From: Chryseobacterium sp. Marseille-Q5410
GTDB lineage: Bacteria > Bacteroidota > Bacteroidia > Flavobacteriales > Weeksellaceae
Reading direction: 5' to 3'
Length of the DNA stretch: 64,000 bases
NCBI GenBank assembly: GCA_946892665.1
Contig: CAMPOT010000001.1
Coordinates: 744,001-808,000, forward strand
Part shown: positions 1-64,000 of the stretch, piece by piece
How the letters are laid out: every line of letters starts with the position of its first letter
How positions within the stretch are numbered: the stretch's first letter is position 1
The notes under the pieces: model-generated
What the model was told of the DNA's origin: nothing
Databases searched by the model: none
The model's input: only the letters and a program-made list of their open reading frames with translations
Program-made: the position numbers and the translations under genes

Positions 1-33
1 AAGCAACGGAAAGAATAAAAAATAAATTTAAAA

Positions 34-66
34 AAGGAGTTCAATCGATGAGCTCCTTCTTTATTT
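34..66 (+). terminator. Rho-independent terminator of an upstream gene
   Basis: A 10-bp stem (34-43 with 49-58, one G-U pair) around a 5-nt loop is followed by a T-rich tract. It ends transcription of a gene that lies left of the window. Confidence 0.75.
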
Positions 67-118
67 TACATTATTGTTAATTTTAAATTAAAGCAAGATA
101 TACAGAATCAATAAGTTG

Positions 119-126
119 TATTTTTG
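119..126 (+). promoter_or_regulatory. -7 promoter box of the glycosyltransferase-like gene
   Basis: TATTTTTG fits the Bacteroidota -7 consensus TAnnTTTG. It ends only 5 nt before the ATG at 132, so transcription would start at or next to the start codon (leaderless mRNA, inferred). Confidence 0.5.
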
Positions 127-131
127 ATGGA

Positions 132-1112
132 ATGAAAATTTTATATGCAGTCCAAGGTACCGGAAATGGCCATGTAAGCCGCGCCAGAGAAATCCTTCCC
201 TATCTTAAACAGTTTGGAGAAGTTGATATCCTGATTAGCGGAACGCAAGCAGAGGTAGAACTTCAGTACGAAATTAAGTATCAGTTCAACGGATTTGGAT
301 TTGTTTTTGGCAGTAAAGGTGGCGTCGATTTCACCGAAACGTGGAATCGTTTTCATTTGAAACAATTTTACGATGATGTAAAAAATCTCCCGGTTCATCA
401 GTATGATTTGGTTATCAACGATTTCGAACCGGTTTGTGCATGGAGTTGCAAATTGCGTGGAAAACCATCAGTGGCGATGAGTCATCAATCAGCTTATCTT
501 TCTCCTAAAACACCGCAACTTAAAGGTTTTCATTGGGGAAAATTCATTATGAATCATTATGCTCCGGCGAAAAATCATGTAGCTTTTCATTTTGAAAAAT
601 ATGATGATTTCATCCATACTCCGGTAATCCGAACTGAAATTCGTCAACAAATTACTCAAAACAAAGGGCATTATACGGTTTATCTTCCTGCATACTCGGA
701 TGAATTTATTTTGGAACAAATCAGGAAGATCCCTCACATTCAATGGCAGATTTTTTCGAAACATTCATCCCTACATTATCAAAAATTCAATGCCGAAGTT
801 TTTCCGATCGATAATGCGCTTTTTCAGCAATCATTAGCAACGTGCGAAGGTTTTCTCACCGGTGGCGGCTTCGAAGGTCCTGCTGAAGCGCTTTTTATGA
901 AGAAAAAAGTATTGGCAGTTCCCATGCATCATCAGTATGAACAGCAGTGCAATGCTTTGTCCTTAGAAAAAATGGGAGTTCCTGTAATTTGGAAGGAAGC
1001 CGATTTTTCAAAAAAACTGAAAGATTGGGTGAATGCTGATCAACAAATTATGGTAGATTTTCCCGATGAAACCGAGGAAGTTGTAAAAAAAATGATTAAA
1101 AAATATCGTTAA
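132..1112 (+). CDS. GT-B-fold glycosyltransferase-like protein
   Basis: 326 residues. The N-terminus begins MKILYAVQGTGNGHVSRA, the nucleotide-sugar transferase pattern of a first beta strand followed by a glycine/histidine loop (GxGxGHxxRA), as in the MurG/UDP-glucuronosyltransferase clan. Near residue 240 it has a second glycine-rich acceptor region (LTGGGFEGPAEAL), then MHHQYEQQCNA, the usual position of the donor-sugar site. Proteins of this kind are common single genes in flavobacteria and are usually annotated only as glycosyltransferase family proteins; the substrate is unknown. No signal peptide or membrane segment is visible, so it is probably cytoplasmic. ATG at 132 is chosen because a promoter box directly precedes it. 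Confidence 0.7.
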   Translation: MKILYAVQGTGNGHVSRAREILPYLKQFGEVDILISGTQAEVELQYEIKYQFNGFGFVFGSKGGVDFTETWNRFHLKQFYDDVKNLPVHQYDLVINDFEPVCAWSCKLRGKPSVAMSHQSAYLSPKTPQLKGFHWGKFIMNHYAPAKNHVAFHFEKYDDFIHTPVIRTEIRQQITQNKGHYTVYLPAYSDEFILEQIRKIPHIQWQIFSKHSSLHYQKFNAEVFPIDNALFQQSLATCEGFLTGGGFEGPAEALFMKKKVLAVPMHHQYEQQCNALSLEKMGVPVIWKEADFSKKLKDWVNADQQIMVDFPDETEEVVKKMIKKYR

Positions 1113-1205
1113 TTTTTTTTAACAAAAGTTTATGATAGTAAAAAATTTAACATGTATCAATTATTGGTATCAAAAAACCAAAAAACAACATTTAAATATT
1201 TACAC

Positions 1206-1613
1206 ATGAAAAAAATTGTTTTAAGCGCAGCATTTGCTGTCATAGGAACCTTCGCAATGGCTCAACAATCGCCTCAAATGCAAAAAAAAGATCCTGCCCA
1301 AATGGAGCAGATGAGAGCAGAGAAATTGCAAAAAATGAAGGCTGAACTTAACCTTTCGGATGCGCAAGTAGCAAAAATAAAATCTTTGCAAGACAAAAAA
1401 ATAGCTGAAAGAAAAGAAAATGCGCCTAAAATCCAGGCTGAGAGAAAGGCAAAAATGGAGGTAATGAAAGCGAAAAAAGAACAGTGGGATGCAGAAATGA
1501 AGCAAATTTTGTCTCCTGAACAATACCAAAAGTGGCAAACCAAGCAAAAAGAAAGAATGCAGAATAAGCATGAAAAACACATGAAGAAAATGCCTGCAAA
1601 GGCCGATTCATAA
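1206..1613 (+). CDS. Spy/CpxP-like periplasmic protein
   Basis: 135 residues. ATG at 1206 gives a clean signal peptide (MKKIVLSAAFAVIGTFAMAQ, cut after AMA). A longer in-frame start at 1152 would bury the signal and is rejected. The mature part is almost all charged helix, rich in Lys, Met, Glu and Gln. It contains LNLSDAQVAKIKSLQ and later LSPEQYQKWQ, which match the repeated L-T/S-x-x-Q helices of the Spy/CpxP envelope-stress chaperone family. Family membership rests on these short motifs plus composition. The role is probably periplasmic protein quality control or metal/stress response. A terminator follows directly, so it is a single-gene unit. Confidence 0.65.
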   Translation: MKKIVLSAAFAVIGTFAMAQQSPQMQKKDPAQMEQMRAEKLQKMKAELNLSDAQVAKIKSLQDKKIAERKENAPKIQAERKAKMEVMKAKKEQWDAEMKQILSPEQYQKWQTKQKERMQNKHEKHMKKMPAKADS

Positions 1614-1635
1614 TTTTTAGTTTTTTTTTAAGAGA

Positions 1636-1662
1636 GCGGAAATTTATTTTTCCGCTTTTTTT
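1636..1662 (+). terminator. Terminator of the Spy-like gene
   Basis: A 7-bp stem (gcggaaa with tttccgc) is followed by seven T. An outer pair, agagagcg with cgctctct (1631-1638 and 1665-1672), can extend it. Confidence 0.8.
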
Positions 1663-1691
1663 GTGCGCTCTCTCGGAATTATCTATATTTG
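1660..1691 (+). promoter_or_regulatory. Ferritin promoter
   Basis: -33 TTTG at 1660-1663 and -7 TATATTTG at 1684-1691 are spaced by 20 nt, an exact match to the Bacteroidota primary-sigma promoter. The -33 box overlaps the T-tract of the preceding terminator. Confidence 0.7.
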
Positions 1692-1711
1692 ATAAAAAGA
1701 GAAATTAAATT

Positions 1712-2221
1712 ATGATAAGTACAAAAATAGGGGCGTTGATCAACGAACAAATTACCAAAGAACAATATGCAGCACAATATTATCTTTCGATGTCGGCATG
1801 GTTTTCTGCCCGGGATCTGGATGGTATTGCCAACTATTTCCGAGTTCAAAGTAAGGAAGAACTCATGCACGCAGATAAAATGTTTGATTATTTGAACGAT
1901 GTCGGCGGAGAAATCGTGATAGGAGAAATTGCACAACCTCCGCATGAATTTGCTGATGCGGTAGATGTTTTTGAGAAGGCTTTAGAACACGAAAAAATTG
2001 TGACCAAAAGTATATTCAATATTCTGAAAAATGCCAATGATGAAGGCGATTTTGCAACTGTTTCATTTTTGCAGTGGTTCGTAAATGAGCAAGTTGAAGA
2101 AGAAGCGAGTGCATCCCAGCTGGTAACCAAAATCAAAATGGTTTCCGACAATCCTTCCGCTTTATACCTTTTTGATCAAGAGCTTGCGCAACGGGTTTTC
2201 ACTCCGGATCCTGCGAATTAA
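1712..2221 (+). CDS. ftnA: Non-heme ferritin
   Basis: 169 residues, the normal length of bacterial ferritin. All ferroxidase ligands are at the same positions as in E. coli FtnA: E17, E50, H53 (KEELMHADK), E94 and the FLQWFVNEQVEEE helix with Q127/E130. The C-terminal ...FDQELAQR helix is also typical. It oxidises Fe(II) and stores iron in a 24-mer cytoplasmic shell. It stands alone between two terminators with its own promoter. No Fur-box-like palindrome was recognised upstream. Confidence 0.95.
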   Translation: MISTKIGALINEQITKEQYAAQYYLSMSAWFSARDLDGIANYFRVQSKEELMHADKMFDYLNDVGGEIVIGEIAQPPHEFADAVDVFEKALEHEKIVTKSIFNILKNANDEGDFATVSFLQWFVNEQVEEEASASQLVTKIKMVSDNPSALYLFDQELAQRVFTPDPAN

Positions 2222-2243
2222 TTTTAAGAAAAAATAATAAATA

Positions 2244-2276
2244 CTGCTGCAATCCCTTTGCAGCAGGATTTTTTTT
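2244..2276 (+). terminator. Ferritin terminator
   Basis: A perfect 9-bp stem (ctgctgcaa with ttgcagcag) is followed by a run of T. The T-run overlaps the stop of the convergent helicase gene. Confidence 0.85.
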
Positions 2277-5200
2277 ATACATATACGATTTCTGTTTTCA
2301 GAACTTTTTTGCCAAGTTTTTCTAAGACATTTTGGTATTCGTCGATTTGGATTTGGTGTTTTTCCTTTTCGTCGCCGGTTTTGAAATCGAGGATAATGAA
2401 ACCATTTCCGGTGTCGATCAACCGGTCGGGTCTGTAGATTTTGGCGTCGCCGTTGTCGGAAATCATGATGTCTTTTTCATTGATAACGACTTGGTTTTCC
2501 ACAAAATATGCAGCATATTTTTCATTCTTGATGATTCCTAAAATTCTTTCGCTGATTTCAATTTTTTCCTCAGTTGTGATAATTCCGTCCAAAAGATAAG
2601 ATTCCAAGGTTTTTTCAACATCTTTTTCCGAGTTGATCTGGGCTAAAATTTCGTGTGTGAAAATTCCGATTCTCACTTTTTCCGTGCGGTTTTGGTAATT
2701 TTTCGATGGAGTGGCGATTTTCACGCCTTCTGGATTAGCTTTTTTACCCGATTTAAAAACAATCGGTTGGGTAAGCAATTTATTTTGCTCTTCCTCTTTT
2801 TGTTTCTTTAAATTTCCTTCGGAAACATCGTACCAGTCGAAACTGGAGATTTCAGCGCCGGATTCATCCTTCGGAATTTTAGTTTTAATAAAATCATAAA
2901 TTTCCACATGATTCGCGGATTTATTAGGCTTTTCAAGATAAAAAAACAGTTGTTCCACCGCGCGCGTAGTGGCTACGTATTGCAAACAGAAACGGTCGAT
3001 TTTATTTTGGTACATATTTTCCTGATTAAATTTGGCCATACCTTCATCATAAACTTCAAGTTCTTTGCTGAAAGAATCGATGTTCACCGCTGAGAGTCCG
3101 TTTTCGGAATCGATATCGAGCCAGTTTGTGAATTTCCCGTCTTTATTTTCATTTTCCATCGGAAGCATCACCACCGGAAACTCCAAGCCTTTGGCTTTGT
3201 GAATGGTCATCAAGCGTATCGCATCTAAATTTTCCGATGCTTGAATGGTGGTTTTCTGCGCTTCTTCTTCCCAATATTTTAGGAAATCTTTCAGGGTAGA
3301 GCCTGCGTTTTGAGAATAGGCGAACAGCATTTCCAAATAATTAAAGAGGAAGTCGGTTTCCTTGTGCTGTACAGAAAATTCCTGCAGAAAATGCTCCACA
3401 AAATTATAAAGATTGAGTTGCAGCAAACCTTCGCTACTGAGTTGTAGACCGTATTTTTCAGCAAGAAATGTTTGTATTTCCGGTTTTGTTTTTAATGAGA
3501 TCATTTCCATGACTTCCGAACTGAAATCCTTCATTTCAATTCTGCCTAAAACTTTTAAGTAATAAAGCATTTTTACTGGAAATTGTAAATTTTTAGGATC
3601 TTCTTCCCATTTCAGGAACTCTGTTAAAGCCAATAATGTTGAGGACAGGTTCAAGGTTAATCCTGATTCGGAGATGGTTTTAATGTAATCTTCTTTGCCT
3701 TGATAATTTATTTTCAAGTTACCGAGCATTTGAGAATAATTGAAAATATCGAAATTTCCGCGGCAAAGAATGGTGATATCGGATAGTCGGAAACCGTTAT
3801 CCAGACAGCTTTGGATGTCCTTTTGCATTTTCCCGGAAACTTCTTCATAGTACACTTTTTTAGTGGCGTTTTCAATCAAATTGATTCGAACTCGGCCATC
3901 AAGTTTCGATTTTGCAATTTGATGAGAACCGATTCCGAAGATGTTTCGGTGCGAATCATTGGTAAATTCGGAAAGATATGAATAAAGCTGGTTGTTGAAA
4001 TCGACAATGTTTTTGGCGCTTCGCCAATTGTATTCCAGATTTTCGAGTTGGGCTTTCACCAACGAATTTTCTTTTTGATTAATGATGTCGAGCATCAATT
4101 GTGAATCGCCGCCACGAAAACGATAAATGCTTTGTTTGGGGTCACCAACCAGTGTAAAACTCATTTCATCCGATGAAACTGCGTGATCTCTCAATGGAAC
4201 AAAATTTTGCCACTGAAGTGCGGAAGTATCCTGAAATTCATCAAAAAAATAATGCGAAAATTGGGTTCCTACTTTTTCATAAATGAATGATGATGGTTCT
4301 TCGCGAAGGTTTTCATGAATTAAAATATTGAATTTGGACAGCAAAACCAAATCGTTTTCATCCTCAATGATAGCAAGTTGATCCTGAATGTCTTTATTTA
4401 CTTTTAGAGGGAGAAGTGCACGTAGTATTTTTTCCTTTTTCTTAATAAGAATATAATTCTGAATAATTTCGGCACGCCTTTCAAGCAAATAATCGAGGAT
4501 TTCAAGGATTTCGGACTGGCGCTTTTTGGCTTTTGATGAAGCTCCTTTTCGGTAATTTTCTACCGCTTCTTGTTCGTCTTTTGGGAAAACGAATTTTTCT
4601 TTATTTTTATAGTAGCGGATTACATTTTCAAAGAATTTGCCGATCGTTCCACCACTTGCTCTAGAAAAATCTTCGGCAGAGAGGTTTTTCTCTCTCAATA
4701 ATTGCAAAACAGATTCGGCAATATTAATAGAATCGTCACTTAATGATTTGATGCTTTCACGAAGATTTTTCTTCGATTTCTCATAGTTTTCCCAATTGAA
4801 TTGCTTGTTTTCATTCAATTTGAAATAATGTTTGTCCTGCACATATTCTTTGGCAGAATCGTACAGACTTTTATTCAAATTTACTCTTTCATCATTATCT
4901 AAATTATAATTCACAAAATCCAGGAACGCCTCTGAAATGCTGTTTTCGCTACCGATATTTTCCAGCATTTTGTCCACAGCTTCCATTAAAAAAGGTTCTG
5001 CATTGATTTCCAGGTTGAAATTTTGAGCCAATCCCAATTCGTAAGAAAAACTCCTTACCAAACGCGAATTAAACTTGTCGATCGTCCCGATATTCAGTGT
5101 AGAGTAGTTGTGAAGGACATAATCCAGGATTTTTTTTGATCTTTCGTGCAGATTTTTCAAAGGAATTCGATGGCCCTGATCTTCTAATTTCTTTTGAATA

Positions 5201-5433
5201 TTTTGTAGATCGCCATTGGTTTCGTAGGAATCCGACGAAAATTTTTTCAACCATTCGATAATGCGATGTTTCATCTCGTTGGCGGCCTTATTGGTAAAAG
5301 TAAGCGCAAGAATATGTCTTATTTTATCCGCTTGTGACGGGTGTTTCAGGCAGATTGCCAAAAGATTTAGAACCAAAGCGTAGGTTTTTCCCGAGCCGGC
5401 AGAAGCGTTGATTACGGTATAGTTTTTTTGCAT
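2275..5433 (-). CDS. AddA/RecB-like UvrD-family helicase-nuclease
   Basis: 1052 residues. Superfamily 1A helicase motifs appear in order: Walker A (ASAGSGKT, residues 10-17), DEFQDT (Walker B), GDPKQSIYRFRGGD (motif III) and MTIHKAKGLEFPVV (motif V). The C-terminus carries a PD-(D/E)XK nuclease signature with RPD followed by LDFKTG. This is the architecture of the AddA/RecB end-resection enzymes used in double-strand break repair. Flavobacteria usually pair it with an AddB-like nuclease; no partner lies next to it here. It converges on ferritin and is divergent from rpsU. Confidence 0.85.
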   Translation of the reverse strand: MQKNYTVINASAGSGKTYALVLNLLAICLKHPSQADKIRHILALTFTNKAANEMKHRIIEWLKKFSSDSYETNGDLQNIQKKLEDQGHRIPLKNLHERSKKILDYVLHNYSTLNIGTIDKFNSRLVRSFSYELGLAQNFNLEINAEPFLMEAVDKMLENIGSENSISEAFLDFVNYNLDNDERVNLNKSLYDSAKEYVQDKHYFKLNENKQFNWENYEKSKKNLRESIKSLSDDSINIAESVLQLLREKNLSAEDFSRASGGTIGKFFENVIRYYKNKEKFVFPKDEQEAVENYRKGASSKAKKRQSEILEILDYLLERRAEIIQNYILIKKKEKILRALLPLKVNKDIQDQLAIIEDENDLVLLSKFNILIHENLREEPSSFIYEKVGTQFSHYFFDEFQDTSALQWQNFVPLRDHAVSSDEMSFTLVGDPKQSIYRFRGGDSQLMLDIINQKENSLVKAQLENLEYNWRSAKNIVDFNNQLYSYLSEFTNDSHRNIFGIGSHQIAKSKLDGRVRINLIENATKKVYYEEVSGKMQKDIQSCLDNGFRLSDITILCRGNFDIFNYSQMLGNLKINYQGKEDYIKTISESGLTLNLSSTLLALTEFLKWEEDPKNLQFPVKMLYYLKVLGRIEMKDFSSEVMEMISLKTKPEIQTFLAEKYGLQLSSEGLLQLNLYNFVEHFLQEFSVQHKETDFLFNYLEMLFAYSQNAGSTLKDFLKYWEEEAQKTTIQASENLDAIRLMTIHKAKGLEFPVVMLPMENENKDGKFTNWLDIDSENGLSAVNIDSFSKELEVYDEGMAKFNQENMYQNKIDRFCLQYVATTRAVEQLFFYLEKPNKSANHVEIYDFIKTKIPKDESGAEISSFDWYDVSEGNLKKQKEEEQNKLLTQPIVFKSGKKANPEGVKIATPSKNYQNRTEKVRIGIFTHEILAQINSEKDVEKTLESYLLDGIITTEEKIEISERILGIIKNEKYAAYFVENQVVINEKDIMISDNGDAKIYRPDRLIDTGNGFIILDFKTGDEKEKHQIQIDEYQNVLEKLGKKVLKTEIVYV

Positions 5434-5469
5434 TGTTCGATTAAATTGAGTTTAAAAATAATGAAAAAA

Positions 5470-5500
5470 TTTGTCATTTAGAAAAAAAATATTACTTTTG
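5470..5500 (+). promoter_or_regulatory. rpsU promoter
   Basis: -33 TTTG (5470-5473) and -7 TACTTTTG (5493-5500) are spaced by 19 nt and followed by CAATCC, the initial-region pattern shared with other translation genes in this window. Confidence 0.75.
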
Positions 5501-5523
5501 CAATCCAAAATGAGATGTAAATT

Positions 5524-5721
5524 ATGTTAATAATCCCAGTAAAAGATGGCGAAGCTATCGACAGAGCGTTAAAAAAATACAAAAGAAAATTTGATAAAAC
5601 AGGAGTTGTAAGAGCCTTACGAAGCAGACAGCAATTCATTAAACCTTCTGTAACATCAAGACAAGCTAAATTGAAAGCTGCTCACAAGCAAAGAAACTTG
5701 AGCAGAGAAGAACAGGCTTAA
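5524..5721 (+). CDS. rpsU: 30S ribosomal protein S21
   Basis: 65 residues, highly basic, beginning MLIIPVKDGEAIDRALKKYK with the conserved arginine-rich stretch after it. This is the short Bacteroidota form of bS21, a small-subunit protein near the anti-Shine-Dalgarno helix. It has its own promoter and terminator, although xerC and hpf follow on the same strand. Confidence 0.95.
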   Translation: MLIIPVKDGEAIDRALKKYKRKFDKTGVVRALRSRQQFIKPSVTSRQAKLKAAHKQRNLSREEQA

Positions 5722-5747
5722 TCAACATTTTCTTCAGAAAATACTTT

Positions 5748-5793
5748 AATCACTTTTCAAATAACTATATTTGAAAAGTGATTTTTTGTTTTA
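5748..5793 (+). terminator. rpsU terminator
   Basis: A 15-bp perfect stem (5748-5762 with 5769-5783) is followed by a T-rich tract. Because it fills the start of the longer xerC reading frame, it argues for the downstream ATG at 5801. The leading stretch, aatactttaatcactt, recurs at the terminator before rpoB. Confidence 0.85.
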
Positions 5794-5800
5794 TACCATC

Positions 5801-6682
5801 ATGATAGAAAGATTTCTTGAGTATATCGCCGTAGAAAAGCGCTATTCTCCTCATACCTTCGTAAGTTACCGGAAAGATTTGGAAGATTTTGCATTATTTC
5901 TCCTGGAAACCGAGGCGCATCAGGAATTCTCAAAAGTGGATAAAAAGGTGGTGCGAAATTATATGATGGATCTTACCGAAAAAAAACTTTCTAAAAGATC
6001 TATCAATCGAAAGCTTTCAACTCTTAGGAGTTTTTATCTTTTTCTTTTAAAAATTGGTGAAATAGAAGTTTCGCCACTTGAGAATATATCTTCTTTGAAA
6101 TTCTATGCGGAGAAGCAAATTCCGTTTTCGCAGGAGGAAATGAGCAACCATCAACTAGCGGAATTTCAACCCAAGAAAAGAAGTTTATTGAAAGAAGTGA
6201 TTATTGATACGCTTTATCAAACAGGCATCAGAAAAGCTGAACTTATGAATTTGCTAATGGAAAACGTAGATTTCAGCAATATGGAAATTAAGGTAATCGG
6301 GAAAGGAAATAAAGCGCGGATTATTCCAATTTCTTCTGGTCTTGCGAAGAAAATGGAGACTTATTTGGCCGAACGTAAACCCCTTAAAGACCACGATTCC
6401 TATTTCTTCATCAATGCAAAAGGAAAAAAACTGAATGATAAATTTGTCTATTCAGCAGTTAATTCCTACCTTAGTCTTGTAACTTCGAAGAAGAAAAAGA
6501 GCCCTCATATTTTGAGACATAGTTTTGCAACGCACGTCTTGGAGCATGGGGCTGAAATTTCTAAAGTGAAGAAAATCATGGGGCACTCGTCGCTTGCATC
6601 AACGCAGGTGTACACCAGCTCTAATATAGAACAATTAAAAAAAGTTTTTAACAATGCTCATCCACGAGCTAAAAAAATGTAG
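5801..6682 (+). CDS. xerC: Tyrosine recombinase XerC-like
   Basis: 293 residues. It has an N-terminal SAM-like core-binding domain and a C-terminal catalytic domain with R144 (TGIRKAEL), H236/R239 (HILRHSFATH), H262 (GHSS) and nucleophile Y271 (VYTSSN). With its partner XerD it resolves chromosome dimers at dif. The ATG at 5801 is preferred over an upstream TTG that lies inside the rpsU terminator. hpf follows after 4 bp, so the two are probably cotranscribed. The chromosomal position next to rpsU, hpf and tuf fits the core recombinase rather than a phage integrase. Confidence 0.88.
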   Translation: MIERFLEYIAVEKRYSPHTFVSYRKDLEDFALFLLETEAHQEFSKVDKKVVRNYMMDLTEKKLSKRSINRKLSTLRSFYLFLLKIGEIEVSPLENISSLKFYAEKQIPFSQEEMSNHQLAEFQPKKRSLLKEVIIDTLYQTGIRKAELMNLLMENVDFSNMEIKVIGKGNKARIIPISSGLAKKMETYLAERKPLKDHDSYFFINAKGKKLNDKFVYSAVNSYLSLVTSKKKKSPHILRHSFATHVLEHGAEISKVKKIMGHSSLASTQVYTSSNIEQLKKVFNNAHPRAKKM

Positions 6683-6686
6683 AGTT

Positions 6687-6977
6687 ATGAAAATTTCAGT
6701 ACAGTCAATGGGATTGACGCCACACGCACCGCTTGAAGAACATATTGAGAAGAAATTAAATAAGCTGGAGACTTATTATGATAAAATTGTAGAATGTAAA
6801 GTCTATCTGAAAGTGGAGAACAAATCGGATAAAGAAAACAAAACTGCTGAGATTATTTTGGCTGTTCCAGGTGATGATATTGTGGTAAAGAAGACAACTT
6901 CAAGTTTTGAGGAAAGTTTAGACCATTGTGCTGAGGTTGCTAAGAAGCTGTTAATCAAGAAAAAAGAACTTGCTTAA
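6687..6977 (+). CDS. hpf: Ribosome hibernation factor HPF/RaiA (short form)
   Basis: 96 residues from ATG 6687 (MKISVQSMGLTPHAPLEEHI). The pattern matches the YfiA/HPF beta-alpha-beta-beta-beta-alpha fold, with the basic helix CAEVAKKLLIKKKE at the end. It binds the 30S decoding centre in slow growth. The 96-residue length places it with the short forms that lack the long-HPF dimerisation domain. It lies 4 bp after xerC. Confidence 0.9.
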   Translation: MKISVQSMGLTPHAPLEEHIEKKLNKLETYYDKIVECKVYLKVENKSDKENKTAEIILAVPGDDIVVKKTTSSFEESLDHCAEVAKKLLIKKKELA

Positions 6978-7006
6978 AAAAAAATGTGATTTTTTTTCTA
7001 AAATTA

Positions 7007-7039
7007 TTTGTAGAATTCAAAAAAACTCCCTTATATTTG
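7007..7039 (+). promoter_or_regulatory. Promoter of the tRNA-Thr/Tyr operon
   Basis: -33 TTTG (7007-7010) and -7 TATATTTG (7032-7039) are spaced by 21 nt and followed by CACTCGC. Confidence 0.8.
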
Positions 7040-7079
7040 CACTCGCAAAAAGAGATAAGCGTTCTTTTGAAATCTATTT

Positions 7080-7153
7080 GCCTCCATAGCTCAGCTGGCT
7101 AGAGCAGCTGATTTGTAATCAGCAGGTCGTGGGTTCGAGTCCCTCTGGAGGCT
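7080..7153 (+). tRNA. tRNA-Thr (anticodon TGT)
   Basis: 74 nt cloverleaf. Acceptor GCCTCCA pairs with TGGAGGC, and the anticodon loop is TTTGTAA in the stem GCTGA/TCAGC. The T-stem has one T-T mismatch. CCA is not encoded. Confidence 0.95.
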
Positions 7154-7176
7154 CATTTTTGTAAAATTAAGATATT

Positions 7177-7259
7177 GGGGAGATTCCAGAGTGGCCAAAT
7201 GGATCAGACTGTAACTCTGCTGTCTTACGACTTCGCAGGTTCGAATCCTGCTCTCCCCA
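7177..7259 (+). tRNA. tRNA-Tyr (anticodon GTA)
   Basis: 83 nt with the long variable arm typical of bacterial tRNA-Tyr. Acceptor GGGGAGA pairs with TCTCCCC, and the anticodon is GTA. Confidence 0.95.
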
Positions 7260-7275
7260 CTTTTTTTACAAAAAA

Positions 7276-7306
7276 TTTGCAGGTTCAAAAAAATGTTTTA
7301 AATTTG
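7276..7306 (+). promoter_or_regulatory. Internal promoter before tRNA-Gly
   Basis: -33 TTTG (7276-7279) and -7 TAAATTTG (7299-7306) are spaced by 19 nt and followed by CACACCG. Confidence 0.7.
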
Positions 7307-7335
7307 CACACCGTTTGCCAACAAACACAAAAAAT

Positions 7336-7408
7336 GCGGAAGTAGCTCAGTTGGTAGAGCGTCAGCCTTCCAAGCTGAATGTCGCGAGTTCGACCCTCGT
7401 CTTCCGCT
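7336..7408 (+). tRNA. tRNA-Gly (anticodon TCC)
   Basis: 73 nt. Acceptor GCGGAAG pairs with CTTCCGC, and the anticodon loop is CTTCCAA. Confidence 0.95.
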
Positions 7409-7413
7409 CAAAG

Positions 7414-7449
7414 AAAATCACAACCAACAACGGATTGTGATTTTTTTTT
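7414..7449 (+). terminator. Terminator between tRNA-Gly and tRNA-Thr(GGT)
   Basis: A 10-bp perfect stem (aaaatcacaa with ttgtgatttt) runs into a nine-base T-run, just 10 nt before the next tRNA. Confidence 0.75.
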
Positions 7450-7458
7450 AAAAATTTT

Positions 7459-7530
7459 GCCGACTTAGCTCAGGGGTAGAGCGCTTCCTTGGTAAGGAAG
7501 AGGTCGTGAGTTCAAATCTCATAGTTGGCT
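7459..7530 (+). tRNA. tRNA-Thr (anticodon GGT)
   Basis: 72 nt. Acceptor GCCGACT pairs with AGTTGGC (one G-U), and the anticodon loop is TTGGTAA. The order Thr-Tyr-Gly-Thr before tuf is the same as the E. coli thrU-tyrU-glyT-thrT-tufB operon. Confidence 0.95.
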
Positions 7531-7536
7531 CTGTAG

Positions 7537-7570
7537 AAAATCCCTCAATTTTTGTGAGGCCACTGAAAAA
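7537..7570 (+). repeat. Left terminal inverted repeat of the IS
   Basis: It matches the reverse complement of 9289-9322 at 27 of 34 positions. Shared blocks are AAAATCCCTCAA, TGAGG and CACTGAAAAA; the 6 bases in the middle differ completely. CCTCA/TGAGG inside it also forms a small palindrome. Confidence 0.85.
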
Positions 7571-7610
7571 CCGTATCAATTTTAGGATTTATGGTTTTCG
7601 GTCATTAACT

Positions 7611-7661
7611 AAGAGCTTATTACAGGAGTTTAAATTCTGTAATGAGCTCTTTTCCTTTTTT
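7611..7661 (+). terminator. Inward-facing terminator at the IS left end
   Basis: A 15-bp stem with one mismatch (7611-7625 with 7637-7651) is followed by TTCCTTTTTTT on the plus strand. It would stop read-through from the tRNA operon into the antisense side of the transposase. Confidence 0.7.
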
Positions 7662-7749
7662 TGAAGTTTTGATTTTATCGGGGGTATGAGGCTGCTTTTG
7701 GCTTAAGCATTGCCCGTTTTTAGATGTATTGGTTTTTTGCCCTTCCCTT

Positions 7750-9198
7750 TCAGATTAATTTCAGAATTCTCTTCAAATTGACTGCGAAAATAGCCATCGC
7801 TCCCTGCATCTGCATATTTTCTAGGCCATAGGATGTTGCTTTGCCGTATCCGTGGGCGTTTTTAAGTTCGCTGTTTTTCGCCTCAATCTTATACCGTTGC
7901 TTCGATTTCTCCCTGTAATAATCGCTTTCCTGAAAATCCATTTGATCCTGATGCATTTCTGATTTTATGGAGACAGAATAGGTCTTAGATTTTGCTCCAT
8001 CTTTGTAACAGCCTTCTCTCATGGGGCATAATCTGCATTTTTCTATATCAAAATAATATACATCCACTTGGTTTTTGCCAACATTCTTTTTGTTTTGGCG
8101 GGCTTTTCTTGTCGCCAGATGTCCTGCGGGACAAACAAATCTGTCAGCATCTTTGTTATAGTCAAACCGGTCTTGATCTTTTCTAAATCCCTGTGTAATA
8201 GAAGGATTCAGTTTTGCTACGATTTTAATGCTCTGATCACGGGCAATTTTCAGATTTTCTTTCCCGGAATAAGCGGCATCACCAATGATCGCCTCCACGT
8301 CCATTCCGTTTTCCTGGCTGATTTTTAAGAGTTTGGGCAGTTCTGGGCCGTCTCCTTTTTCGCCCGAAGTAACCACCGCCGCCGTAATAATGCGTTCCTC
8401 ACTCATTGCCAGGTGTGTCTTGTAACCAAAAAATGGACTGTCAGCCGACTTGTGTCCTGTTTTGGCATCCGTATCTTTTGAAAAAACCAACTGTTCGCCA
8501 GTGTCATTGGCTGTTTCCTTTAACAGGTTCAGTTTCTCCTTTACTGCCGGAATCGAACTTAGGGAGGGCTCGTTTTCAATAGATTTTTCAAGCTCTTTGC
8601 AGTAGGCTAATTCTTTGTTCAAATCATTTTCAACATTCTTGGATGGCATTTTAGACTTAAACTCTTCGTCAAACTGATAAACTGTTTTGCGAAGTAACTT
8701 GGAACGTTCCCTAAGCACTTCCAGCGCCGAAAAAGGGTTTGATCGGGACAAGGTATGCGTGGCATCCACAATGATGGATTTGCTTTTTATGATGCCTTTG
8801 TCAATAGCTATTGCGACGGTTTTTCCTATCAGCAAATTCAATAAATCGGTGTCCTTCAAACGCAGTTTTCTAAATTTAGTGAGGGAACTGGGATTGATCA
8901 CGTCCTCTTCCGGAGCCATTTCCAAAAAATATTTGAACGACATATCGAACCGCGAACGCTCCACAACGTCCACATCAGAAAGGGTATAAATACTTTTAAG
9001 CAAAAGATATTTAAACATGCGGATTGGACTTTCGGCATTACGACCATTATTTAAACAATATTTGTTCAAAAGTTCATCATAAATGAAGGAGAAGTCAATC
9101 AGCTCGTTAATTTTACGAAGAATATTCTCCTTTGGAATGATCAGGTTATATAAATCAGAATAGGCACTAAACTGAACTCTTTGCTGCTGTACTAACAT
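7750..9198 (-). CDS. IS1182-family transposase
   Basis: 482 residues, full length for the family. The N-terminal domain (MLVQQQRVQFSAYSDLYNLI through the PIRMFKYLLLKSIY region) is followed by a DDE catalytic part with VDATH, then IIGDAAYSG, and a C-terminal zinc-like cysteine cluster (CRLCPMREGC). The end reads KSKQRYKIEAKNSELKNAHG, which includes the family's E residue region. No frameshift or stop interrupts it, so the element may still be active. It is transcribed opposite to the surrounding tRNA and tuf genes. Confidence 0.9.
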   Translation of the reverse strand: MLVQQQRVQFSAYSDLYNLIIPKENILRKINELIDFSFIYDELLNKYCLNNGRNAESPIRMFKYLLLKSIYTLSDVDVVERSRFDMSFKYFLEMAPEEDVINPSSLTKFRKLRLKDTDLLNLLIGKTVAIAIDKGIIKSKSIIVDATHTLSRSNPFSALEVLRERSKLLRKTVYQFDEEFKSKMPSKNVENDLNKELAYCKELEKSIENEPSLSSIPAVKEKLNLLKETANDTGEQLVFSKDTDAKTGHKSADSPFFGYKTHLAMSEERIITAAVVTSGEKGDGPELPKLLKISQENGMDVEAIIGDAAYSGKENLKIARDQSIKIVAKLNPSITQGFRKDQDRFDYNKDADRFVCPAGHLATRKARQNKKNVGKNQVDVYYFDIEKCRLCPMREGCYKDGAKSKTYSVSIKSEMHQDQMDFQESDYYREKSKQRYKIEAKNSELKNAHGYGKATSYGLENMQMQGAMAIFAVNLKRILKLI

Positions 9199-9231
9199 CT
9201 ATAAATGATTAATTTACAGATTAAATATACA

Positions 9232-9271
9232 AAAAAAGGAGCGAAAACATTACTGTTTTAACTCCTTTTTT
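9232..9271. terminator. Bidirectional hairpin upstream of the transposase
   Basis: The outer arms aaaaaaggag and ctcctttttt and the inner arms aaaaca and tgtttt are separated by 2-nt bulges. T-runs lie on both strands. It would block transcription entering the transposase from the tuf side. Confidence 0.65.
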
Positions 9272-9288
9272 CTGATTGCCCAGAAGAC

Positions 9289-9322
9289 TTTTTCAGTGAC
9301 CTCATTTTTGTTGAGGGATTTT
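9289..9322 (-). repeat. Right terminal inverted repeat of the IS
   Basis: Partner of 7537-7570. The boundary with the T-run at 9318-9327 is ambiguous. Confidence 0.85.
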
Positions 9323-9402
9323 TTTTTAAATGTTTTAACTGTAATGGAAAATTGTCTATTGAAAACAGATGATGTTAAATAAATTGTAAAATCAATAATG
9401 AT

Positions 9403-9433
9403 TTTCATAAATAAATATTTTTCCTTAATTTTG
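9403..9433 (+). promoter_or_regulatory. Candidate upstream tuf promoter (P1)
   Basis: -7 TAATTTTG (9426-9433) is followed by CAGTCC. The 15 nt at 9425-9439 are identical to the rplK promoter region. The -33 is weak (TTTC). Confidence 0.55.
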
Positions 9434-9529
9434 CAGTCCAATATTATAAGGGAAACAAGGTTGTCGCAATAATTGTTGTTTGAATATTGATTTTTTTTCA
9501 AAAAAAATTTCCAATATTCAAAAAATCAC

Positions 9530-9537
9530 TATATTTG
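9530..9537 (+). promoter_or_regulatory. tuf promoter -7 box (P2)
   Basis: TATATTTG followed by CGCACTG gives a leader of about 40 nt. It lies outside the IS, so tuf keeps its own promoter although the IS separates it from the tRNAs. Confidence 0.65.
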
Positions 9538-9580
9538 CGCACTGAAAATTTTAATAAATAATTAAATAAATAATTAAATC

Positions 9581-10768
9581 ATGGCAAAGGAAACGTTTAA
9601 TCGTAACAAACCACACTTGAACATTGGTACCATCGGTCACGTAGACCATGGTAAAACTACGCTTACTGCTGCAATCAGTAAAGTATTATCTGATAAAGGA
9701 TTCGGTACTGCAAGAGATTTCTCTTCTATCGATTCTGCACCAGAAGAAAAAGAAAGAGGGATTACTATCAACACTGCACACATCGAATACGAAACTGAAA
9801 ACAGACACTACGCTCACGTAGACTGTCCAGGTCACGCCGATTATGTAAAAAACATGGTTACTGGTGCTGCACAAATGGACGGAGCTATCTTAGTAGTAGC
9901 TGCGACTGACGGACCAATGCCTCAAACTAGAGAGCATATCCTTCTTTGTCGTCAGGTAAACGTACCAAGAGTATTGGTATTCATGAACAAAGTGGATATG
10001 GTTGATGATCCAGAATTGTTAGAATTAGTAGAACTTGAAGTTAGAGATCTTCTTTCTTCTTATGAATATGATGGTGATAACTCTCCAGTTATTCAAGGTT
10101 CAGCTCTAGGTGCTCTTAACGGAGATGCTAAATGGGTTGCTACTGTAGAGGAATTAATGGATGCTGTTGATAATTGGATAGAACTTCCGGTAAGAGATCA
10201 GGATAAGCCATTCTTGATGCCAATCGAAGATGTATTCTCTATTACAGGTAGAGGTACTGTAGCGACTGGTAGAATCGAGGCTGGTGTTATCAACACTGGA
10301 GATCCAGTTGATATCGTAGGTATGGGTGATGAGAAATTAACATCAACTGTAACTGGGGTAGAGATGTTTAGAAAAATTCTTGACAGAGGTGAAGCTGGTG
10401 ATAACGTAGGTATCTTGTTGAGAGGTATTGAGAAAACTGACATCAAGAGAGGTATGGTTATCGCAAAAGCAGGATCTGTAACTCCACACAAAAAATTCAA
10501 GGCTGAGGTTTACGTTCTTTCAAAAGAAGAAGGTGGTCGTCACACTCCATTCCACAATAAATATCGTCCTCAGTTCTATGTAAGAACTACTGACGTTACA
10601 GGTGAGATCTTCTTGCCAGAAGGTGTAGAAATGGTAATGCCTGGTGATAACTTAACTATTACTGTAGAATTGTTACAACCAATCGCTCTTAACGTAGGTC
10701 TTAGATTTGCGATCAGAGAAGGTGGTAGAACAGTTGGTGCAGGTCAGGTAACTGAAATCTTAGATTAA
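9581..10768 (+). CDS. tuf: Elongation factor Tu
   Basis: 395 residues. GTPase signatures are GHVDHGKTT (residues 19-27), DCPGH and NKVDMVD, followed by the two beta-barrel domains ending in [19 protein letters not shown]. It delivers aminoacyl-tRNA to the ribosome. Codon use is strongly biased, as expected for the most abundant protein. It is flanked by its own promoters and a terminator, then tRNA-Trp. Confidence 0.98.
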
Positions 10769-10784
10769 TTTCTAAATTAATATT

Positions 10785-10818
10785 AAAGTTCCGTAGGGAA
10801 ACTTACGGAACTTTTTAA
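10785..10818 (+). terminator. tuf terminator
   Basis: An 11-bp stem (aaagttccgta with tacggaacttt) is followed by T residues. tRNA-Trp begins 7 nt after the stem ends. Confidence 0.7.
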
Positions 10819-10822
10819 ATCT

Positions 10823-10893
10823 ACGGGCATCGTCCAATGGTAGGATACCGGTCTCCAAAACCGTTGATCAGGGTTCGAATCCTTGTGCCCGTG
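10823..10893 (+). tRNA. tRNA-Trp (anticodon CCA)
   Basis: 71 nt. Acceptor ACGGGCA pairs with TGCCCGT, and the anticodon loop is CTCCAAA. It is located between tuf and secE as in many bacteria. Confidence 0.95.
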
Positions 10894-10906
10894 CAAATAA
10901 TATATA

Positions 10907-11110
10907 ATGAGCTTAGTTGATTTTTTAAAAGGTTCTTATACCGAATTTAAAGATAAAGTAGAGTGGCCTAAATGGCCAGATCTGCAATCTTCCACTATTG
11001 TAGTTACTATTGCTACTCTTATTTTAGCATTGTTTACTTTCGGTGTAGATTCATTATTCAGTAAAGCGATTGCCAATTTAATAACGATATTTATCAACCT
11101 GTTCAATTAA
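10907..11110 (+). CDS. secE: Preprotein translocase subunit SecE
   Basis: 67 residues, the short single-span form. There is an amphipathic N-terminus with the conserved KVEWPKW motif, then one transmembrane helix (about residues 28-50). It clamps SecY in the inner-membrane translocon. It lies 13 nt after tRNA-Trp and 14 nt before nusG. Confidence 0.93.
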   Translation: MSLVDFLKGSYTEFKDKVEWPKWPDLQSSTIVVTIATLILALFTFGVDSLFSKAIANLITIFINLFN

Positions 11111-11124
11111 AATTATTTTCCAAA

Positions 11125-11667
11125 ATGAGTGACTTGAAGTGGTATGTTCTGAAATCCATCAGCGGACAGGAAAATAAGGTGAAGGCCTATATTGAGAATG
11201 AAATGAAGCGTCTTGGTTTCGAAGATTACGTAACCCAAGTAGTCATTCCAATGGAGAAAGTAATCCAAATGAGAAATGGGAAGAAGGTTCCGAAAGAAAA
11301 ACCTTATTACCCTGGTTACTTAATGGTAGAAGCTAATTTGATGGGGGAAATTCCGCACATCATTAAAAATATTCCAGGAGTAATTTCTTTCTTAAGTTTG
11401 ACCAAAGGCGGAGATCCAGTTCCAATGCGTAAAGCTGAGGTAAATCGAATGCTTGGTAGAATGGATGAGCTTTCAGAATTCGCAGTAGATATTGAAATCC
11501 CTTATGTTGTGGGTGATAGCGTAAAAGTAATTGATGGACCTTTCAACGGATTTAATGGTACTGTGGAAAAAATTCACGAGGACAAAAAGAAAATAGAAGT
11601 ATCTGTAATGATATTTGGTAGAAAAACTCCTATGGAACTTAGCTTTATGCAAGTAGAGAAAGTATAG
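11125..11667 (+). CDS. nusG: Transcription termination/antitermination protein NusG
   Basis: 180 residues. The NGN domain (KWYVLKSISGQENKVKAYIE) is followed by a C-terminal KOW motif (VKVIDGPFNGFNGTVEKI). It binds RNA polymerase and, through KOW, Rho or S10. It is cotranscribed with secE and ends at a strong terminator. Confidence 0.97.
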   Translation: MSDLKWYVLKSISGQENKVKAYIENEMKRLGFEDYVTQVVIPMEKVIQMRNGKKVPKEKPYYPGYLMVEANLMGEIPHIIKNIPGVISFLSLTKGGDPVPMRKAEVNRMLGRMDELSEFAVDIEIPYVVGDSVKVIDGPFNGFNGTVEKIHEDKKKIEVSVMIFGRKTPMELSFMQVEKV

Positions 11668-11687
11668 GATACTTATAAAATATAATA

Positions 11688-11719
11688 AAAAAGACTGTTC
11701 AATAGAGCAGTCTTTTTGT
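11688..11719 (+). terminator. secE-nusG terminator
   Basis: A 10-bp stem (aaaaagactg with cagtcttttt), extendable inward by 3 pairs, has T residues on the 3' side. It separates nusG from the ribosomal protein genes. Confidence 0.8.
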
Positions 11720-11823
11720 TTAGAATAATCTCAAGAATGTCTGCAAGAGTTCTTCTGATAGTGAGGTGTACGGAGGAATGAAATATTTTTTTTCTAATCA
11801 TAACTAAAAATCAGTATATTACA

Positions 11824-11854
11824 CTTGCAGATTCAAAATTAATTCTTAATTTTG
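11824..11854 (+). promoter_or_regulatory. rplK promoter
   Basis: -33-like CTTG (11824-11827) and -7 TAATTTTG (11847-11854) are spaced by 19 nt and followed by CAGTCC. Confidence 0.7.
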
Positions 11855-11863
11855 CAGTCCGAA

Positions 11864-11898
11864 ATATAAACTCGGTAGGTGAGAAACGGAGTTTATAT
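11864..11898 (+). promoter_or_regulatory. Leader hairpin upstream of rplK-rplA
   Basis: A 10-bp perfect stem (atataaactc with gagtttatat) encloses a purine-rich 15-nt loop (ggtaggtgagaaacg). It lies in the roughly 90-nt untranslated leader of rplK-rplA and is not followed by T residues, so it is not a terminator. L1 autoregulation through the leader is known in other bacteria; that this is the L1 site is inferred from position. Confidence 0.45.
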
Positions 11899-11950
11899 AG
11901 AATAATAAATGCTTCCACATTCATTATTTACTAATTTTTAAAACAAAAAA

Positions 11951-12394
11951 ATGGCTAAAAAAGTCTTTAAAATGGTTAAACTCCAGGTTAAAGGAGGGGC
12001 AGCAAACCCTTCTCCACCAGTTGGACCAGCACTAGGTTCTGCCGGTGTGAACATCATGGAGTTTTGTAAACAATTTAACGGAAGAACGCAAGATAAGCCT
12101 GGGCAAGTTTTACCTGTAGTAATTACAGTATACGAAGACAAATCTTTTGAATTCGTGATCAAAACTCCACCAGCTGCGATCCAATTATTAGAAGCTTCTA
12201 AAGTGAAGAAAGGTTCTGGTGAACCAAACAGAGCGAAAGTAGGGGCGGTTACTTGGGCACAAGTACAAAAAATCGCAGAAGATAAAATGACAGATCTTAA
12301 CTGTTTTACGTTAGACTCTGCGATGACAATGATCGCAGGTACTGCAAGATCTATGGGATTGAGAGTAACAGGAACTAAACCAACTAACGCTTAA
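11951..12394 (+). CDS. rplK: 50S ribosomal protein L11
   Basis: 147 residues. [20 protein letters not shown] is the classical N-terminus, and the C-terminal rRNA-binding domain ends in [12 protein letters not shown]. It forms the GTPase-associated stalk base. First gene of rplKAJL, 11 nt before rplA. Confidence 0.97.
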
Positions 12395-12405
12395 AACTAG
12401 TAGAA

Positions 12406-13098
12406 ATGGCAAAATTAACAAAAAAGCAAAAGGAAGCTTTTAGCAAAATTGAGAAAAACAAAATTTACAGTCTTGACGAAGCTTCTGCTTTGGTGAAAGA
12501 AGTAAACTTTGCGAAATTTGACGCTTCTGTAGATATCGCAGTTAGATTGGGAGTTGATCCTAGAAAAGCTAACCAAATGGTAAGAGGGGTTGTATCTCTT
12601 CCTCACGGTACCGGTAAAGATGTAAAAGTTTTGGCGCTTGTAACTCCTGATAAGGAAGCGGAAGCTAAAGAAGCTGGTGCAGATTACGTAGGTCTTGATG
12701 AGTACTTACAGAAAATTAAAGATGGCTGGACTGATGTTGACGTAATCGTTACCATGCCGGCTGTAATGGGGAAATTAGGTCCATTAGGTAGAGTGTTAGG
12801 TCCAAGAGGACTGATGCCAAACCCTAAATCAGGAACTGTTACCATGGAAATCGGTAAAGCTGTAACTGAAGTGAAAGCTGGTAAAATCGATTTCAAAGTT
12901 GACAAATATGGTATTATCCACGCTGGAATTGGTAAAGTATCTTTCGATGCTACTAAAATTAAGGAAAACGCTCAAGAATTGGTGCAGACTTTAATTAAAT
13001 TAAAACCAACTGCAGCTAAAGGTACTTATGTAAAAAGTATTTACTTATCTTCTACCATGAGTCCTGGTATTGCAATCGATACTAAATCTGTAAACTAA
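12406..13098 (+). CDS. rplA: 50S ribosomal protein L1
   Basis: 230 residues. It has the L1 signature region from [20 protein letters not shown] onwards and the PKSGTVT loop. It forms the mobile L1 stalk and in other bacteria represses its own operon by binding the L11 leader. It sits 11 nt after rplK and 13 nt before rplJ. Confidence 0.97.
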
Positions 13099-13111
13099 AA
13101 TCTGTAAGACA

Positions 13112-13708
13112 ATGACAAAAGAAGATAAAGTATTAGTAATACAAGAAATAAAAGAAATGTTACAAGACGCGAAAGTGATTTATGTAGCAAATCTTGAAGG
13201 AATGAATGCTGCGTCGACTTCAGATTTTAGAAGACAAGCATTTAAACAAAACATTACACTTAAAGTTGTAAAAAATACATTGTTGCAGAAAGCAATGGAA
13301 CAAATCGAAGGAGTAGATTATTCTGAAATGTTCCCAACTTTCAAAGGAAATACAGCAGTAATGGTAGCTGATACCGCTAACGCACCAGCTAAATTAATCC
13401 AGGGCTTCAGAAAAAAAGCCGAATTTCCTGCTTTGAAATCTGCTTTCTTACAAGAAACTTTCTACATCGGTGATGAAAACTTAGGAACTCTTGCCAACAT
13501 CAAGTCAAGAGAAGAAATGATCGGAGAAATCATCGGATTGCTTCAATCACCAATCAGAAACGTACTTTCTGCTCTTCAAAACAAGCCGGAAACTGTAGAG
13601 GCAAAAGCCGAAGAAACTGCTGCTTCAGCTGCTGAAGAAACCAAAGTAGAAGAAACCGCGGCTCCAGAAGCTGGCGCTGACGCTACTGATGCACCTAGTG
13701 CAGAGTAA
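13112..13708 (+). CDS. rplJ: 50S ribosomal protein L10
   Basis: 198 residues, with the P0/L10 core ([13 protein letters not shown], then [12 protein letters not shown]). The C-terminal extension is rich in Glu and Ala (about residues 160-198) and probably disordered. It anchors the L7/L12 dimers on the ribosome. The spacer from rplA is only 13 nt, so there is no room for a separate L10 leader. Confidence 0.96.
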
Positions 13709-13761
13709 TTAGACTCAAAAAAAATCAAAATAAATCGTTCAACAAATTAAAACATTACAAA

Positions 13762-14127
13762 ATGTCAGATTTAAAAAATTTAGCGGAAACGCTAGTAAAC
13801 TTAACCGTAAAAGACGTAAATGAATTAGCTGCTATCCTTAAGGATGAGTACGGAATCGAGCCAGCTGCTGCTGCTGTAGTTGTTGCTGCAGGTGGTGGTG
13901 AGGCTGCTGAAGAAAAAACAGAATTCGATGTAATTCTTAAATCAGCAGGTGCTTCTAAATTAGCTGTAGTTAAATTGGTAAAAGATTTAACTGGTGCTGG
14001 TCTTAAAGAAGCTAAAGATATGGTAGACGGTGCTCCGGCTCCTATCAAAACTGGAGTTTCTAAAGATGAAGCTGAAGCTTTGAAAAAACAATTAGAAGAA
14101 GCTGGTGCAGAAGTAGAATTGAAGTAA
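13762..14127 (+). CDS. rplL: 50S ribosomal protein L7/L12
   Basis: 121 residues. It has an N-terminal dimerisation helix, an alanine-rich hinge, and a C-terminal factor-binding domain with [20 protein letters not shown]. It recruits translation GTPases. A terminator follows, so rpoB is not simply read through from here. Confidence 0.97.
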
Positions 14128-14148
14128 TTTTTTTACTAGATGAAGATT

Positions 14149-14180
14149 AGGAGGTTGTTACAATGCAATCTCCTTTTTTT
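14149..14180 (+). terminator. rplL terminator
   Basis: A 9-bp stem (14149-14157 with 14166-14174, one G-U) is followed by T residues. It closes the rplKAJL unit. Confidence 0.8.
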
Positions 14181-14339
14181 TGCTTAAACTTTTATCTATT
14201 AAACCTCTGTAACGTTTTAAATGGAGCGCTGCGCAGATCAGTTGATAAAAGAATTTTTAAAAGTTTAAACTTTAAGGCGCGGTTACCTATATTTTACATT
14301 GTTTCTTTTATAAAATATATTAATTTTGAAGAAAAATTT

Positions 14340-15563
14340 ATGATGAAAAAAACATTCACAATTTCAATTATTTCGCTGGCCATCCACTTCCTGCAAGGGC
14401 AAGGTGGTAATGTTGGAATCAACACTACGACTCCAGCTGCAACTTTAGATGTTAATGGATTTGCTGCTGATACTGCGAAGCTTGATGGTATCATAGCTCC
14501 AAAAATTACGGGCAATCAACTGCGCGCTAAAAACTATACCACAGCTCAAACCGGAAGCATTGTGTATGCCACATTACCGGATACTTCTCCAGCTGGACAA
14601 ACTATTAATGTTACTTCTGCAGGATATTATTATTTCGACGGGACTATTTGGCAAAAATTATCTTCTACCGCTAATTATGTGGAGCCTTGGTATAACCAGA
14701 AAACCGGACAGCCGGCTACGGCAAATAATCAGGATATTTATCAAAGGGGAAGGGTGAGCGTCAACGGCAACGCTAGCAATGGAATTTTATCAGTATACGA
14801 CGCTGTGGGATCCACAAACGGGATGATGATTTACGGCTCTTACCGCAATATTGTTAATGGTGTTAACCCCTGGTTCGGATTTGCAGAAAATTTAGGAGGT
14901 GGTTCTTTCAGTTCCATTTCTAATGGTGGTGATATGGGTCTAATTTTTAGCGTTGATAATAATCCCAACATGTTCACGAGTAATTCCTTTAATATCATTC
15001 CGCATTCCGGAGCCGGCGGAGCTACATATTATGGGTTTAAAATAACAGATCAGGGCCTTTTCGGATTTAATGTTAAAAATCCTTCAGAAACATTAGATAT
15101 TGGCGGAGCACTCAGAATTAGAAATTTACCAGTTTCTGGTGCCACTAACAGTATCTATACCACTCCTGGCGGAGCATCTTCCTTGCCCGCTACTACGGCG
15201 GTAGTTCCTCAACCAACACAAACATTTACAGCTACTAAAACGGTAGTAGTAGATGATAATGGAGTGCTTGGCAGTTTTAGAGGTTTGCCAGGTTCTCATA
15301 ACAATATAGCGTCTAAAAATGGAATGCTTTTATCTACAGACTACACTATTTTAGCAACTGGCAACATCAGTCTGCCTCCCGCTGCTGATACACCTGGAAA
15401 AATCTACCATATTGTTTATGACGGAACTCCCATGTCCATCAATTCTCCAATTATTTTGAACGGTGCCAGCATTACAAATTATCCTTTAAACGGTGCAGCT
15501 GGAAACAGTGGAATAACCGTGCAGAGTAATGGCACAAACTGGTATATTATCTCTAAATATTAA
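14340..15563 (+). CDS. Secreted/surface protein with GNVGINTxxPxATLDVNG motif
   Basis: 407 residues from ATG 14340, which gives a signal peptide (MMKKTFTISIISLAIHFLQG). A longer upstream reading frame overlaps the rplL terminator and is rejected. The mature N-terminus has GNVGINTTTPAATLDVNGF, a motif repeated across many flavobacterial secreted proteins and resembling the start of phage tail-fibre/adhesin stalks. NPSETLDIGGALRIRN near residue 250 is a second degenerate copy. The C-terminus ends in WYIISKY without an obvious T9SS sorting domain. Function is unknown; an outer-surface or extracellular role is likely. Its position between rplL and rpoB is unusual. Confidence 0.65.
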   Translation: MMKKTFTISIISLAIHFLQGQGGNVGINTTTPAATLDVNGFAADTAKLDGIIAPKITGNQLRAKNYTTAQTGSIVYATLPDTSPAGQTINVTSAGYYYFDGTIWQKLSSTANYVEPWYNQKTGQPATANNQDIYQRGRVSVNGNASNGILSVYDAVGSTNGMMIYGSYRNIVNGVNPWFGFAENLGGGSFSSISNGGDMGLIFSVDNNPNMFTSNSFNIIPHSGAGGATYYGFKITDQGLFGFNVKNPSETLDIGGALRIRNLPVSGATNSIYTTPGGASSLPATTAVVPQPTQTFTATKTVVVDDNGVLGSFRGLPGSHNNIASKNGMLLSTDYTILATGNISLPPAADTPGKIYHIVYDGTPMSINSPIILNGASITNYPLNGAAGNSGITVQSNGTNWYIISKY

Positions 15564-15694
15564 ATAAAGATGAAAAAAGCATTGATAAAAAATTCTTATC
15601 ACAATAAAATGAATTGCTATGTTTCAGTAAAAACGAAAGCGAAGTTAAATGATTGTTTAGCAAAAATTAGTTAATTTTTTAAAAATTGATTGTC

Positions 15695-15720
15695 AGCACT
15701 GATGTCAGCGCTATTTTTTA
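15695..15720 (+). terminator. Weak terminator after the surface protein gene
   Basis: agcactg pairs with cagcgct (one A-C mismatch) around ATGT and is followed by a T-rich tract. It lies about 130 nt after the stop codon. Confidence 0.5.
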
Positions 15721-15833
15721 TTTAGTTTTTTAAAAAACCGAGTACATTATTTTATTAATGTATATTTGCGATTAGAATATTTGAATGCAAATTCATTTAT
15801 TCAAAACACACAAATTGAGAAAAAAAATACTTT

Positions 15834-15860
15834 AATCACTTCTTCGGAAGTGGTTTTTGT
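15834..15860 (+). terminator. UUCG-tetraloop terminator before rpoB
   Basis: A 9-bp stem (aatcacttc with gaagtggtt, one G-U) is closed by TTCG and followed by five T. The T-tract abuts the -33 box of the next promoter. Confidence 0.75.
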
Positions 15861-15891
15861 TTGTGAAAACAAATCTATTTTCCTAAATTTG
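15860..15891 (+). promoter_or_regulatory. rpoBC promoter
   Basis: -33 TTTG (15860-15863) and -7 TAAATTTG (15884-15891) are spaced by 20 nt and followed by CACTCG, as at the tRNA-Thr promoter. It predicts a leader of about 300 nt. Confidence 0.75.
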
Positions 15892-15897
15892 CACTCG

Positions 15898-16202
15898 TTT
15901 TGGCGCTAATAATTGTTTGTAAATCAATAAAATATTGAAAATCAACTCTTTCGGTAGATCCGGAGGGGATTTCGTGTTTTAGGTATTTATATCATTTTAC
16001 CGCCCAAAGCAAAATTCAAGAAAAATATTTTGCACTACTCCGTGAAAAGATATACCGGCGTTGCAGTTAGAATAAGCCCATTTTTGATAAGAGCCAAGTC
16101 TATTTGTTAGCGCCTATCTTCTTGTTTCTCTTACTCTTAATAGGTTTTTTCTGATATTTTTTAAACAAAATATTTTTTAACCCCTCATTCTTTAAAATTT
16201 TT
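15898..16202 (+). ncRNA. Long structured 5' leader of rpoB (candidate)
   Basis: No reading frame fills this stretch of roughly 300 nt. GGCGCTAATAA at 15902-15912 can pair with TTGTTAGCGCC at 16104-16114 (11 bp, one G-U), closing about 190 nt. Inside, gcaaaat pairs with attttgc, and ggta/tacc and cggag/ctccg complements exist. It may be a regulatory leader or a separate small RNA. No known family was recognised. Confidence 0.4.
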
Positions 16203-19200
16203 ATGAGTAAATCTAAAGCAGTCGCTAAAACTCAGGGAAACGAAAGAATCAATTTCTCCGCAGCAAAAGGAAAAATTGAAACTCCTGACTTTTTGGACAT
16301 TCAGATCCAGTCATTCAAAGATTTTTTCCAGTTGGACACCCTTCCGGAGCAGAGAGTAAACGAAACCCTCTACAAAACCTTTGAAGAAAATTTCCCAATT
16401 ACCGATTCCAGAAACCAGTTTGTACTGGAGTTTTTGGATTATTTGGTTGATTCACCGCGCTACTCGATCGACGAGTGTGTGGAAAGAGGACTGACCTATT
16501 CAGTTCCTTTGAAAGCCCGACTTAAATTGTATTGTACTGACCCTGAACACGAAGATTTTCAGACCGTTGTACAAGATGTGTATTTAGGTCCGGTTCCTTA
16601 CATGACTCCTTCGGGATCCTTCATCATCAATGGTGCAGAACGTGTTATCGTAACGCAGCTTCACCGTTCTCCGGGGGTATTCTTTGGTCAAACTTACCAT
16701 GCCAACGGAACCAAGTTGTATTATTCCAGAATTATTCCTTTCAAAGGATCGTGGATGGAATTTACAACCGACATCAATAACGTAATGTATGCTTACATCG
16801 ACCGTAAGAAAAAATTACCGTTAACAACTTTATTGAGAGCAATCGGGTATGAATCCGATAAAGATATCCTTCAGATTTTTGACCTTGCGGAAGAAGTGAA
16901 AGTTTCCAAAGCAGCATTGAAAAAAGTAGAAGGTAGAACTTTGGCTGCGAGAGTTTTGAACACCTGGTTTGAAGATTTCGTGGATGAAGATACTGGTGAA
17001 GTTGTTTCTATCGAGAGAAACGAAATCATCCTTGATCGTGAAACTATTCTTGAAAAAGAACATTTAGATCTAATTTTGGATGCTGGTGTAAAATCAATCC
17101 TGATTCACAAAGAAAATTCAAACGAATTCTCTATCATCCAGAATACTTTACAAAAAGACCCTACCAACTCCGAAAAAGAAGCGGTAGAGTATATCTACCG
17201 TCAGTTGCGTAACGCAGATCCACCAGATGAGGAAACTGCAAGAGGAATTATCGAGAAATTATTCTTCTCTGAGCAAAGATATTCATTAGGTGAAGTTGGC
17301 CGTTACAGATTGAACAAAAAATTAGGTTTAAATATTCCTGAAAAAACGGAAGTTTTAACCAAAGAAGACATCATTTCCATCGTTCGTCACTTGATCGAAT
17401 TGGTAAACTCAAAAGCGGAAGTGGATGATATTGATCACTTATCCAACAGAAGAATTAAAACTGTTGGTGAGCAATTGGCAGGACAATTCGGTGTTGGTCT
17501 TTCAAGAATTGCAAGAACAATTCGTGAGAGAATGAACGTTAGAGATAACGAAATTTTCACACCGATCGACTTGGTAAACGCAAAAACTTTAACATCGGTA
17601 ATCAACTCATTCTTTGGTACCAACCAGCTTTCTCAGTTCATGGACCAAACCAACCCGCTATCAGAAATCACGCATAAGCGTCGTCTTTCTGCACTAGGAC
17701 CAGGTGGTTTATCCAGAGAAAGAGCAGGTTTCGAGGTGCGTGACGTTCACCATACTCACTATGGCCGTATTTGTCCGATCGAAACTCCGGAAGGACCAAA
17801 CATTGGTTTGATTTCTTCTTTAGGAATCTATGCGAAAATCAACAACTTAGGTTTCATCGAAACTCCTTACCGTAAAGTAAGCAACGGAAAAGTAGATTTG
17901 AAAACTCCTGCAGTTTTCTTAAATGCTGAAGATGAAGAAGAAAAAGTAATCGCGCAGGCAAACGTTGAAATGAACGAAGACGGAACAATCTCTACAGACC
18001 GTGTAATTGCACGTCTGGATGGTGATTATCCGGTTGTTGAGCCACAACAGGTTGACTTGATCGATGTAGCGCCAAACCAGATTTCAGGTATTTCTGCTTC
18101 ATTAATTCCGTTCCTGGAGCATGATGATGCGAACCGTGCACTGATGGGATCCAACATGATGCGTCAGGCAGTTCCTTTGTTGAAGCCACAAGCTCCAATT
18201 GTAGGTACTGGCTTGGAACAGCAAGTTGCTAAAGACTCCAGAATTTTGATTAATGCTGAAGGAAACGGTACCGTAGAGTACGTAGATGCTGATAAAATTA
18301 CCATTAAGTACGAAAGAAGCGAAGACGATGATTTAGTATCATTCGAATCTGCGACGAAAACTTATAAACTGACCAAGTTCAGAAAAACCAACCAGAGTAC
18401 AACCATCACTTTGAGACCAAACGTAAGAGTAGGCGACAAAGTTAAGAAAGGTCAGGTACTATGCGACGGTTATGCAACTGAAAACGGAGAGTTGGCATTA
18501 GGTAGAAACCTTGTGGTAGCCTTCATGCCTTGGAAAGGATACAACTTTGAGGATGCGATCGTAATCAACGAGAAAGTGGTTCGTGAGGACTGGTTTACTT
18601 CTATCCACGTGGATGAATATTCTCTGGAAGTTCGTGATACCAAATTAGGTATGGAAGAATTGACCGCTGATATTCCAAACGTTTCTGAAGAAGCTACAAA
18701 AGATCTCGATGAAAATGGTATGATCCGTATCGGAGCTGATGTGAAACCAGGGGATATCATGATTGGTAAAATCACTCCAAAAGGTGAATCTGATCCAACT
18801 CCGGAAGAAAAACTATTGAGAGCAATCTTCGGTGACAAAGCCGGTGATGTGAAAGATGCTTCTTTGAAAGCAGATTCTTCATTAAGAGGAGTTGTAATCG
18901 ACAAGAAATTGTTCTCAAGAAACATCAAAGACAAAAAGAAAAGATCCGAAGAGAAACTGAAACTTGAGGAAATCGAAAATACGTACAAAGCGAAATTCGA
19001 TGAATTAAGAAATACCCTTCTCGAAAAATTAGGAACTTTGGTGAACGGTAAAACTTCGCAAGGTGTGAAAAACGATCTTGATGAAGAAATCATCGGAAAA
19101 GGAGTGAAATTTACGACCAAATTACTTCAAAGTGTTGAAGATTATGTAAACGTAAGTGGAGCAGACTGGACCGTAGATGCCGATAAAAATGAATTGGTTA

Positions 19201-20030
19201 AACAGTTGATTCACAACTATAAAATCAAATTCAATGATATTCAAGGGGTTAAAAACCGTGAGAAATTTGCAATCTCAATCGGAGACGAACTTCCAGCAGG
19301 TATCATTAAACTAGCTAAAGTTTACATCGCAAAAAAACGTAAACTGAACGTAGGTGATAAAATGGCAGGACGTCACGGAAACAAAGGGATCGTTTCCCGT
19401 ATCGTTCGTGAAGAAGATATGCCATTCCTGGAAGACGGAACTCCTGTTGATATCGTATTGAATCCACTTGGGGTACCTTCACGTATGAACATCGGGCAGA
19501 TCTACGAAACTGTTCTTGGATGGGCTGGTCAGAAATTAGGATTGAAATTCGCTACACCGATCTTCGATGGTGCTAATATCGATCAAATTACCGAGTACAC
19601 CAATCAGGCAGGTCTTCCGGAATTCGGTTCAACTTATCTTTATGATGGTGGAACTGGCGAGAGATTCTCTCAACCGGCAACTGTTGGGGTAATTTACATG
19701 CTGAAACTCGGTCACATGGTTGATGACAAAATGCACGCACGTTCTATCGGACCATATTCATTGATTACGCAGCAACCTTTAGGTGGTAAAGCGCAGTTTG
19801 GTGGACAAAGATTCGGTGAGATGGAAGTTTGGGCACTTGAAGCATTCGGTGCGTCCAATATCCTTAGAGAAATCCTTACCGTGAAATCGGATGACGTGAT
19901 TGGTAGAGCGAAAACTTATGAAGCAATCGCGAAAGGCGAAGCAATGCCTGAACCAGGTATTCCGGAATCTTTCAACGTATTACTTCACGAGTTGCAAGGT
20001 CTTGGCCTTGATATAAGACTGGAAGAATAA
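16203..20030 (+). CDS. rpoB: RNA polymerase beta subunit
   Basis: 1275 residues, near the usual Bacteroidota length. The rifampicin cluster (around residues 470-515) reads [20 protein letters not shown] and then RLSALGPGG, with wild-type residues at the positions equivalent to E. coli D516, H526 and S531, so sensitivity to rifampicin is expected. The active-site region includes [12 protein letters not shown], and the protein ends [15 protein letters not shown]. It is transcribed with rpoC after an 86-nt spacer. Confidence 0.98.
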
Positions 20031-20033
20031 TAG

Positions 20034-20092
20034 ACACGAGATATGAGACACAAGATACGAGACTTTTTTTAATCTTGGATCTTGGCTCTAGG
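20034..20092. repeat. Inverted pair of period-7 tandem words between rpoB and rpoC
   Basis: The left part has four degenerate heptamers (acacgag, then atatgag, then two more alike). After a T-run, the right part has atcttgg twice and ctctagg, related to the left words in inverted orientation. It could form a loose hairpin within the rpoBC transcript. Confidence 0.5.
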
Positions 20093-20116
20093 TTCTTTAA
20101 TCTTAAAAAATATAAA

Positions 20117-23100
20117 ATGTCAAATAAAAATAAAACAAGTAATTTCAGTAAAATTACGATCGGTCTTGCTTCTCCTGAATCTATTCTACAGGATTCAAGA
20201 GGTGAAGTTTTAAAACCGGAAACCATCAACTACAGAACCCACAAACCGGAAAGAGACGGCTTGTTCTGCGAGAAAATATTCGGTCCTGTCAAGGATTACG
20301 AATGTGCTTGTGGTAAATACAAAAGAATCCGATACAAAGGAATCGTTTGTGACCGTTGTGGGGTAGAAGTTACCGAGAAAAAAGTTCGTAGAGAAAGAAT
20401 TGGTCACATCGGATTGGTAGTTCCTGTAGCTCACATTTGGTATTTCCGTTCTTTGCCAAACAAAATCGGTTACCTTCTAGGTTTACCTTCCAAAAAACTG
20501 GACATGATTATCTATTACGAAAGATATGTCGTGATCCAGCCGGGTATTGCTAAAAAAGTTGACGGTTCCGATTTCGAAGACAAAGAATTTTTAACAGAAG
20601 AAGAATATCTAGATATTTTAGATACACTTCCTGTGGAAAATCAATATCTTGATGATTCTGACCCAAATAAATTTGTTGCCAAAATGGGCGCTGAAGCGGT
20701 TGAAGAATTATTAAAGAGAATCGACCTAGATACCCTATCGTTCGATTTGCGTCATAAAGCGCATAACGAATCTTCAAAACAAAGAAGAACTGAAGCCCTA
20801 AAAAGATTAAATGTTGTTGAAGCCATCCGTGGAGCGAACACCAGAATGATCAACAAACCGGAATGGATGGTAATGCGCGTTCTTCCTGTTATTCCACCAG
20901 AATTAAGACCATTGGTTCCATTGGATGGAGGGCGTTTCGCAACTTCAGATTTAAATGATCTATACCGAAGAGTAATTATCAGAAACAACCGATTGAAGAG
21001 ACTTTTAGAGATTAAAGCTCCTGAAGTAATCTTGAGAAATGAGAAGCGTATGCTTCAGGAATCAGTAGATTCATTATTCGATAATACAAGAAAATCTTCA
21101 GCCGTAAAATCTGAATCAAACAGACCTTTGAAATCTCTTTCAGATTCATTGAAAGGTAAACAAGGTCGTTTCCGTCAAAACTTATTGGGTAAGCGTGTGG
21201 ATTATTCAGCTCGTTCCGTAATTGTTGTGGGTCCAAACCTTCAGCTTCACGAGTGTGGTATCCCGAAAGATATGGCTGCAGAGCTTTACAAACCGTTCAT
21301 TATCAGAAAACTGATTGAAAGAGGTATTGTAAAAACCGTAAAATCAGCTAAAAGAATCATCGACAGAAAAGAACCTGTTGTTTATGATATCCTGGAAAAT
21401 GTGATGAAAGGTCACCCAGTTTTATTAAACAGGGCACCTACCTTGCACAGATTGGGTATTCAGGCGTTCCAGCCAAAAATGATCGAAGGTAAAGCAATTC
21501 AGTTGCACCCATTAGTTACAACGGCATTCAACGCGGATTTCGATGGTGACCAGATGGCGGTTCACTTACCATTAGGACCTGAGGCGATTTTGGAAGCTCA
21601 ATTATTGCTGTTGGGTTCTCAGAACATCTTGAACCCAGCGAATGGTTCTCCAATTACGGTACCATCTCAAGACATGGTATTGGGTCTGTATTTTATGACC
21701 AAACAACTTGATTCTACAGATACGATGAAGGTGAAAGGCGAAGGTTTAGCTTTCTATTCACCGGAAGAAGTAGAGATCGCATACGCAGAAGGACAAGTTT
21801 CTTTAAATGCTAAAGTAAGATGTAGATTGCCAATCAAAGAAGATGGCGTGATCACTACCAAGTTGACTGAAACCACCGTTGGAAGAATTTTATTCAACCA
21901 AATTGTTCCAAAAGAATCAGGATATATCAATGAACTTCTAACTAAAAAGTCATTGAGAAACGTTATTGGTAGAGTTTTGGCAGATACCGATTTCCCAACC
22001 ACTGTAAAATTCCTTGATGATATGAAGAACTTAGGTTATTCTAATGCATTTAAAGGAGGTTTATCATTTAGTTTAGGAGATATCGTAATCCCTGCTGAAA
22101 AGAAAACCATGATTGCGGAAGCGGTTGCTAACGTGGACGAAATTAAGGCCAACTATAATATGGGTCTTATCACCGATACAGAACGTTATAACCAAGTGAT
22201 CGACGTGTGGACCAATACCAACGCGGGATTAACAGAAATGATCATGAGCAGAATGAAAACCGACCAAGGTGGGTTCAACTCTGTATACATGATGCTTGAT
22301 TCCGGTGCGAGGGGTTCCAAAGAACAGATCCGTCAGCTTTCAGGTATGCGTGGATTGATGGCTAAGCCGCAAAAAGCGGGTTCTACCGGTGCGGAAATTA
22401 TCGAAAACCCAATTGTTGCAAACTTTAAGGAAGGTTTGTCCATTTTGGAATATTTTATTTCTACTCACGGTGCCCGTAAAGGTCTTGCGGATACCGCTCT
22501 TAAAACTGCCGATGCTGGTTACCTAACAAGAAGATTGGTAGATGTTGCACAAGACGTAATCATTACTGAAGACGACTGTGGAACTTTAAGAGGAACAGAA
22601 ATTACTCCATTAAAGAAAAACGACGAAATCGTAGAAAGACTATCTGAAAGAATCTTAGGTAGAGTTTCTCTTCACAATGTTTACGATCCGGAAACAGATG
22701 AAGTGATCGCTTATGCTGATGATTTGATTAATGAAGCTTTAGCGAAAAAAATCGAAGCTGCAGGAATTGAAGCAGTGGAAGTTCGTTCACCATTAACTTG
22801 TGAAACCAAGAAAGGAATCTGTGCGAAATGTTACGGTAGAAACTTGGCAACAGGTAAGCCAATCCACATGGGTGAGGCAGTAGGAGTTATCGCAGCACAA
22901 TCCATCGGTGAACCGGGAACTCAGTTAACACTGAGAACCTTCCACCAAGGGGGTACTGCAGGAAACATCTCAGAAAACCCATCAATTGTTGCACGTCGCG
23001 ACGGTATCGTGGAAATGGACGAGGTGAGAACGGTAACTTCGGAAAACGAAGATGGTGTAAAAGCTGAAATTCTTGTTTCTCGTTCAACAGAATTCCGTTT

Positions 23101-24382
23101 AGTAGCTGATAACGCTGCGAGAACACCACTGATGATTGCCAACGTTCCTTACGGTTCGGAATTATTAGTAAAACCTGGTGATAAAGTGAAAAAAGGAGAT
23201 ACCATTGCGAAATGGGATCCATATAACGCGGTAATCATTGCCGAATCTGCCGGTAAAGTAGAGTATGAAGACATCATCCAAGGGATTTCTTTCCAATTGG
23301 AAATCGATGAGCAAACTGGTTTCGAAGAGAAAGTAATCTCTGAATCTAGAAACAAAAAAGCCGTACCTACCTTGAAAGTAGTAGATTCCAAAGGAGTTGA
23401 ACAAAAAGCATATAACCTTCCGGTTGGTGCCCACCTTATGGTAAATGACGGGGAAAAAATTAAGGCTGGTAAAGTCCTAATCAAAATCCCAAGAAAATCT
23501 GCGAAAGCAGGGGATATCACAGGAGGTCTTCCACGTGTTACCGAACTTTTCGAAGCAAGAAATCCATCGAACCCGGCTGTAGTAACCGAAATCGACGGGG
23601 TAGTTTCTTACGGAAAAATCAAGCGTGGTAACCGTGAATTGATCGTGGAAGCCAAAACCGGAGAAATCTCTAAATATTTGGTGAAACTTTCTAACCAGAT
23701 CCTAGTTCAGGAAAATGACTTCGTTACTGCTGGTTCGCCACTTTCCGACGGATCCATTACTCCGGATGATATTTTGAAAATCAAAGGACCAACTGCGGTT
23801 CAGGAATATTTGGTGAATGAAATTCAGGAAGTTTACCGTCTTCAAGGGGTGAAAATTGATGATAAACACTTCGAAATTATCGTAAGACAGATGATGACCA
23901 AAGTCAACATTGTGGATGGCGGTGATACCCAATTCCTCGAAGGTGCATTAGAGCATAAATTCGATTTCTTGGAAGAAAACAACCGTGTATTCGGATTGAA
24001 AGTGGTAACAGATGCTGGTGATTCGAAAGAATTCAAGCCTGGACAAATGATTACTGCTAGAGAACTAAGAGACGAAAATTCTAAACTGAAACGTGAGGAT
24101 CTTGCCCTTGTAGAAGTGCGCGATGCCCTTCCTGCAACAGCAACCCCTGTATTACAAGGAATCACTAGAGCAGCGCTACAAACCAAGTCCTTCATGTCTG
24201 CAGCTTCGTTCCAGGAAACTACAAAAGTCCTCAACGAGGCAGCTGTATCTGGAAAGGTAGATTACTTGACAGGTCTGAAAGAAAACGTAATTGTAGGTCA
24301 CAGAATTCCTGCAGGTACCGGTCTTAAAGATTATCAAAATGTAATCGTAGGGTCTAAAAAAGAATTTGAAGACTTGAACTAA
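20117..24382 (+). CDS. rpoC: RNA polymerase beta' subunit
   Basis: 1421 residues from ATG 20117 ([20 protein letters not shown]). The upstream in-frame extension lies in the repeat-filled spacer and is rejected. It shows the N-terminal zinc site (CACGKY through CDRCG), the catalytic [12 protein letters not shown] loop (about residues 471-482), the second zinc cluster ([14 protein letters not shown]) and the trigger-helix region [16 protein letters not shown]. It forms the polymerase active centre with rpoB. Confidence 0.98.
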
Positions 24383-24388
24383 TAAGAT

Positions 24389-24460
24389 TTTAGACAATAG
24401 AACTCAGATTTCAGTTATTCATTTCCTGAAGTCTGAGCTCTAAAGTCTAAATTTTTTTTA
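24389..24460 (+). terminator. rpoC terminator built from period-7 words
   Basis: A long imperfect inverted repeat (24389-24414 with 24426-24451; outer tttagac with gtctaaa, inner ctcaga with tctgag) is followed by eight T. Both arms are degenerate heptamer arrays. Confidence 0.7.
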
Positions 24461-24499
24461 TATTTACCATTCAATATTTAATATTTATAATTTCACAAA

Positions 24500-24805
24500 A
24501 TGGACAACAACCAAAACAACGACCAAAACAACATTAACATCAATTTAAACGAGATGATCGCAGCAGGTGTTTACTGTAACCTAGCTTTAGTAAATCATTC
24601 TCCTTCAGAATTCGTAGTAGATTTTATCCAGTTGATGCCGGGTGTGCAACAAGCTAACGTTCGTTCAAGAGTAATCTTGGCACCTTTGCACGCAAAAAGA
24701 GTATTGAATGCATTACAACAAAATGTTGCGAACTATGAGCAGCAATTTGGCGAAATTAAAGAGGTTGAGCCTTTCGTAGTAGGTCAAAATAACGTTCAGG
24801 CATAA
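24500..24805 (+). CDS. DUF3467 family protein
   Basis: 101 residues. A Asn/Gln-rich N-terminus is followed by the conserved core ...GVYCNLALVNHSPSEFVVDF and RVILAPLHAKRVLNALQQNV. This small family is widespread in Bacteroidota, often next to rpoC, and has no established function. It is short, soluble and lacks a signal peptide. It follows rpoC after a terminator and precedes a strong terminator, so it is its own unit. Confidence 0.85.
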   Translation: MDNNQNNDQNNININLNEMIAAGVYCNLALVNHSPSEFVVDFIQLMPGVQQANVRSRVILAPLHAKRVLNALQQNVANYEQQFGEIKEVEPFVVGQNNVQA

Positions 24806-24829
24806 GCCAAAGCGTTTTGTATAATACAG

Positions 24830-24860
24830 ATCCCAACTTCACAGTTGGGATTTTTTTTTG
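24830..24860 (+). terminator. Terminator of the DUF3467 gene
   Basis: An 8-bp stem (atcccaac with gttgggat) is followed by nine T. Confidence 0.85.
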
Positions 24861-24989
24861 CCCATTGAAATGGTGATGGATAATAATTAAATTTTCTTAA
24901 AAGAGCGCTGTTGGAAATTGTCAATAATTTGAAATAGAAACCCTGCTCAAACTTGGCACGCGCTACCATTGCGATATAAAATCTCAACA

Positions 24990-25754
24990 TTAGAACTTTT
25001 CAGTTAAATATTTCCAGTACCGTTTGGGCAACCATTGAACGTGGAGTTTTATGTTTTTTCTTTCCACAATATTAGTTTTGAAAAAATAGCGTTGCCATAA
25101 TTTTTGGTACTTCTTTTCTTCGTCATGGTGGAGGTTTTGCGAATTTCTCATCATTAAAATTTGATCTTCTTCCGGATAAAAAAAATCTGCGTTTACCAAG
25201 TCATAAAAGATTCCGAAATTTCTTTTCAAATCGAAAATCATCCATTTCTGATCTTGATATCGGTTTTTAAAATGATTTAATACCAAAGGCAATACATTAA
25301 AATCAGGCTCTACTTTCGAAAAATAAACTTCATCCTTTAATTTTTCAAAACGCACAAATGCGGTCATCCGGTGTTTTTCCCTGCCCACACTTTTGCAAAT
25401 TTTAGAAATTTCTAAAATATCCGGATTCCCAAAATCCTGCAGAACATTTTCATTAGGATGTTTCAGAGAATGCTGCACAGCACTTAGAATCAATCTTTCA
25501 CGATCTTTTCTTTCGGAAAGGTAAACCCATAGTAAATTTTTGATGCCTTCCTTGCCTAAATTTTTCTCCAATCTTTGCAGAACGCGATCCGCTTTATCAT
25601 TTTGGGTAATCACTTCGTGCACTTCAGCAAAGAATTTTTCCTGTTGATAGTTTGATAAACTGATGATTTCTGCGTCCCTAAATTTATATTCGAAAATTTC
25701 GAAAATAGCGGTCAGCAAACCTTCAAAACTTCCGTCGTAAAGGAGGATGTTCAT
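24990..25754 (-). CDS. TIGR03915/DUF4130 family protein, radical SAM partner
   Basis: 254 residues, starting MNILLYDGSFEGLLTAIFEI, the typical opening of the DUF4130 family. RFEKLKDEVYFSKVEPDFN and the downstream FGIFYDL region are also conserved. It is almost always encoded next to a radical SAM protein of the TIGR03916 type, as here (3-nt spacing), and is annotated as a probable DNA repair protein. In other bacteria the pair is linked or fused to uracil-DNA glycosylase-like domains, which suggests DNA base repair or modification; the reaction is not established. Confidence 0.82.
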   Translation of the reverse strand: MNILLYDGSFEGLLTAIFEIFEYKFRDAEIISLSNYQQEKFFAEVHEVITQNDKADRVLQRLEKNLGKEGIKNLLWVYLSERKDRERLILSAVQHSLKHPNENVLQDFGNPDILEISKICKSVGREKHRMTAFVRFEKLKDEVYFSKVEPDFNVLPLVLNHFKNRYQDQKWMIFDLKRNFGIFYDLVNADFFYPEEDQILMMRNSQNLHHDEEKKYQKLWQRYFFKTNIVERKNIKLHVQWLPKRYWKYLTEKF

Positions 25755-25757
25755 ATT

Positions 25758-27014
25758 TTAAAATAAACTAAGCTGTTGAGAAAATGGATTTTGAAATTTG
25801 GACTTCATACCGGAAAGTAAAATTTTTCTTAAATTTTGCTCATCAATCAATCGGTTGAAAATATTTTCACTTTCAAACTCCACAAAATATTTGGCTCTGT
25901 TTACAGCAACCCCCATTTTTCGGAGATGTTCCAAAGTAAGTTTTTGGAATTTTCTGGCCATCAAAATTTTACCAGTCGATTTTGTACCAATTCCGGGAAC
26001 GCGCAAAATCATCTCTTTCGGCGCAGTGTTGATGTTTACAGGGAAATGCTCGCGATTTCTTAGCGCCCATGCTAGTTTTGGATCAACTTCTAAATCAAGA
26101 AATGGATTATTTTTATCTAAAATTTCATCGGCACCAAATCCATAGAAACGCATCAGCCAATCCGCCTGATATAAGCGGTTTTCCCTGAGAATGGGAACCT
26201 GTGAATGAATCGAAGGAAGGCGGCTGTCCTCCAAAACTGGTACATAGCCTGAGTAATAAACGCGTTTTAGATTAAAGTTTTGGTAAAAATGATTGGCTAC
26301 CTTTATGATTTTTAAATCGGTTTCGTTGGTAGCTCCCACGATCATCTGTGTTGATTGACCGGCAGGTGCGAACTTCGGAATTTTTTTAAAGATTTTTCTT
26401 TCCTCTTTATACAAAATCAGTTCATTTTTAACAAAATCCATCGGCTTTATCATTTCTGCGTGGGATTTGTCGGGAGCCAGCAGTTTCAGGCCTTGCTCAG
26501 TCGGAATTTCGATGTTAATGGACAGGCGGTCCGCATATAGCCCTGCCTCCTTCATCAGCTCTTCGCTAGCTCCAGGAATTGATTTTAAATGGATATAACC
26601 ATTGAAGCGATGCTCGGTGCGTAATTTCTTGGCCACACGAACCAGGCGTTCCATGGTGGTGTCTGCATCTTTGAAAATTCCTGAACTTAAAAAAAGTCCC
26701 TCAATATAATTTCTGCGGTAAAAATTGATGGTTAAATCCACAACTTCTTCCACCGTGAAAGCGGCACGTTTAATGTCGTTTGATTTTCGGGAAACACAAT
26801 AGGCACAATCAAAAATACAGTGATTAGTCAACAAAATTTTAAGCAGGGAAACGCATCTCCCATCTTCGGTGTAGGAATGGCAAATACCCGTAGCATGGCT
26901 ATTTCCTAAACCACCTTTGTTTTTCCGGTTTCCGCCACTGGAGGAGCAGGAAACATCGTACTTTGCCGCATCTGCAAGTATTTCCAACTTTTCCTGAATG
27001 CGTGAAAAATCCAT
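25758..27014 (-). CDS. Radical SAM putative DNA modification/repair protein (TIGR03916 type)
   Basis: 418 residues. The [4Fe-4S] motif is C66-x3-C70-x2-C73 (CIFDCAYC). The TIM-barrel core is followed by a helix-hairpin-helix DNA-binding motif (LRVPGIGTKSTGKIL) near the C-terminus. The N-terminus contains additional cysteines and SSSGG, typical of this family. The HhH plus radical SAM combination fits a DNA-acting enzyme. It is the first gene of a two-gene operon with the DUF4130 protein. Confidence 0.85.
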   Translation of the reverse strand: MDFSRIQEKLEILADAAKYDVSCSSSGGNRKNKGGLGNSHATGICHSYTEDGRCVSLLKILLTNHCIFDCAYCVSRKSNDIKRAAFTVEEVVDLTINFYRRNYIEGLFLSSGIFKDADTTMERLVRVAKKLRTEHRFNGYIHLKSIPGASEELMKEAGLYADRLSINIEIPTEQGLKLLAPDKSHAEMIKPMDFVKNELILYKEERKIFKKIPKFAPAGQSTQMIVGATNETDLKIIKVANHFYQNFNLKRVYYSGYVPVLEDSRLPSIHSQVPILRENRLYQADWLMRFYGFGADEILDKNNPFLDLEVDPKLAWALRNREHFPVNINTAPKEMILRVPGIGTKSTGKILMARKFQKLTLEHLRKMGVAVNRAKYFVEFESENIFNRLIDEQNLRKILLSGMKSKFQNPFSQQLSLF

Positions 27015-27098
27015 TATATTATGTTAAATTAAACAAACAAATTTAATAAAAAAATGATGAACAAGAGTAGTTTTTCGATAACTAAATTTGAATTATTT

Positions 27099-27129
27099 TT
27101 AAAAAAAAATCCCATCCGAAGATGGGAAT
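27099..27129 (-). terminator. ribBA terminator (UUCG type)
   Basis: On the minus strand, cccatc-TTCG-gatggg is followed by a run of nine T. It lies 22 nt after the ribBA stop. Confidence 0.85.
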
Positions 27130-27151
27130 ATTTAGTTGTCGAAAAAGGGGC

Positions 27152-28273
27152 TTAAAGCGGCACCATTTCCGTTACTTCCACATCGTATCCACCGACCAAT
27201 GGTTTTTGATTTACGTTTTGAGTGATCACGCGGAATTTGGTAATTCCCAAATTCTTTAGGATCTGGGTTCCAATTCCGTAATCGTGGAAATTAGAAGCTA
27301 AAGTAGGTCTTTTCTCCTGCCCATCCTGGAAATCGATAAACTGTTGCAACTTTCTCAAGGTGTTTTCCGCGTTCGATACATTGTTGATGAATATGATTGC
27401 ACCTTTTCCTTCGTCATTAATCATTTTCGTGATTTTTTCCAGCAAAGGTTTTTCACCGGAAGAAAGTCTGTTGAGCACATCAAAATAAGAATTAGATGCC
27501 TGCACCCGAACCAAAACCGGTTCATTTGCAACCCATGTCCCTTTCGTTAAAGCAAAATGGATCTGGTCGGTGCTGGTTTCTTTAAATGCATAAAAATCGT
27601 AGTCGCCATAGAAGGTTTTCACTTTTCGCTCTTCGATACGCTCGATCAAATCGCCTTTCTTCAGTTGATAATGAATAAGATCCTCGATGGAAATGATTTT
27701 CAAATCATGTTTTTTTGCCAACTCTACCAATTCCGGAAGACGAGCCATTGATCCATCATCGTTCATAATTTCACAAATGACGCCTCCTTCTTTCAGGCCT
27801 GCTAATTTGGTGAGATCAATTGCTGCTTCGGTGTGACCGGCTCTTTTCAGTACGCCACCTTTTTTTGCTCTCAACGGGAAAATATGACCGGGCCTCATGA
27901 AATCGGTTGGTTTTGTATTTTCGTCCATCAATGCTAAAATGGTTTTGCTTCGGTCGCTTGCCGAAATACCGGTAGAAACGCCTTCTCCTAAAAGATCTAC
28001 AGAGACGGTAAATGCGGTTTCTTTCGGGTCGCTGCTTCGGGTCACCATGATGTCAAGCCCTAGTTCGTCGCATCTTTTTTCAGGAAGCGGAGTACAAATA
28101 AGCCCTCTTCCGTAGATCGTCATGAAGTTGATGATTTCCGGCGTGGTCAATTCTGCTGCGGATAAAAAATCGCCCTCGTTTTCACGGTTTTCGTCATCTA
28201 CTACGATGATTATTTTTCCGTTTCTCAGGTCTTCTATTGCTTCTGGAATAGTATTAAGTTGAATATCTGACAT
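27152..28273 (-). CDS. ribB: 3,4-dihydroxy-2-butanone-4-phosphate synthase with degenerate GTP cyclohydrolase II domain
   Basis: 373 residues. The N-terminal RibB domain (about 1-205) is intact: [20 protein letters not shown] and [17 protein letters not shown] contain the acidic and histidine residues needed to convert ribulose 5-phosphate. The C-terminal domain aligns by position with GTP cyclohydrolase II, but where that family has VH-x-C-x10-C-x-C it reads [16 protein letters not shown] without any cysteine. Zinc binding and cyclohydrolase activity are therefore unlikely. A separate RibA is expected elsewhere. A promoter lies 20 nt upstream. Confidence 0.85.
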
Positions 28274-28292
28274 TTTACTTTTTTAGATGGTG

Positions 28293-28323
28293 CAAAGATA
28301 CTGAGTTTTAAGAAAGTGACAAG
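28293..28323 (-). promoter_or_regulatory. ribBA promoter
   Basis: On the minus strand, -7 TATCTTTG (28300-28293) and -33-like CTTG (28323-28320) are spaced by 19 nt. No FMN-riboswitch-like sequence fits in the short leader. Confidence 0.6.
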
Positions 28324-28354
28324 GTTAAATTGGGCATGGATTCCAAAAAAGCGC

Positions 28355-28422
28355 TCGCAGATTTTACAGATTGAGCAAATTAAAAAAGGAATCAATCGGC
28401 AATATCAGCGGAATCTGCGAGA
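28355..28422. repeat. Inverted pair of period-9 tandem words
   Basis: Left: tcgcagatt, ttacagatt, gagcaaatt. Right, read on the minus strand: tcgcagatt, ccgctgata, ttgccgatt. The ends pair perfectly over 10 bp (ctcgcagatt with aatctgcgag). It lies between ribBA and the oxidoreductase gene. Confidence 0.55.
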
Positions 28423-28436
28423 CATTTTCATAAGGT

Positions 28437-29435
28437 TTAAAATAATCTTTCAACTGCCTTTTTGATGATTTCGTACGATTGCAAACGCGCTTGTTCATCG
28501 TAGATATGGGAAGTAATCATCAATTCATCCACCTGAAAAGCTTCCTGAAAACTAGTGAGTTTTGATTGGATGGTTTCTTCACTTCCAATAAAACTGTAAT
28601 GCAACATTTTCAAAACGTGGGCTTTTTCCATCGGGTTCCATATCTCGTCGATGTCCTCTACTGGGGGTGAATAGGGCTTTCTGTCGTTTCTGATAATGTT
28701 GAGGAAAGCTTGGTAAAGTGTTGTTGATAATTTCTTCGCCTCTTCGTCGGTTTCAGCGGCAATTCCGTTCACACAAGCAATAGCATAAGATTCCGGGAAT
28801 TTCTCGCTCGGTTTGTAATTTTCTCTATAAATCTGAAATGCATGAACCATCATATCCGGTGCGAAATGACCAGCGAAGGCATAAGGCAATCCCATTTCCG
28901 CGGCAAGCCAGGCACTGTCGGTGCTCGATCCCAAAATATAAATCGGGATATCGCAACCTTCTCCGGGAATGGCTCTTACCAAACTCGTGGAGTTTTCTAC
29001 CGAGAAATATTGTTGCAATTCCTGTATTTGTCGGGGAAATTGTTCATTGATAATCATTGGATTTCGTCCTAAAGCTTTCGCTGTTAAACCATCGGTTCCG
29101 GGTGCTCTTCCAACGCCGAGATCGATTCTTCCGGGGAATAAACTTTCCAGAGTTCCGAATTGTTCGGCGATAACGAGTGAGCTGTGATTAGGAAGCATTA
29201 CACCGCCGGATCCTACACGGATTTTCTCGGTTCCGTTGGCGATAAAGCATATTAATATAGAGGTTGCGGAACTTGCGATACTCGGCATGTTGTGATGTTC
29301 GGCAAGCCAAAATCGTTTGTAACCCAATTTTTCTGTGTGCTTTGCTAAGGTTAAACTCTCGTGGAAAGAGTCGTGTATGGTTTTATTTTGTTTTACGGGA
29401 GCTAAATCCAGGACCGACAATTCGAATCTTTTCAT
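28437..29435 (-). CDS. LLM-class flavin-dependent oxidoreductase (luciferase-like)
   Basis: 332 residues, a TIM-barrel of the bacterial luciferase superfamily, group MsnO8/YhbW. Typical signatures are RFWLAEHHNMPSIASSAT, the RVGSGGVMLPNHSSLVIAEQ loop and GRIDLGVGRAPGTD. It probably uses reduced FMN to oxidise a small molecule; the substrate cannot be read from sequence. It is a single gene divergent from the DUF4403 gene. Confidence 0.88.
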   Translation of the reverse strand: MKRFELSVLDLAPVKQNKTIHDSFHESLTLAKHTEKLGYKRFWLAEHHNMPSIASSATSILICFIANGTEKIRVGSGGVMLPNHSSLVIAEQFGTLESLFPGRIDLGVGRAPGTDGLTAKALGRNPMIINEQFPRQIQELQQYFSVENSTSLVRAIPGEGCDIPIYILGSSTDSAWLAAEMGLPYAFAGHFAPDMMVHAFQIYRENYKPSEKFPESYAIACVNGIAAETDEEAKKLSTTLYQAFLNIIRNDRKPYSPPVEDIDEIWNPMEKAHVLKMLHYSFIGSEETIQSKLTSFQEAFQVDELMITSHIYDEQARLQSYEIIKKAVERLF

Positions 29436-29585
29436 TATGATTTTTATATTTAATTATAACACTACAAAAGTACGTTCTTTGCTGCAGCAATTTCGCTTCT
29501 TGTGATATTTAAAACAAATTATAAAGATATTTTAAAACTATCTATCAATTTTTATTGAAATTTGCGTTTCATAGAAAATAAAAAA

Positions 29586-30962
29586 ATGCAGAGATTTATA
29601 ACGGTCATATTCTTGATCTTAAGCTTCAAAATTTTTTCGCAAACTACAGAGGTAATCCCTTCTGCACAAGATTTCAATTTTCCGAAAATAAAATCTTCGA
29701 TTATGATGCCAGTGAAAATCCCGCTTTCCGAGATTGGCAATATCATCAATGGTTCGGTAAAAGATTTGATTTTCGAAGACAGTTCCTTCACCGATAATAA
29801 CAATGATCAGTTTAAAGTAAAAGTTTGGAAAACCCGCGCCATAAGATTGGTCGGCGGAACACAGCAGAATCTTTTAATTGAAGTTCCTTTGAAAATTTGG
29901 GTGGAAAAAGGCATCGGAACTTTTGGGGTTTATACCTATCAGCAAACGACTTTCGAAACGGTGATGTATTTTAATATGCATCTGACCTTCAATAATAATT
30001 GGAAAATGACAACCCAAACTTCGCCGATGGGTTTCAAATGGGTGAAAAAACCGGTTTTGGATTTCGGAAGAATTCAGGTGCCGATTACTTCTTTGGTGGA
30101 AGAAAGTTTAAAGAAACAACAAGCCGATTTCTGCAAAACAATTGACGAAATGATGCGTGCTCAGCTCAATTTTCAGAAGTATGCGGTAATGGCATGGAAC
30201 CAGTTTGCTCAACCTTTCAAAATTTCGGAGGAGTACAATACTTGGCTGAAAATCACTCCCGTGAGTGTGAATGTTACGCCGCTGGTGTTTTATGGCAATC
30301 AAATCGAAGCCAACATCGGAATTGATGCTTTTTCGGAAACTTTTACCGGACATAGACCTGCTGCAACGCCTTTAATCAAGTCGATTTCGAATTTTAATTC
30401 TGTGCAGACTTTGCCACAGAAATTCCTTCTGCAAACTACCGCCCATATTCCATTTACTGAGGCTTCGAGAATTGCAGAACAGCTGTTTTTAGGGAAAGAA
30501 TTCGATTTCCGCGAAGGAAAATCCAAAATTAAAATCAATGCCGTGAAAGTATATGCTGATATGGAAAGGGTGATGATTGAAACAACTACCGAAGGTGTGG
30601 TAAATGGGATTTCCTATATTTCCGGAGTTCCTGTTTACGACGAAATACTTCGAAAAATTGTTTTAAAAGACACAAAATTTAAGTTGAAGACCAAAAATAT
30701 TCTTCAGAAAACCGCCACATTACTTTTTCAGAGCAAAATTGTAAGAATGATTGAAGAAGAATACGGAATTCCGACCGCCGAATTGGAAGATTCATCTAAG
30801 AAAAGCATCGAAGAAGCTTTTAATAAAGAATATTATAAAGGACTGAAAATGGAAGGTAAGGTGTTCACTGTCAGGCCGACACAAATTTTGCTTTTTCCAA
30901 ATGGCATCACCGCAATGGTGGATACCGAAGCGCAAATGAAATTGCGGATTCAAGGAATGTAA
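29586..30962 (+). CDS. DUF4403 family exported protein
   Basis: 458 residues from ATG 29586, which starts a signal peptide (MQRFITVIFLILSFKIFSQ). Conserved DUF4403 features are the IPLSEIGNIINGSV opening, WVEKGIGTFGVYTY and MGFKWVKKPVLDFGRIQVPI. The fold resembles lipid-binding SMP/BPI-like repeats in predictions for the family, but no function is established. It is likely periplasmic. It stands alone, with no terminator between it and the tRNA-Cys promoter region. Confidence 0.78.
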   Translation: MQRFITVIFLILSFKIFSQTTEVIPSAQDFNFPKIKSSIMMPVKIPLSEIGNIINGSVKDLIFEDSSFTDNNNDQFKVKVWKTRAIRLVGGTQQNLLIEVPLKIWVEKGIGTFGVYTYQQTTFETVMYFNMHLTFNNNWKMTTQTSPMGFKWVKKPVLDFGRIQVPITSLVEESLKKQQADFCKTIDEMMRAQLNFQKYAVMAWNQFAQPFKISEEYNTWLKITPVSVNVTPLVFYGNQIEANIGIDAFSETFTGHRPAATPLIKSISNFNSVQTLPQKFLLQTTAHIPFTEASRIAEQLFLGKEFDFREGKSKIKINAVKVYADMERVMIETTTEGVVNGISYISGVPVYDEILRKIVLKDTKFKLKTKNILQKTATLLFQSKIVRMIEEEYGIPTAELEDSSKKSIEEAFNKEYYKGLKMEGKVFTVRPTQILLFPNGITAMVDTEAQMKLRIQGM

Positions 30963-31003
30963 CTGTTTTTCAAAATTTGTTTTTTTACTTTTTAAAAAAA
31001 TGT

Positions 31004-31011
31004 TATATTTG
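31004..31011 (+). promoter_or_regulatory. tRNA-Cys promoter -7 box
   Basis: TATATTTG followed by CAAACCC, 11 nt before the tRNA. A TTTG at 30976-30979 is 24 nt upstream, slightly far for a -33. Confidence 0.6.
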
Positions 31012-31022
31012 CAAACCCAAAT

Positions 31023-31093
31023 GGTTCTTTGGCCGAGTGGTTAGGCAGTGGTCTGCAACACCATCTACAGCGGTTCGAATCCGCTAGGAACCT
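31023..31093 (+). tRNA. tRNA-Cys (anticodon GCA)
   Basis: 71 nt. Acceptor GGTTCTT pairs with AGGAACC (one G-U), the anticodon is GCA, and the discriminator is T as expected for Cys. Confidence 0.95.
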
Positions 31094-31095
31094 CC

Positions 31096-31136
31096 AGCAA
31101 GCAAGTCTCTGAATTTCAGACGCTTGCTTTTTATTT
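31096..31136 (+). terminator. tRNA-Cys terminator
   Basis: The outer stem agcaagc with gcttgct and an inner gtct/agac stem are followed by T-rich sequence. Confidence 0.8.
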
Positions 31137-31220
31137 TTAATAAAATTTAGAATTTTTAACATTTATTTAACACTACTTTGGTTTTGTTTTTGGCATACAT
31201 AAAATATTAAATTTAAAGTT

Positions 31221-31808
31221 ATGAAAACAATTAAAAATATAAAAAAAAGAAACAGATCGACTCTTGATTTTAAAAATTTAGTTGTGGCAGGTTTTGCATC
31301 GGTTTTGATGCTTACGGCGTGTACCAAAGATAATACCGTAGCAGAAAAATCTTTGGAGCAACAAAAAATGGAATTTCAGTCCAGACAACTGGAGATTGAG
31401 AAACAAAAATTAGCCATCGAAAAAGAAAAAATGGCTTATGAAACTCAAAGAAAAGCTGATAGTATTGCTGAGGTCAATACTGCTAAAGCGCAGGCTGCAG
31501 CAGCAAAACCTCAAGTAATCAGGGAGACCAAAACGGTTTATGTAAATAATACTCCTAAATCATCAAGCTCAAGTTCAAATTCAGGAACTTATGCTGGAAC
31601 TTCTCAAGGAACAACTACTTCTCAGAAACAAGGGATGAGTAAAGCTGCGAAAGGAACAATTATCGGTACTGTAGGTGGTGCGGCCGCTGGTGCAATTATC
31701 AGTAAAAAGAATCGTGGTGCAGGTGCAGTAATTGGTGGTATCGTAGGTGGAGCAACAGGATACACCATCGGTAGAGCAGGAGACAGAAAGGACGGAAGAG
31801 TACAATAA
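31221..31808 (+). CDS. Glycine-zipper lipoprotein
   Basis: 195 residues. The lipobox LTAC puts the lipidated cysteine at residue 34. Residues 45-85 form a charged coiled coil (EQQKMEFQSRQLEIEKQKLA). A Ser-rich linker follows, then a glycine-zipper region (GTIIGTVGGAAAGAI and AVIGGIVGGATGYTIG) as in YMGG/Omp-like membrane-inserting segments. It is probably an outer-membrane-anchored envelope protein; the exact role is unknown. Its own terminator follows 26 nt after the stop and forms the leader of the next gene. Confidence 0.75.
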   Translation: MKTIKNIKKRNRSTLDFKNLVVAGFASVLMLTACTKDNTVAEKSLEQQKMEFQSRQLEIEKQKLAIEKEKMAYETQRKADSIAEVNTAKAQAAAAKPQVIRETKTVYVNNTPKSSSSSSNSGTYAGTSQGTTTSQKQGMSKAAKGTIIGTVGGAAAGAIISKKNRGAGAVIGGIVGGATGYTIGRAGDRKDGRVQ

Positions 31809-31833
31809 TGGAAAATTCGAAGACGAAATAATG

Positions 31834-31866
31834 AAAAGATTGCTTATTTTTAAGCAATCTTTTTTT
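31834..31866 (+). terminator. Terminator of the glycine-zipper lipoprotein gene
   Basis: A 13-bp perfect stem (31834-31846 with 31851-31863) has a TTTT loop and a T-run ending at 31866, immediately before ATG 31867. Confidence 0.85.
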
Positions 31867-33501
31867 ATGTTATATATTTTCTTTTCGGTCGTGGTTCTAC
31901 TACCCGTTTTTGCGGGTTGGGGACAACTTTTCCGGAAAGTTGCTGGAGAACTTTTCAGCGGATTTGCAGGGCAGTTATTTACAGGAATTTTTGCGGTTTC
32001 ATTGGTTTGGGCCATTATTTCTTTCTTTTTTCCACTGGATTTTAAAGTGGAATTAATCACCATCATTATTGGGTTGATGGGATTTTTTTATTATAAAATC
32101 TACACTCAGTTTTGGAGTTTTTTGCGTAAATCTCCGCCTGCATTTTTCGTGATTTTATTGTTCACCATTTTCTTTGGTGCGTATTATCCGTTCATTCTCG
32201 ATCACTTTGGATATTACGTTCCTACAGTCAAATGGCTTTCGGAATTCGGATTGGTCAAGGGAATTTCCAATCTCGATCCTACGTTGGGACAAATGTCGGT
32301 GTGGCATGTATTGCAAGCCGGCTTTTCAAATTTTTCCGATCCTTTTCTTCGGCTGAATACCGTTCTTTTGATTGTTTATTCGATTTATATTTTTGAGAAA
32401 AAATCATGGATTCATCTGGTTTTTTTGCCATTTTTATTACTGTTCGCACAATCTCCGAGTCCGGATTTGCCGGTGATTGTTTTGTCTTTAATAATCCTGA
32501 ATGAATTATTAAACTCCAATAGAAATGCAGTACTTCTTTTTGCTTTTTCGGCATTTGTTTTCTTTATCAAACCTACGATGATTTGGCTGCCCATCGTTAT
32601 TTTGCTGTATGGATTGGTGGTTTTGAAATCTAAAATTACATTCATTATTCCCGGAATTTTCATTTTAGTTTTAATGAGTTTTAAAAACATTTGGGTGTTC
32701 GGATTTCCCATTTTCCCGGTACAGTTTCTTGATTTTGGTTTCAATTGGCGACCGAATGCTGTTCTTTTAGCCAATTCTGCAGAAATGGCGTTGCTCAAAA
32801 CTTTCGATTTGCAATATTCTTATCAGGAAATTCAAGAATTTTCTTTTTTTGATTTTGCTAAAAATTGGCTATTTCTAAAAGGAATTAAAGGAAATGTTCA
32901 TCAGTTTTTTGTGCTGACTTTACTGGCCTTCATTATTTTTGCGATCCGAAAAAATTCAAAAATAGTATGGATTATTTTCTTTTCGGTAATGATTAAATGT
33001 GTTGTTGTATTGCTGTTTTCTGCGCAATATCGTTTTTTTCTAGATGTATTTTTTGTCGCGTTTTTTGTGATTTTTTTTCAAGCGTTATCAAAGAAAAATT
33101 CCTTGAGGATTTTCTTTGTTTTTTCTGTGATTACAGGTACTCTTCTTTCTTTCCCCAAACTTACAAAAACGGTTTTTCCGAGTTTTAACTTAGGATATTT
33201 TATGACGGGCTTCAGCGAAAATCAATTCTTTAAACCGGCAAGTTTCGAACTAAAAAATTATAAAACTTATCAGTTCGGAAACTTGAAATTCAACGTTGTG
33301 CAACAGTATCCATTTTCTTTTGATACACCTTTGCCTTCGATTTCCCCGTATTTTCTTCAAAAATATTTAGAAGCAGGCATTTTCCCACAATTGCAAGGTA
33401 AAACTTTGAAGGAGGGTTTTATTTGGAGAAAAATGAGTGCAGCAGAAAAAATTGAACTTCAAAAAGTAATCAGCAGTTTCCCACCCGAGTATCTCCGTTG
33501 A
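31867..33501 (+). CDS. Polytopic membrane protein, GT-C-like (unassigned)
   Basis: 544 residues from ATG 31867. In-frame ATGs upstream lie in the preceding gene or its terminator. It has at least ten hydrophobic segments with short loops. An early loop after the third or fourth helix carries YYPFILDHFGYYVPTVKWL, acidic and aromatic as in membrane-embedded GT-C glycosyltransferases and polymerases. A soluble tail of about 90 residues follows the last helix. Family assignment is uncertain; it may belong to the LIC_10190-type membrane proteins. Possible roles are envelope polysaccharide or protein glycosylation. Confidence 0.5.
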   Translation: MLYIFFSVVVLLPVFAGWGQLFRKVAGELFSGFAGQLFTGIFAVSLVWAIISFFFPLDFKVELITIIIGLMGFFYYKIYTQFWSFLRKSPPAFFVILLFTIFFGAYYPFILDHFGYYVPTVKWLSEFGLVKGISNLDPTLGQMSVWHVLQAGFSNFSDPFLRLNTVLLIVYSIYIFEKKSWIHLVFLPFLLLFAQSPSPDLPVIVLSLIILNELLNSNRNAVLLFAFSAFVFFIKPTMIWLPIVILLYGLVVLKSKITFIIPGIFILVLMSFKNIWVFGFPIFPVQFLDFGFNWRPNAVLLANSAEMALLKTFDLQYSYQEIQEFSFFDFAKNWLFLKGIKGNVHQFFVLTLLAFIIFAIRKNSKIVWIIFFSVMIKCVVVLLFSAQYRFFLDVFFVAFFVIFFQALSKKNSLRIFFVFSVITGTLLSFPKLTKTVFPSFNLGYFMTGFSENQFFKPASFELKNYKTYQFGNLKFNVVQQYPFSFDTPLPSISPYFLQKYLEAGIFPQLQGKTLKEGFIWRKMSAAEKIELQKVISSFPPEYLR

Positions 33502-33549
33502 AAACATCAACATTTACCTTTATGTATCGGCTATTCCGCAACTTTTGAT

Positions 33550-33557
33550 TAACTTTG
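33550..33557 (+). promoter_or_regulatory. -7 box directly before aroC
   Basis: TAACTTTG ends 4 nt before the aroC ATG, implying a leaderless transcript. A matching -33 is not evident. Confidence 0.45.
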
Positions 33558-33561
33558 TATC

Positions 33562-34623
33562 ATGTTCAATTTAGGAAATTTTCTTACCCTTTCTACCTTT
33601 GGCGAAAGCCACGGAATCGCTTACGGCGGAATTATTAATAATTTTCCTGCTGGTTTGGAGGTAGATTTAGATGCGATTCAGCATCAGCTCGATCGCAGAA
33701 AACCCGGTCAGTCGGCTATTGTAACGCAACGAAAAGAAAGCGATACTGTGAAGTTTCTGTCCGGAATTTTTGATGGAAAAACTACCGGAACGCCAATCGG
33801 ATTTACCATAGAAAACGAAAATCAAAAATCAAAAGATTACGACCATATTGCTCAAGCTTATCGTCCGAGTCATGCTGATTTTACCTACGATCAAAAATTC
33901 GGAGTCCGAGATTATCGCGGTGGTGGCAAATCTTCCGCGCGGGAAACGGTCAATTGGGTAGTAGCAGGAAGTTTAGCAAAACAGCTTTTGCCAGAAAATG
34001 TGGAAATTAACGCATATGTTTCTTCCGTTGGTGAAATTTTTTGTGAAAAACCGTATCAGGATTTAGATTTTTCTAAAACCGATTCCAACGATGTTCGCTG
34101 TCCGGATGCAGAAACTGCTGAAAAAATGATTACGAGAATTAAAGAAATCAAAAAGGAAGGCAATACCATTGGCGGTACCATAACTTGTGTGATTAAAAAC
34201 CTTCCGGTCGGAATTGGCGAACCGGTTTTCGGAAAATTGCAGGCAGAATTGGCGAAAGCGATGATGAACATTAATGCTGCCAAAGGTTTCGAATACGGAA
34301 GCGGTTTTTGTGGAGCGAAAATGACCGGCAAAGAGCACAACGATTTATTTAATCCCGATTTCTCTACAAAAACGAATCTTTCCGGCGGAATACAAGGGGG
34401 AATTTCCAATGGCATGGACGTGTATTTTCGGGTAGCTTTCAAGCCCATTGCGACCCTATTGCGACCGCAAGAAAGTGTAGATAAAGATGGAAATTCTGTC
34501 ACGGTTGAAGGAAAAGGAAGACACGATCCTTGCGTTTTGCCAAGAGCAGTTCCAATTGTGGAAAACCTGGCCGCTTTTGTACTAGCGGACTTGTTTTTGA
34601 TTAATCGTTTGCGAAGAATTTAA
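33562..34623 (+). CDS. aroC: Chorismate synthase
   Basis: 353 residues. Signatures are [13 protein letters not shown] at the N-terminus, [22 protein letters not shown], and [15 protein letters not shown] near the C-terminus. It converts 5-enolpyruvylshikimate 3-phosphate to chorismate with reduced FMN. The length is typical. It is not accompanied by other shikimate genes here. Thioredoxin-fold genes follow on the same strand after 41 nt. Confidence 0.97.
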
Positions 34624-34664
34624 TTTCAAAAACAAAAAGTTCAACCTATTTTATTTAAAAGAAC

Positions 34665-35225
34665 ATGGAAAAATATTGGGAAAATGCAATTACCTTTGAT
34701 GAGTATATGCAAGTAGCAAAACAACGGGCCGAAAACCCTGCGGAAGGCGATCATTATAAAGATTATTACGAACTCGGGTTGCAAAGAATGGAGCGAACGC
34801 TGAAAACTTTCAAAGCAGACCCTGAAATGCTGGAAAAATTGAAATCGAAAAATTTCGATGGAAAAGTTTTAATTATTTCAGAACCTTGGTGTGGAGATGC
34901 AAGTGCGACCGTTCCTGCGGTTTCTAAATTTTTTGCAGCAGCCGGAATTGAGGTAAAAATCTTTTTAAGAGATTCCGATCCATCTTTAATCGATCAGTTT
35001 TTAACCAATGGAACGCAATCGATTCCTAAAATTATTTTGCTTAATTCGGATTTTTCGGTGAAGAATGTTTGGGGTCCTCGCCCGGAGTACGGAACGCAAT
35101 TACTCAAAAAATTCAAAGAAAATGAGGAAACCTATTCACGTGAAGAATTTTATAACGATTTGCAAGTATATTATGCGAAAAACCGTGGTGCAGATGCTAT
35201 CGAAGAAATTATCAATTTAGTTTAA
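34665..35225 (+). CDS. Thioredoxin-fold family protein (Thioredoxin_9-like)
   Basis: 186 residues, cytoplasmic by sequence. The first half is a helical lead-in. The thioredoxin core has VLIISEPWCGDASATVP, with a single cysteine in place of CxxC, and the cis-proline region TQSIPKIILL. The single-cysteine WCGD motif is typical of this bacterial subfamily. It may act as a monothiol reductase or peroxide-related protein. It forms a two-gene unit with the TlpA-like gene (1 nt apart). Confidence 0.7.
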   Translation: MEKYWENAITFDEYMQVAKQRAENPAEGDHYKDYYELGLQRMERTLKTFKADPEMLEKLKSKNFDGKVLIISEPWCGDASATVPAVSKFFAAAGIEVKIFLRDSDPSLIDQFLTNGTQSIPKIILLNSDFSVKNVWGPRPEYGTQLLKKFKENEETYSREEFYNDLQVYYAKNRGADAIEEIINLV

Positions 35226-35226
35226 G

Positions 35227-35778
35227 ATGAAAATTTTAAGACAAAACCTTTTTTATATCATTGCCGCGGCGGTTATTGCGGTGCTTTTCCTTTTTCCTTC
35301 CGTTAAACTGAAGCTCAAGGATCTTTTTTTTCCGGTTGCCGCGATAGAGAATGCGATTACTTTGCAGGATTCGGATATGGATATTCAATTGAAAGGCATC
35401 AATGTAGCAAGTACCAACCTGAAAAATTTTAAGGGGAATAAATTAATTTTCTTGAATTTCTGGGGAACCTGGTGTCCTCCGTGCCGGGAAGAGTGGCCAA
35501 CCATTCAAAAACTTTATGAAACCAAAAAAGATAAAGTGGATTTTGTGCTCATTGCAATGCAGGATGAAGAAGCTGCGGTGGTGAAATTCTTGAAAGAAAA
35601 TAATTATACCGTTCCGGTTTACATCGCTCAAAGTCCGATTTCCAATAATGTTTTGCCTAAAGTTTTTCCAACTACTTTCTTACTCGATAAAAACGGAAGA
35701 ATTCTCCTGAAAGAAGATGCTTCGAAAGATTGGAACAGCAAATCTGTACACGATTTTATTGATAATGTAACGAAATAA
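35227..35778 (+). CDS. TlpA-like membrane-anchored thioredoxin
   Basis: 183 residues. A single N-terminal hydrophobic segment (residues 8-25) anchors a periplasmic thioredoxin domain with FWGTWCPPCREEWP (active CPPC) and the KVFPTTFLLDKNGRI cis-Pro strand. It probably reduces disulfides in the envelope or supports cytochrome c maturation. Its start follows the preceding stop by one nucleotide, which indicates translational coupling. Confidence 0.82.
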   Translation: MKILRQNLFYIIAAAVIAVLFLFPSVKLKLKDLFFPVAAIENAITLQDSDMDIQLKGINVASTNLKNFKGNKLIFLNFWGTWCPPCREEWPTIQKLYETKKDKVDFVLIAMQDEEAAVVKFLKENNYTVPVYIAQSPISNNVLPKVFPTTFLLDKNGRILLKEDASKDWNSKSVHDFIDNVTK

Positions 35779-35853
35779 TATTTAACAGAAATTACGAAAT
35801 TGTGGTATAGAATTTGAAAAATATATAGCGTTTTAAAAAAATCAAACACAAAC

Positions 35854-36192
35854 ATGAAATTATCAAAAATTGCACTTGCTAAGGAAGCCTTTAAACACAA
35901 AGGATTCATCAAGAAAATACCGGTAATCGCTAGGATGATTAAATCGGTAATGACAAAAGGTGGTTACAAACCCGAATACAAAAACGTGATTCTTCCCGGA
36001 TTGGTGTTCGTTTACCTGATATCTCCATTGGATATTTTGCCAGATTGGATTCCGGTGATCGGAGTATTAGACGATTTGGCGCTTTTGGCTCTTGCGATTC
36101 CGATGTTGATTTCCGAAGCTGAAAAATTTGTCGCTTGGGAAGCAGAACTAAAGAATAGTAAGCAGATTTCTGAAGCAGAAATCATCAGTTAA
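35854..36192 (+). CDS. DUF1232 (YkvA-like) membrane protein
   Basis: 112 residues with the family core YLISPLDILPDWIPVIGVLDDL and flanking hydrophobic helices (about residues 48-90). Small inner-membrane proteins of this family are common and their function is unknown. It has its own terminator downstream. Confidence 0.85.
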   Translation: MKLSKIALAKEAFKHKGFIKKIPVIARMIKSVMTKGGYKPEYKNVILPGLVFVYLISPLDILPDWIPVIGVLDDLALLALAIPMLISEAEKFVAWEAELKNSKQISEAEIIS

Positions 36193-36209
36193 TAATGATT
36201 AATTTATTC

Positions 36210-36241
36210 AAAGTCGCTAAGGAAACTTGGCGACTTTTTTC
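36210..36241 (+). terminator. Terminator of the DUF1232 gene
   Basis: An 8-bp stem (aaagtcgc with gcgacttt) is followed by T residues. Confidence 0.8.
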
Positions 36242-36307
36242 TTGTTGAATTTTCTAGAATTGCCAAGCAGCTCTTTTTATTCAAAAAAAATCAGGAAATT
36301 TGCACCA

Positions 36308-37225
36308 ATGAAAAAACTCATCTCCATCGTAGGAACTACCGGAATTGGCAAAACCAAACTCGCCATTGAATTAGCGAAATATTTCGACACAGAGATTGTT
36401 TCCTGCGATTCCCGACAGTTTTTTAGAGAGATGAAAATCGGAACCGCAATGCCAACCAGCGAAGAATTAGCGCAGGCAAACCATCATTTTATAGGCAACC
36501 TTTCGGTGGAGGATTACTACTCCATCGGGCAATTCGAAAGGGAAGCGATTGCAAAAATTGAAGAGTTATTCATTAAAAATGATGTGGTCGTCATGGTTGG
36601 TGGGAGCATGATGTACGAAAAAGCGGTGATTCAAGGATTGAATGATTTGCCGGAAGCAGACGAAGTAAACCAAAGAAACTTGGAACAAATTTTCAACGAA
36701 GAAGGAATTGAAAGTGTACAAAAAATCCTTGAAAAATTAGATCCTGAATATTTTAACATCGTGGATAAAGATAATCCCAGAAGACTTTTCCGGGCTATTG
36801 ATGTGATTTGGCAAACCGGAAAAACGTATACCGAAAGTATTTCTGTTCAACTGAATCAGCGGAATTTCGAGGTCATTCGAATCGGAATTTCCGCGCCTCG
36901 CGACACGATTTACGAAAGAATCAACCGGCGTGTGGATGTTATGTTGGCCAATGGATTGATTGACGAAGCACGTTCACTGATTGATTTTCGAAAATATGTT
37001 GCCTTGCAAACCGTTGGATACTCTGAACTTTTCAAGTATTTTGATGGCGAATGGAGTTTGGATTTTGCGGTGGAAGAAATCAAGAAAAATTCCCGACGAT
37101 TTGCCAAACGGCAACTGACTTGGTATCGCAAAGAAACCAACATCCATTGGGTGAATTTTGAAAATTCGGTGCAAGAATCCTTATCTTTGTTGAGAAATTT
37201 AAACATCAAATCTAAAAATATTTAA
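36308..37225 (+). CDS. miaA: tRNA dimethylallyltransferase
   Basis: 305 residues from ATG 36308. An upstream in-frame start lies inside the preceding terminator and is rejected. The P-loop GTTGIGKT is at residues 9-16, followed by DSRQFFREMKIGTAMP (substrate recognition) and the C-terminal AKRQLTWYRKE helix. It adds dimethylallyl to A37 of tRNAs reading UNN codons. A TTTG box lies 5 nt before the ATG. The next gene starts 1 nt after its stop. Confidence 0.96.
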   Translation: MKKLISIVGTTGIGKTKLAIELAKYFDTEIVSCDSRQFFREMKIGTAMPTSEELAQANHHFIGNLSVEDYYSIGQFEREAIAKIEELFIKNDVVVMVGGSMMYEKAVIQGLNDLPEADEVNQRNLEQIFNEEGIESVQKILEKLDPEYFNIVDKDNPRRLFRAIDVIWQTGKTYTESISVQLNQRNFEVIRIGISAPRDTIYERINRRVDVMLANGLIDEARSLIDFRKYVALQTVGYSELFKYFDGEWSLDFAVEEIKKNSRRFAKRQLTWYRKETNIHWVNFENSVQESLSLLRNLNIKSKNI

Positions 37226-37226
37226 A

Positions 37227-37784
37227 ATGGCTAATACTCCTTCCAATATGCTTGAACTGGGCACTAAAGCTCCATTTTTCGAACTTCCAAATCCTTCGCA
37301 TTCCAATGAATTGCAAACCCTTGATGAGTTGAAAGGCGAAAAGGGAACCCTTGTGATTTTTATGTGTAACCACTGTCCGTTTGTGTTGCATGTGATCGAT
37401 AAACTTGCGGAATTATACGAAGATTATCAGGAGAAAGGTATTGAATTTATTGCGATCAATTCCAATGATACCGAAAAATATCCAGCAGATTCACCTTTGA
37501 AAATGGCGGAATTTCAGGTGGAAAGAAAATTTGATTTTCCTTATCTTTTTGATGAAAGCCAAGCCGTTGCTAAAGCTTATGATGCAGCTTGTACCCCCGA
37601 TTTCTTCTTCTTCGACGAAAAACTGGATCTTATTTACCGCGGACAAATGGATGATTCCAGACCGGGAAATCAAAAGGAGGTTACCGGCGAAGATTTAATT
37701 ATCGCTTTCGAAAATCTGCTCGCAGGCGAACCACAAGAAGAAATGCAAAGACCAAGCATGGGTTGCGGAATTAAGTGGAAATAA
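37227..37784 (+). CDS. Thioredoxin/AhpC-TSA-like redox protein
   Basis: 185 residues of the peroxiredoxin-like thioredoxin fold: LVIFMCNHCPFVLHVID (CxxC) and AYDAACTPDFFFFDEK around the cis-proline. C-terminal SMGCGIKWK adds another cysteine. Proteins with CNHCPFV form a conserved uncharacterised redox group. Start ATG is 1 nt after the miaA stop, suggesting translational coupling. Confidence 0.82.
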   Translation: MANTPSNMLELGTKAPFFELPNPSHSNELQTLDELKGEKGTLVIFMCNHCPFVLHVIDKLAELYEDYQEKGIEFIAINSNDTEKYPADSPLKMAEFQVERKFDFPYLFDESQAVAKAYDAACTPDFFFFDEKLDLIYRGQMDDSRPGNQKEVTGEDLIIAFENLLAGEPQEEMQRPSMGCGIKWK

Positions 37785-37800
37785 TTTTCAGAATACAAAC

Positions 37801-37832
37801 AAAAAACGCATCTTCGGATGCATTTTTTTTTT
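37801..37832. terminator. Bidirectional UUCG-tetraloop terminator
   Basis: gcatc-TTCG-gatgc is flanked by six A and by a T-run, so it can serve both the redox gene (+) and the convergent MBL gene (-). Confidence 0.85.
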
Positions 37833-38469
37833 ATTTAAAGAAAGGGTTGTAAGTTTTCTCAAACCCAATTGTTGTCGGGTTTCCATGTCCGCTGTACACC
37901 TTGGTTTCGTCATCCAATACGAATAATTTTGTTTGAACACTTTCGATCAACTGTTCATAATTTCCTTTGTAAAGATCAGTTCTTCCGATACTTCCTTCGA
38001 ACAAAACATCTCCGGAAATGATCAGCTTTTCAGCTTCGGAATAATAGGCAACACTTCCCGGTGAATGTCCTGGAACGTGCAGGATTTTGAAGGCGTCTTC
38101 ATCTAATTTCAAGATTTCATTTTCTTTTATAAATTGAATGCTACCTTCAAATGGTTTAAAGAAAAAACCAAAACGGTTCGCATCCATTGGATTTCGGTCG
38201 AGAATTTCCTTTTCAATTTCGTGTAATAATACCGGAACTTGGTATAAATCATACATCTTCTGTAACCCCAATACATGGTCGATGTGCGCATGAGTGAGCA
38301 ATATATTCTGGATTTTCAGGCCTTGGTTTTCAATAAATTGCTGTAAAGCAGTGGTTTCAGCATCGGTGAAATTTCCTGGATCGATGAGGTATGCGTCTTT
38401 ATTTTCATTAAAAACTACATAAGTGTTTTCCGAAAAAGGATTGAAGGTAAAGTATTTTATATGAAGCAT
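37831..38469 (-). CDS. MBL-fold metallo-hydrolase (glyoxalase II-like)
   Basis: 212 residues. The zinc motif THAHIDHVLG (HxHxDH), the later HVPGHSPGSVAYY histidine, the metal-bridging ISGDVLFEGSIGRTDL aspartate and the C-terminal SGHGNPTT histidine are all present. This matches the small glyoxalase II-like MBL hydrolases that act on thioesters such as S-lactoylglutathione-type substrates. Cytoplasmic. Convergent with the upstream redox gene. Confidence 0.88.
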   Translation of the reverse strand: MLHIKYFTFNPFSENTYVVFNENKDAYLIDPGNFTDAETTALQQFIENQGLKIQNILLTHAHIDHVLGLQKMYDLYQVPVLLHEIEKEILDRNPMDANRFGFFFKPFEGSIQFIKENEILKLDEDAFKILHVPGHSPGSVAYYSEAEKLIISGDVLFEGSIGRTDLYKGNYEQLIESVQTKLFVLDDETKVYSGHGNPTTIGFEKTYNPFFK

Positions 38470-38541
38470 AAAGGATGTTTTTTAAAGTCCAAAAATACGC
38501 TTTTGTACAACAATTTGCAGTGAGCGGCAACAAAACGTCTT

Positions 38542-38558
38542 TATTTTCGTTATTTTCG
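38542..38558 (+). promoter_or_regulatory. Tandem TATTTTCG -7 boxes before the T9SS plug gene
   Basis: TATTTTCG occurs at 38542-38549 and 38551-38558 (period 9). The second ends 5 nt before ATG 38564. The same stretch, ttcgttattttcgtagt, recurs at 54376-54392. Confidence 0.45.
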
Positions 38559-38563
38559 TAGTG

Positions 38564-39775
38564 ATGAAATTTTTACCTTTTCTTTTTTTGATGTTTTTCT
38601 GCTCGGTTTTGGGGCAGGATATCCGCAGTATTCAATTGTTTAATCCACAAACGAATGATGAAACTCCTGTGATTGGCTTTAATGAACAGCTGATTTTAAA
38701 GTTTGATGATCTTTCCAACGGAAGCAATATTTATCGGTATACCCTTAAACATTATGACCGAAACTGGAAGGAGGACGGACTGTTTTTTACCGAATATGCC
38801 TCCGGAAGTCTCAATGCGTTGATTGATCAATTTGAATATTCTTTCAATACGAATCAAGCGTACACGCATTATACCTTAGCTTTTCCGAATGATAAAATCC
38901 GCCCGAAAATTTCGGGGAATTTTGAAATGATCGTTTATATGGATTCAGAAAATAAACCGCTTTTTACCAAGCGTTTTTCGGTGGTGGAAGATGGAGCGAA
39001 TGTGGGTGTTGCGATTAGCAGAATTTCGGATGCCCGCCGTCCGGAAATCAACCAGAGGGTAGAAGTACAAGTCGTTAGGAACAACGCTTCGTTGCTGCAA
39101 AATATCAATTCTGTCAGTTTAAATATTTTACAAAATAACAACCAGAATATGGTAATCACCAACCAAAAACCAAGTTCAGTATTGGGAAATCGAATTCTTT
39201 TCCAGCAAATGAGTTTGGTTTTTCCGGGAAATAATGAGTTTTATTATTTTGATAACAAAAACATGAATCACGCTTTTGATATGGTTGCCGGAGCAGAAAC
39301 AGTGGATGGGGTGAATCATACCTACTTGCATCCGGTGTGGGCTTTTCCGCTCAATTATCAATATCAACCCGATGTGAATGGCGCTTTTTATTTCCGACGA
39401 AGCGATTTGGGAATAGAGCGTGATGCCAATCGGGAAGCTGATTATTCTTGGGTTTATTTCGCATTGGATTCTGAAAAAACAGATAAGAAAATTTACGTTT
39501 TGGGTGGTTTCAACGATTTTGTTCCAAGCAAAGAAAGCGAAATGTATTATGACGAAAATGCTAAAAAATACATTGCAAAAATTTACTTGAAACAAGGATT
39601 TTATAATTATATTCTCGCAACACAAAACCAAGATGGCCGTTTAAATTTCGGGGAAATCAACGGAAATTTCTGGCAAACCGAGAATTTGTACCAAGCGTTT
39701 TTGTATTACCAACCATTCGGCAGAAATTACGATGGCCTCATTGGTTACGGTGAGTTTCGAACTCCGGTGCGGTAA
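38564..39775 (+). CDS. Type IX secretion system plug protein (DUF5103)
   Basis: 403 residues from ATG 38564, next to an in-frame GTG. A signal peptide (MKFLPFLFLMFFCSVLGQ) is followed by the DUF5103 fold: IRSIQLFNPQTNDETPVIGF, YRYTLKHYDRNWKEDGL and the conserved LSFPND-like LAFPNDKIRPKISGNF. In the T9SS of Flavobacterium the plug closes the periplasmic side of the SprA channel. It ends 1 nt before the hemH stop on the other strand. Confidence 0.88.
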   Translation: MKFLPFLFLMFFCSVLGQDIRSIQLFNPQTNDETPVIGFNEQLILKFDDLSNGSNIYRYTLKHYDRNWKEDGLFFTEYASGSLNALIDQFEYSFNTNQAYTHYTLAFPNDKIRPKISGNFEMIVYMDSENKPLFTKRFSVVEDGANVGVAISRISDARRPEINQRVEVQVVRNNASLLQNINSVSLNILQNNNQNMVITNQKPSSVLGNRILFQQMSLVFPGNNEFYYFDNKNMNHAFDMVAGAETVDGVNHTYLHPVWAFPLNYQYQPDVNGAFYFRRSDLGIERDANREADYSWVYFALDSEKTDKKIYVLGGFNDFVPSKESEMYYDENAKKYIAKIYLKQGFYNYILATQNQDGRLNFGEINGNFWQTENLYQAFLYYQPFGRNYDGLIGYGEFRTPVR

Positions 39776-39776
39776 T

Positions 39777-40805
39777 TTAAACTAAGTAAAATTCATTCAG
39801 TTTTTCCTCACAAAGCGTTTTCACCACGTCGATCCAGCGGTCTTCATCATTCAAGCATGGGATGTAATGGAAGTTTTCGCCACCTGCGTGTAGGAATTCT
39901 TCTTTACCCTCCACCGAAATTTCCTCTAATGTTTCGAGGCAATCGGAAACGAAGGCCGGACAAACAATGGCGAGGTTTTTCACGCCTTTTTTTGGCAAGT
40001 TCTCTAAAGTTTCATCGGTGTAGGGCTCCATCCATTTGTCTTTTCCTAACCGTGATTGGAAAGAAACAATAGTTTTTTCTTTTGCGATATTTAGTTTTTC
40101 AATCACCAATTCAGTGGTTTTGAAGCACTGATGGCGGTAGCAAAACTGATGACTCGGATTGGATTCGCGTGAGCAGCAATCGTTGAGATTACAGGTTTTT
40201 GTAGGATCGGTTTTGTAGATATGTCTTTCGGGAACGCCGTGGTAAGAAAACTGCAGTGCATCGAAATTTTCGGGAAGTTTCTCGCGGATGCTTTCGGTGA
40301 GACAATCAATATAGATATCGCGATTGTAAAAAGGCTGCACGTAATTGATTTTCACCTGTGGGAAGTGTTCTTTTCGCACTTCTTCGGCTTTATCTACCAC
40401 GGTTTCCGTAGTGCTCATCGCGTATTGTGGGTATAGCGGAAACAAAACAATTTCGGTAACGCCCTGTTCTGTCAATTTTCGAATTCCGGTTTCGATGCTT
40501 GGTTCAGCGTATCGCATCCCGATTTCAACCGGGACATCAACCAACTTCTGGAGTTTTTGTTGAATTTTTTGGGTAATAACGATCAGCGGCGATCCTTCAT
40601 CCGTCCAAACCGTTTTATAAGCTGCTGCAGATTTTGGCGGTCGGGTATTCAAGATGATTCCCTGCACTAAAAGCGATCGGAAAAACCATCGGTAATCGAT
40701 CACTTTTTCATCCATTAAAAACTCATCGAGGTAATCTTTAACGTCTTTAACGTCTGTAGATTTTGGAGAGCCGAGATTAACGAGTAATATTCCTTTCTTT
40801 GACAA
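39777..40805 (-). CDS. hemH: Ferrochelatase (coproporphyrin/protoporphyrin)
   Basis: 342 residues. GILLVNLGSPKST, the SYHGVPERHIYKTDPTKTC region with the catalytic histidine, and CPAFVSDCLETLEEI are characteristic. It inserts Fe2+ into the porphyrin to finish heme. The start codon is TTG: an in-frame stop lies 5 codons upstream and the next ATG would delete about 27 residues including the N-terminal motif. No terminator separates it from the convergent plug gene. Confidence 0.95.
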   Translation of the reverse strand: MSKKGILLVNLGSPKSTDVKDVKDYLDEFLMDEKVIDYRWFFRSLLVQGIILNTRPPKSAAAYKTVWTDEGSPLIVITQKIQQKLQKLVDVPVEIGMRYAEPSIETGIRKLTEQGVTEIVLFPLYPQYAMSTTETVVDKAEEVRKEHFPQVKINYVQPFYNRDIYIDCLTESIREKLPENFDALQFSYHGVPERHIYKTDPTKTCNLNDCCSRESNPSHQFCYRHQCFKTTELVIEKLNIAKEKTIVSFQSRLGKDKWMEPYTDETLENLPKKGVKNLAIVCPAFVSDCLETLEEISVEGKEEFLHAGGENFHYIPCLNDEDRWIDVVKTLCEEKLNEFYLV

Positions 40806-40825
40806 AATATTTATTTTTTAATTTG

Positions 40826-40844
40826 ACCACAAAAGTCACAAAAG
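40826..40844 (+). repeat. Left 19-bp inverted repeat of the GxxExxY cassette
   Basis: Made of two 9-mers (accacaaaa, gtcacaaaa) plus G. It is the exact reverse complement of 41378-41396. Confidence 0.8.
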
Positions 40845-40888
40845 CATTATTTAAGATGCAACTTATTTCTCCATAAAGATCAAATAAA

Positions 40889-41296
40889 TTACATTAATTC
40901 TTTATAATATTGATTGACCATGGTTTCATGACCTTCGTGGTATATATTTTTCACATTAAAATTGATTAACACACCTTTCGGAACTTTTAGAATATTCATA
41001 TAATTTAAAAGTTTTGCCCGGTGAGTATCTTCGAAACTTTTTACTGATTTTATTTCCAAAATAATGAGATCCTCAATTAAGAAATCACATCGATAATCAC
41101 AAAATAATTTTTTGCCCTTGTAAACTACATCAACTTGAAATTCAGATTTAAAATCGATACTCCTTAGTTTAAATTCTTCTTTTAAAGCTTCATGATATAC
41201 TTTTTCCAATAAACCCGGCCCCAATTCCTTGTGCACTTCAATACAAGCGCCAGTTATTCGGTACGTGAGGTCGGTAAGATAAGATTGGGTAACCAT
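40889..41296 (-). CDS. GxxExxY protein (PD-(D/E)XK superfamily-like)
   Basis: 135 residues. The family-defining motif is G28-L-L-E31-K-V-Y34 (GPGLLEKVYHEAL). A nuclease-like core follows, with an aspartate at about D67-D71 and E81-I-K83 (LILEIKSV). The family is widespread and often multi-copy, with no proven function. The gene is bounded at both sides by an exact 19-bp inverted repeat, so it may be a small mobile or transferable cassette placed between hemH and nfu. Confidence 0.85.
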   Translation of the reverse strand: MVTQSYLTDLTYRITGACIEVHKELGPGLLEKVYHEALKEEFKLRSIDFKSEFQVDVVYKGKKLFCDYRCDFLIEDLIILEIKSVKSFEDTHRAKLLNYMNILKVPKGVLINFNVKNIYHEGHETMVNQYYKELM

Positions 41297-41377
41297 TTTT
41301 TACTAAAAAATACTTTTAAGGAAACAAAGAATTGAGGTTCTTATTTTTCCTTATAAAAACAAAAGAATTACTTATTA

Positions 41378-41396
41378 CTTTTGTGACTTTTGTGGT
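41378..41396 (-). repeat. Right 19-bp inverted repeat of the GxxExxY cassette
   Basis: Exact reverse complement of 40826-40844. It ends 10 nt before the nfu stop codon. Confidence 0.8.
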
Positions 41397-41406
41397 TGAT
41401 TGTTAT

Positions 41407-42285
41407 TTATCCGTTCACGGCTTCCACATTTTCTACCAATTCCGGGAGAAACTGTTTCAAAACGTTTTCAATACCACCTTTCAAGGTCGCTGTCGAACTC
41501 GGACATCCGGAGCATGCGCCTTGCAAAAGCATTTTAGCGGTTTTGGTTTCCGAAACATATTCGATTAATGAGATTTTTCCACCGTCGCCTTCAACTGCTG
41601 GTGCAACATATTCATTTAGGATGTCCGAAATTTTCTGTTCGCTTTCGGTGTAATCTCTGTTGATGATGCTTTCTACCGGGCTTTCGTGTTTCTGAGGTTC
41701 CAGGTTTGAAATTTCGCCACTATTTTGAAGATAATCTGCTACGAAAGCGCGTACCGCCACCATTACCTCATGCCATTCTACGGATACATTTTTGGTTACC
41801 GCCACAAAATTATCGGAAATGAAAACTTCTTTAGCAAAATCGAACTCCTTGAAAATTGCTTGTGCCAAAGGAACTCCATTGGCCTCTTCCCGGGATTTTA
41901 CTTCCACAAAACCATCGATCAGCAATTTGTTTGAAACGAATTTCATGACCATGGGATTCGGCGTCATTTCCGCATAGATCTGGTACATTTCTCTTTTTTT
42001 CTGAAGATAAATTCTGGGATTAGCGAGCAATTCGTCTTCGATAACATTTTTTAAATTTTCGGAAACGAATTCCCATTCGACTGTATCCTGTTTTGCTACT
42101 GCAATAAAATTAGCGGTGATGAAGATTCTTTCCACAAAAGGATAATTGAAAAGCTCCTGCGCCAAAGGAATTTCCGATATATCTGAATTTCTATCAAGCT
42201 CCAATGAACCCGGAATTAAGTTGTAGTCGGCTACAAACTTCAATACTTTTGGGTTTTCGGTTGGCTCTATCAAAATTTGTCTCAT
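41407..42285 (-). CDS. nfu: NifU-family Fe-S scaffold with duplicated Nfu N-domain
   Basis: 292 residues. Two tandem Nfu N-terminal domains are visible (TENPKVLKFVADYNLIPG and TPNPMVMKFVSNKLLIDG), each ending near a conserved WE-x-V. They are followed by the C-terminal NifU domain with C258-S-G-C261 (GACSGCPSST) that carries the cluster. The doubled N-domain is common in Bacteroidota. It delivers Fe-S clusters to target proteins. A TATTTTTG box on the minus strand lies about 25 nt upstream. Confidence 0.9.
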   Translation of the reverse strand: MRQILIEPTENPKVLKFVADYNLIPGSLELDRNSDISEIPLAQELFNYPFVERIFITANFIAVAKQDTVEWEFVSENLKNVIEDELLANPRIYLQKKREMYQIYAEMTPNPMVMKFVSNKLLIDGFVEVKSREEANGVPLAQAIFKEFDFAKEVFISDNFVAVTKNVSVEWHEVMVAVRAFVADYLQNSGEISNLEPQKHESPVESIINRDYTESEQKISDILNEYVAPAVEGDGGKISLIEYVSETKTAKMLLQGACSGCPSSTATLKGGIENVLKQFLPELVENVEAVNG

Positions 42286-42308
42286 TTTATTTCTTTAAAT
42301 TTGAAAGG

Positions 42309-42316
42309 CAAAAATA
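42309..42316 (-). promoter_or_regulatory. nfu promoter -7 box
   Basis: TATTTTTG on the minus strand, with a roughly 20-nt leader to the ATG at 42285. Confidence 0.45.
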
Positions 42317-42439
42317 CGGATAAGATATCAGAAATCGTGCAAGAGATTTTAGACATTGTCAATCATCAGTATTTTAGTTTTTTTTGAAATATCAAAACCT
42401 ACGTTTCAACCTAGTATTAATCAATAAATCGATCATCAT

Positions 42440-42979
42440 ATGGCTTTAATTAAAAAACTTCTCGGCAAAAGTCCACAAATCGGAGAAAATACTTTTTTAG
42501 CAGAAACCGCGACCATTATTGGCGATGTAACGATGGGGAGAGACTGCAGCATTTGGTACAATGCGGTGATCCGCGGTGATGTACATTTCATCAAAATGGG
42601 AAATAAGGTGAATGTGCAGGATAACGCAATGCTGCACTGTACTTATGAAAAATTCCCGCTCGTTATCGGTAACAGTGTTTCCATTGGTCACAACGCGATT
42701 GTTCATGGCTGTACTTTGCATGATAATGTACTGATTGGCATGGGTTCCATCGTGATGGATGATTGTGTGGTCGAAAGCAACTCGATTGTGGGGGCGGGTA
42801 GTGTCGTTACTCAGGGAACTCACATCAAATCAGGGGAAGTTTGGGGAGGAATTCCCGCAAAGAAAATTAAAGATATCTCCGCCGAATTGCTGGAAGGTGA
42901 AGTTGAGAGAATTGCCAATAATTATGTGAAATATTCTTCTTGGTACAAGGACGATTTTGAGACTGAAAAAAGTAAATGA
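42440..42979 (+). CDS. Gamma-class carbonic anhydrase-like protein
   Basis: 179 residues of left-handed beta-helix hexapeptide repeats (IGENTFLAETATIIGDVTMG and onward). Three histidines line up with the zinc ligands of the YrdA/CaiE/Cam group (DNAMLHCTY, SIGHNAIVHGC). It is a trimeric cytoplasmic protein; carbonic anhydrase activity is likely but not certain for this subgroup. Single gene, plus strand. Confidence 0.88.
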   Translation: MALIKKLLGKSPQIGENTFLAETATIIGDVTMGRDCSIWYNAVIRGDVHFIKMGNKVNVQDNAMLHCTYEKFPLVIGNSVSIGHNAIVHGCTLHDNVLIGMGSIVMDDCVVESNSIVGAGSVVTQGTHIKSGEVWGGIPAKKIKDISAELLEGEVERIANNYVKYSSWYKDDFETEKSK

Positions 42980-43036
42980 TTAAAAGGTTAAAAAATGGAA
43001 AATTCTTAGACATGCATAGGTTTGCAATTTTGAAAA

Positions 43037-43564
43037 ATGAATTTTATGGATGATTTTCTTTTTTCTACGATCTTTTTTTTAATATTGTTTGTAATCCCCA
43101 TGGGTTTTCTTTGGTTTCTCTATTTTATCGGAACCAAATTACAATCGAGGAAAATGGGAATTTGGCTTGCGTCGATTATGGCTACAATCTATCTTTTAAC
43201 GATATTATTTTTAAAATTTGAGGATAAATTTTTCTATAAGTCTGATGCAGAAAAAATTTTAAAACAATATGAAATTGTATTGATAGATGATTTTGAAATT
43301 ATAAACCATGAAACGACTTTTGCCATTGGTGATTCCTATGAAACTTTTACTTTAAAAATTTCGGAGAATGACAAGAAAAATAATCTTTCAGAATTTAAGT
43401 CTCAAACTAAAGACACTTTAAAAAAGAATCAACATTTTGAATTTGAAGAAAATAAATCGGGTTTTACCAAAGAAAAAAAATATTTAGAAATGGGCGACCG
43501 CGAATTTATTTTTATTCCAAAATCAAAAGAAAATATTTTGGAATATCAACTGATGGACGAATAA
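43037..43564 (+). CDS. Hypothetical two-span membrane protein
   Basis: 175 residues, not recognised. There are two N-terminal hydrophobic segments (about residues 7-29 and 39-60), then a soluble charged domain of about 110 residues, rich in Lys, Glu and Phe, with the ending DREFIFIPKSKENILEYQL. No cysteines or metal motifs. An AATTTTG box ends 4 nt before the ATG, again suggesting a leaderless transcript. Base composition is lower in GC than its neighbours. Confidence 0.55.
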   Translation: MNFMDDFLFSTIFFLILFVIPMGFLWFLYFIGTKLQSRKMGIWLASIMATIYLLTILFLKFEDKFFYKSDAEKILKQYEIVLIDDFEIINHETTFAIGDSYETFTLKISENDKKNNLSEFKSQTKDTLKKNQHFEFEENKSGFTKEKKYLEMGDREFIFIPKSKENILEYQLMDE

Positions 43565-43629
43565 ATAAACGAATCCAGGCCTTTGGTGCAGTTTTTGGAG
43601 TGCCAAAAGCAACCTTTAAAATAACAAAG

Positions 43630-44607
43630 ATGAAGCTGAAACTTAAAGAATTGTGGCAAACCATGAAAGATACTTATAAGGATTTTTCGTCCAGAGATTT
43701 AGGTACCGATTCAGCTTCTCTGGCTTATAACGCAATATTTTCAATCCCCGGACTTTTAATTATCGTCATTTGGGTTGCCGGAATTTTCTTTGGCGAAGAA
43801 GCCATTCGGGGTCAAGTGACGCGCGAAATCGATGGAATGATGGGGCGCGATGCTGCCAAAAGTGTGCAGGAAATGATTGTGAATGCTATGATCGATAAAA
43901 AAAGCTTCTGGATGAAAGTTGTCGGAATTGCATCATTGGTTTTCGGTTCTACCACGTTGTTTTTTCAGCTTCAAAAATCATTAAATAAGCTTTGGGATGT
44001 GGAGGCGACACCTAAAAAAGCTTGGCAAAAATATATTCTCGATCGGGCGAGTTCGCTCAGTATGATTCTCATCATCGGGTTTTTGCTTCTCATTACTTTT
44101 TTGCTTTCTACCCTCATAGGTTTGTTGAATAATTGGGTAATTTCACAATTCGGTTTGCCGACATTTGAGCTGGTTTATATTGCGAATATTGTCATTGGAT
44201 TTATTGTAACGACGCTGCTTTTTGCGCTGATGTTCAAGGTTTTACCTGATGCTGAAATTCCATGGAAATCAGTGTGGTCGGGTGCGGTTTTCACTTCTCT
44301 ACTTTTCACTTTAGGCAAATATTTGCTCACCTTTTATTTTGAATCGTTTAAACCCACCTCCCCGTTTGGAGGCGCAGGATCGGTGATCTTAATAATGATG
44401 TGGATCAATTATACTTGTCAGCTGATTTTTATCGGTGCCATATTTACCAAAGTGTACAGCAAAAGAAAAGGACTGGAAATCAAACCTTCTGCACATGCCA
44501 AATGGGCAATTACTCACAAAGATGCTGAAGTAACTTTAAGTCCTAATATCCAAAAGACAATCATCATTGATTCAGATTCCAAAAAAATCCACGATTCCTC
44601 TATTTAA
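43630..44607 (+). CDS. YihY/BrkB family inner-membrane protein
   Basis: 325 residues from ATG 43630. The family core LAYNAIFSIPGLLIIVIWV, the long amphipathic loop, and the final FGGAGSVILIMMWINYTCQ helix are present, with six membrane spans. Old names (virulence factor BrkB, RNase BN) are not supported; the family may transport a lipid or small solute. It is convergent with a lipoprotein gene (6 nt apart). Confidence 0.85.
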   Translation: MKLKLKELWQTMKDTYKDFSSRDLGTDSASLAYNAIFSIPGLLIIVIWVAGIFFGEEAIRGQVTREIDGMMGRDAAKSVQEMIVNAMIDKKSFWMKVVGIASLVFGSTTLFFQLQKSLNKLWDVEATPKKAWQKYILDRASSLSMILIIGFLLLITFLLSTLIGLLNNWVISQFGLPTFELVYIANIVIGFIVTTLLFALMFKVLPDAEIPWKSVWSGAVFTSLLFTLGKYLLTFYFESFKPTSPFGGAGSVILIMMWINYTCQLIFIGAIFTKVYSKRKGLEIKPSAHAKWAITHKDAEVTLSPNIQKTIIIDSDSKKIHDSSI

Positions 44608-44613
44608 TTTGCT

Positions 44614-45045
44614 TTAAATTCCTCCGCTTCCGTTTATTGGAACAGCTTTGTTGTCTTCACAGCGAATTCCGGTCGGTGGTTGCACCATTGCGCAATCCGA
44701 CATCAAACCGTATTTTTTATTAAAAGCAGCACTCATGTTGGTATATTCTTGTATCATGGGTAGGATTTCATTTTCTACATTTTTATGGTAGGTTAAATAA
44801 AAGCCAGGTCCACCACAGGGTTTTGCACCAGCAGGAGCAATTCGCCAATCCGCCGGATCGGTGCATGCGACACTTTTGGAAAGAGCATCGATTTTCGTGC
44901 GCAATTCTTGCAGCATCGCTTTATCGCTTTCTGCTTCATTGATGGGTTTCAGAGTGATGTCTTTGGGCAAATTTTCCACCGGTTGTTTTGTTTTGCAAGA
45001 TGCATTCGCCAGTAAAGCCAACGCTATTAATGAATATATTTTCAT
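44614..45045 (-). CDS. Small putative lipoprotein
   Basis: 143 residues from ATG 45045 (MKIYSLIALALLANASCKTK), where the cysteine after the hydrophobic segment fits a relaxed Bacteroidota lipobox. A longer in-frame start would add 12 polar residues before the signal and is rejected. The mature part has CTDPADWRIAPAGAKPCGGPGF, a cysteine pair seen in a conserved family of small flavobacterial lipoproteins without assigned function. Divergent from the Pif1-like gene, 75 nt apart. Confidence 0.6.
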   Translation of the reverse strand: MKIYSLIALALLANASCKTKQPVENLPKDITLKPINEAESDKAMLQELRTKIDALSKSVACTDPADWRIAPAGAKPCGGPGFYLTYHKNVENEILPMIQEYTNMSAAFNKKYGLMSDCAMVQPPTGIRCEDNKAVPINGSGGI

Positions 45046-45108
45046 GTCAGAATTTTTTTGTGATTGTTTTTTCTGAATCAAAAATAAGGCCTTTATTTTT
45101 TATTTAAT

Positions 45109-45116
45109 TAATTTTG
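45109..45116 (+). promoter_or_regulatory. -7 box directly before the Pif1-like gene
   Basis: TAATTTTG ends 4 nt before ATG 45121. Confidence 0.5.
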
Positions 45117-45120
45117 ACTG

Positions 45121-47250
45121 ATGAATGAATCTCTCTTCAGTTTAGCTGAATACACGAACCGCAGTATATTCCTCACCGGGAAAGCAGGTACAGGGAAAAC
45201 CACCTTCCTGAACGATTTTGTGAGTAAAACCCGCAAAAAATATATCGTGGTTGCGCCCACGGGAATTGCTGCAATTAATGCAGGAGGAGTTACCATTCAT
45301 TCCATGTTTGGGCTGCCTTTGCGCACTTTCCTTCCCACCACTGACCGGGTCGATAGCAATATTGCCAATAATATCGCCGACCTCATGCATCATTTCAAAT
45401 ATAGAAAAGACAAACTGAAACTCCTTCGCGAAATCGAGATGATTATTATTGATGAGGTTTCCATGTTGCGTGCCGATGTTTTGGATATGATGGATTTTTC
45501 TTTGAGGCATGTTCGAAGAAACCAACAAAAATTCGGGGGTGTGCAGATGCTTTTTATCGGAGATTTATATCAGCTTCCGCCGGTTGTTCGAGATGAAAAT
45601 GTGTTGAAACAATACTATAATTCCCCATTTTTCTTTGATAGTCTTGCGCTCAGTCAGTTGCCTTTGATAACCTTGGAACTCACCACCGTGTATCGCCAGA
45701 AAGATGAAAAGTTTCTTGAGATTTTAAATGAAATTCGTGACGGAGAAATTGGAGATATCGATTTTGAAACCTTAAATAAAAGATACCTCCCGGATTTTGA
45801 ACCGACCACTGAATCTTATGTCTACCTGACTTCGCACAACAAAATGGCGGATGAAATCAACCAGAAAAAATTGGCAGCACTTCCGGGAAAACCAAAAATT
45901 TATCAAGCAGAAATCATAGGGAATTTTAATGAAAACCAATATCCGAATGATGAAAAATTAGAGTTGAAAACCGGTGCGCAAATTATGTTTATCCGCAACG
46001 ATGCGAGTGGAGAAAAGCGGTATTTCAACGGGAAACTGGCAGAAGTAGTCGGGGTTGATGACCAGGAAATCCGCGTCATCATCGATGGAGAAGATGAAAT
46101 TTATACCCTCAAGAAAGAAACCTGGGAACAGAAAAAATACTCTTTGGATGACGACAAAAGCATTAAGGAAGAGGTTTTGGGCAGTTTCAAGCAATATCCC
46201 ATTCGCCTGGCTTGGGCGGTCACGATTCATAAATCTCAAGGATTAACATTTGATCGACTCATCATCGATGCCGGAAAATCTTTTGCGTCGGGCCAGGTTT
46301 ATGTTGCCCTTTCGCGTTGCCGAACTTTGGAAGGCATTGTTTTAAAATCGAAAATCACGCCCGAAGTTATTTTCTCGGATCGCAGGGTTGCCAGATTTCA
46401 GGATGAAACCCACGCGAACAACCGAATTGATGAAATTTTAAATACCGAAAAATACGATTACAGCATCCACAAAATCATCAACCGTATTTCTTGTGGTTGG
46501 ATGATGCAAGATTTGGAAAAATGGCATAACGCCGCAATTTACAGCCGTGGAATGGATAAAGATAAAATAAAATTCATTTACCTGGGCATCAAACCTGAGG
46601 CTGCAAAATTGGCAGATGTTTTCGCAAAATTTGAAAAGATTATTCAGCAGAAAACCCGCAAATTCAGTGAGGGAAGCGAAGAATGGAACGAAATAGAAAC
46701 CAAAGCAAAAGGAGCGGTGAATTTCTTTTTTACGAATGTGAATGCTAAAATTTTTGCGCCATTGAAAGATTTTTATGCCGAAACAAAAGGCGTAAAAGGT
46801 TTGAAACAATACAATGAAGATTTCCGAATATTTTTGGATGATTTGGAAGATTACTTAAATGACTTAAAGCAAGTTTATTTGTTGGAGACTCCGCTTTTCG
46901 ATAAAGAAAATGAAGTGGAAGTAACGACCAAGATCGCCAAAGTGCCATCTCATATTCTTACTTTTCAACTTTTTGAAGATGGAAAAACCATTCCTGAGAT
47001 TGCAAAGGAAAGAGGATTGGTCACCGAAACGATTTTTGGACATCTGGCAAAATTTGCCGAACGTGGACTGCTGGATCTTGCCAGAATTTTTGACAAAGAA
47101 AAAATTAAGATTTTCGAGAAAGAATTCAAGAAAAACAGCGACCACGAAAGCTTAACGGAATGGAAAAAAGTTCTTCCCAACGATTTTGAGTTCAATGAAA
47201 TTCGCTTGCTCCTCAATCATTTTAATTATAAAAAATCAGAAAAAAAATAA
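45121..47250 (+). CDS. Pif1-like SF1B helicase with C-terminal HTH_40
   Basis: 709 residues. Walker A TGKAGTGKTTFL (residues 19-30), VVAPTGIAAINAGGVTIHS (Ia), IIDEVSMLRAD (Walker B) and the C-terminal AWAVTIHKSQGLTFDRLIID and VYVALSRCRTLEG motifs define a Pif1/RecD-type 5'-3' DNA helicase. About 150 extra residues follow, with a winged-helix-like HTH_40 (FQLFEDGKTIPEIAKERGL), as in RecQ-type C-termini. It probably unwinds G-quadruplexes or replication blocks. It is a common chromosomal gene in Bacteroidota. Confidence 0.88.
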   Translation: MNESLFSLAEYTNRSIFLTGKAGTGKTTFLNDFVSKTRKKYIVVAPTGIAAINAGGVTIHSMFGLPLRTFLPTTDRVDSNIANNIADLMHHFKYRKDKLKLLREIEMIIIDEVSMLRADVLDMMDFSLRHVRRNQQKFGGVQMLFIGDLYQLPPVVRDENVLKQYYNSPFFFDSLALSQLPLITLELTTVYRQKDEKFLEILNEIRDGEIGDIDFETLNKRYLPDFEPTTESYVYLTSHNKMADEINQKKLAALPGKPKIYQAEIIGNFNENQYPNDEKLELKTGAQIMFIRNDASGEKRYFNGKLAEVVGVDDQEIRVIIDGEDEIYTLKKETWEQKKYSLDDDKSIKEEVLGSFKQYPIRLAWAVTIHKSQGLTFDRLIIDAGKSFASGQVYVALSRCRTLEGIVLKSKITPEVIFSDRRVARFQDETHANNRIDEILNTEKYDYSIHKIINRISCGWMMQDLEKWHNAAIYSRGMDKDKIKFIYLGIKPEAAKLADVFAKFEKIIQQKTRKFSEGSEEWNEIETKAKGAVNFFFTNVNAKIFAPLKDFYAETKGVKGLKQYNEDFRIFLDDLEDYLNDLKQVYLLETPLFDKENEVEVTTKIAKVPSHILTFQLFEDGKTIPEIAKERGLVTETIFGHLAKFAERGLLDLARIFDKEKIKIFEKEFKKNSDHESLTEWKKVLPNDFEFNEIRLLLNHFNYKKSEKK

Positions 47251-47374
47251 TCGTTGTTGCTTGCAGCTTTACCAAATATTGAAATTTTATTTATAAAGCT
47301 AAGAATCAGCACAGCAGTAGCATCTTCGGGAGTTTTCCCAAGGTTCCATTAATCAGCAGAATGGGTGAGAATAC

Positions 47375-49021
47375 TTACGCTTTCTTTCGGTTCTGAAATT
47401 GCTTAATCATCGTGTAGAAAACCAAAAATCCTAAAACAAAGATTGAAATTCTGGTCAGCAAATCGCCGGCGCGGGTGTAGAACGTCATCTTGTCGTAAAG
47501 ATTTACTTTCGCAAACAATGCAGTTTGGTCACCGTACAGCGTATCCGCCATCACATCGCCTCTCGCGTTGATGTGGGCAGAAATTCCACTATTGGCTGCT
47601 CTCGCAATTTCCCTTCGGGTTTCTATTGCGCGGAGTTTGGCGTACGCCATCAGTTGCTGATGTCCTTGTGTTACGCCCCACCAAGAGTCGTTGGTCATGA
47701 TGCCAAGAAAATTAGCGCCATTTTTCACATATTCAGTCACGTACTCTCCATAAATGCTTTCGTAGCAGATGACAGGAGCAATTTTCCCTTTATTGTAGGG
47801 ATTGCTGAAGACTTTTCTTTCTTTATCAACTCCCAGAGAAGCGATGGTGCCGCCGAGATTCAGCATGGCATCGCCGAGAATGGGCTTTAAAACACGGATG
47901 TAAGGAAAAATTTCGACGCCCGGAACCAGTTTTCCTTTGTGGTAAACCTGCACTTTTTGGTTCGGAATGATTTGTACTGCAGAATTATAGCTGTCCACAA
48001 ACGTTCCGTCTGCGGTTTGATAAGCCGTTTCCGATTTTTGAGCAGGATTTTTATAAAATTGATGAGAAGAAATACCGGTAGTGAAAATTGATTTCGGATG
48101 TTGTGACAGAAAGCTTTTTACCGTATTCAGCAAAGTGCTTTGCTCAAAACCGCTTTCCGAAATCGAACCATAGCCGGGAATCGATGTTTCCGGACCAATA
48201 TAATAATCGATGGGATTGGCTTGATTGACCTTCGGAGAATTTTCTTGAGCTAAAGTCAACAATTCATTTAAAATCGTTAAACTGTCTTTCGAATATTTCT
48301 CGTTATAAGGATCGAGGTCGGGTTGAAGCATTAAAACATTCACCGAACCGATGGGTTTTTCACCGAAATTTTGATATTTCATCGTGGATATCACCATCGG
48401 AAGGGCAATTCCGCCAACAAGAATTGCCGTGTTGATGATTAGGGAATTTCTTTTTCTTCCGGCTTCCCAAATTCTTAACGTATAAAATGCATACACATTA
48501 ATCAATAAAATCCAGAAACTTCCTCCTGTTGCTCCCAATGTGTCGTACCATTGAATGAGTTTTGGGTAATCAGCAAAAACATTTCCGAGGTTCAGCCATG
48601 GCCAAGTCAGTTCCCAGCTGAGGTGGAATTTCTCGAAAGCCATCCAAATGGCGACAAAGAATACCAAACCGAAATACGTTCCCTGAATTTTTTTGTAATA
48701 ATGATAAAGTTGGAAAACCAAGGAATACAGTAACGAATTCACGATCACAGGAATCGCTACTGCTAAAATCGAATGGCTGCCATCCGGATTTTTGGAACCG
48801 TAAAGCCAACCGGTGGTTACGATGTTCCAAATCACGAAACAGAGGTAGGAAAGTCCGAAAATGAGACTTCCTTTGTTTTTAATCTTGGAAAATTTTGAAA
48901 TGTCGTGTTCCATCATTAACAAAGGAACCAGCGCGAAAAAAATAAAAAACGGAATGCCGTAAGTAGGCCAGGAAATGCTTAGAAGCAGGGCAGAAAACAG
49001 AGAGAGTATGACGTATTTCAT
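47375..49021 (-). CDS. lnt: Apolipoprotein N-acyltransferase
   Basis: 548 residues. The N-terminal half is polytopic (about six spans). The C-terminal nitrilase-like domain carries the catalytic triad regions: GPETSIPGYG (Glu), YHKGKLVPGVEIFP (Lys) and VICYESIYGEY (Cys). It acylates the N-terminal cysteine of lipoproteins in the inner membrane. The 124 nt downstream of its stop hold no gene and no clear terminator. Confidence 0.94.
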   Translation of the reverse strand: MKYVILSLFSALLLSISWPTYGIPFFIFFALVPLLMMEHDISKFSKIKNKGSLIFGLSYLCFVIWNIVTTGWLYGSKNPDGSHSILAVAIPVIVNSLLYSLVFQLYHYYKKIQGTYFGLVFFVAIWMAFEKFHLSWELTWPWLNLGNVFADYPKLIQWYDTLGATGGSFWILLINVYAFYTLRIWEAGRKRNSLIINTAILVGGIALPMVISTMKYQNFGEKPIGSVNVLMLQPDLDPYNEKYSKDSLTILNELLTLAQENSPKVNQANPIDYYIGPETSIPGYGSISESGFEQSTLLNTVKSFLSQHPKSIFTTGISSHQFYKNPAQKSETAYQTADGTFVDSYNSAVQIIPNQKVQVYHKGKLVPGVEIFPYIRVLKPILGDAMLNLGGTIASLGVDKERKVFSNPYNKGKIAPVICYESIYGEYVTEYVKNGANFLGIMTNDSWWGVTQGHQQLMAYAKLRAIETRREIARAANSGISAHINARGDVMADTLYGDQTALFAKVNLYDKMTFYTRAGDLLTRISIFVLGFLVFYTMIKQFQNRKKA

Positions 49022-49070
49022 AAAACTTTTTAATCGTGGTGGGTTTGTTGGGAGATCATTTTTTCCCTCG

Positions 49071-49078
49071 CAAATTTA
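49071..49078 (-). promoter_or_regulatory. lnt promoter -7 box
   Basis: TAAATTTG on the minus strand, about 50 nt upstream of the lnt start. Confidence 0.45.
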
Positions 49079-49171
49079 CTGAAAATATTTGGGGATAATG
49101 ACCGGATTGTGTGTTTGAAGATAATTGTTAACGATTTTTAAATGGGGTCTAAGTGCAGCAGGTGTCAAAAA

Positions 49172-49231
49172 AAATAAGCGGACCGAAGCCCGCTTTTATT
49201 GGTTTTTAAGCTCTTTTGTCTTGAAACAAAG
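49172..49231. repeat. Hairpin and palindromic repeat between lnt and folB
   Basis: The 289-nt gap 49022-49310 holds no gene. It contains a hairpin (gcgg with ccgc flanked by A/T, 49172-49200) and the palindromic word cttttgtcttgaaacaaag at 49213-49231, which recurs at 52774 before the integrase. Confidence 0.5.
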
Positions 49232-49310
49232 AACCAAAAATTCAAGACCTGGAGTTTTTTGCTAAATAATTAAAATTTTTCTTCACGCAAAAATCTCCTA
49301 AGTCATCTTT

Positions 49311-49664
49311 TTAATAATGGCTTTCAAACTCCACGCTTGCGCCGTGCATTTCACCTTTCATCGGCGGAGACGTTTTGGTGATTTTAATTTTTATAAAAGA
49401 AATATGGGGAAATTTTTCGTGGATTTTTTTGATGATTCTTCCTGCAACATGTTCCAAAAGTTTGCTCGGAACCGCCATTTCATCATGAATAATCTCATTC
49501 AAATCGGCGTAACTGATGGTGTCATTCAAATCATCGGTTTCTGTAGCTTTCCAAAGGTCCGCATGGAATTCGGCATTGACCAGATAGGAGGTCCCAAGGA
49601 TATTTTCCTCCGGCAGAACACCGTGGTAAGCGTAGATTTGTATGTTTTCGAGGTAAATTTTCAT
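49311..49664 (-). CDS. folB: Dihydroneopterin aldolase
   Basis: 117 residues from ATG 49664 (MKIYLENIQIYAYHGVLPEE); a second ATG 12 nt upstream is possible. Conserved NAEFHADLWKATETDDLNDT and SYADLNEIIHDEM, plus the C-terminal ITKTSPPMKGEM, give the homotetrameric folate-pathway aldolase. It follows nadA by 20 nt and is probably cotranscribed. Confidence 0.92.
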   Translation of the reverse strand: MKIYLENIQIYAYHGVLPEENILGTSYLVNAEFHADLWKATETDDLNDTISYADLNEIIHDEMAVPSKLLEHVAGRIIKKIHEKFPHISFIKIKITKTSPPMKGEMHGASVEFESHY

Positions 49665-49684
49665 TATGATGTACAAGTACGATT

Positions 49685-50704
49685 TTATTTGATCGTTTTA
49701 CTCATTTCCAGCATTGCCTCGATTGGTTTCAAGGCCTTTAGGCGAAGCTCTTCATCGATTAAAATTTCCGGAAGTTCGTATTTCATACACAGGTACAGTT
49801 TCTCCATCGTGTTACGCTTCATGTAGAAGCATTCCGAGCAGTTGCAGCTTTCATCGAACACCAAGGCGGGAATAAGTTCTTTTTGGGGTGCGCGCTTTTT
49901 CATTTCGTGCAGGATTCCTTCTTCGGTGGCTACAATAAATTTCTGTGAATCGTCTTTTTCAACAAAGTTCAACAGAGCAGAAGTAGAGCCGATGAAATGC
50001 GCCAGATCCAGTACCGGAGTTTCAGATTCCGGGTGTGCAATGAGTTTAGCATCAGGGTTTTCGGCTAGTTGTTGCGCAATTCTTTCCATCGAAAATGCTT
50101 CGTGTACGATGCAACTTCCGTCCCAAAGAATCATGTCGCGACCTGTTTTCTTGGAGAGATATTTGCCTAAATTTTTATCCGGGGCGAAAATAATTGGCCG
50201 GTCTTTCGGCAATGCTTCGATGATGGTTTCCGCGTTGGAACTCGTTACGATGATGTCGGATTCTGCTTTGGTTTCCGCATTACAGTTGATGTACGTTGCA
50301 ATAAGTGCATCCGGATATTGCTCACGCATTTTGCGCAGTCCCTCACCACTGCAGCCGTCTGCGAGTGAACATCCGGCCTGCGTATCCGGCAACACTACTT
50401 TTTTTGTAGGGTTCAGAATTTTTGCTGCTTCCGCCATGAAATGTACACCACAAAAGGCGATCATATCCGCATCGGTATCTTTTGCCTGACGTGCTAATTG
50501 TAGGGAATCTCCCAAGAAATCCGCAATATCCTGAATATCGGCTGGTTGATAATAATGTGCGAGAATTACGGCGTTTTTCTCCTTTTTAAGATCGAGAATC
50601 GCTTGTTTCAATTCCTCGCCTTGTGGAATTTTGATGTCTTCAATATTCAAAAAACCTCTTACCGGAAGGTTTGCTTTGGCTTTATCTAAAGTTTCTGTAC
50701 TCAT
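49685..50704 (-). CDS. nadA: Quinolinate synthase A
   Basis: 339 residues. Three cysteines bind the [4Fe-4S] cluster: one in [11 protein letters not shown], one in [15 protein letters not shown] and one in the C-terminal [12 protein letters not shown] region. It makes quinolinate from iminoaspartate and DHAP for NAD synthesis. The length fits the family. First gene of a likely nadA-folB unit. No nadB or nadC is nearby. Confidence 0.96.
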
Positions 50705-50753
50705 TGTAATGAATTTAATAAGGGTTAAAAATAGTAAATTTCATCGAAACGGA

Positions 50754-51320
50754 TTATGAAATTTCGATTCCGAGGTGCGACAGCAATCCGGAAAGGTGGT
50801 GTTGCGAAAATTTGGCTTTTTGCAGAAAGTTGTTTTCCGGAATAATTCTGAAATTCAATGCTTCGGTGAAATCAGCTTTTTCGAGATGGGTTTGATCAAA
50901 AACGCTGCCCGAGAGGTCTGAACATTTGAATGAACTTTCCGTGAGATTTGCTTGAGTAAAATCGGTTTCATGAAGGATGCAATGATCGAAAACCGTTTTC
51001 CTAAGGTCTTTGTTAAAGAAAACGGAATGCGAAAGGTTGCAATTGTTAAAATGGAAACGCAGACCGAAATCTTTTACCGGCTCAAAATCGACACCGATTA
51101 TTTTACAATTGTGGAAATTTACGTCCCGAAAGGCGGTTTTCTCGATGAGGACCAAACTCAGATCGCAGTCATGAAACTCGCAGTTCGAAAATGAAATTCC
51201 GCTCAGCCTGCTTTCATAAAAAATGCAGTTCTCGAAAACACAATTCTCGTATTCACCAATTTCCAAAGGGTTTTGAGTGAAATCTTTTTTACTGAAAGTT
51301 TTGTCGGAAACTGTGTTCAT
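50754..51320 (-). CDS. Pentapeptide-repeat protein
   Basis: 188 residues built mainly of A(D/N)LxX-type repeats such as CIFYESRLSGISFSNCEF and FTQANLTESSFKCSDLSGSV, which form a right-handed quadrilateral beta-helix. The shape and length resemble Qnr/MfpA-like proteins that mimic DNA and protect gyrase, but many pentapeptide proteins have other or unknown roles. No signal peptide. It lies 49 nt upstream of nadA. Confidence 0.82.
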   Translation of the reverse strand: MNTVSDKTFSKKDFTQNPLEIGEYENCVFENCIFYESRLSGISFSNCEFHDCDLSLVLIEKTAFRDVNFHNCKIIGVDFEPVKDFGLRFHFNNCNLSHSVFFNKDLRKTVFDHCILHETDFTQANLTESSFKCSDLSGSVFDQTHLEKADFTEALNFRIIPENNFLQKAKFSQHHLSGLLSHLGIEIS

Positions 51321-51363
51321 TGATCAATTATTTTCTCCGTTTCTTTTTATTTAAAATTTTTAT

Positions 51364-52095
51364 TTAAAAACACTTCGGATCCGGATGGATAAAAATATAC
51401 CTAAATTCCTGAACGAAAAGATCTGAAGAAATAATTCTTTGTGACGGCCGGTCTGCCTGGACCATTGTGTTTTTATCTTTAATATTTAAAATTTTGCCTA
51501 TGGAAGGGTGTTGCGGCGCAACAAGATTATAAATTTTTGTCAGTTTATCAGAGTGGAGGAGCAGGTTTATCGCGGCTAAAATGTCCTCGTAATGAATATA
51601 ATTGACCAATTTTTCAGGGTGAGGAACCGGCTTGTTTTTAAAAAAGTTTTTCAGAGATCGCTCATCGCCCATCAAGCCGCCGAGGCGTAAAATAACGGTT
51701 TTTGGAAATTTTTCCAGTATTTTCATTTCAGAATTTAAAATGTCTTCCCGTAAATGATCAGTGTCATTTTCGGTAAAAATTCTGTTTTGCTGAGGATAGA
51801 TTCCCGTAGAACTGAAGAGAATTGATTTTGGAAACACGTTGCTTAGGCTTTCGAATCCTTTATGCCAAATGTTTTGGGAAATCGGCATGCTGAAAATGGC
51901 TAATTCCGCTTCATTTAGAAAAGGAGTTTCGGAAACTTCATTGAAATCCAGCAAGTGTACTTCTGCAGCTACCGTTTTCAACTCCGTGATTTTATCTGGA
52001 GTAGTGGTGGTCACGATCACGTAGTGATTTCTTTCAGTAAGGTACTTGGCAAGTCTTTTTCCTACCCATCCGCCGCCGATAATGGCAATTTTCAT
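51364..52095 (-). CDS. NAD(P)-dependent epimerase/dehydratase-like protein
   Basis: 243 residues, Rossmann fold with IIGGGWVGKRLAKYL (GxGxxG-like) at the N-terminus. It then shows the atypical short-chain dehydrogenase core: FSSTGIYP around the catalytic Ser/Tyr area and VILRLGGLMGDERS. It resembles YeeZ-type SDR proteins; the substrate is unknown. Its ATG overlaps the gmk stop by 4 nt, so translation is coupled. Confidence 0.78.
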   Translation of the reverse strand: MKIAIIGGGWVGKRLAKYLTERNHYVIVTTTTPDKITELKTVAAEVHLLDFNEVSETPFLNEAELAIFSMPISQNIWHKGFESLSNVFPKSILFSSTGIYPQQNRIFTENDTDHLREDILNSEMKILEKFPKTVILRLGGLMGDERSLKNFFKNKPVPHPEKLVNYIHYEDILAAINLLLHSDKLTKIYNLVAPQHPSIGKILNIKDKNTMVQADRPSQRIISSDLFVQEFRYIFIHPDPKCF

Positions 52096-52655
52096 TGGTG
52101 CAGAAAATTATTCAGGAGCTGTTCAACCGAAGTTTTGGCTTCATCCAAATCACTGTTCACCACGATTTCATCAAACTGATCTTTAAAAGTCATTTCTTCG
52201 GATGCTTTTTCCACTCTTGTTCGGATGGTTTCTGCATCATCAGTGGCTCTGGCAACCAATCTGCGCTCTAGTTCTTCGATCGAAGGCGGCATGATGAAAA
52301 TGGAAAGCGCTTGCTCGCCAAAATATTTTTTAAGGGAAATTCCTCCTTTTACATCTACATCAAAAATCACCACTTTTCCTTCGTTCCAAATTCTTTCTAC
52401 TTCCGATTTCAGGGTTCCGTAGAACTTGTCGTGGTACACTTCTTCGTATTCTACAAAAGCATTTTCTGAAATCAGTTTTTTAAATGCTTCTACTGAAAGG
52501 AAAAAATAGTCTTTTCCGTGAATTTCTTCACCTCTCAAAGCTCTGGTAGTTGCTGAAACGGAAAACTGCAATTGCGGAAATTGCTGCAGACAGTGTTTTA
52601 CCAAAGTGGTTTTGCCGCTCCCGGAAGGGGCTGAAAATATGATCACTTTATTCAT
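52092..52655 (-). CDS. gmk: Guanylate kinase
   Basis: 187 residues. P-loop SAPSGSGKTTL (residues 8-18), SATTRALRGEEIHGKDYFF (GMP site) and FDVDVKGGISLKKYF are diagnostic. It converts GMP to GDP with ATP. It is the last chromosomal housekeeping gene before the integrative element; its 5' end faces the integrase. Confidence 0.96.
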   Translation of the reverse strand: MNKVIIFSAPSGSGKTTLVKHCLQQFPQLQFSVSATTRALRGEEIHGKDYFFLSVEAFKKLISENAFVEYEEVYHDKFYGTLKSEVERIWNEGKVVIFDVDVKGGISLKKYFGEQALSIFIMPPSIEELERRLVARATDDAETIRTRVEKASEEMTFKDQFDEIVVNSDLDEAKTSVEQLLNNFLHQ

Positions 52656-52770
52656 AAGTGCTTTTTAAATTTTTTGATGAATCGAACATCGAAAGAAATT
52701 GTTGGATTCATGAACATTATTTTATCTGCAATGATGCGATTAAGAACAAGTATAAATATTTGATTTAAAT

Positions 52771-52797
52771 GTTCTTTTGTCTTGAAACAAAAGGAAC
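52771..52797. repeat. Palindromic repeat upstream of the integrase
   Basis: gttcttttgt and acaaaaggaac form a near-perfect inverted repeat around cttga. It is the second copy of the word found at 49213. The 363-nt gap 52656-53018 otherwise holds only a -7-like TACTTTTG at 52923-52930 before the integrase. Confidence 0.55.
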
Positions 52798-53018
52798 AAT
52801 ATTTCAGTCAAAGATATACTTTTTCTTCCTATTGCCTATAAACAGGCACTTCTAATTTTTCAGTTATAAAATCTAACGCAGTCCAACGCATCCAAATTAA
52901 GGGTTTGTTGTACTATTTGTTATACTTTTGAATCACGGTATTGGTACCAAAATGAGCCGTAAAAATTTCCTTTCTGTCGCATTTTTTAATGCTGACACTA
53001 ACTCTAAATTTTTATACC

Positions 53019-54236
53019 ATGGCATCATTAAAATTCATCCTCAAAACACAGCAAGAAGACAAAACAGGCAAATGCCCTCTTTACATCAGACTGATTAAAG
53101 ATCGAAAAGCAAAATTTATTTCAACGGGAATCAAACTGGAAAAAAATCAATGGGACGAAGCAAAACAGAAAGTCAGAAAAAATTTTCCGAACAGCACCCG
53201 TCTGAATGCGATGTTGGCTTCCAAGATTGCAGATGCTTCTGTTGAAATCATGGATCAGGAGCGAAAAATAAAAAGTGTAAACGCAGACCAGTTAAAAAAG
53301 GCATTGCTCGGAGCCGATTCAGTAAATTTTTTCCAGTATGCTTACAAAACGATTAATATAATGCGTGGAAACATTTCAGAAAACACTTACTTTAACTATA
53401 TCTTTTATGTAAACTGCCTGAAAGACTTCGTTGGAACAGAAGATCTTACTTTCCAGGATATCACACTTGCATTGATAAAAGAATATGTTTCTTACAGCAT
53501 CACTGTAAAAGGTCTGAAATCTTCTTCGGTAAAATCCTCACTGATTCCGCTGTCAGCCATTTTTAATATGGCAATTGATGAGCAAATTATTGAAAAGTCA
53601 AATTATCCGTTCGACAAAATCAAACTGAAATCACAACCAGCAAAGAGAAACTTCCTGTCTTTAGAACAGATTGAAGCACTAAAAAATTACAAGCCGAAAC
53701 AAAAAAGCAAACGCGATGTCTGCCGTGATATGTTTCTTTTTGCGGTTTCATCTGCAGGTTTGAGATTTTCGGATGTAGTGACACTTTGTTGGGAAAACAT
53801 CGATTTGGAAACTGGCATCATTGAAAGAAGAATCGGAAAGACAGGACGGCGTCACCGTCTCAAAATGGGAGCAACGGCACAGGAGATTATAAAAAAGTAT
53901 TTGCCTGAAACCATGGATAAAAAGAAACTCGTTTTTCCTGCAATTTCTCAGAATATTTTTGATTCTCAAGATCAGGTCGCCCTTAGAACTTTAATAACAA
54001 ATTCTAATGCCATTTTTAACTACTATCTGAAATGTATCGGAACTGAATTGGAATTCCCCTTCCCCGTTCATTTTCATATGAGCAGACATACTTTCGCAAC
54101 GCAGGCACTAAGCAAAGGAATGCGAATTGAATTTGTCAGCAAGTTAATGGACCACTCTAATATAAAGACTACCCAAATCTATGCAAAGATTATTAATGAA
54201 GATCTGGACAAAGCCGTCGACACATTTGTTATCTAG
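53019..54236 (+). CDS. Bacteroidota-type tyrosine integrase
   Basis: 405 residues from ATG 53019 (MASLKFILKTQQEDKTGKCP), the typical arm-binding N-terminus. A longer start at 52989 adds ten residues without family match. A SAM-like core follows, then the catalytic domain with R (SSAGLRFSDVV), H-x-x-R (HMSRHTFATQ), H (MDHSNIKT) and Y (TQIYAKI). It belongs to the integrases of Bacteroidetes conjugative and mobilisable elements and presumably mediates insertion beside gmk. A terminator follows. Confidence 0.92.
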   Translation: MASLKFILKTQQEDKTGKCPLYIRLIKDRKAKFISTGIKLEKNQWDEAKQKVRKNFPNSTRLNAMLASKIADASVEIMDQERKIKSVNADQLKKALLGADSVNFFQYAYKTINIMRGNISENTYFNYIFYVNCLKDFVGTEDLTFQDITLALIKEYVSYSITVKGLKSSSVKSSLIPLSAIFNMAIDEQIIEKSNYPFDKIKLKSQPAKRNFLSLEQIEALKNYKPKQKSKRDVCRDMFLFAVSSAGLRFSDVVTLCWENIDLETGIIERRIGKTGRRHRLKMGATAQEIIKKYLPETMDKKKLVFPAISQNIFDSQDQVALRTLITNSNAIFNYYLKCIGTELEFPFPVHFHMSRHTFATQALSKGMRIEFVSKLMDHSNIKTTQIYAKIINEDLDKAVDTFVI

Positions 54237-54248
54237 TGAATAAATTTA

Positions 54249-54275
54249 AAATCCCTACCAAAGGGATTTTTTTAT
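54249..54275 (+). terminator. Integrase terminator
   Basis: An 8-bp stem (aaatccct with agggattt) around ACCAA is followed by T residues. Confidence 0.85.
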
Positions 54276-54375
54276 TTTGTTACAATTTGTATCAAATATT
54301 ATTTATATGACGGTCAAGACTTTATATTCAATATGTTAAAGTGTTAATAAATTGCCCTTGATTTTTATCTTTTGC

Positions 54376-54395
54376 TTCGTTATTTTCGTAGTATG
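54376..54395 (+). promoter_or_regulatory. TATTTTCG promoter-like copy
   Basis: ttcgttattttcgtagt is identical to the region before the T9SS plug gene and is again followed by ATGATGAAA, here opening only a 12-codon frame (54393-54431). It is probably the promoter for the next gene, giving a leader of about 130 nt. No other feature is seen in 54276-54521. Confidence 0.4.
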
Positions 54396-54521
54396 ATGAA
54401 AAAGCAAAAAAAATGCGTGAAATTCGGGTGAATGTTGATTGATTTTTGCCAAATATCGAAGAAATGAAGAAAAACAGGACGATTCCAAAAATTAATAAAA
54501 CACAAATACAAAGTTCAGGCT

Positions 54522-55427
54522 ATGGATCGCTATCTACTAAAGGAAACTGCACCTTTCATGCAATTTTCGTCCGTAAAGGTTACGGATGAGTTTAATCCGT
54601 TATTCGATATAGAAGCGATTCCAAAACAGACTCTTGAAGACTACTGCCAGCAGTTAATCAACAGAATTTTCTCAATTTCCCTGAAACACATTCCCGCATT
54701 TATTTTACACCACTGTAAACTGGTGAAAAAACCTTTGCTTTGGCTCAATAAACTTGAAAAACTCATAGAACTTAATATTGAATTATTTTCAGGAGCAAGA
54801 AACCAAAGCCGCCTGTATAAGTTTTACACCTGTATTCAATCCAAACGGGAAAAACTGGAATCCGAACATCTGGATGAAAATAAAATTAAACCACCTAAAA
54901 AATACATCAATGCCGAATCTGAAGACCGGTATTTCTCATTTTATGAAGTCCAAAAGGAAGTGGACTTGATGACTTCCGACCGTGAAAAGATTTTATTTCT
55001 TACCAAAGAAAAGTTTGCTTACAACAGGGCGGTTATCGATTTGGAAAACAAGCATTTGCCTTTCTATCCTGATGAATGCGACAAACTGATTACTGAAATC
55101 CAGACACTGGCAAGACTTCAGGAAGAAGAAAAGTCCACCGAAGACCTGGAAAAGTCCACTGTGGACTTTTTTCAAAAAACCAAAACCAATTTGAAAGTCA
55201 ATCAGTTAGTGGATGTTTTTATTCAACTGCAGCGCGAAATTTTTGTTGATGGCCGCCCTGCAATTGATGCAGAAAACAGCGAAATAGTGCAGTTGATATG
55301 TAAAAATTTCAGAGATAAAGACGGAAATTCAATAAGTCCACAGACCGTCAAGACAATTATGATGCCTTCCAAACCCGAGAAACGCCCGAAAGGTGCTAAC
55401 AGACTGGATATTGAGGGTATGCTCTAA
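54522..55427 (+). CDS. Unrecognised mobile-element accessory protein
   Basis: 301 residues, soluble, mostly helical by composition. It begins MDRYLLKETAPFMQFSSVKV. A Lys/Glu-rich middle (about 190-225) contains EEKSTEDLEKSTVDFFQKTK. It ends with SISPQTVKTIMMPSKPEKRP, a possible DNA-contacting tail. No family was recognised. Similar genes usually sit between the integrase and the excisionase/primase in Bacteroidota islands, so a role in element maintenance or regulation is inferred only from context. Confidence 0.6.
   Translation: MDRYLLKETAPFMQFSSVKVTDEFNPLFDIEAIPKQTLEDYCQQLINRIFSISLKHIPAFILHHCKLVKKPLLWLNKLEKLIELNIELFSGARNQSRLYKFYTCIQSKREKLESEHLDENKIKPPKKYINAESEDRYFSFYEVQKEVDLMTSDREKILFLTKEKFAYNRAVIDLENKHLPFYPDECDKLITEIQTLARLQEEEKSTEDLEKSTVDFFQKTKTNLKVNQLVDVFIQLQREIFVDGRPAIDAENSEIVQLICKNFRDKDGNSISPQTVKTIMMPSKPEKRPKGANRLDIEGML
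55129..55170. repeat. Triple AAAAGTCCAC motif inside the accessory gene
   Basis: AAAAGTCCAC at 55129-55138, again at 55150-55159, and its inverse GTGGACTTTT at 55161-55170. The last two form a perfect 10-bp palindrome around one T. Confidence 0.7.
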
Positions 55428-55516
55428 AATTATTTGGTCTTCGTGGACTAAAAAAAGACCAAAAGACTTTTTTCTTTCAAACAACTTTGCACCATAATCT
55501 TAAAACAAAAAATTTT

Positions 55517-55798
55517 ATGGAAGCAATTATCTTATCCAAAGAACAGTTTGAAGGTCTGATTTCCAAAATCAACGACATCCACGAAAAAGTAAATGCGAAG
55601 TCCGCACCAAAACAGGAAGTATTCCTGGACAATGAGGAATTTATCGCAATGATGAAAATTTCAAGACGCACAGCGCAAAACTGGCGCGACGAAGGAAAAA
55701 TATCCTTCTCACAGGTCGGCAGCAAAATTTACTACAAACTTTCAGATGTCGAAAAACTGATGCAGGATTATTACAACAAATCCTTTTCAAAGAAGTGA
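55517..55798 (+). CDS. HTH_17 (excisionase-like) DNA-binding protein
   Basis: 93 residues from ATG 55517. The C-terminal half is a MerR/Xis-like helix-turn-helix: LDNEEFIAMMKISRRTAQNW, then EGKISFSQVGSKIYYKLSDV. Such small proteins in Bacteroidota mobile elements act as recombination directionality factors or regulators. It has its own terminator and follows the accessory gene after 89 nt. Confidence 0.85.
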   Translation: MEAIILSKEQFEGLISKINDIHEKVNAKSAPKQEVFLDNEEFIAMMKISRRTAQNWRDEGKISFSQVGSKIYYKLSDVEKLMQDYYNKSFSKK

Positions 55799-55828
55799 CT
55801 AACACTTTACCAAACGCTGAAACCATTA

Positions 55829-55856
55829 AGCCCTCAAATTCAGTGAGGGCTTTTCT
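55829..55856 (+). terminator. Terminator of the HTH gene
   Basis: An 8-bp stem (agccctca with tgagggct) is followed by TTTTCTCT. Confidence 0.8.
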
Positions 55857-55861
55857 CTAAA

Positions 55862-55988
55862 CAACCAAAGCCACAAAATAAAATTTTTTGCGACCATTGC
55901 AGCACATCTTGGATGTGCCTTTGCGGACTTAAAAAATCAGCAGCATATTGGTAAAAGAAATCTTTGCGGCCTTTGCGTTAAAAAAATC
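55862..55988. repeat. Nonamer-type repeat cluster in the HTH-primase spacer
   Basis: Contains ctttgcggc and ctttgcgtt in tandem (55962-55979), a related CCTTTGCG followed by TTAAAAAA copy at 55917-55933, an inverted relative (aaccaaagccacaaaa) at 55863, and a perfect gcacatc/gatgtgc hairpin at 55902-55918. No gene lies here. Confidence 0.5.
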
Positions 55989-56000
55989 AAATAATTAACT

Positions 56001-56042
56001 GTCACCCTGAGCCTGTCGAAGGGTCTAACATCTAACATCTAA
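56001..56042. repeat. REP-like palindrome plus heptamer tandem upstream of the primase
   Basis: CACCCTGAGCCTGTCGAAGG is a word known from dispersed REP-like repeats in many bacteria. It is directly followed by TCTAACA twice and a partial third copy, ending 4 nt before the primase ATG. Confidence 0.65.
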
Positions 56043-56046
56043 ACAA

Positions 56047-58233
56047 ATGAAATCCACAATATTCAAAAACTTCAACGAACCTACAGAAACCAAAGATATC
56101 CTAAAAATTCTCGACGATATCAAAACCGGAGCTTACCGAAGTGCAATAATTTATTTGCGTAAATCCCTTGCCGACAGCAAAATAGAAGCAGCAGAAAGAG
56201 CCAAAAAATCACTTCCTGCATTCACACCTTCTGCCACATTCAAAGGCGGCAGGAAAATGGAATTTTTAATTAATTACAACGCTTTAGTGGTTTTGGATAT
56301 TGACAAAATATCACCTGAAAAACTCGCTGAATGTGTATCAATTCTGAATTCCAATGAGTTTGTATTTTCTTATTTCGTCAGTCCTTCAGGAAACGGACTA
56401 AAAATTTTTGTAAAAGTTGATTCCGGTAAAGATGAACACAAAGATGCTTTCTTGGTCCTACAGAAATATTTTGAAGAATTACTGCAGGTAGAAATCGATA
56501 AATCCGGTAAAGACATTACAAGACTGTGCTTCTGTTCCTTTGATCCTGAATTATTCGTAAACGAAAATTCCGAAGTATTTTTCGTGATTGAAAGCCGCGA
56601 AGAACCAAAGGAAAATCAGCAATCAAAAAAATCAGATAACCAACAACTGACAACCGATAACCCCGAAACAGTGTATGAGCATTGTGTCCGCTACACAGAA
56701 AAGAAAATCCGGTTCACAGAAGGCAACCGCAATAATTTCGTATTCCAACTCGCAAACAATCTCAACCGGAAAGGATTGTCAGAATCTTTGGCTTTAGGTT
56801 TTATCCTGGCAGATTACAATTACGACCAAAACGAAGTAATGACAGCCGTTAAAAGTGCGTATCAAAACACCGCTGAACATAACACTGATACCTTCCCACC
56901 TAAACAAAAATCTGCTAAATCTGTGCAATCTGTGAGTAAAAAAAGCAATTCAGGTGAATCATCCGTGAAAAAGATTGAAGACGGCAATTTTTCTGATGAC
57001 GAAGAAGAACAGCCCTCATACATTGATAAACTGGAAATGTTTCTTAACAACCGTTACAATTTCAGATACAACACCGTTTTAGGAAAATTAGAATTCAAAA
57101 CCCTGAAAGCCCACAAATGGAAACCGATGACTGATTTTTCTGAAAACTCAATCCTTCGTGAAATCCTGAAAGCAAAAGTAAAATGCAGTATCAATTCATT
57201 ACGAAACCTGCTTCATTCCGACTACTGCGATATGTTTGATCCGTTCAACATCTATTTTGAAAACATTCCCGAAAATGAAGATGAAACCGACTGGATAGAA
57301 AAACTGGCAGACACTATCACAACAACAAAACAGAATCTCTGGAGAGAATGTTTTAAAAAATGGTTTGTTGCAATGGTTGCCTGTGTTCTTGATGAAAAGC
57401 AGGTAAATCAAACCGTAATAGTTTTTTCAGGAAAACAAGGATTGGGAAAAACAACCTGGATAGAAAAACTGATGCCCAAACCCCTCAAAGAATATATCTT
57501 CTCAGGAACCATAAACCCCAGCAACAAAGACACTCTGATTCACCTTGCTGAATGTATGTTAATCAACCTGGACGAACTGGAAAACCTGAACAGAACAGAA
57601 ATTGGCTCACTGAAAGAAATCATTACCAAAACCCACATAAGAATGAGAAAAGCCTATGGCCACAATAATGAAAATATGCCGCGCCGCGCTTCATTTGCCG
57701 GCAGCGTAAACACTGCCCAGTTCCTGAATGATACAACTGGTTCCCGTCGTTTCCTTTGCTTCGAAGTGGAACACATAGAATACACTCACGAAATTGACAT
57801 CAATAAAGTTTATTCCCAAGCATTAAAACTGCATAAAGAAGGCTTCCGACATTGGTTCAATCAGGAAGAAATCAAAGAAATCAACGACAACAACGAACAG
57901 TACCAGTTAAGAAGCCCTGAAGAAGAATTACTGCTAACCTGGTTCAAAGTTTCAGATAAAGAAAATGCTAACGCATTTCTAAACACCACTCAAATTGCGG
58001 TAAAACTAGCAGAAAGGGCAAAACTCAATATTACAGATGGAACAGTTCATAAATTGGGAAAAGCCCTCAAAAAACACAATTATTTGCGTCTGAAAAGAAA
58101 CGGCAGTTATGTATATGCTATGTTGGAAAAAACTTTTGACGAAGTGGAAGCAGAAAACCGCCTTGATGATCATTCAGAATCTTCTAAAAATAACTCTATT
58201 CAGTCACATTTCAGGTTCCAAAATGACAATTAA
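56047..58233 (+). CDS. BT4734-like/VirE primase-helicase fusion
   Basis: 728 residues. The N-terminal BT4734-like domain (about 1-190) has VVLDIDKIS and FSYFVSPSGNGLKIFVKV, the archaeo-eukaryotic primase-like core. A PriCT-like middle (FQLANNLNRKGLSES) follows, then a low-complexity linker (about 270-320) and a VirE superfamily-3-like ATPase with Walker A FSGKQGLGKTTWIEKL (about residue 460-475), INLDELENLNR and the arginine-rich sensor area. It probably initiates replication of the mobile element. The linkers contain repeat-derived sequence. It ends in a strong terminator. Confidence 0.85.
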   Translation: MKSTIFKNFNEPTETKDILKILDDIKTGAYRSAIIYLRKSLADSKIEAAERAKKSLPAFTPSATFKGGRKMEFLINYNALVVLDIDKISPEKLAECVSILNSNEFVFSYFVSPSGNGLKIFVKVDSGKDEHKDAFLVLQKYFEELLQVEIDKSGKDITRLCFCSFDPELFVNENSEVFFVIESREEPKENQQSKKSDNQQLTTDNPETVYEHCVRYTEKKIRFTEGNRNNFVFQLANNLNRKGLSESLALGFILADYNYDQNEVMTAVKSAYQNTAEHNTDTFPPKQKSAKSVQSVSKKSNSGESSVKKIEDGNFSDDEEEQPSYIDKLEMFLNNRYNFRYNTVLGKLEFKTLKAHKWKPMTDFSENSILREILKAKVKCSINSLRNLLHSDYCDMFDPFNIYFENIPENEDETDWIEKLADTITTTKQNLWRECFKKWFVAMVACVLDEKQVNQTVIVFSGKQGLGKTTWIEKLMPKPLKEYIFSGTINPSNKDTLIHLAECMLINLDELENLNRTEIGSLKEIITKTHIRMRKAYGHNNENMPRRASFAGSVNTAQFLNDTTGSRRFLCFEVEHIEYTHEIDINKVYSQALKLHKEGFRHWFNQEEIKEINDNNEQYQLRSPEEELLLTWFKVSDKENANAFLNTTQIAVKLAERAKLNITDGTVHKLGKALKKHNYLRLKRNGSYVYAMLEKTFDEVEAENRLDDHSESSKNNSIQSHFRFQNDN

Positions 58234-58244
58234 AAATGCAATTT

Positions 58245-58276
58245 AAGAGCGTAGTCTAAAACTGCGCTCTTTTTCT
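58245..58276 (+). terminator. Primase-helicase terminator
   Basis: An 11-bp stem (aagagcg with cgctctt plus inner tagt/actg, one G-U) is followed by TTTTTC. Confidence 0.85.
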
Positions 58277-58287
58277 TCCTTTTCTTC

Positions 58288-58489
58288 GGGTAAGTTGGGT
58301 AAGTGTTTTTTTACAAAACATTTTTTTTATTTTTTTCTCTGAAAATTTTCTACTTAATCCAAAGAATTTCAAGGCAAAAGAGCCGAATCGGTTTACTCTT
58401 TTTCATTCTAATCATCATATAAAATAGTTTTTTTTAAAAAGAAAAATTAAAAATTTTCTTTTGCCGAAATTTACTTACCCAAGTTACCC
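58288..58489. repeat. Inverted pair of tandem nonamers upstream of the WYL gene
   Basis: gggtaagtt and gggtaagtg in tandem at 58288-58305 are matched in inverted orientation by acttaccca, agttacccc at 58473-58490 (16 of 17 positions complementary). The roughly 165 nt between them are A/T-rich with no gene. Confidence 0.6.
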
Positions 58490-58556
58490 CCAGTTAAATA
58501 CTCTTTTTTTCTTTCATTTGCTTTTCGTATTTTTACTTTTTTCACCAAAAAAATTA

Positions 58557-59546
58557 ATGGCTCAAAACAAAAATGCGGTAATTCGGTATAAAGCATTGGA
58601 TAAATGCTTCTCAAACCCGTATAAAAAATTCTATATCAAAGACCTGATTGAATATTGTTCCAATGTTCTTTCGGAGCATTATGCAACAGAAACAACAGTT
58701 TCTCGCAGGCAAATTTTTGATGATATGGATTTTATGAAAAGCGAAGCCGGGTATGATGCGCCAATTGAAAGCATTAAAGATGGGCGTAAAGTTTTCTACA
58801 GATATACGGATCCCGATTTTTCAATACTTAAAAAGCCGCTTTCTTCGCAGGAAATTGGTCAACTAACAGAAGCGTTGGAAACAATGAGCCGTATGAAGAA
58901 CCTTCCGGGTTTCGAGTGGATTGAAGAAATTCAAACAAAAATTAATGCGGGGTTGAATCTTCAGCATTCAGAGAAAAAAATTATTGATTTTGAAGTCAAC
59001 GAGATTCTGAAAGGTCTCGAATTCCTAAACACACTTTATCAATTTATCCTAAATAAGCAGCCGGTTGTCATTTCCTATAAAAGTTTTAAAACAGAAACAG
59101 GTTCTACCTTTGAGATTTCGCCGTATTATTTGAAACAATACAACAACCGATGGTTTTTGTTTGGGTGGAATCATAATAATGAGATGATTATTAATCTCGC
59201 TTTAGACCGTATTCAGGATATAGAGCCAACAAATGTCAATTATGTTGATTCAGAAATTAATTTTCAGGAATATTTTGAAGATATTATCGGTGTAAGTCAT
59301 AATTTGGATGCGGAGACTGACGAAGTAATAATAGAAATGTCGCAAAATATTATCCCATATATTAGAACAAAACCTTTACACGGCTCCCAAAAAATTATTG
59401 GGAATAAGTTGTCTTTGGAGGTTAAATTAAATTATGAACTGGAATCTCTGATTTTATCGTATGGTGAAAATATGAAGGTAATCCAGCCTGAACAATTAAA
59501 AGAATCATTAAGAAAAAGAATAATTAAATTAGCAGAATGTTACTAA
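58557..59546 (+). CDS. WYL-domain transcriptional regulator
   Basis: 329 residues from ATG 58557 (MAQNKNAVIRYKALDKCF). An upstream in-frame start would place a spurious hydrophobic stretch from the A/T-rich spacer at the N-terminus. A winged-helix N-terminus (ETTVSRRQIFDDMDFM) is followed by a WYL domain (PVVISYKSFK and the later FEISPYYLKQYNNRWFLFGW) and a C-terminal WCX extension. This layout matches BrxR/CapW-type regulators that control phage-defence genes. It directly precedes the methylase-kinase operon and probably regulates it. Confidence 0.87.
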   Translation: MAQNKNAVIRYKALDKCFSNPYKKFYIKDLIEYCSNVLSEHYATETTVSRRQIFDDMDFMKSEAGYDAPIESIKDGRKVFYRYTDPDFSILKKPLSSQEIGQLTEALETMSRMKNLPGFEWIEEIQTKINAGLNLQHSEKKIIDFEVNEILKGLEFLNTLYQFILNKQPVVISYKSFKTETGSTFEISPYYLKQYNNRWFLFGWNHNNEMIINLALDRIQDIEPTNVNYVDSEINFQEYFEDIIGVSHNLDAETDEVIIEMSQNIIPYIRTKPLHGSQKIIGNKLSLEVKLNYELESLILSYGENMKVIQPEQLKESLRKRIIKLAECY

Positions 59547-59628
59547 TGCAGACTTGCTGCACACATTGTATTTTCCTTTGCACCGAAATAAAAAAGAAGA
59601 TTACTAAACAGTGCACTTGTGTTGCACT
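59546..59628. promoter_or_regulatory. Inverted repeats before the methylase-kinase operon
   Basis: tgcag-N5-ctgca at 59546-59560 and agtgca-N7-tgcact at 59610-59628 share a TGCA core. Neither has a T-run. They are candidate operators for the WYL regulator, by position only. Confidence 0.4.
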
Positions 59629-59669
59629 TTTAATCTGAAAATTTGCATTTCAATTTATTTGTAAAGGAT

Positions 59670-62198
59670 ATGGAAAACAATAGAAACGGAAAAACTTCAG
59701 TAATGGTAGAACACAAAACAAGTATAAGGGATATAACAAATCTTTTGCGAAATGAAAATATTGTTTCGGAAGATTACCATATTGTTTTGTTTTTACTGTC
59801 ATTGTATAGGGACAATCTGTTGCCAAATGGAAATATTGTAGGCAATAGAGATTTGAGTTTTCTAATTAAGGAAAAAATAATGCGTGCTGAAAAAACAGTT
59901 GCAGAGCCTTATTTGGAATTATTTCCTGTTTTCGAAAATCTATTGGATGGTTTAAGACTATCAACATATCATAATCTCTATCAAATATTTGATGGTATTG
60001 AGAAAGATTATCTTAATAAAAATTTTTCGGATTTATTTGATGAGTTTTTGCAGGTTATTATTCAGGCATCAGGTAAATATGGTGCTGGTTTTAGCCAACC
60101 CAAAGAAATAACGCAGTTAATTAACAACTTGGTGGAAATCAAAAAAGACGCCCGCGTTTTTAATCCTTTTGCAGGATTGGCTTCTTTTGGTGTCTCGTTT
60201 TCTGATGATTTTTTTTATTATGGTCAGGAGTTTAACAAAAAAACTTGGGCTTTAGGAACTTTAAGGCTATTAGCATACAACCGTTATCAAAATTCTAAAT
60301 TTAATTGTGAAGATTCCCTTTCGGAATGGCCTTCCGATTCAGAGAAATTTGATTTAATTGTCTCAAATCCACCTTTTAGTATGCGAATTTCAAATTCACA
60401 TAGGTTTGAAGGTGTGGATTCTTCACTTGCTGAAAGTTTTGTAATTGAAAAAGGACTCAATTCTTTGACTGAAGAAGGACAATTAATAGCAATAGTTCCA
60501 AATGGATTCTTATTCCGTGAAACTGGTGAACAGGCTATAAGAAGACAGTTAGTTGTTAGAGATTACCTCGATACAGTCATTCAGTTACCTGCCGGTTTAT
60601 TACCTGGTACAGGTATTCCGGTTACCGTGATAGTGATCAACAAAAACAAAAAAACCACAGGTAAGGTGCGGTTTATAGATGCAAGAAAGTTTGTTGTAAA
60701 GCAAAATCGTTGGGCAAAAATTCTTGACATTGAAAGACTTAAAAGCGTTATCAATGGAAATTATAACGATGATTCTATTATCCAATTCGTGGATAACGAA
60801 ACCATTCGTGATAATGACTATAACCTGAATGTTCCGCGTTATTTACAGCCGGAAATAGAGGGAGTTAAATTAAATGAAATACTCACGGTGATTCGTGGAG
60901 ATAGAAGAAACATTCCTGTTTCCGGCAAATTAGTTAGAATTCGCGACTTGTCAGACAGTATGGCCGAAACGGTAACAGGGTTTGAAGATGTTTTGGATTC
61001 TGATTTATTAACACCTGGTATTACCGCAATTAATCAGTCCTGCCTGTTATTGGCGACTATCGGCAATAGTTTAAAACCTACAGTTTTTGAATATAAAGGC
61101 GAACCAATTTATATAAGAAATGAAATTTTGGCTTGCAAAATAAAGGAAGATATTGCTGATATCACCTTCGTTGCAAATGAATTGAATAACCCCGAGGTTC
61201 TAATGCAATTGGACGCTTTCAATACTGGTGCAACAATTAGTAGAATTAGAAGAGCGGATGTGATGGATATTGTAATTCCTCTTCCCACACTACAAGAGCA
61301 GAAAGCAAAGGTTCAGGGATTTAAACTGTTATCTGAAGAAGCAAAAGAGTTGCGTAATATCCGCAATGAATTGGCGAATGGTGTTGCGCAGAAACACTTC
61401 AACGAATATGCCTCACTGAAACACACTTTAGGAACACCACGCCAAAATATCTTGGATTGGTCCAACAACTTGATTCAGTTTTTTGAATTGAAAAAGAATC
61501 AATTAGAAGATTTGGATGCTGATTTCAAAGATGCTTTTCAGATTAATATGAAAGATGCAGTTTCAATTATCAGAAATGATATTAATTTTATGACCGAAGT
61601 TTTGGAAAGAGGCGAAAAAGGATTGGTGTTGTCAGAATATCCGCTGACGAATGTGAAGTTAGTGGATATCAAGGAAATGATTGAAAATTTGTCTTCAGCA
61701 GGGATGAAGTTTAACTTGATGCGTGACTTTGATACCAATGTAGATGCAGTTGATTTATCTGTCACCTGCAATTTGACGCTGCTCAAAATATTGATAAGTA
61801 ATATTTTAACCAATGCAGACAGACACGGTTTCGATAATTACAGTCCCGCAAACGAAGTAGTGATTAGTCTGTATGTGGATCATTCTTATCTCAATCTGGA
61901 AATAAAAAATAATGGAAAACCTTTTCCAAAGAACTTCGGCAAGGAGAAATTTATTGAAAAATTTTCGAAATCTGGAGGTAGTAATGGTAGTGGTATCGGC
62001 GGCAATGACATTGACCGTATTGCTACCTATTTTTCAAGTGACCATATCAATACATTGAAGGAGTTTAGAAGAGTTTTAGGTAAAGAATACGAAGATATTG
62101 GTTTGGATGTTTGGGATTTGATTTTGAATGAAGATCCAATCTATCCTGTGATCTTTAAATTTAGTTTTAATATTTGGGGAACCGCAATGACATTATGA
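59670..62198 (+). CDS. N6-adenine DNA methylase - HsdS-like TRD - histidine kinase fusion
   Basis: 842 residues from ATG 59670, preferred over 59643 because AAAGG precedes it and family-like sequence starts there. Residues 120-345 are an HsdM-like methylase: SAM motif I FNPFAG (164-169) and catalytic VSNPPF (231-236). Residues about 391-550 look like one HsdS target-recognition half ending in IPLPTLQEQKAKVQ (536-549). The C-terminus is a histidine-kinase module: H-box KHTLGTPRQNI with H585 as likely phospho-acceptor, N-box LISNILTNADRHG (708-720), IKNNGKPFP (745-753) and glycine-rich GGSNGSGIGG (769-778). I know of no described protein with this combination. The next gene overlaps by 4 bp and encodes a receiver protein. 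Confidence 0.82.
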   Translation: MENNRNGKTSVMVEHKTSIRDITNLLRNENIVSEDYHIVLFLLSLYRDNLLPNGNIVGNRDLSFLIKEKIMRAEKTVAEPYLELFPVFENLLDGLRLSTYHNLYQIFDGIEKDYLNKNFSDLFDEFLQVIIQASGKYGAGFSQPKEITQLINNLVEIKKDARVFNPFAGLASFGVSFSDDFFYYGQEFNKKTWALGTLRLLAYNRYQNSKFNCEDSLSEWPSDSEKFDLIVSNPPFSMRISNSHRFEGVDSSLAESFVIEKGLNSLTEEGQLIAIVPNGFLFRETGEQAIRRQLVVRDYLDTVIQLPAGLLPGTGIPVTVIVINKNKKTTGKVRFIDARKFVVKQNRWAKILDIERLKSVINGNYNDDSIIQFVDNETIRDNDYNLNVPRYLQPEIEGVKLNEILTVIRGDRRNIPVSGKLVRIRDLSDSMAETVTGFEDVLDSDLLTPGITAINQSCLLLATIGNSLKPTVFEYKGEPIYIRNEILACKIKEDIADITFVANELNNPEVLMQLDAFNTGATISRIRRADVMDIVIPLPTLQEQKAKVQGFKLLSEEAKELRNIRNELANGVAQKHFNEYASLKHTLGTPRQNILDWSNNLIQFFELKKNQLEDLDADFKDAFQINMKDAVSIIRNDINFMTEVLERGEKGLVLSEYPLTNVKLVDIKEMIENLSSAGMKFNLMRDFDTNVDAVDLSVTCNLTLLKILISNILTNADRHGFDNYSPANEVVISLYVDHSYLNLEIKNNGKPFPKNFGKEKFIEKFSKSGGSNGSGIGGNDIDRIATYFSSDHINTLKEFRRVLGKEYEDIGLDVWDLILNEDPIYPVIFKFSFNIWGTAMTL

Positions 62199-63337
62199 TG
62201 TATAATATACTTTGGATCGACGATGATCACGAAAAAATGCTGGGTCTGAAAGGCCGTGCAAAAATGGCAAATATCACACTCAATGGCTTTAAGTCAAAGG
62301 AAAGTGGTATGGCGGAACTGAAAAAAAATTATCAGAACTATGATGGAGTATTGCTCGATGCCAAATTTTTGGAAAGCGATTCTGATGTGGAAGGTTCAGA
62401 AGATACTTTGTTTATTCACCGCACAAGAGATGAAATCAGAGATCTTCCAAAAAAGTTTGAAATTTTCGTGCTTACAGGTCAGGCAGAAGCATTCGACAGT
62501 TCTGAATTCAAAAAATCTTTTCAGAATGTATATGTGAAAGGTAGTGATGAGAGCATAAACAAACTGTTCACCGACCTAAAAGCCGCTGCAGACAGACAAC
62601 AGGACACACAACTGCGCCACAAATTCCCGGAAGTCTTTAAGATTTTGGATGAAAAATGTATCGGCTCAAAACACAGCGATACCTTGCTTTCGGTGTTGAA
62701 AAGTCTTTCCGATGATTCCCTTGCTGGCGTCGATGAAGATTTTACTTCTATTCGTGTGGTTTTGGAAACCATATTCAAGCGACTTTCTGAACTGGAAATT
62801 CTACCTGCAAATTTCACCGATGAAAAAGGTTGGATTAATGGCTCTTCAAAATTTATTTCAAACAAACACGAATCCTATTTGCATACAGATTCCGACTTTT
62901 TTCATCCAATGGTTCAGGAAACCCTGTTCCGTATTATGAATGTCGTTCAGGACGGCTCACACAACGAGGGAAACCTCAATTATAAATGTGACGATTTTTG
63001 CCGAACTCAAAAAACGGGCTACCTCTATAAAAGCACAGTCTATGCTTTTCTGGATGTGTTGGTATATTTCAGAAAACTGATGGACGACAACCAAAACCCC
63101 GAAGAAAACAGAAAACGTTGGAAAACTAGCGAATCACAATCTAAAACAGGAATCTTGAAACAGGATGAAAATAACAATTTCTTTATAGACGATTGCATTT
63201 TTCAATACAATATAGTTTCTAAAGTTTTAAAACCCGGTGATGTAGTTGAAATCCTTTCCACCAATGCCAATACCAACGCCAAAACAAAAGACAAATACCC
63301 ATTTTTTGTAACCAAGTTTAATAAAATCAACCCTTAG
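62195..63337 (+). CDS. Receiver-domain protein with unknown C-terminal domain
   Basis: 380 residues from ATG 62195, which overlaps the preceding stop (ATGA). Residues 1-130 form a receiver domain with all canonical residues: D9/D10 (WIDDD), phospho-acceptor D55 (VLLDAK), T94 (VLTG) and K115 (VYVKG). The remaining 250 residues match nothing I recognise. They are helical (VVLETIFKRLSEL) and include VVQDGSHNEG, which weakly resembles HEPN/DUF4145-type helices, and end with a beta-rich tail (KPGDVVEILSTN). No HTH is evident. Presumably the phosphorylation partner of the upstream kinase module. Confidence 0.8.
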   Translation: MMYNILWIDDDHEKMLGLKGRAKMANITLNGFKSKESGMAELKKNYQNYDGVLLDAKFLESDSDVEGSEDTLFIHRTRDEIRDLPKKFEIFVLTGQAEAFDSSEFKKSFQNVYVKGSDESINKLFTDLKAAADRQQDTQLRHKFPEVFKILDEKCIGSKHSDTLLSVLKSLSDDSLAGVDEDFTSIRVVLETIFKRLSELEILPANFTDEKGWINGSSKFISNKHESYLHTDSDFFHPMVQETLFRIMNVVQDGSHNEGNLNYKCDDFCRTQKTGYLYKSTVYAFLDVLVYFRKLMDDNQNPEENRKRWKTSESQSKTGILKQDENNNFFIDDCIFQYNIVSKVLKPGDVVEILSTNANTNAKTKDKYPFFVTKFNKINP

Positions 63338-63357
63338 AAAATAATTAATAACAATAT

Positions 63358-64000
63358 ATGACCACCCGCCACAAACTCGAAAAAACCCTTTGGCAATCTG
63401 CCGATAAACTGCGTAGCAATATGGATGCTGCCGAATACAAGCACGTGGTTCTCGGGCTTATTTTCCTTAAATATATTTCCGATGCCTTCAAGGAGCATTA
63501 CAACCATCTTGTAGAAACACAGGCAGAAACCGGAGCCGATCCCGAAGATAAGGATGAATATACCGGCGACCGTATTTTCTATGTGCCGCCTTCCGCGCGT
63601 TGGGAGTGGTTGCAGGGACGCGCCAAATTGCCAACTATTGGGAAAGATATAGATGAGGCAATGGATGCTATAGAGAAAGACAATCCTCAACTGAAAGGCG
63701 TTTTGCCAAAAGATTATGCACGGCCTACTTTGGATAAAATGCGTTTGGGCGAACTCATCGATCTTATCGGTTCTATTACGCTTTCGCAAAAAGGAAAAGG
63801 TAAGGACAAAGATATTCTGGGCGAAGTATTCGAATATTTCCTCGGGCAGTTTGCCGATGCCGAAGGCAAGAAAGGAGGTCAATTTTACACGCCGCAGAGT
63901 ATTGTGAAATTACTCGTGGAAATGCTGGAACCGGAAGCTGAAAAACGCTTTTATGATGGTGCTTGCGGAAGTGGTGGGATGTTTGTGCAGAGTGAAAAGT
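63358..64000 (+). CDS. hsdM: Type I restriction-modification methylase HsdM (partial, cut by window end)
   Basis: The first 214 codons are present. The HsdM N-terminal helical domain starts [20 protein letters not shown] and continues [16 protein letters not shown]. The methylase core begins [18 protein letters not shown] and SAM motif [10 protein letters not shown] is the last complete element. It is a standard HsdM, unlike the fused methylase before it, and the gene runs off the window. It starts 20 nt after the receiver gene; hsdS and hsdR are expected to follow. Confidence 0.93.

Follow-up and report, generated by a model that had tools for sequence, protein, structure and literature searches.

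A methylase-shaped histidine kinase and its receiver partner form a putative phosphorelay cassette beside restriction-modification genes in Bacteroidota

The DNA analysed here (the window, a 64,000 nt stretch of Chryseobacterium sp. Marseille-Q5410) carries an operon in which a single protein joins an HsdM-like methylase fold and an HsdS-like target recognition domain (TRD) to a histidine-kinase module, followed by a receiver-domain partner and a type I restriction-modification (R-M) system. Sequence, profile matches, predicted fold and near-invariant residues all make the kinase and the receiver look like the two halves of a phosphorelay, as an earlier note on this DNA had proposed. Our preferred reading, held at slightly better than even confidence, is that the cassette is a swappable cytosolic phosphorelay built from R-M parts, with a methylase-shaped receptor that senses a constant ligand and a responder that acts on restriction or on the cell.

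The features of the locus are listed in Table 1. The WYL gene probably starts at ATG 58557 rather than at TTG 58461, because its relatives align only from residue ~30–33. Downstream of the window's end, hsdS, a GmrSD-like gene and hsdR complete the R-M system begun by hsdM. Its type I domains are N6_Mtase and HsdM_N in hsdM, Methylase_S in two stretches of hsdS, and HSDR_N, SWI2_SNF2 and T1RH-like_C in hsdR, so that the conventional HsdM recognised earlier belongs to a full hsdM-hsdS-hsdR set.

Table 1. Features of the sensor–responder locus (coordinates within the window).
Feature	Coordinates	Strand	Basis
WYL-domain regulator (WYL + WCX), first gene of the operon	58557..59546	+	Pfam WYL 1.5e-14, WCX 1.7e-6
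MTase-TRD-histidine kinase fusion, 842 aa (sensor kinase)	59670..62198	+	
HsdM-like methylase fold, residues 118-400; motif I region NPFAG, motif IV NPPF in this copy	60021..60869	+	
Single HsdS-like TRD, residues 401-540	60870..61289	+	PADLOC, PDB HsdS chains, AF2
DHp, long helix plus second helix; predicted phospho-acceptor His585 (codon 61422-61424)	61290..61619	+	AF2, conservation
Catalytic ATP-binding (Bergerat/HATPase_c) domain of the sensor	61620..62177	+	Pfam HATPase_c 3e-6
Response regulator, 380 aa; start overlaps the kinase gene by ATGA	62195..63337	+	
Receiver domain; predicted phospho-acceptor Asp55 (codon 62357-62359)	62195..62602	+	
DUF4145-like helical output domain, responder residues 140-306	62612..63112	+	hhalign
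S1/cold-shock-like OB-fold tail, responder residues 307-380	63113..63334	+	profiles, AF2 strands
hsdM, conventional type I R-M, 510 aa, runs on to 64890	63358..64000 in window	+	

The kinase assignment is based on profile searches and AF2 secondary structure. AF2 places helices at sensor residues 541–607, 613–623 and 627–646, and HATPase_c was matched by 38/39 scanned kinase members (E ≤ 0.1), so both the DHp helices and the Bergerat fold expected of the proposed kinase are predicted. H585 aligns with the H-box His of VicK in a profile alignment and is found in 82/83 members, the sole exception being a gap (L162). The N-box residue N715 and glycines G749, G775 and G777 are invariant (83/83), and 82/83 have Asn in place of the G1 Asp. 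GHKL ATPases do occur next to R-M systems (paraMORC, in the available part of PMC8011034), and the C-terminal ATPase could be pictured as a MORC/GHKL-type clamp with no phosphotransfer. This is very improbable, given an H-box His set in DHp-like helices, an adjacent canonical receiver, and best profile matches that are histidine kinases. The N-terminal HATPase_c_3 domain of paraMORC was not matched by Pfam in the window's sensor, which has N6_Mtase there instead.

The receiver read from the following gene is borne out, with the acidic pair, phospho-Asp, Thr/Ser and Lys placed on a (beta-alpha)5 fold, and D55 is conserved in 88/88 responders. From profile comparisons and the predicted fold, the responder is a protein of REC, DUF4145-like and OB domains. 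Alignment of residues 140–306 with seven DUF4145 sequences by hhalign gave a probability of 92.8 and a score of 46.1, compared with maxima of 14.2 in 100 column shuffles and 21.5 in eight unrelated alignments. The RxxxE and terminal His positions of DUF4145 align with R187 (87/88 responders), E191 (83/88) and H256 (88/88). Pfam's own DUF4145 model is absent among the best 25 of 38 families for 71 responders. In the tail, S1CSD-TOTE-2 was matched in 19/71 members and OB_RNB in 18/71 (E ≤ 0.1), the window's own responder matching neither; profile comparison with CSD structures gave E 0.013, and AF2 gives strands. The tail is apparently absent from 24/88 responders, which are too short to hold it. 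PADLOC models gave no match to the responder at E ≤ 0.1, and phmmer searches of the PDB with the responder and with the WYL protein returned nothing useful. HEPN ribonucleases have the catalytic motif Rx4-6H. H256 is invariant, but no Arg is conserved 4–6 residues ahead of it in 14 aligned responders, and HEPN RNase activity was ranked low.

Related loci number 72, of which 69 are in Bacteroidota, and the predominant gene order is WYL, sensor kinase, receiver, type I R-M. The kinase gene lies immediately upstream of the receiver gene in 71/73 cases, and a WYL gene is present in 58/72 loci, so the linkage of the fused pair to type I R-M and WYL genes that the earlier note had asked about recurs across genomes. 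The WYL gene is directly upstream on the same strand in 51/72 loci and divergent in one, an adjacency that would suit a relay concerned purely with expression, modulating the WYL repressor or operon transcription. There is a precedent in CapK/CapS, which controls other defence operons according to the available part of PMC13373217. We consider pure expression control unlikely: no HTH family is among the best 25 of 38 Pfam families for 71 responders, bar weak single- or few-member hits (RHH_9, ORF6C), and WYL identities track those of the response regulator weakly (0.27).

The sensor's N-terminal part matches N6_Mtase (Pfam). Its TRD is recognised by PADLOC HsdS models (down to 9e-9) and by HsdS chains in the PDB (9e-5), AF2 concurring, and by Pfam Methylase_S at just 0.044. 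The fusion of methylase motifs, half-TRD and kinase in one frame, read earlier from the letters, therefore stands. VIA-align structure rows span sensor residues 8–562 and responder residues 1–138.

The earlier note had suggested that DNA recognition or methylation state is sensed. If the state in question were the one set by the R-M enzymes next door, then the sensor's TRD might be expected to follow the neighbouring HsdS. Shared specificity found no support, with no covariation between the two (Spearman 0.07, Mantel p 0.25), which argues against such a reading. For kinase identity above 50%, mean TRD identity is 57% (281 pairs) and that of HsdS 24% (195 pairs), and the TRD is conserved to the same degree as the remaining sensor protein. 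A sensor that is itself an active second methyltransferase, reading and reporting the methylation state of its own target, would come close to the earlier idea. The window's copy keeps NPPF and could for that reason still methylate, and the motif I/II positions G169 (73/78) and E187 (72/78) are well kept. However, the TRD has not diversified like a specificity module, and the catalytic Asn of motif IV is found in only 42/78 methylase-bearing members (57/57 HsdM controls have it). It is missing from the other 36, with D or S in 10/78 and another residue in 26/78, so that [NDS]PP[YF] is not kept across the family. Inheritance accounts in part for the motif IV state (17 changes versus a mean of 26 for shuffled labels, a count blind to gain versus loss). 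Methylation itself seems, from these residues, to be dispensable for the sensor family, and active methylation-state sensing is improbable; the sensor may yet detect DNA that lacks methylation at a fixed site.

Judged by sequence identities, the cassette coevolves internally and not with its R-M neighbours. In 40/51 locus pairs with kinase identity >0.75 (pairs that are non-independent), HsdM identity is <0.35, indicating transfer of the cassette from one R-M system to another, unrelated one. This mobility would suit an R-M guardian with an integrated decoy, in which the methylase-TRD half mimics a type I methylase, phage DNA mimics (Ocr/ArdA-like) bind to it, and the phosphorelay fires a back-up response. 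A pocket and TRD conserved despite frequent loss of the catalytic Asn are in keeping with a decoy, and a TRD that does not follow HsdS implies a ligand common to many R-M systems. Guardian logic has a precedent in PARIS and PrrC, in the available part of PMC12707154. The top Foldseek match of the sensor by E-value is 7eew, a methylase solved with Ocr, a match natural for any M-TRD chain. An Ocr decoy makes less sense where the relative L090 adjoins McrBC genes and where some loci have no Hsd match nearby, and we regard it as somewhat unlikely. HsdM was not matched in the ~8 kb of fetched downstream DNA of L098, L113, L122 and L153, so the relay's output may lie outside the R-M system. Scans of viral contigs with the sensor protein and with alignment A3 gave 12 and 17 pattern matches, with no relative confirmed, and phage records scanned with the responder gave no match; no phage-borne copy was found at the sensitivity of these scans.

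Under the preferred reading of a swappable phosphorelay, the architecture suggests a mechanism. In sequence and models, the HsdM fold and its one HsdS-type TRD lead via a long helix straight into the dimerising helix of the kinase, through which two sensor subunits may dimerise like two M-plus-half-S units. A constant ligand, which may be some widespread DNA feature or a DNA mimic with which phages counter restriction, would engage the methylase/TRD surface and shift the helix. H585 would become phosphorylated and pass its phosphate to D55, and the DUF4145-like and OB domains would in turn target the attached restriction complex or nucleic acid, raising defence or triggering a second line. Action on the restriction complex is suggested by the HsdR proteins of these loci, many of which carry a related N-terminal DUF4145 domain (20/37 by our own model, counting 36 relatives' and the window's own, which has no match). 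With Pfam's model, a different one from that behind this count, a single DUF4145 match was obtained among the long frames of 70 genomes. The WYL protein most likely sets operon expression.

The familiar role of DNA methylases is that of writers. In this cassette, across many Bacteroidota, the methylase fold has apparently been turned into the sensory head of a kinase, its catalytic residue often missing and the signalling residues frozen. Such a sensor would reveal how restriction systems, commonly held to be autonomous, connect to phosphorelay signalling, and it gives a testable prediction on what bacteria monitor when restriction is attacked. The usual location of this kinase and its partner beside a DNA-cutting defence suggests a molecular alarm of the bacterial immune system. 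A wider interpretation, which we offer as doubtful, is that the cassette represents an R-M guardian of a new class. A methylase acting as decoy and wired to a histidine kinase would notice when a virus inhibits restriction, or detect some feature universal to invaders, and would signal by phosphotransfer to a REC-DUF4145-OB effector. This His-Asp pathway would pass as a unit among unrelated restriction systems and, in divergent form, into type III CRISPR loci.

Type I modification enzymes (HsdM with HsdS, or the single-chain 7eew) share the fold of sensor residues 7–587, but the sensor adds a kinase module and its catalytic motif is degenerate in many members. Detocs reportedly also uses a phosphorelay in phage defence, with another sensor and effector and no methylase. 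The PARIS and PrrC guardians are not known to have a phosphorelay or a methylase-shaped sensor, and PorY of the Bacteroidota PorX/PorY pair is a membrane kinase. PorX differs from the present responder in its PglZ-type output domain (available part of PMC12839542), while PARIS and PrrC have in common with the proposed relay a back-up tier that senses when R-M is inhibited (available part of PMC12707154). CapK/CapS, in the available part of PMC13373217, resembles the cassette in placing a DNA-triggered GHKL-family kinase beside defence operons, but a Ser of a STAS-domain repressor is phosphorylated and neither methylase nor receiver is present. The earlier note knew of no described system with this layout, and no methylase-histidine kinase fusion with a receiver was found in the titles and abstract starts of the open PMC papers that our searches listed; R-M-linked two-component-like pairs of another family had, however, been predicted in 2021. 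These HEF_HK/Response_reg_2 pairs, whose function is predicted only, are the nearest known systems, judging from the available part of Bellieny-Rabelo 2021 (PMC8011034). Neither HEF_HK (PF19191) nor Response_reg_2 (PF19192) matched the window's sensor or responder at E ≤ 1, or appeared among the best 25 of 38 Pfam families for 71 responders and the best 25 of 26 for 39 kinases, and the responder aligned with three Response_reg_2 sequences at an hhalign probability of 1–2%. As described in that part of the paper, they too pair soluble HK-like and RR-like proteins whose genes are linked to R-M, but most of their kinases have a paraMORC-related HATPase_c_3 at the N-terminus, and the genes nearby are predominantly those of type II/C5 methylases and Vsr, type I also being seen. 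The present cassette has instead an HsdM-TRD fusion as its sensor, a responder with DUF4145-like and OB domains, and a mostly type I context.

The methylase-TRD-kinase fusion (the sensor) and the receiver protein (the responder) were proposed in the earlier note to lie within a type I R-M locus, and this is borne out by the genes of the window, by a Myroides odoratimimus plasmid and by most of 72 loci. From position 58557 onward, a + strand series runs from a WYL regulator through the fusion, receiver, hsdM, hsdS and a GmrSD-like gene to hsdR. The plasmid, one of three records bearing the sensor-receiver pair, has the window's order (WYL, N-6 DNA methylase, receiver, HsdM, HsdS, two more genes, HsdR). 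The slot between hsdS and hsdR carries DUF262-like genes in other loci and a phospholipase-D-like gene in the plasmid. The recombinase and VapE/primase-type gene upstream make it probable that the locus, in a genome of 2.69 Mb, is a mobile island or integrated mobile element.

Genes of the cassette locus and its surroundings (window positions unless a locus is named)
Feature	Position	Strand	Remark
Tyrosine recombinase, HTH_17, VapE/primase-type genes	52989-58233		upstream of cassette
WYL regulator	from 58557	+	first of series
Methylase-TRD-kinase fusion, 842 aa	59670-62198	+	
Receiver protein, 380 aa	62195-63337	+	ATGA overlap with fusion gene
hsdM	63358 on	+	
hsdS	past window end	+	two Methylase_S stretches
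GmrSD-like type IV restriction gene	L009:14128-15900		between hsdS and hsdR
hsdR	past window end	+	after GmrSD-like gene

Profile searches of sampled genomes gave matches, weak ones counted, in 21/395 of the phylum and 18/395 of the class. A single scan of a species-level genome collection with the receiver motif yielded the 72 confirmed loci, 69 from Bacteroidota and three listed under Pseudomonadota, the latter perhaps through mislabelling or misbinning. The pair occurs together across genomes: a kinase-module gene precedes 71 of the 73 receiver genes, and its end lies at most 79 bases beyond the receiver's first start codon or at most 49 bases short of it. The exceptions are L150, where the contig starts at the receiver, and L125, where the sensor shifts frame near its end and the receiver frame is open; in L111, the sensor gene is in pieces and the receiver frame is likewise open. 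The anticipated linkage to WYL and hsdMSR genes was also found (WYL in 58 loci, HsdM and HsdS in 53, all three Hsd genes in 34), in counts for which many of the 72 loci end early at contig or flank limits.

The H-box histidine, N-box and canonical receiver residues named previously are near-invariant. N715, G749, G775 and G777 never vary among 83 sensors, and H585 is missing from one gapped row only. All 88 receivers have D10, D55, K115 and H256, with T or S at position 94.

A methylase is recognisable in 78 sensors, of which 42 have N at the catalytic position, 10 have D or S and 26 have another residue; N stands there in all 57 HsdM controls, made up of 56 neighbours and the HsdM of the window. 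On the tree of these sensors, the position changes state at least 17 times, against a mean of 26 for shuffled labels, in a count blind to direction that treats gain and loss alike. G169, E187, D228, P234 and P235 are each retained in 72-74 of the 78, and NPPF is still present in the window's copy. Judged from these alignments, the family has retained the methylase pocket, while the chemistry looks optional. The L087 sensor (L087:6872-9466) matches HARE-HTH, Methylase_S and HATPase without an N6_Mtase match, its methylase part eroded or replaced and its TRD and kinase kept. The methylase halves of L129 and L158 share 53% identity versus 20% for their kinase halves, and the halves can separate in evolution. 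L124 (505-4191) has the same kinase-receiver module behind an unrelated N-terminal half of ~600 residues without a Pfam match, so the sensor head is exchangeable.

Pairwise identities correlate within the cassette (kinase and receiver, Spearman 0.70) and between HsdM and HsdR (0.83). No correlation was found for sensor TRD and HsdS (0.07, Mantel p 0.25), kinase and HsdM (0.05, p 0.23), sensor methylase part and HsdM (0.05, p 0.24) or receiver and HsdR (0.08, p 0.15), and the remaining cassette-Hsd values, given without Mantel p, reach 0.13 at most. Moreover, of 51 locus pairs whose kinase identity exceeds 0.75, 40 have an HsdM identity below 0.35. The cassette has therefore passed from one R-M system to another, and its TRD varies independently of the specificity of the system beside it. 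Sensing of the adjacent system's methylation state, one form of the idea first put forward, thus finds no support; because of the swapping and the independence of TRD from HsdS, the sensor more probably reads a constant ligand than methylation by the neighbour.

The favoured explanation is a phosphorelay in which a methylase-shaped receptor binds this constant ligand, which would be a feature of DNA or else an anti-restriction protein. Guarding of R-M is an existing strategy, as in PARIS and PrrC (PMC12707154). The output may fall on HsdR, and the responder could act on it: 20 of 37 HsdR (36 from relatives and the window's own, several incomplete) carry a DUF4145 domain akin to that of the responder, and the window's HsdR is without one. 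An R-M-only output is countered by L098, L113, L122 and L153, where no HsdM match was found in ~8 kb downstream, by L090, where McrB/McrC-like genes come next, and by relatives at type III CRISPR-type loci.

Those receivers are divergent relatives of the responder. L080 (605-12188) combines Cas10/Csm-type genes with a 763-aa HATPase protein that has no methylase match, the receiver, a Csx1-like gene and others; in L089 (421-4543) the receiver is accompanied by a Cas6-like gene and RT-Cas1. L153 (1522-8921) carries two tandem sensor-receiver pairs, and the 8 kb that follow gave no Hsd match. In one related genus, frames of ~80-100 residues (L017-L036) match the responder's OB tail alone (mostly residues 302-379), so this domain seems to exist also as a stand-alone protein.

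Detocs is a further known system for comparison. The claim that no described system has this layout held in that no announcement of the architecture was found in searches of open-access literature, but HEF_HK/Response_reg_2 pairs, whose R-M neighbours are mostly of type II, come close and are the closest known counterpart (PMC8011034). The window's proteins match neither Pfam model, nor do relatives among the 25 families listed per set, and hhalign of the responder against Response_reg_2 gave 1-2% probability. Defence operons also carry a further kinase pair, CapK/CapS (PMC13373217). Kinase-type pairs beside defence or R-M genes are therefore already described, and what looks new, within the open-access literature searched, is the methylase-TRD-kinase plus receiver architecture.
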